Shown one piece after another: positions 1-10,580 of a stretch of DNA of 10,580 nucleotides (its first letter is position 1; each line of letters starts with the position of its first letter). This DNA is from Anaerolineaceae bacterium 46_22 (GTDB lineage: Bacteria; Chloroflexota; Anaerolineae; Anaerolineales; Anaerolineaceae). The position numbers and the translations under genes are program-made. The notes beneath the pieces were generated by a model. That model was not told where the DNA came from, searched no databases, and worked only from the letters and a program-made list of their open reading frames with translations. The stretch spans positions 1 through 10,580 of the forward strand of contig LGHA01000060.1 in the NCBI GenBank assembly GCA_001508595.1, written 5' to 3'.

Positions 1-225
1 GCCTGCAATGTACCTTCAAAAAAGATTCCTGAAAGGTGGATGATCCCTGATGCATAGTGCTCATTTGGTCGCGTTATGTCCTATTTTGTTGTCAAAGTAT
101 GATAAAATGAATGTAGAAAGTTGTGTTTTGAGGTCAGTTAGATTCACATTTAAAACGGATTTTTGAGTACAATTTTTGGGGTTAACTTCCCAAAGGAAGA
201 GATAAAAAGGGCTTAGATTCAAGTA
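1..225. other. Left flank without a recognisable gene
   Basis: No gene could be recognised here. The plus strand is open from the window edge for 18 codons to a TAG at 55-57 and could be the tail of an upstream gene, but nothing in it identifies a family. The stretch just beyond the transposase stop (about 205-225) probably holds the terminal inverted repeat of the IS30 remnant; the matching repeat is not in the window, so the boundary cannot be set. A small CTTCC/GGAAG hairpin at 186-199 has no T-tract. Confidence 0.3.
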
Positions 226-426
226 TCAAGTGCAGCAGTGATTTTTTAAGATTACCATAGGTTGAACAAAGCCAAGACACTTTCTCGGTCTGGTATTCAA
301 TCTATTTTCTACATAACGAATGTCATTTTTGGATATGTTTTTATAGTTAGTTTCCTTTGGAAAATATTGGCGAATGAGACCATTGGCATTTTCATTGGTT
401 CCTCTTTCCCACGAAGCATATGGACG
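226..426 (-). mobile_element. IS30-family transposase, C-terminal remnant
   Basis: Read on the minus strand from about 426, the sequence translates to PYASWERGTNENANGLIRQY and then FPKETNYKNISKNDIRYVEN and RLNTRPRKCLGF, ending at a TGA (228-226). This is the hallmark end of IS30-family DDE transposases (consensus SWERGTNENTNGLIRQYFPK, then VEDRLNNRPRKCLG) and includes the region of the last catalytic glutamate. Only about 65 residues of a protein normally over 300 long remain; the N-terminal DNA-binding part and the first two catalytic aspartates are absent. The homology stops where the phosphorylase reading frame starts, so the fragment marks a deletion or rearrangement breakpoint. It is non-functional. 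The family call is firm because the motif is long and continuous in one frame; the element's ends are not resolved. Confidence 0.85.
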
Positions 427-1049
427 AGAAGCAAGCCCGATTTCTTGTGAATTCGAAATCTGAGATGGGATACCATCCTATTTACGAAATTGATTTTCGG
501 GGGGAACGATTGGCATTTTTCCACCCCGGTATTGGTGCCCCCTTAGCTGCATCTCTCCTGGAAGAGATGATTGCACGCGGCTGCAGAAGGTTTATTGCTT
601 GCGGCGGCTGCGGTGTTTTGGATAAAGATATTGCTGTTGGGCACTTGCTTGTGCCTGTATCCGCATTGCGAGATGAGGGCACCTCGTATCATTATCTGCC
701 GCCCTCACGTGAGGTAGAGGTGGATCCACAAGCGCTTGCTGCAATAGGGCGTGTCTTTCTGCGCCATGGGATTGAATATTTGAAAACAAAGACCTGGACA
801 ACGGACGCAATTTACAGAGAGACAGCCGATAAGACCAGGATGTATTTGGAAGAAGGCTGCCTGGCTGTAGACATGGAAGCGGCTGCATTTTTTGCCGTTG
901 CTCAATTCAGAAATGTTCATTTTGGGCAAATTTTGTACGGCGGGGATGCCGTTATCCCGAATGAATGGGACGGTCGAGTATGGACGGGCCGAAAAGACAT
1001 TCGGCAGGATTTGTTCTGGTTAGCAGCTGAAGCCGTTTTTGAAATGTGA
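420..1049 (+). pseudogene. Nucleoside phosphorylase, 5'-truncated
   Basis: The product belongs to the PNP/uridine phosphorylase superfamily, which cleaves nucleosides with phosphate in the cytoplasmic salvage pathway. Visible in the 209-residue frame are HPGIGAP (35-41), the glycine-rich CGGCGVL (61-67), DMEAAA (151-156, the ribose-binding MExxA motif) and YGGD (173-176, with the candidate catalytic Asp). The C-terminus LFWLAAEAVFEM looks natural. Family members usually have roughly 40-50 more N-terminal residues, carrying the first strand and part of the phosphate site. Here that part is missing: an in-frame TGA lies at 375-377, and the upstream DNA is an antisense IS30 transposase fragment. 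The ATG at 420 has no Shine-Dalgarno sequence and falls at the junction, so homology probably begins a few codons later. I call it a truncated pseudogene; a short expressed protein is possible but would lack a complete active site. Substrate cannot be told. Confidence 0.75.
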
Positions 1050-1284
1050 GTAAATTACCGCAGGGGGACTGGTTGGGTTTGGACCGGCTGTTGGGCTTTG
1101 GGTGTTTACAGATATCGTGGTTGGGTTCCGGCAGCGGGTACAATAAGTGTCGGACTTTGACTGATCTTGGGCAGCGAATTGTTTGGGATTTCTAATTGTT
1201 CAATGCCAGTACAGGCTGCTATTATGATAATTATGGTAAGAGCTATCACCGACAGGTTCGATAAGTCCAGTTTGATTTATTCAT
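1050..1284 (-). pseudogene. Broken lipoprotein N-terminus
   Basis: On the minus strand an AAAGGA Shine-Dalgarno (about 1308-1303) precedes ATG codons at 1291 and 1284. A third frame reads VIALTIIIIIAACTG, a type II signal peptide whose lipobox IAAC puts the lipidated Cys at 1213-1211. That frame stops at TAA (1108-1106). A neighbouring frame then continues with NPTTISVNTQSPTAGPNPTS followed by PPAVIY, a Pro/Thr/Ser-rich linker like those after the lipid anchor in many Chloroflexota lipoproteins. At least two frameshifts are therefore needed: one between the start codon and the signal peptide, one before the linker. No mature domain follows, because the antisense end of the phosphorylase begins at once. 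I infer the decayed front of an envelope lipoprotein of unknown function. Confidence 0.55.
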
Positions 1285-1353
1285 CGTACATTTAGAAGAA
1301 ATCCTTTCGACTGAACTATAGTATTATTGGGCAAGAATCATTTAGGAGCAAAG

Positions 1354-2652
1354 ATGCCAGATTTAAGATCACAAATTTTTCCTCGAATAAAACAGCACAC
1401 ATTAGGCGGACTTCCCCTGGGGGATGATTTCATTATGCCTTATTATGATGGTTTGTCTCTTGTGAATATCCCGGGCACGATCACCCAATTACTGGGAGCG
1501 CCGGCTTTTGGCAAAGCCCCTTTGGATGAAGCGATTACAAGCCACCTGGGCGGACCCTATAAGAAAGTTGTGCTGCTGCTGGTGGATGCATTGGGGGATG
1601 ATCTGTTCCAGGAAATGTTAACTCCAGAGAGAGATTTGTTTTGGAGTCGCTATTTCGAGAAAGCGATTTTCAGCCCAATCACAAGTATCTCACCGAGCAC
1701 GACAGCGTCAGCCCTTTCCACTTTGTGGACGGGGGAAGGGCCAGCTACCCATGGCATTATCGGTTATGAGATGTGGTCAAAAGAATTAGGCATGATCATG
1801 AATAATATTTTGCACTCGCCTGCCAGTGCCAGGAACGATACCGGGGGATTGTTAAGGTCCGGATTTGATCCTAATGACTTCATTCGAAAGCCCCTTCTCG
1901 GCACACATCTCCGGAATAATGGTGTACAGCCGACGACATTCATCCATTCCAGGATTGCCCATTCTGGGCTTTCAGTGATGCAAATGGAAGATGTGGATGT
2001 TCATACCTTTGTTGACGAAGCCGATCTGTGCATCAGTCTGGCGGATTACATCAACAGCCAGCGCAGACTGCGAGAATATATTTATGTTTATTACAGCGAT
2101 GTGGATACCCTGATGCATCGATACACGGCGAAAGACCCCCGCGTTTTCTTTCAGTTTGAGGCATTTTCATCAATGTTTGAGAAGGCTTTTTTGAATAATT
2201 TGACTAAATCTGCAGCTGAGGATATCCTGCTGATCCTGGTGGCAGACCACGGCTCGATTGCGACACCCATCTACAATCATTATGATCTTTCAAACCATCC
2301 TGCTCTTCTGGATATGCTTGTGATGCAGCCTACCTGTGAAAACCGCCTGGCTTTCTTTTATATCAAACCCGGGAAAGTATCTGATGTACGAGCATATTTT
2401 GAGAAGGCCTGGCCGGAAAAATTTGTGTTGATTGATTCCAAAACTGCGCTTGAAAGCGGCTTGTTTGGGGAGGGTCCGTTTATTAAGAATGTCCAGGATC
2501 GGTTGGGCAACCTGATAGCTGTTCCTAAGGGTGATGCTTATTTGTGGTGGGCACCAAAACCCAACCCGATGGCTGGGCGTCACGGCGGACTCAGCAAAGA
2601 AGAGATGCTGGTTCCCTTTTATGCGCTGCCTTTGCGGTATTTGAAGGGATAA
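1354..2652 (+). CDS. Alkaline phosphatase superfamily phosphodiesterase (PF01663-like)
   Basis: This 432-residue protein has the metal-binding and nucleophile motifs of the type I phosphodiesterase/nucleotide pyrophosphatase family, two-metal enzymes that hydrolyse phosphomono- or diesters. In order: LLLVDALGDD with metal-ligand Asp78; SPSTTASALSTLWTG followed by ATHGI, where Thr117 is the likely nucleophile; YYSDVDTLMHRY with Asp251 and His255; VADHGS with Asp298 and His299; and GRHGGLSKEEM with His410 near the C-terminus. All expected ligands are present, so it should be active; the substrate is unknown. No signal peptide is seen, suggesting a cytoplasmic enzyme. The ATG at 1354 is chosen because AGGAG (1344-1348) lies 5 nt before it; a TTG nine codons upstream would put this site inside the gene. 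The last 62 bp overlap the end of the convergent MFS gene. Confidence 0.88.
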   Translation: MPDLRSQIFPRIKQHTLGGLPLGDDFIMPYYDGLSLVNIPGTITQLLGAPAFGKAPLDEAITSHLGGPYKKVVLLLVDALGDDLFQEMLTPERDLFWSRYFEKAIFSPITSISPSTTASALSTLWTGEGPATHGIIGYEMWSKELGMIMNNILHSPASARNDTGGLLRSGFDPNDFIRKPLLGTHLRNNGVQPTTFIHSRIAHSGLSVMQMEDVDVHTFVDEADLCISLADYINSQRRLREYIYVYYSDVDTLMHRYTAKDPRVFFQFEAFSSMFEKAFLNNLTKSAAEDILLILVADHGSIATPIYNHYDLSNHPALLDMLVMQPTCENRLAFFYIKPGKVSDVRAYFEKAWPEKFVLIDSKTALESGLFGEGPFIKNVQDRLGNLIAVPKGDAYLWWAPKPNPMAGRHGGLSKEEMLVPFYALPLRYLKG

Positions 2653-3886
2653 CCTTTTTATTTACTTCAACAGGAGTCTTTATAGATTTTGGCTTATGAA
2701 GCTTGACTGCCAGGATGTAGATCCCTAAAAGGCTACCATACAAAGCAAGCAGGAATACCGGGATAATTTCTAAGGAGATTCGTCGTGCGAGCACGCCCAT
2801 CAGGCTGGGGATGACAGCCGTGCCAAGACCTGTTGCTGTTATTTGCATCCCAATGGTGTTGGCTGCATTATGGTCGCCCACCCGCACCCGGGTGCCTGAG
2901 GTCATTGCCGGGAAGATGGGGGCAATGGCGAGCCCAATAATTCCTACTGCGAGCACATTCGCAATTTCAGAAGGATTCCAGATCAGCAGTATTGCTCCTA
3001 AGATTGCCCCTATTAATCCAGCATGCACCAGCTTATTAACGCCTATCCGACTGGCGAACATTCCTGCTACAATCCGCCCGATTGTAAATGTAAACCAATA
3101 GCTGCCAGCGAAAAATCCTGCTAAGGTTTCATTAACCCCACGTGACACGGTTAAGAGTGTGTAGGTCCAGGTTCCCAGCGAGTGTTCCGCGCCAACATAT
3201 AGGAAGAACAAAAGAACGCTTAACCAAACTTGCGGCTGTCGCAGAGTCTCACCCATAGGCGTTTGGTATTCTGTCAGTCGTTTTTCACTTTTTCCTGTGC
3301 TTGGCGCATCATTTTGGCGCCACATCCCCAGGGTCGACACAAAACATACTGCCAGGGCAATTTGAAATATGCCAACTACCCGGTAGCCAAAGCGCCATGT
3401 GTTCATGTTTGTTAGACCGAGAGTCATGATGATTGGTCCAATGGTGACGCCCACCCCCCAACTGGCGTGCAGCCACTGCATCAAGCCTTCACCGAAATGT
3501 GCGGCGACATAGGTGTTCAACCCGGCGTCAATCGCACCAGCGCCAAGCCCGGCAAAAACGCCCAGAGCAACCATTACCCACCATTGGGGGGCAAAAGTAT
3601 AACCGATCAGGGCAAAGCCTGTAAGAAAACAACTGGCAGCAAGGACGCGACCAACCCCCACTTTTGAGAGCAAGATGCCATTGAGGAAACTGGAGGTCAT
3701 ATATCCAGCGACAGAGGCGAAAAGCAGCATACCGATCGCATCCAGCGGGATGGAAAAATCAGTGCGAATCGATGGCCAACCGACGCCAAGCAGCCCATCA
3801 GGCAGCCCAAGTGCTACAAAGGCGATAAAAGCCAGCAAAATTACGCCGAGTCTTGGGTAATTATTGACTTTAGTAAAAAATTTCAT
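2591..3886 (-). CDS. MFS transporter
   Basis: A 431-residue major facilitator protein with about 12 hydrophobic segments in two halves, separated by a polar loop around residues 190-215. Segment four carries GLGAGAIDAGLNTY, a pattern I associate with the fucose permease/Bsc6-like branch of the superfamily; charged signatures are GVGRV after helix two and SRIGVNK between helices eight and nine. It should sit in the cytoplasmic membrane as a secondary transporter, but the solute cannot be inferred. The ATG at 3886-3884 has a modest AAAGAGA Shine-Dalgarno. After the last helix (about residue 394) comes a basic 37-residue tail ending KREPASLLC; its last 20 or so residues are encoded opposite the end of the phosphodiesterase gene, so the tail may have arisen by loss of an earlier stop codon. 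The gene appears monocistronic. Confidence 0.85.
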   Translation of the reverse strand: MKFFTKVNNYPRLGVILLAFIAFVALGLPDGLLGVGWPSIRTDFSIPLDAIGMLLFASVAGYMTSSFLNGILLSKVGVGRVLAASCFLTGFALIGYTFAPQWWVMVALGVFAGLGAGAIDAGLNTYVAAHFGEGLMQWLHASWGVGVTIGPIIMTLGLTNMNTWRFGYRVVGIFQIALAVCFVSTLGMWRQNDAPSTGKSEKRLTEYQTPMGETLRQPQVWLSVLLFFLYVGAEHSLGTWTYTLLTVSRGVNETLAGFFAGSYWFTFTIGRIVAGMFASRIGVNKLVHAGLIGAILGAILLIWNPSEIANVLAVGIIGLAIAPIFPAMTSGTRVRVGDHNAANTIGMQITATGLGTAVIPSLMGVLARRISLEIIPVFLLALYGSLLGIYILAVKLHKPKSIKTPVEVNKKVIPSNTAKAAHKREPASLLC

Positions 3887-3947
3887 TGAGATCTCTTTTT
3901 GATTTTAATCCCGCGATGAACACCCGCTGATTTGGTTTCAGGGCATG

Positions 3948-3953
3948 ATTATA
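3948..3953 (-). promoter_or_regulatory. Extended -10 promoter for the MFS gene
   Basis: The minus strand has a perfect TATAAT preceded by TG and one base (an extended -10), about 60 nt before the MFS start codon. No good -35 lies at 16-18 bp, as is common with extended -10 sites. A TCACA-N8-TGTGA dyad (3962-3979) covers the -35 position and could be an operator; that is speculative. Confidence 0.5.
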
Positions 3954-4008
3954 ACACCGCCTCACAACTTTGAGTGTGATGTGCAGCGCTGCCTAGTATA
4001 AAGTGATC

Positions 4009-4040
4009 AAAAAAGCCAGAAGGACTTTTTTCTTCTGGCT
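4009..4040 (-). terminator. Intrinsic terminator of glnA
   Basis: A perfect 9-bp stem, AGCCAGAAG/CTTCTGGCT (arms 4040-4032 and 4022-4014 read on the minus strand), with a 9-nt loop, is followed directly by six T residues (4014-4009) on the minus strand. It starts about 40 nt beyond the glnA stop codon. The plus strand has no T-tract after the stem, so it acts for glnA only and isolates it from the MFS gene. Confidence 0.9.
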
Positions 4041-4078
4041 GTGATTGAAATTGAATACTTGAGAAATTATTCTTAAGT

Positions 4079-5419
4079 TTATGCTGTTGTCAGATAACGG
4101 TTTAACTCCCAATCTGTGACGTGGGTTCTAAAATCTTCCCACTCCGCATAGCGTGATTTTATGAATGCACCCGTCAGGCTTTCACCCAATGCATCTTGAA
4201 GGACCTTATCCCCTTCAAAGGCGCTCATGGCTTCGAGTAACGAGCTGGGCAACATTTCAATCCCTAATTCAACACGCTCATCCTCAGAAAGATCGTAGAC
4301 ATTCAACTGGTTTAATGGCTTGGGGCAGGGCAAATCTTTTTCAATACCGTCCAGACCGGCAGCCAGCATTGCATTGAACGCCAGGTAGGGGTTGGATGAG
4401 GGATCCGGGAAACGTAATTCTAGGCGAACGGTGTCCTGTTTTTCTTTCATTGGTTGGGGAATGCGGATCAACGCTGAACGGTTCACCTGTGCCCACCCGA
4501 TATAAACCGGTGCCTCATATCCCGGCACCAATCGCTTATAGGAATTTACTGTCGGTGCGACCACTGCGCTTGTTGCCCTTGCATGGCGTAATTGACCGGC
4601 AATAAACTTGTAAGCCAATTCAGATAATTTGAATGGGTCATCCCCACTATAAAAGAGGTTGTTACCCTCTAAATCGAATATGGAAAGGTGGCAGTGCATC
4701 CCTGAGCCGTTGATACCAAAGACGGGTTTTGGCATAAAAGAGGCGATCAAGCCATGCTGGGCAGCTATTGCTTTGACCGCATACTTGAGGGTCAGGACGT
4801 TGTCTGCAGTTTTCAGGGCATCGGCAAAACGGAAATCGATCTCGTGCTGTCCCAGGGCGACTTCATGGTGCCCAACCTCAATTTCAAGCCCCATTTCATT
4901 GAGAGCGCTCATTAATTCAGTCCGCACCTGGACGGCTTCATCATTTGCAGAAAAATCAAAATAGCCGCCAACATCGTGCGGCACAGGATGGATATTTTCT
5001 TTGCCATTTTGTAGAAAAAGGAAAAACTCCGGTTCTGGACCGACATTCATGATCCAATTATGTTCTTCCTTCAAACGGGCAAGTCGGCGTTTTAGTACGC
5101 CTCGAGGATCACCTTCGAAGGGCTGTCCATTGGGTTGGTAAATGTCGCATAAAACTCGGGCGCGCTTCATGTCATCCGGCGTCCAGGGCAGTATCGCGTA
5201 AGTGTCCGGATCGACAACCAGGTGCATGTCACTTTCCTGGATTCTCGCAAAGCCTTCCACTGAAGAGCCGTCAAACCAAATCCCGTCTTCCAGCGCTTTC
5301 TCCAACTGGTTGACAGGACCATCCACGCTCTTTACAACGCCGTTCACATCAGTGAATTGAAACGATATGAATTTGATATGATCTTCTTTAATCCGCTTAA
5401 GTACATCCTTGCTGTTCAT
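4079..5419 (-). CDS. glnA: Glutamine synthetase, type I
   Basis: This 446-residue enzyme condenses glutamate and ammonia with ATP to glutamine, the entry point for ammonium assimilation; GSI enzymes act as cytoplasmic dodecamers. The N-terminal beta-grasp has DGSSVEGFARIQESDM (50-65); the catalytic domain has GPEPEFFLF (127-135, metal-ligand Glu129 and Glu131), EVGHHEVALGQHE (181-193), NGSGMHCH (237-244), the Glu flap in PGYEAP (299-304) and RLELRFPDPSSNPYLA (332-347). All catalytic signatures are intact. Length and lack of the ~25-residue insertion place it in the GSI-alpha (Bacillus-like) group, which is not regulated by adenylylation; Arg59 matches the feedback-inhibition Arg62 of the B. 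subtilis enzyme. GGAGG (5428-5424) lies 4 nt before the ATG. The gene is monocistronic, ended by its own terminator, with a glmS-type ribozyme in its leader. Function is certain; control by the ribozyme is inferred. Confidence 0.97.
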   Translation of the reverse strand: MNSKDVLKRIKEDHIKFISFQFTDVNGVVKSVDGPVNQLEKALEDGIWFDGSSVEGFARIQESDMHLVVDPDTYAILPWTPDDMKRARVLCDIYQPNGQPFEGDPRGVLKRRLARLKEEHNWIMNVGPEPEFFLFLQNGKENIHPVPHDVGGYFDFSANDEAVQVRTELMSALNEMGLEIEVGHHEVALGQHEIDFRFADALKTADNVLTLKYAVKAIAAQHGLIASFMPKPVFGINGSGMHCHLSIFDLEGNNLFYSGDDPFKLSELAYKFIAGQLRHARATSAVVAPTVNSYKRLVPGYEAPVYIGWAQVNRSALIRIPQPMKEKQDTVRLELRFPDPSSNPYLAFNAMLAAGLDGIEKDLPCPKPLNQLNVYDLSEDERVELGIEMLPSSLLEAMSAFEGDKVLQDALGESLTGAFIKSRYAEWEDFRTHVTDWELNRYLTTA

Positions 5420-5530
5420 TTTGCCTCCATATTAAATGATGAATTAGTTGTCTGTCAGGACATCAATAAATTGAAGGAATGAATTTGCATACCAGCATGG
5501 ATGCACGCAACCAGGTGTCTACCCCACTAT

Positions 5531-5727
5531 GGTTGATTTGTCCTGTGTGTCACCACACAGTTTTGAACGCCCATTTTATTGAAAGGAAAAATTGGACCCG
5601 TGTTCAGGCCCAGGAGGCTTCCGCTGATTGCTCGATTTTTCCCGGCAAACCGGGTTAGCACTCTCTTACCAGAGAGGAACCTCCACCTCGTCGTCTCAAT
5701 GACTTCCAATTGAGATTCAGCCGCTTA
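5531..5727 (-). ncRNA. glmS-type self-cleaving ribozyme in the glnA leader
   Basis: The glmS ribozyme uses glucosamine-6-phosphate as cofactor to cleave its own mRNA. Read 5' to 3' on the minus strand: cleavage context TAA|GCGGCTGAA (predicted cut 5725/5724); P1 TCTCAAT/ATTGAGA (5715-5709 with 5700-5694); core GACGAGGTGGAGG (5692-5680); ATCGAG (5636-5631); TCAGCGGAAGCCTCC (5627-5613), whose CCTCC closes P2 with GGAGG and whose TCAGC pairs with GCTGA (5721-5717) as P2.2; P3 GGGCC/GGTCC (5611-5607 with 5598-5594); TTCAAAA; P4 CTGTGTG-GTGA-CACACAG (5560-5543); then GACAAATC. Order, spacing and the GNRA loop of P4 agree with Bacillus and Thermoanaerobacter glmS ribozymes as I recall them. Two additional hairpins occupy the segment before ATCGAG. 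The nearest downstream gene is glnA, about 110 nt away, with no glmS between. Identity as a glmS-class RNA is strong; activity and ligand are inferred. Confidence 0.87.
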
Positions 5728-5756
5728 ATTTCCCATTATTCTATTTTTCAATCCCC

Positions 5757-5771
5757 TGACCTAATTGGTCA
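5757..5771. promoter_or_regulatory. TGACC-N5-GGTCA dyad upstream of the glnA leader
   Basis: A perfect 15-bp inverted repeat lies about 32 nt before the predicted ribozyme cleavage site on the glnA side. A possible -10, TAGAAT (minus 5743-5738), would put this dyad over the -35 region, where no good -35 hexamer is seen. That suggests an activator or repressor site for glnA, but the glnA promoter is not securely located. Confidence 0.3.
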
Positions 5772-5850
5772 TCATCACACAAGCCAGATGCAAATCAAAC
5801 TTACCTGACTGAGACTTTTTATACCATAGATTCAATTCTTGAACATGGGA

Positions 5851-5870
5851 AAGTTTGTTAAAGTTTGTTA
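5851..5870 (+). repeat. 10-bp tandem repeat, aagtttgtta x2
   Basis: Two perfect head-to-tail copies, one helical turn apart, end 14 bp before the -35 box of the ATPase promoter. The position fits a binding site for a regulator working from one DNA face, but chance in AT-rich DNA is possible. Confidence 0.45.
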
Positions 5871-5884
5871 ATCAAAATTCACCC

Positions 5885-5912
5885 TTGACATAGAACAAAA
5901 ATTCTATATAAT
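5885..5912 (+). promoter_or_regulatory. Consensus sigma-70 promoter of the ATPase operon
   Basis: TTGACA (5885-5890) and TATAAT (5907-5912) are both perfect consensus hexamers with a 16-bp spacer. They lie 38 nt before the ATG at 5950 on the same strand. Such a strong promoter usually needs a repressor, consistent with the LexA-type box directly downstream. Confidence 0.85.
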
Positions 5913-5914
5913 TA

Positions 5915-5926
5915 GAACATAAGTTC
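5915..5926 (+). promoter_or_regulatory. LexA-type (SOS) operator GAAC-ATAA-GTTC
   Basis: This is an exact match to GAAC-N4-GTTC, the core of the LexA/DinR box known in Bacillus and other Gram-positive-type bacteria. It begins 2 bp after the -10 box and so covers the expected transcription start, a classic repressor position. A degenerate second copy, GAAC-AAAA-ATTC (5893-5904), lies in the promoter spacer. That the host LexA uses this motif is inferred. Confidence 0.65.
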
Positions 5927-5949
5927 GAATATCAGAACAGGAGCATAAA

Positions 5950-6783
5950 ATGACTTCTTCAAATATCGTTATCAGCAGGTCTCGATCAAGCTGTCAGGGT
6001 TTACCTGGCTTATTCAACCGAATGCGGCGGGATGTTTTTATGCCTGCCAGGGCAAAACAACCGGTTCGGAGTCTAACCGTGGGCAAATTACTGTCTGCAG
6101 TAAAACCCGTACCCAAACATTCTCTTTTGCTGGGTCAATGTAAAGATGGACTGCCATTTTTAATGCAGCTGGTTGATCAAGAAATTGGGGCGATATTAAT
6201 TAGCGGAGATACAGCGTGTGGGAAGACCCATCAACTGCAGGTACTGGTAGATTCTGCCATGCGCTTGAATGCACCACATGATCTTCAGGTCTCGATCCTG
6301 ACTCACAATACAAATGAATGGCGATCGTTTTGGAGTAGGGCACAACAGGAAAAATATTTATACCAAATCAAGGCCTGGTATGAACCAGGCGCTGAAGCTT
6401 TAATTGATGGCCTAGTAACTTTAGCAGATGCCCGGCGTGATGGACAGCGTGATGGTGCATCGATTTTATTGGTCCTTGATGATTTCAATTTTGTTGAAGA
6501 GCTCAGCTACTCAGCCCAGGTAAATTTGCACTGGTTGCTGGCTTATGGCGCACAATCGGGAATCTGGATTGCTGCAGCGATCAAATCCAATTATGCTGAG
6601 AGTTTTCGTTACTGGATTGATGGTTTTCGCACACGAATACTTGGTTCAACAAAATCAAAATCCAACCTGGACATACTTTCCATCGGGAAAAGTTCATATA
6701 CTGACAGTTTAGATCCAGGTTTTTTCCAGGTTTGGACAGGGACTAATTGGCTTTCTTATCGTTTGCCTTTGTTAGGCGATTAA
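5950..6783 (+). CDS. FtsK-like P-loop ATPase, putatively SOS-controlled
   Basis: A 277-residue protein with one ATPase domain. Walker A is GDTACGKT (86-93), set after LLLGQCKDGLPFLMQLVD and AILIS, the same layout as the FtsK/HerA core (a 'G.d..G.p...dL....H.LIAG.TGSGKS' pattern). Walker B is SILLVLDDFNFV (171-182) with Asp177/Asp178. GAQSGIWIAAAI (200-211) resembles the FtsK 'GR..GIHLILATQ' sensor strand. Membrane helices and the gamma domain of true FtsK are absent, so it may be a minimal DNA- or protein-remodelling ATPase rather than a septal translocase. The ATG has AGGAG (5939-5943) at 6-nt spacing. It heads a two-gene operon under a strong promoter with a LexA-type box, which suggests expression after DNA damage. 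The domain call is good; the biological role is unknown. Confidence 0.75.
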   Translation: MTSSNIVISRSRSSCQGLPGLFNRMRRDVFMPARAKQPVRSLTVGKLLSAVKPVPKHSLLLGQCKDGLPFLMQLVDQEIGAILISGDTACGKTHQLQVLVDSAMRLNAPHDLQVSILTHNTNEWRSFWSRAQQEKYLYQIKAWYEPGAEALIDGLVTLADARRDGQRDGASILLVLDDFNFVEELSYSAQVNLHWLLAYGAQSGIWIAAAIKSNYAESFRYWIDGFRTRILGSTKSKSNLDILSIGKSSYTDSLDPGFFQVWTGTNWLSYRLPLLGD

Positions 6784-6808
6784 TGGAACGATTTCAGAGG
6801 AGGACGTG

Positions 6809-7045
6809 ATGGATATTGGGATGTTATGGTTTGATAATGACCCTAGATCGGATTTGTTCAGCAAAGTTGCCCGTGCAGCAGCCTATTACCAAAAGAAATA
6901 TGGGCAGGAGCCCAACTTGTGTTTTGTTAATCCAAGCATGATCCCAGAAAAAGAAGCACATGCCGGTGGGATTGATGTTTGCTCAAACAGCACGATCATA
7001 CCGAATCACTTTTGGATCGGGGTTGGACAGCAGGTGCATTCTTAA
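6809..7045 (+). CDS. Conserved 78-residue hypothetical protein
   Basis: No characterised domain is recognised. The protein is compact: MDIGMLWFDND at the start, a helical RAAAYYQKKYGQEPNLCFV stretch (22-40), NPSMIPEKEA (41-50) and PNHFWIGV (65-72) near the end. It looks like a short alpha/beta protein without signal peptide or membrane segment. I associate it with a family seen in Anaerolineae, from memory only. GAGGAGG (6797-6803) lies 5 nt before the ATG at 6809; the GTG one codon earlier would be too close. The gap to the ATPase gene is 25 nt, so the two are co-transcribed and the protein may be a partner of the ATPase. Coding is well supported by the Shine-Dalgarno and operon position; function is unknown. 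Confidence 0.75.
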   Translation: MDIGMLWFDNDPRSDLFSKVARAAAYYQKKYGQEPNLCFVNPSMIPEKEAHAGGIDVCSNSTIIPNHFWIGVGQQVHS

Positions 7046-7130
7046 CCGAATAAAAATTTGCACACATCAATTACCAATTTTTTCTTGGATTGCTTATGTC
7101 AAATTTTAGAATTGTTTTTATGATTTCTTG

Positions 7131-7699
7131 TTATGAGGGGCTTTCAGTCGCTGTCTGTAATTCTTTTTGGTCGAGCAGGCTTAATTTGCGAAAGCCATAG
7201 GAATTCATAATTAAGGTATCCCCCAGCTGGGTTTCAGTGACTGTCTTGGGTGAATACACATGGACATGGCCGTGCAGGTGATATGAAGGTTTGAAGGTTT
7301 TTATCAGCCAGTTAAAGGCTTTTACACCCTGGTGCGCAGGGTCTTTCTGATCATGGATCCCCCAGGGTGGGGCATGGGTTACAAAAATATCCAGAAAGCG
7401 CCCATAGCGAATTTTATGCCAGAGCAGGGACCAGTTTTCTTCTCCCGGACAACTTTCTTGTGCAAATTGACAGCGCCCCACGGTTCATGGCGTGACCCAC
7501 AGTAGCTGTATTCAACAGCTTTAGCATGATTACCGCGAACAAAATAAAGAGGAATATCAAGCGAACTGATGATGTATTCCAGATAAAAATAGGAAAGGTC
7601 TCCACAGCCAATAGCCAGGTCAACATTTTTAAATCTATCTTTGATTTTGTTGCTGTAAACACGAAAGCATTCCCGGTCGCTGACTGTTAATATCTCCAT
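7131..7699 (-). pseudogene. Metallophosphoesterase, internal deletion and frameshift
   Basis: Two minus-strand frames hold the halves of one calcineurin-like phosphoesterase. The first (from ATG 7699) reads MEILTVSD (Asp8), DLAIGCGDLSYFYLEY (Asp34), YFVRGNHAK (Asn57, His58) and stays family-like to VNLHKKVVREK. The second, in another frame, reads ENWSLLWHKIRYGRFLDIFV, then THAPPWGIHD, YHLHGHVHVY and GDTLIMNSYGFRKL, ending with TAA at 7133-7131. The metal ligands survive, split over two frames, but the stretch usually joining them (an estimated 30-40 residues, including a G-x-EGS-like strand) is missing at the junction near 7430-7447. A deletion of that size is not explained by a single-base sequencing error. 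The GNHD motif common in the superfamily is GNHA here. It lies 56 nt behind acpS, perhaps as the last gene of that operon. No strong Shine-Dalgarno is seen. Confidence 0.75.
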
Positions 7700-7755
7700 A
7701 ACATTATTCTATGACATTAACAATCAAAACGGTAGAGGGAGTATAAAGGATTGCC

Positions 7756-8124
7756 TTAATCTCCAAGTGCCACTGCAAGGGCGATGGCTTTATCGCGATC
7801 ATGACTGATGCTCACCGACCAGCTGCTTATCCCAAGCTGATCTGCAACCTTTTCAGCATTACCGTGAAGCACAAGGGTGGGTTGACCGGTTGGCAGATGC
7901 ACAATTTCAATGTCACGCCATTGGACATAGCCAATCCCTGTTCCCAGGGCTTTCGAAACAGCTTCTTTGGCGGCAAATAGTCCGCTCAACACTTCAGAAC
8001 GTCCCCGTGCCTGGAAAATTTCATTTTCTGTATAAACCCGCTTGATGAACCTTTCTTTGATCTGGGGTTTGATCTCATCCAAACGGGAGATTTCTATGGT
8101 GTCGATTCCGCTGTGTATTTGCAT
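7756..8124 (-). CDS. acpS: Holo-[acyl-carrier-protein] synthase
   Basis: AcpS transfers 4'-phosphopantetheine from CoA to the conserved Ser of acyl carrier protein, switching on fatty-acid synthesis; it is a small cytoplasmic Mg-dependent trimer. The 122-residue product has IHSGIDTIEISRL at the N-terminus (metal ligand Asp8), LFAAKEAVSKALGTGIG (49-65, with Glu54) and WSVSISHDRDKAIALAV (102-118), all AcpS signatures, and is of normal length. The frame is open further upstream, but that part lies inside the peptidase gene; the ATG at 8124-8122 has GAGG overlapping the TGA of the peptidase gene with 5-nt spacing, and it starts right at the conserved domain. The 7-nt gap implies translational coupling with the M16 pair. 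Confidence 0.95.
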   Translation of the reverse strand: MQIHSGIDTIEISRLDEIKPQIKERFIKRVYTENEIFQARGRSEVLSGLFAAKEAVSKALGTGIGYVQWRDIEIVHLPTGQPTLVLHGNAEKVADQLGISSWSVSISHDRDKAIALAVALGD

Positions 8125-8131
8125 AGCAACC

Positions 8132-9418
8132 TCATGGTCCTGCCACGGCAATTGCCAGGCGGTCAGGGTCAAGATATTTTCGACTGGCTTCCAGAATTTG
8201 GTCTGCGGTGACAGCCTGGACATGTTTTGGGTATTCAAGGAAATAATCAAGGCCCAGGTTAAAGCGCTCAAGATTTAGCAGTGAAATGGCGACACCGCTG
8301 TTGGATTCTAACAGGAGCGGCATTCTACCAAGAAAATATGATTTATTATCCGAAAGCTCTTCATCGGTAACGGGTTCATTGACAAATCTTCGCACTTCAT
8401 CGGTGATCAGGGCAATGGTCCTGTCGATGTTCTCCGGGTTCACGCCTGCGATCATTTCCCAGGCGCCCGGCCCTGTGCCTAAACTCAGTGAGGAATAAAC
8501 GTAGTAAGCCAACCCTTCTTTTTCTCTCACACGCTCCCCTAAACGTCCCATCATGCCAAATTCACCAAGGATGTTATTGCCCATCCTGAGGGCGTGGTAG
8601 TCGGGCGAAAGACGTTCGGGTGCGAGGCTGCCCATGACAATGTCCGCCTGAAATTTCCCAGGAATGCTCAAGGCTTTTTTGGCGGTTCTCTGCAGAGCTT
8701 GCTGTTCAGGAATTTCAGGCAAGGGACGCAGGTTTTCATTTTTCCAATCACCAAGGACTTCCCTGACAGCATCAACAGCCTGGTCTGGTTCAACTGCACC
8801 GACGATTGCAATCACCACATCTTCAGGGCCGTAGGTTTCCTGGTAGAAATTCACCAGGTCATCCCTTTGTATCGCCTGGACCGTCTCCGAATAGCCTTCA
8901 TCAGGTCGTTGATAGGGATGGGAAGCATAAATGATCCCGTCAAAGAGGAGCGATGCCATCTCTGCTGTGTCCTGTGCACGAATAGCCAGACCAGTCAGCA
9001 TCTGGTTTTTGAGCCGATGGAATTCTTTTTGCGGAAAAGTTGGTGATCGCAGACTTTCAGAAATAAGCTCAAGCATGAGCTGCAGATCTTCGCTCAAAGC
9101 GTGTGCGCTGAAGGATGTCTTTAGTGTCCCCGGAGAAAATCCAAGGCGGGCACCAACGGACTCGATTTGGTTATACATGGATTGAAAATCGTGGTTTGCT
9201 GTGCCGGTCATTAAGGCTGCTGCTGTTAAGTAGCCCAGTCCCAGTTTTTCATCGGGGTCGAAGATGCTGCCGCTTGAAAAGTAACCTTTGATCGATAGGC
9301 TTGGGCTGTTGAAGTTTGATCGCGATAAAACGGTGATGCCGTTTTCCAATCTCACCCGGGTGATATTATCCGGACCGGGTAAGGCATTGCGGTGTTCGTT
9401 GTATATTCTTTGATCCAT
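8132..9418 (-). CDS. M16 peptidase-like protein, non-catalytic subunit
   Basis: A 428-residue M16 (insulinase/processing peptidase) homologue with two tandem domains. Where active members have HxxEH, it has GLGYLTAAALMTGT (60-73), so the zinc-binding His and catalytic Glu are replaced by Tyr63, Ala66 and Ala67. The second domain keeps RVREKEGLAYYVYSS (296-310), with the Arg/Tyr pair (Arg298, Tyr305) characteristic of the non-catalytic partner in heterodimeric M16B enzymes. It therefore probably binds substrate next to the catalytic M16 encoded just upstream. I prefer the ATG at 9418, which sits 7 nt after the TAA of the upstream gene; a TTG at 9454 would add 12 residues inside that gene. Neither has a strong Shine-Dalgarno, so coupling is likely. 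No signal peptide is seen. Confidence 0.88.
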   Translation of the reverse strand: MDQRIYNEHRNALPGPDNITRVRLENGITVLSRSNFNSPSLSIKGYFSSGSIFDPDEKLGLGYLTAAALMTGTANHDFQSMYNQIESVGARLGFSPGTLKTSFSAHALSEDLQLMLELISESLRSPTFPQKEFHRLKNQMLTGLAIRAQDTAEMASLLFDGIIYASHPYQRPDEGYSETVQAIQRDDLVNFYQETYGPEDVVIAIVGAVEPDQAVDAVREVLGDWKNENLRPLPEIPEQQALQRTAKKALSIPGKFQADIVMGSLAPERLSPDYHALRMGNNILGEFGMMGRLGERVREKEGLAYYVYSSLSLGTGPGAWEMIAGVNPENIDRTIALITDEVRRFVNEPVTDEELSDNKSYFLGRMPLLLESNSGVAISLLNLERFNLGLDYFLEYPKHVQAVTADQILEASRKYLDPDRLAIAVAGP

Positions 9419-9425
9419 TTTAGAA

Positions 9426-10580
9426 TTAGCTTTCTTGGGGCGTATAGAATCCAACCACCCGATTATCAGGTGAGAGGTAAGTCCGGGCAGTTTCCATCAC
9501 TTCTTTTGGTGAAACACGGGAAAGGTTGTCAACATAATTTTCAAACCAGCCGTAATGATCAAACATTTCTGTATAACCCAGCCAAAAAGCCTGGTTGGTG
9601 ATGTTTTCACTGCTGTAAGCGAACAGGGCTTTGGCTTGTTTGATGGCACGGTCGATCTCAACCTGTGTGACAGGCGTTTCAAGCAGGCGTGCAATTTCTG
9701 CATCGACGGCTGCCAGAACATCTTCTGGTGTGTGTTCAGGGTGAACCGTTAAGTTAATCCCATAAAGGTATGGATCCCGTGTGGCTTGCAGGGCACCGTG
9801 GCATGAAACAGAAATTTCTGTTTCGACCAGTGCCCGGTATAGGCGGCTGGTTTTGTTTGAAGTTCCGCCAGACCCGAACATATTCAAACTGCTGGGACCG
9901 GTGAGCAGGCTGTCCAACACGGTTAGTGTCAGAAAGTCAGGTGCGCTGGCAGAGGGGGCGCGATAGGCGATTTGGACATAGCTTGTCTCACCTGGTCCGG
10001 TGACTTGGACGTGTTTTTCGCCATCAAGGGGCGGTTCCTGTTGGATTTCAGGGCTTTCAATACTGCCCTGCGGCGTTTGGTTGAAGTGTTCTTCAATTTT
10101 TCCAAGCATTGTTTCACTGTCAAAATCGCCAGCTATGGCTAATACCGCGTTTGCGGGCTGGTAGTACTGCTGATAATGCGATTTCAAATCCTCTGCTGTT
10201 ATATCTCGCAGGTCATCTTTTAAACCGATCACCTCGTATTTGTACGGATGACGTGCAAAAGCCGCATCCTGGACAGCTTCGCCCAGCAGGAAATGGGGCT
10301 GGTTTTCGTTTCCTTCACGTTCAGAGATGATCACGGTTCGTTCACGTTCAACTTCATCTATATCGAAGCGGCTGTTTACCATGCGGTCCGCTTCCATTTC
10401 GAGGCTGATGTTGGCAGCATGGGCGGGGAGGGTCGTGAAATATGTGGTCCAATCAAGATAGGTCATGGCATTCCAGATGCCGCCTGTTCTTGAAATTTCC
10501 CGATCAAGATACCCCGAAGGGAATTTCTCTGTACCTTTGAATTGCATATGTTCGACCCAATGTGAGATGCCCGTTTTCCC
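9426..10580 (-). CDS. M16 zinc peptidase, catalytic subunit (5' end outside window)
   Basis: The minus-strand frame is open to the right edge, giving 384 residues of a protein whose N-terminus (about 40-50 residues in relatives) is beyond the window. It begins GKTGISHWVEHMQFKGTEKF: the inverted zinc motif HxxEH (His7, Glu10, His11 of the visible part), followed about 75 residues later by Glu87 in RTVIISEREGNENQP, the third zinc ligand. The C-terminal domain includes SRLYRALVETEISVS and ends FYTPQES. The ATG at 10547 is internal and is not the true start. It should be an active metallopeptidase that pairs with the downstream inactive homologue; M16B pairs degrade or process short polypeptides. 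Substrate is unknown. It is the first visible gene of the operon M16-M16-acpS. Confidence 0.93.
   Translation of the reverse strand, partial: GKTGISHWVEHMQFKGTEKFPSGYLDREISRTGGIWNAMTYLDWTTYFTTLPAHAANISLEMEADRMVNSRFDIDEVERERTVIISEREGNENQPHFLLGEAVQDAAFARHPYKYEVIGLKDDLRDITAEDLKSHYQQYYQPANAVLAIAGDFDSETMLGKIEEHFNQTPQGSIESPEIQQEPPLDGEKHVQVTGPGETSYVQIAYRAPSASAPDFLTLTVLDSLLTGPSSLNMFGSGGTSNKTSRLYRALVETEISVSCHGALQATRDPYLYGINLTVHPEHTPEDVLAAVDAEIARLLETPVTQVEIDRAIKQAKALFAYSSENITNQAFWLGYTEMFDHYGWFENYVDNLSRVSPKEVMETARTYLSPDNRVVGFYTPQES

Follow-up and report, generated by a model that had tools for sequence, protein, structure and literature searches.

Why would a ribozyme of the glmS class lie in front of a gene for glutamine synthetase? 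The glmS ribozyme is the textbook example of a natural ribozyme serving as a metabolite switch. GlmS makes glucosamine-6-phosphate (GlcN6P) from fructose-6-phosphate and glutamine, and nearly all glmS ribozymes known to McCown et al. in 2011 reportedly lay in glmS mRNAs. The target named for the ribozyme in the portions consulted of two reviews is glmS, or genes for GlcN6P production (PMC9971707; PMC6154101). We analysed a 10,580-nt stretch of DNA from Anaerolineaceae bacterium 46_22 (contig LGHA01000060.1), referred to below as the window, in which a sequence-only reading had placed such a ribozyme upstream of glnA. The usual glmS-leader location is thus absent from the window, where the next gene is glnA; location, however, is a habit of the class and not a part of its fold.

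Results

The glnA leader of the window carries a glmS-class ribozyme

The minus strand of the window matched the glmS ribozyme family RF00234 from 5736 to 5519 over the whole model (positions 1-167 of 167) with 48.2 bits and an E value of 6.7e-9, against an Rfam gathering cut-off of 37 bits, and RF00234 was the sole Rfam family reaching its cut-off within the window. Our own covariance model, R1, which was built from 27 glnA leaders and is more sensitive than RF00234, placed the ribozyme at 5523-5726 on the same strand. The adjoining glnA (4079-5419, minus strand) encodes a type I glutamine synthetase of 446 amino acids (NCBIfam TIGR00653, 542.7 bits against a cut-off of 429) and is preceded by a ribosome-binding site, GGAGG, at 5424-5428. 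About 104 nt separate the end of the R1 ribozyme from the glnA ATG, close to the 110 nt or so estimated by the sequence-only reading. That reading had recognized the conserved glmS ribozyme strings in a particular order and had proposed an RF00234 search as a check; the strings are present in that order on the minus strand, the search succeeded, and the glnA leader of the window is confirmed to carry a glmS-class ribozyme. A chance match is ruled out by the E value in the window, by recovery of the ribozyme across relatives and by covariation, both described below.

The case for the window ribozyme is built on the covariance match and on conservation, not on the fold of a single sequence. In thermodynamic folding the ribozyme gave a z score of -1.52, with 16 of 200 shuffled sequences equally stable, and P1 as modelled was absent from the minimum-energy fold of the single window sequence; the thermodynamic fold by itself is weak evidence.

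Other assignments of the leader were rejected. Glutamine riboswitches (the glnA RNA and Downstream-peptide families) precede glnA in cyanobacteria and marine bacteria, and no such Rfam family scored over its cut-off in the window. They resemble the element described here in being RNA elements of a glnA leader, and differ from it in fold and ligand and in the absence of self-cleavage. A ribozyme serving the divergent gene at 5950-6783 (plus strand) is ruled out by the opposite strand; this gene had a weak EccCb-type ATPase match, far below cut-off, and no Pfam family. Elsewhere in the window, a metallophosphoesterase-like gene at 7131-7699 (minus strand) seems to be divided between two overlapping frames, by a frameshift or an assembly error, and the region 7756-10547 (minus strand) contains two neighbouring M16 peptidase genes and then a 4'-phosphopantetheinyl transferase gene.

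Conserved fold and covariation of the glnA-leader ribozyme

We examined covariation in an alignment (A2) of 27 glnA leaders, with 51 pairs in ten helices (P1, P2, P2.1, P2.2, P2a, P2b, P3, P3.1, and the outer and inner parts of P4); A2 omits two of the 29 glnA-linked places found in relatives (G021 and G056), both of which carry a long insert. The pairs were formed in 93.9% of cells, compared to 81.6% (sd 0.6) after shuffling and 37-44% with the partner slid, the latter being a control that flatters the structure because the structure was drawn from one A2 sequence and the sequences are related. Two-sided changes were seen at 35 pairs, which none of 500 shuffles matched.

All elements lie on the minus strand. 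Alignment to RF00234 predicted cleavage between A5725 and G5724, in agreement with the 5' end at 5724 that the sequence-only reading had predicted; in the 27 aligned sequences the G after the cut never varied and the preceding A hardly did. The helices of the double-pseudoknot core, P2, P2.1 and P2.2, were paired in 98.5-100% of cells in the 27 sequences, P2.2 with one bulge. P2 joins GGAGG (5680-5684) to CCUCC (5617-5613) with 100% of cells paired, and P2.1 joins CGA (5688-5690) to UCG (5635-5633), invariant and paired in 27/27. The 5' strand of P2.2, CG[G]CUG (5718-5723), in which G5721 is bulged, pairs with CAGCG (5622-5626), with four pairs formed in 27/27 sequences and the pair adjacent to the bulge in 25/27. 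P2.1 and P2.2 barely vary and are without covariation support. Two-sided changes were found in six of the seven pairs of P1 (5709-5715 with 5700-5694), in four of the five pairs of an extra core hairpin, P2a (CUCUC/GAGAG, 5661-5676, 100% paired), and in all four counted pairs of a second, P2b (CCCGG/CCGGG, 5641-5654). The P3 hairpin (5593-5612) was paired in 96.3% of cells, and the P4 domain (5529-5574) has an A-rich internal loop and a GUGA tetraloop, the loop being GNRA in 27/27 sequences. The weakest helix was P3.1 (77.5% over the 27 sequences), which is formed by the P3 loop CAC (5602-5600) and GUG (5527-5525) and has only three pairs in the window. The window forms 49 of the 51 pairs and fails at the two outermost pairs of P3.1. 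Median identity to the window among 28 relatives was 66% for the ribozyme DNA and 68% for the first 150 nt of glnA, compared to 42% upstream of the ribozyme and 36% in the spacer between ribozyme and gene. The comparative data indicate that the ribozyme structure before glnA is under selection.

The same double-pseudoknot core, A|G cleavage site, P1, P3, P3.1, and P4 with its GNRA loop and A-rich internal loop belong to the Bacillota glmS ribozyme (RF00234), from which the window ribozyme differs in preceding glnA, in the bulge inside P2.2 and in the two extra core hairpins. Variants with extra core stems were reportedly noted in Deinococcus-Thermus by McCown et al. in 2011.

The ribozyme recurs before glnA and glmS in relatives

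RF00234 was searched in the window's own genome and 60 relatives, with places accepted at E 0.001 or better, and gave 73 places in 50 of the 61 genomes, 21 of which had a place over the gathering score. The following gene was glmS at 44 places (38 called by open frame and six by a fragment of the gene start) and glnA at 29 (28 by blastp and one by tblastn), with no other gene at any; 13 of the 29 glnA-linked places reached 37 bits. Both kinds of place were present in 23 genomes, glmS-linked places alone in 21 and glnA-linked places alone in six. R1 recovered 89 places in 56 of the same 61 genomes. Among the extra places, three strong ones (G057, G043 and G016) and a weak one at 23 bits (G023) adjoin neither gene. 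The G057 ribozyme precedes a glutamate-synthase-like gene, and no glutamine synthetase was found in the 3.5-3.7 kb downstream of the glnA-type ribozymes of G043 (L422, contig 53) and G016 (L423, contig 535).

From the side of the gene, a survey of glnA leaders of the kind that the sequence-only reading had called for found R1 upstream of 33 of 40 window-type glnA genes (at least 60% identity) in the 61 genomes, on the same strand and within 3 kb. The distance was 89-199 nt in 32 of these and 2,085 nt in one. Glutamine synthetase-like matches less than 60% identical to the window glnA had none (0/33), and both counts were the same with 37 of the 89 R1 places as with all of them. The 40 genes leave out the second half of a G042 gene split over two contigs. 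Seven of the 40 were without a ribozyme, including that of G060, which lies near a contig end and whose operon head is seemingly on another contig.

Further afield, R1 matched 15 of 25 Chloroflexota-labelled loci among 80 named GlnA loci, some of which had little upstream DNA, and neither the single unlabelled locus nor any of 54 loci from other phyla; the positives include Bellilinea (Anaerolineaceae, Anaerolineales), an uncultured Thermanaerothrix and Levilinea. R1 was present in 177 of 298 genomes across the class and 123 of 400 across the phylum, two overlapping sets. The downstream gene was read for part of these wider matches (50 loci, 39 places, 60 loci and 17 places), and among the loci so read none outside the window's order had R1 before glnA. 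The 60 class-level loci comprised 56 before glmS, two before an aminotransferase operon and two that were too short. R1, trained on glnA leaders only, also found 14 of the 15 ribozymes of Bacillota genomes, 13 of the 15 being seen before glmS where the downstream gene was read. One genome, G652 (L293), has the tandem order ribozyme-glnA-ribozyme-glmS. Across these genomes the ribozyme-glnA arrangement is by sequence comparison conserved in many Anaerolineales. The glmS-class ribozyme first noticed in front of one glnA is complete, and the arrangement is old and conserved across relatives, no local accident.

glnA-linked ribozymes carry a variant P2.2 and a conserved cofactor pocket

We fitted 99 ribozymes to R1 in a joint alignment that included 46 glnA-linked and 44 glmS-linked copies, and the conserved core nucleotides were common to both groups. 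The sharpest difference between them was at ribozyme nucleotide 4 (5721 in the window), which was C in 43/44 glmS-linked copies and not C in 46/46 glnA-linked copies (G in 39, A in five, U in two). The canonical P2.2 pair C4-G54 was absent from all 46. The glnA-type P2.2 is made up of C2-G56, G3-C55, a bulged nucleotide 4, C5-G54 (formed in 25/27 glnA-leader sequences), U6-A53 and G7-C52, and as judged from these pairings the helix is retained in variant form. In the parts consulted of Andreasson et al. 2020 (PMC7125110), canonical P2.2 has the C4-G54 pair and a conserved bulge at nucleotide 6, and changes in P2.2 lose much activity in vitro. Double mutants that shift the bulge were about 15- to 60-fold above the single mutants, short of full activity, and second changes moving the bulge towards the middle of P2.2 gave a gain of ~24-fold where nucleotide 4 is read as bulged (PMC7125110, same parts). 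On the strength of these bulge-shift results, the glnA type looks like a bulge shift that occurs naturally. We infer that the shifted bulge may make the glnA copy slower than the glmS copy or differently tuned, in rate or in threshold.

A split in a FastTree analysis of the 99 ribozymes separated 46/46 glnA-linked copies from all 44 glmS-linked copies (support 0.63, or 0.71 without the nucleotide-4 column). Three others joined the glnA-linked side; one of them precedes a glutamate-synthase-like gene, and the other two have no known target. The glnA-linked ribozymes therefore appear, with moderate support and in an alignment fitted to a glnA model, to be a single lineage. The Chloroflexota glmS-linked ribozymes share the extra core hairpins, the core nucleotides and a further helix, P0, with the glnA type and differ from it as a separate lineage and in the C at nucleotide 4.

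The active site and cofactor pocket are described in the same parts of PMC7125110 as C2, G56 and nucleotides 28-30 and 43-45. By our own mapping of the paper's numbers, these correspond to C4, G105, C37-A39 and T92-G94 of the alignment, which were conserved in both classes (at least 95% and 90%). As the core nucleotides of glnA-linked ribozymes are those of glmS-linked ribozymes, GlcN6P is the expected cofactor, and these sequences make it the most likely one for the glnA-leader ribozyme.

The glnA-linked copies appear as a clade of their own, differ in a fixed way at nucleotide 4, which adjoins the active-site helix, and precede a different target gene; these features could also be what remains of a switch of ligand, in which the same fold took up a new cofactor such as glutamine or another amine and came to report glnA's own product. 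We regard such a switch as unlikely: the base that changed is a predicted bulge, the core positions lining the pocket are, by the mapping above, conserved in both classes, and GlcN6P offers a ready metabolic rationale.

P0, P4 and the possible consequences of cleavage

P0 pairs the strand immediately 5' of the cut with J3/4, the segment after P3. In the window, pairing analysis matched GGGAAA (5729-5734, minus strand) with UUUUCC (5585-5590), and the centroid fold paired 5734-5730 with 5588-5584, the same segments one base out of the P0 register. The best contiguous pairing averaged 15.37 over the 73 places compared to 12.51 with partners swapped (sd 0.26, maximum 13.24 in 300). It was 13.90 compared to 12.61 in the 29 glnA-linked places (sd 0.35, maximum 13.57 of 200) and 16.34 compared to 12.75 in the 44 glmS-linked places (sd 0.36, maximum 13.66 of 200). 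These scores are averages with no row-by-row claim, and some rows pair best elsewhere in the two segments. The window ribozyme also differs from the Bacillota glmS ribozyme in having P0, which was not seen in the 12 of 15 Bacillota control loci evaluated (observed and swapped scores both 11.2); this is a weak negative because the crude finder of the cut and P3 put the cut in the wrong place in two or more rows.

P4 was aligned in 39/39 copies directly before glnA and, as a further difference between the two Chloroflexota types, was missing by alignment in 25 of the 44 glmS-linked copies, among them all 11 recovered from the window's genus. A motif search found P4 in none of these 25 copies, a result that is supporting and not decisive because the search is strict, seeing 34 of the 39 aligned P4s before glnA and only five of 18 aligned glmS-linked ones. 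Loss of P4 in copies heading operons (4/7 by alignment) was rejected as an alignment artefact since the motif search, which found P4 in 7/7 of these, located it further downstream in all four. In the glmS-linked copies without P4, its place may be taken by P0.

Because P0 ties the upstream strand to J3/4, cutting would change the structure of the 5' end, and cleavage might on that account process the glnA message or raise its expression, by freeing it from 5' structure or by stabilising it. This outcome seems to us very unlikely. P0 was stronger in the glmS-linked copies, and the outcome for B. subtilis glmS, in the part consulted of PMC3997798, is down-regulation; moreover, the spacer leading to the ribosome-binding site is unconserved (36% median, as above), so that no sequestering element is evident before it. 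We accordingly favour cleavage that lowers glnA expression.

Sigma-70 matches were scanned in the 150 nt upstream of the cut and in the 100-nt spacer of the 29 glnA-linked places. Matches of at least 10 of 12 positions occurred in 11/29 upstream stretches, none of them in the window's genus, with a mean of 8.52 compared to 7.54 after shuffling; the upstream stretches have more room for chance matches, being 150 nt against 100 nt. The spacers had such a match in 0/29, with a mean of 5.59 compared to 6.04 after shuffling. A glnA promoter downstream of the ribozyme had been named in advance as evidence against it: none is prominent in the spacers of the order, but in the window itself neither side has a good match. 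The best upstream match there was 8 of 12, and of two 9-of-12 matches, neither convincing, one falls within the ribozyme and the other directly ahead of the ribosome-binding site. Within the order, the scan supports transcripts that begin upstream of the ribozyme. Separately, many glnA leaders were seen by eye to share a recurrent ACAAYTGAATA-like string some 20-35 nt before the cut.

Operon heads and sporadic other targets

One family of the order has the glnA-type ribozyme at the head of an operon whose glnA lies about 2.1-2.7 kb further on (L113, L114, L117, L118, L120, L121, L124; L261-L264, L266, L267, L269-L271, L273, L274). Eleven of the 13 operon-head places read reach glnA, and two end with the contig. 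The intervening genes at L263 encode a methylated-DNA methyltransferase with an AraC-type domain (TIGR00589, over cut-off) and a YedA-type exporter just below cut-off (263.7 against 270); at the other operon-head loci, Ada/AraC-type and EamA-type genes were assigned by place and first residues. A ribozyme-glmS-glnA operon was rejected for these loci, which have no glmS and have other genes between ribozyme and glnA.

Genes with glutamate synthase domains follow the ribozyme at L268 (G276), L294 (G367), L276 (G119) and L424 (G057). They were rejected as a regular target: among 30 loci of relatives of the G276 gene, in a search whose flank leaves the G119 ribozyme outside, only G276 and G367 matched, so that the target is sporadic. 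Domain scans identified a DegT-type aminotransferase gene followed by a Gfo/Idh/MocA gene after the ribozyme at L278 (G144) and L279 (G385), and first residues indicated the same arrangement, as far as the stretch reaches, at L303 (G171) and L319 (G110); this operon possibly serves amino-sugar nucleotide synthesis. At L296 (G327) the ribozyme precedes a CofD/YvcK-related domain fused to a phosphosugar mutase, with Pfam domains over their cut-offs and all NCBIfam YvcK and mutase (GlmM-like) scores below theirs.

Discussion

We propose that self-cleavage activated by GlcN6P destroys glnA mRNA and so lowers the supply of glutamine when amino sugars are in surplus, and we consider this account probable. 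Cofactor, cleavage and decay of the glnA message are steps that we infer. Surplus GlcN6P would complete the active site of the glnA-leader ribozyme, and the leader RNA would cut itself between A5725 and G5724. The cut message would keep a 5'-hydroxyl end and be degraded by RNase J, and glutamine production would drop together with GlmS, which spends glutamine on GlcN6P. TIGR00649 (MG423), which we take to stand for RNase J, was over cut-off in 21/21 genomes (the window's own and 20 relatives) and in 9 of 14 control genomes. The window's 71%-complete assembly yielded no full-length glmS, only a 34% match to the C-terminal half of GlmS, and the coexistence of ribozyme-bearing glmS and glnA is therefore shown in relatives and not in the window's genome. 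For B. subtilis glmS, GlcN6P-driven cleavage yields a 5'-OH end that is attacked by RNase J1, according to the parts consulted of two papers (PMC3997798; PMC7125110).

The altered P2.2 and the weak single-sequence fold might suggest that a glmS ribozyme gave rise here to a relic without activity, or to a leader that is purely structural or binds protein. This is highly improbable in view of core nucleotides that stay unchanged among GlnA orthologues with protein identities as low as about 65%, between flanks that are much less alike, and of covariation in P1, P3, P4, P2a and P2b. An active, GlcN6P-responsive ribozyme that lowers glnA expression is the reading we retain. Among the literature matches listed, searched by title and abstract opening and with subscription papers mostly outside the search, none gave glnA as a target of the glmS ribozyme.

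A second conserved target means that a cleaving riboswitch can duplicate and move to another gene, and the natural variants described here (the P2.2 bulge, P0 and the loss of P4) offer material for studying how the rate of a ribozyme is tuned. With glnA as the target, cell-wall amino sugar would be linked directly, through RNA, to nitrogen assimilation. In Anaerolineales, and more loosely in the class, the GlcN6P-activated ribozyme could, through paralogous copies, govern a multi-gene regulon of glmS and glnA, of ada-eamA-glnA in one family and, in single genomes, of glutamate-synthase-like, nucleotide-sugar-type aminotransferase and YvcK-like/phosphosugar-mutase genes, in which the P2.2 bulge and P0 set the thresholds for an ordered shutdown; we judge the arguments for and against this wider reading to be evenly balanced. 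If it is true, these cells would shut down glmS and their supply of glutamine in order.
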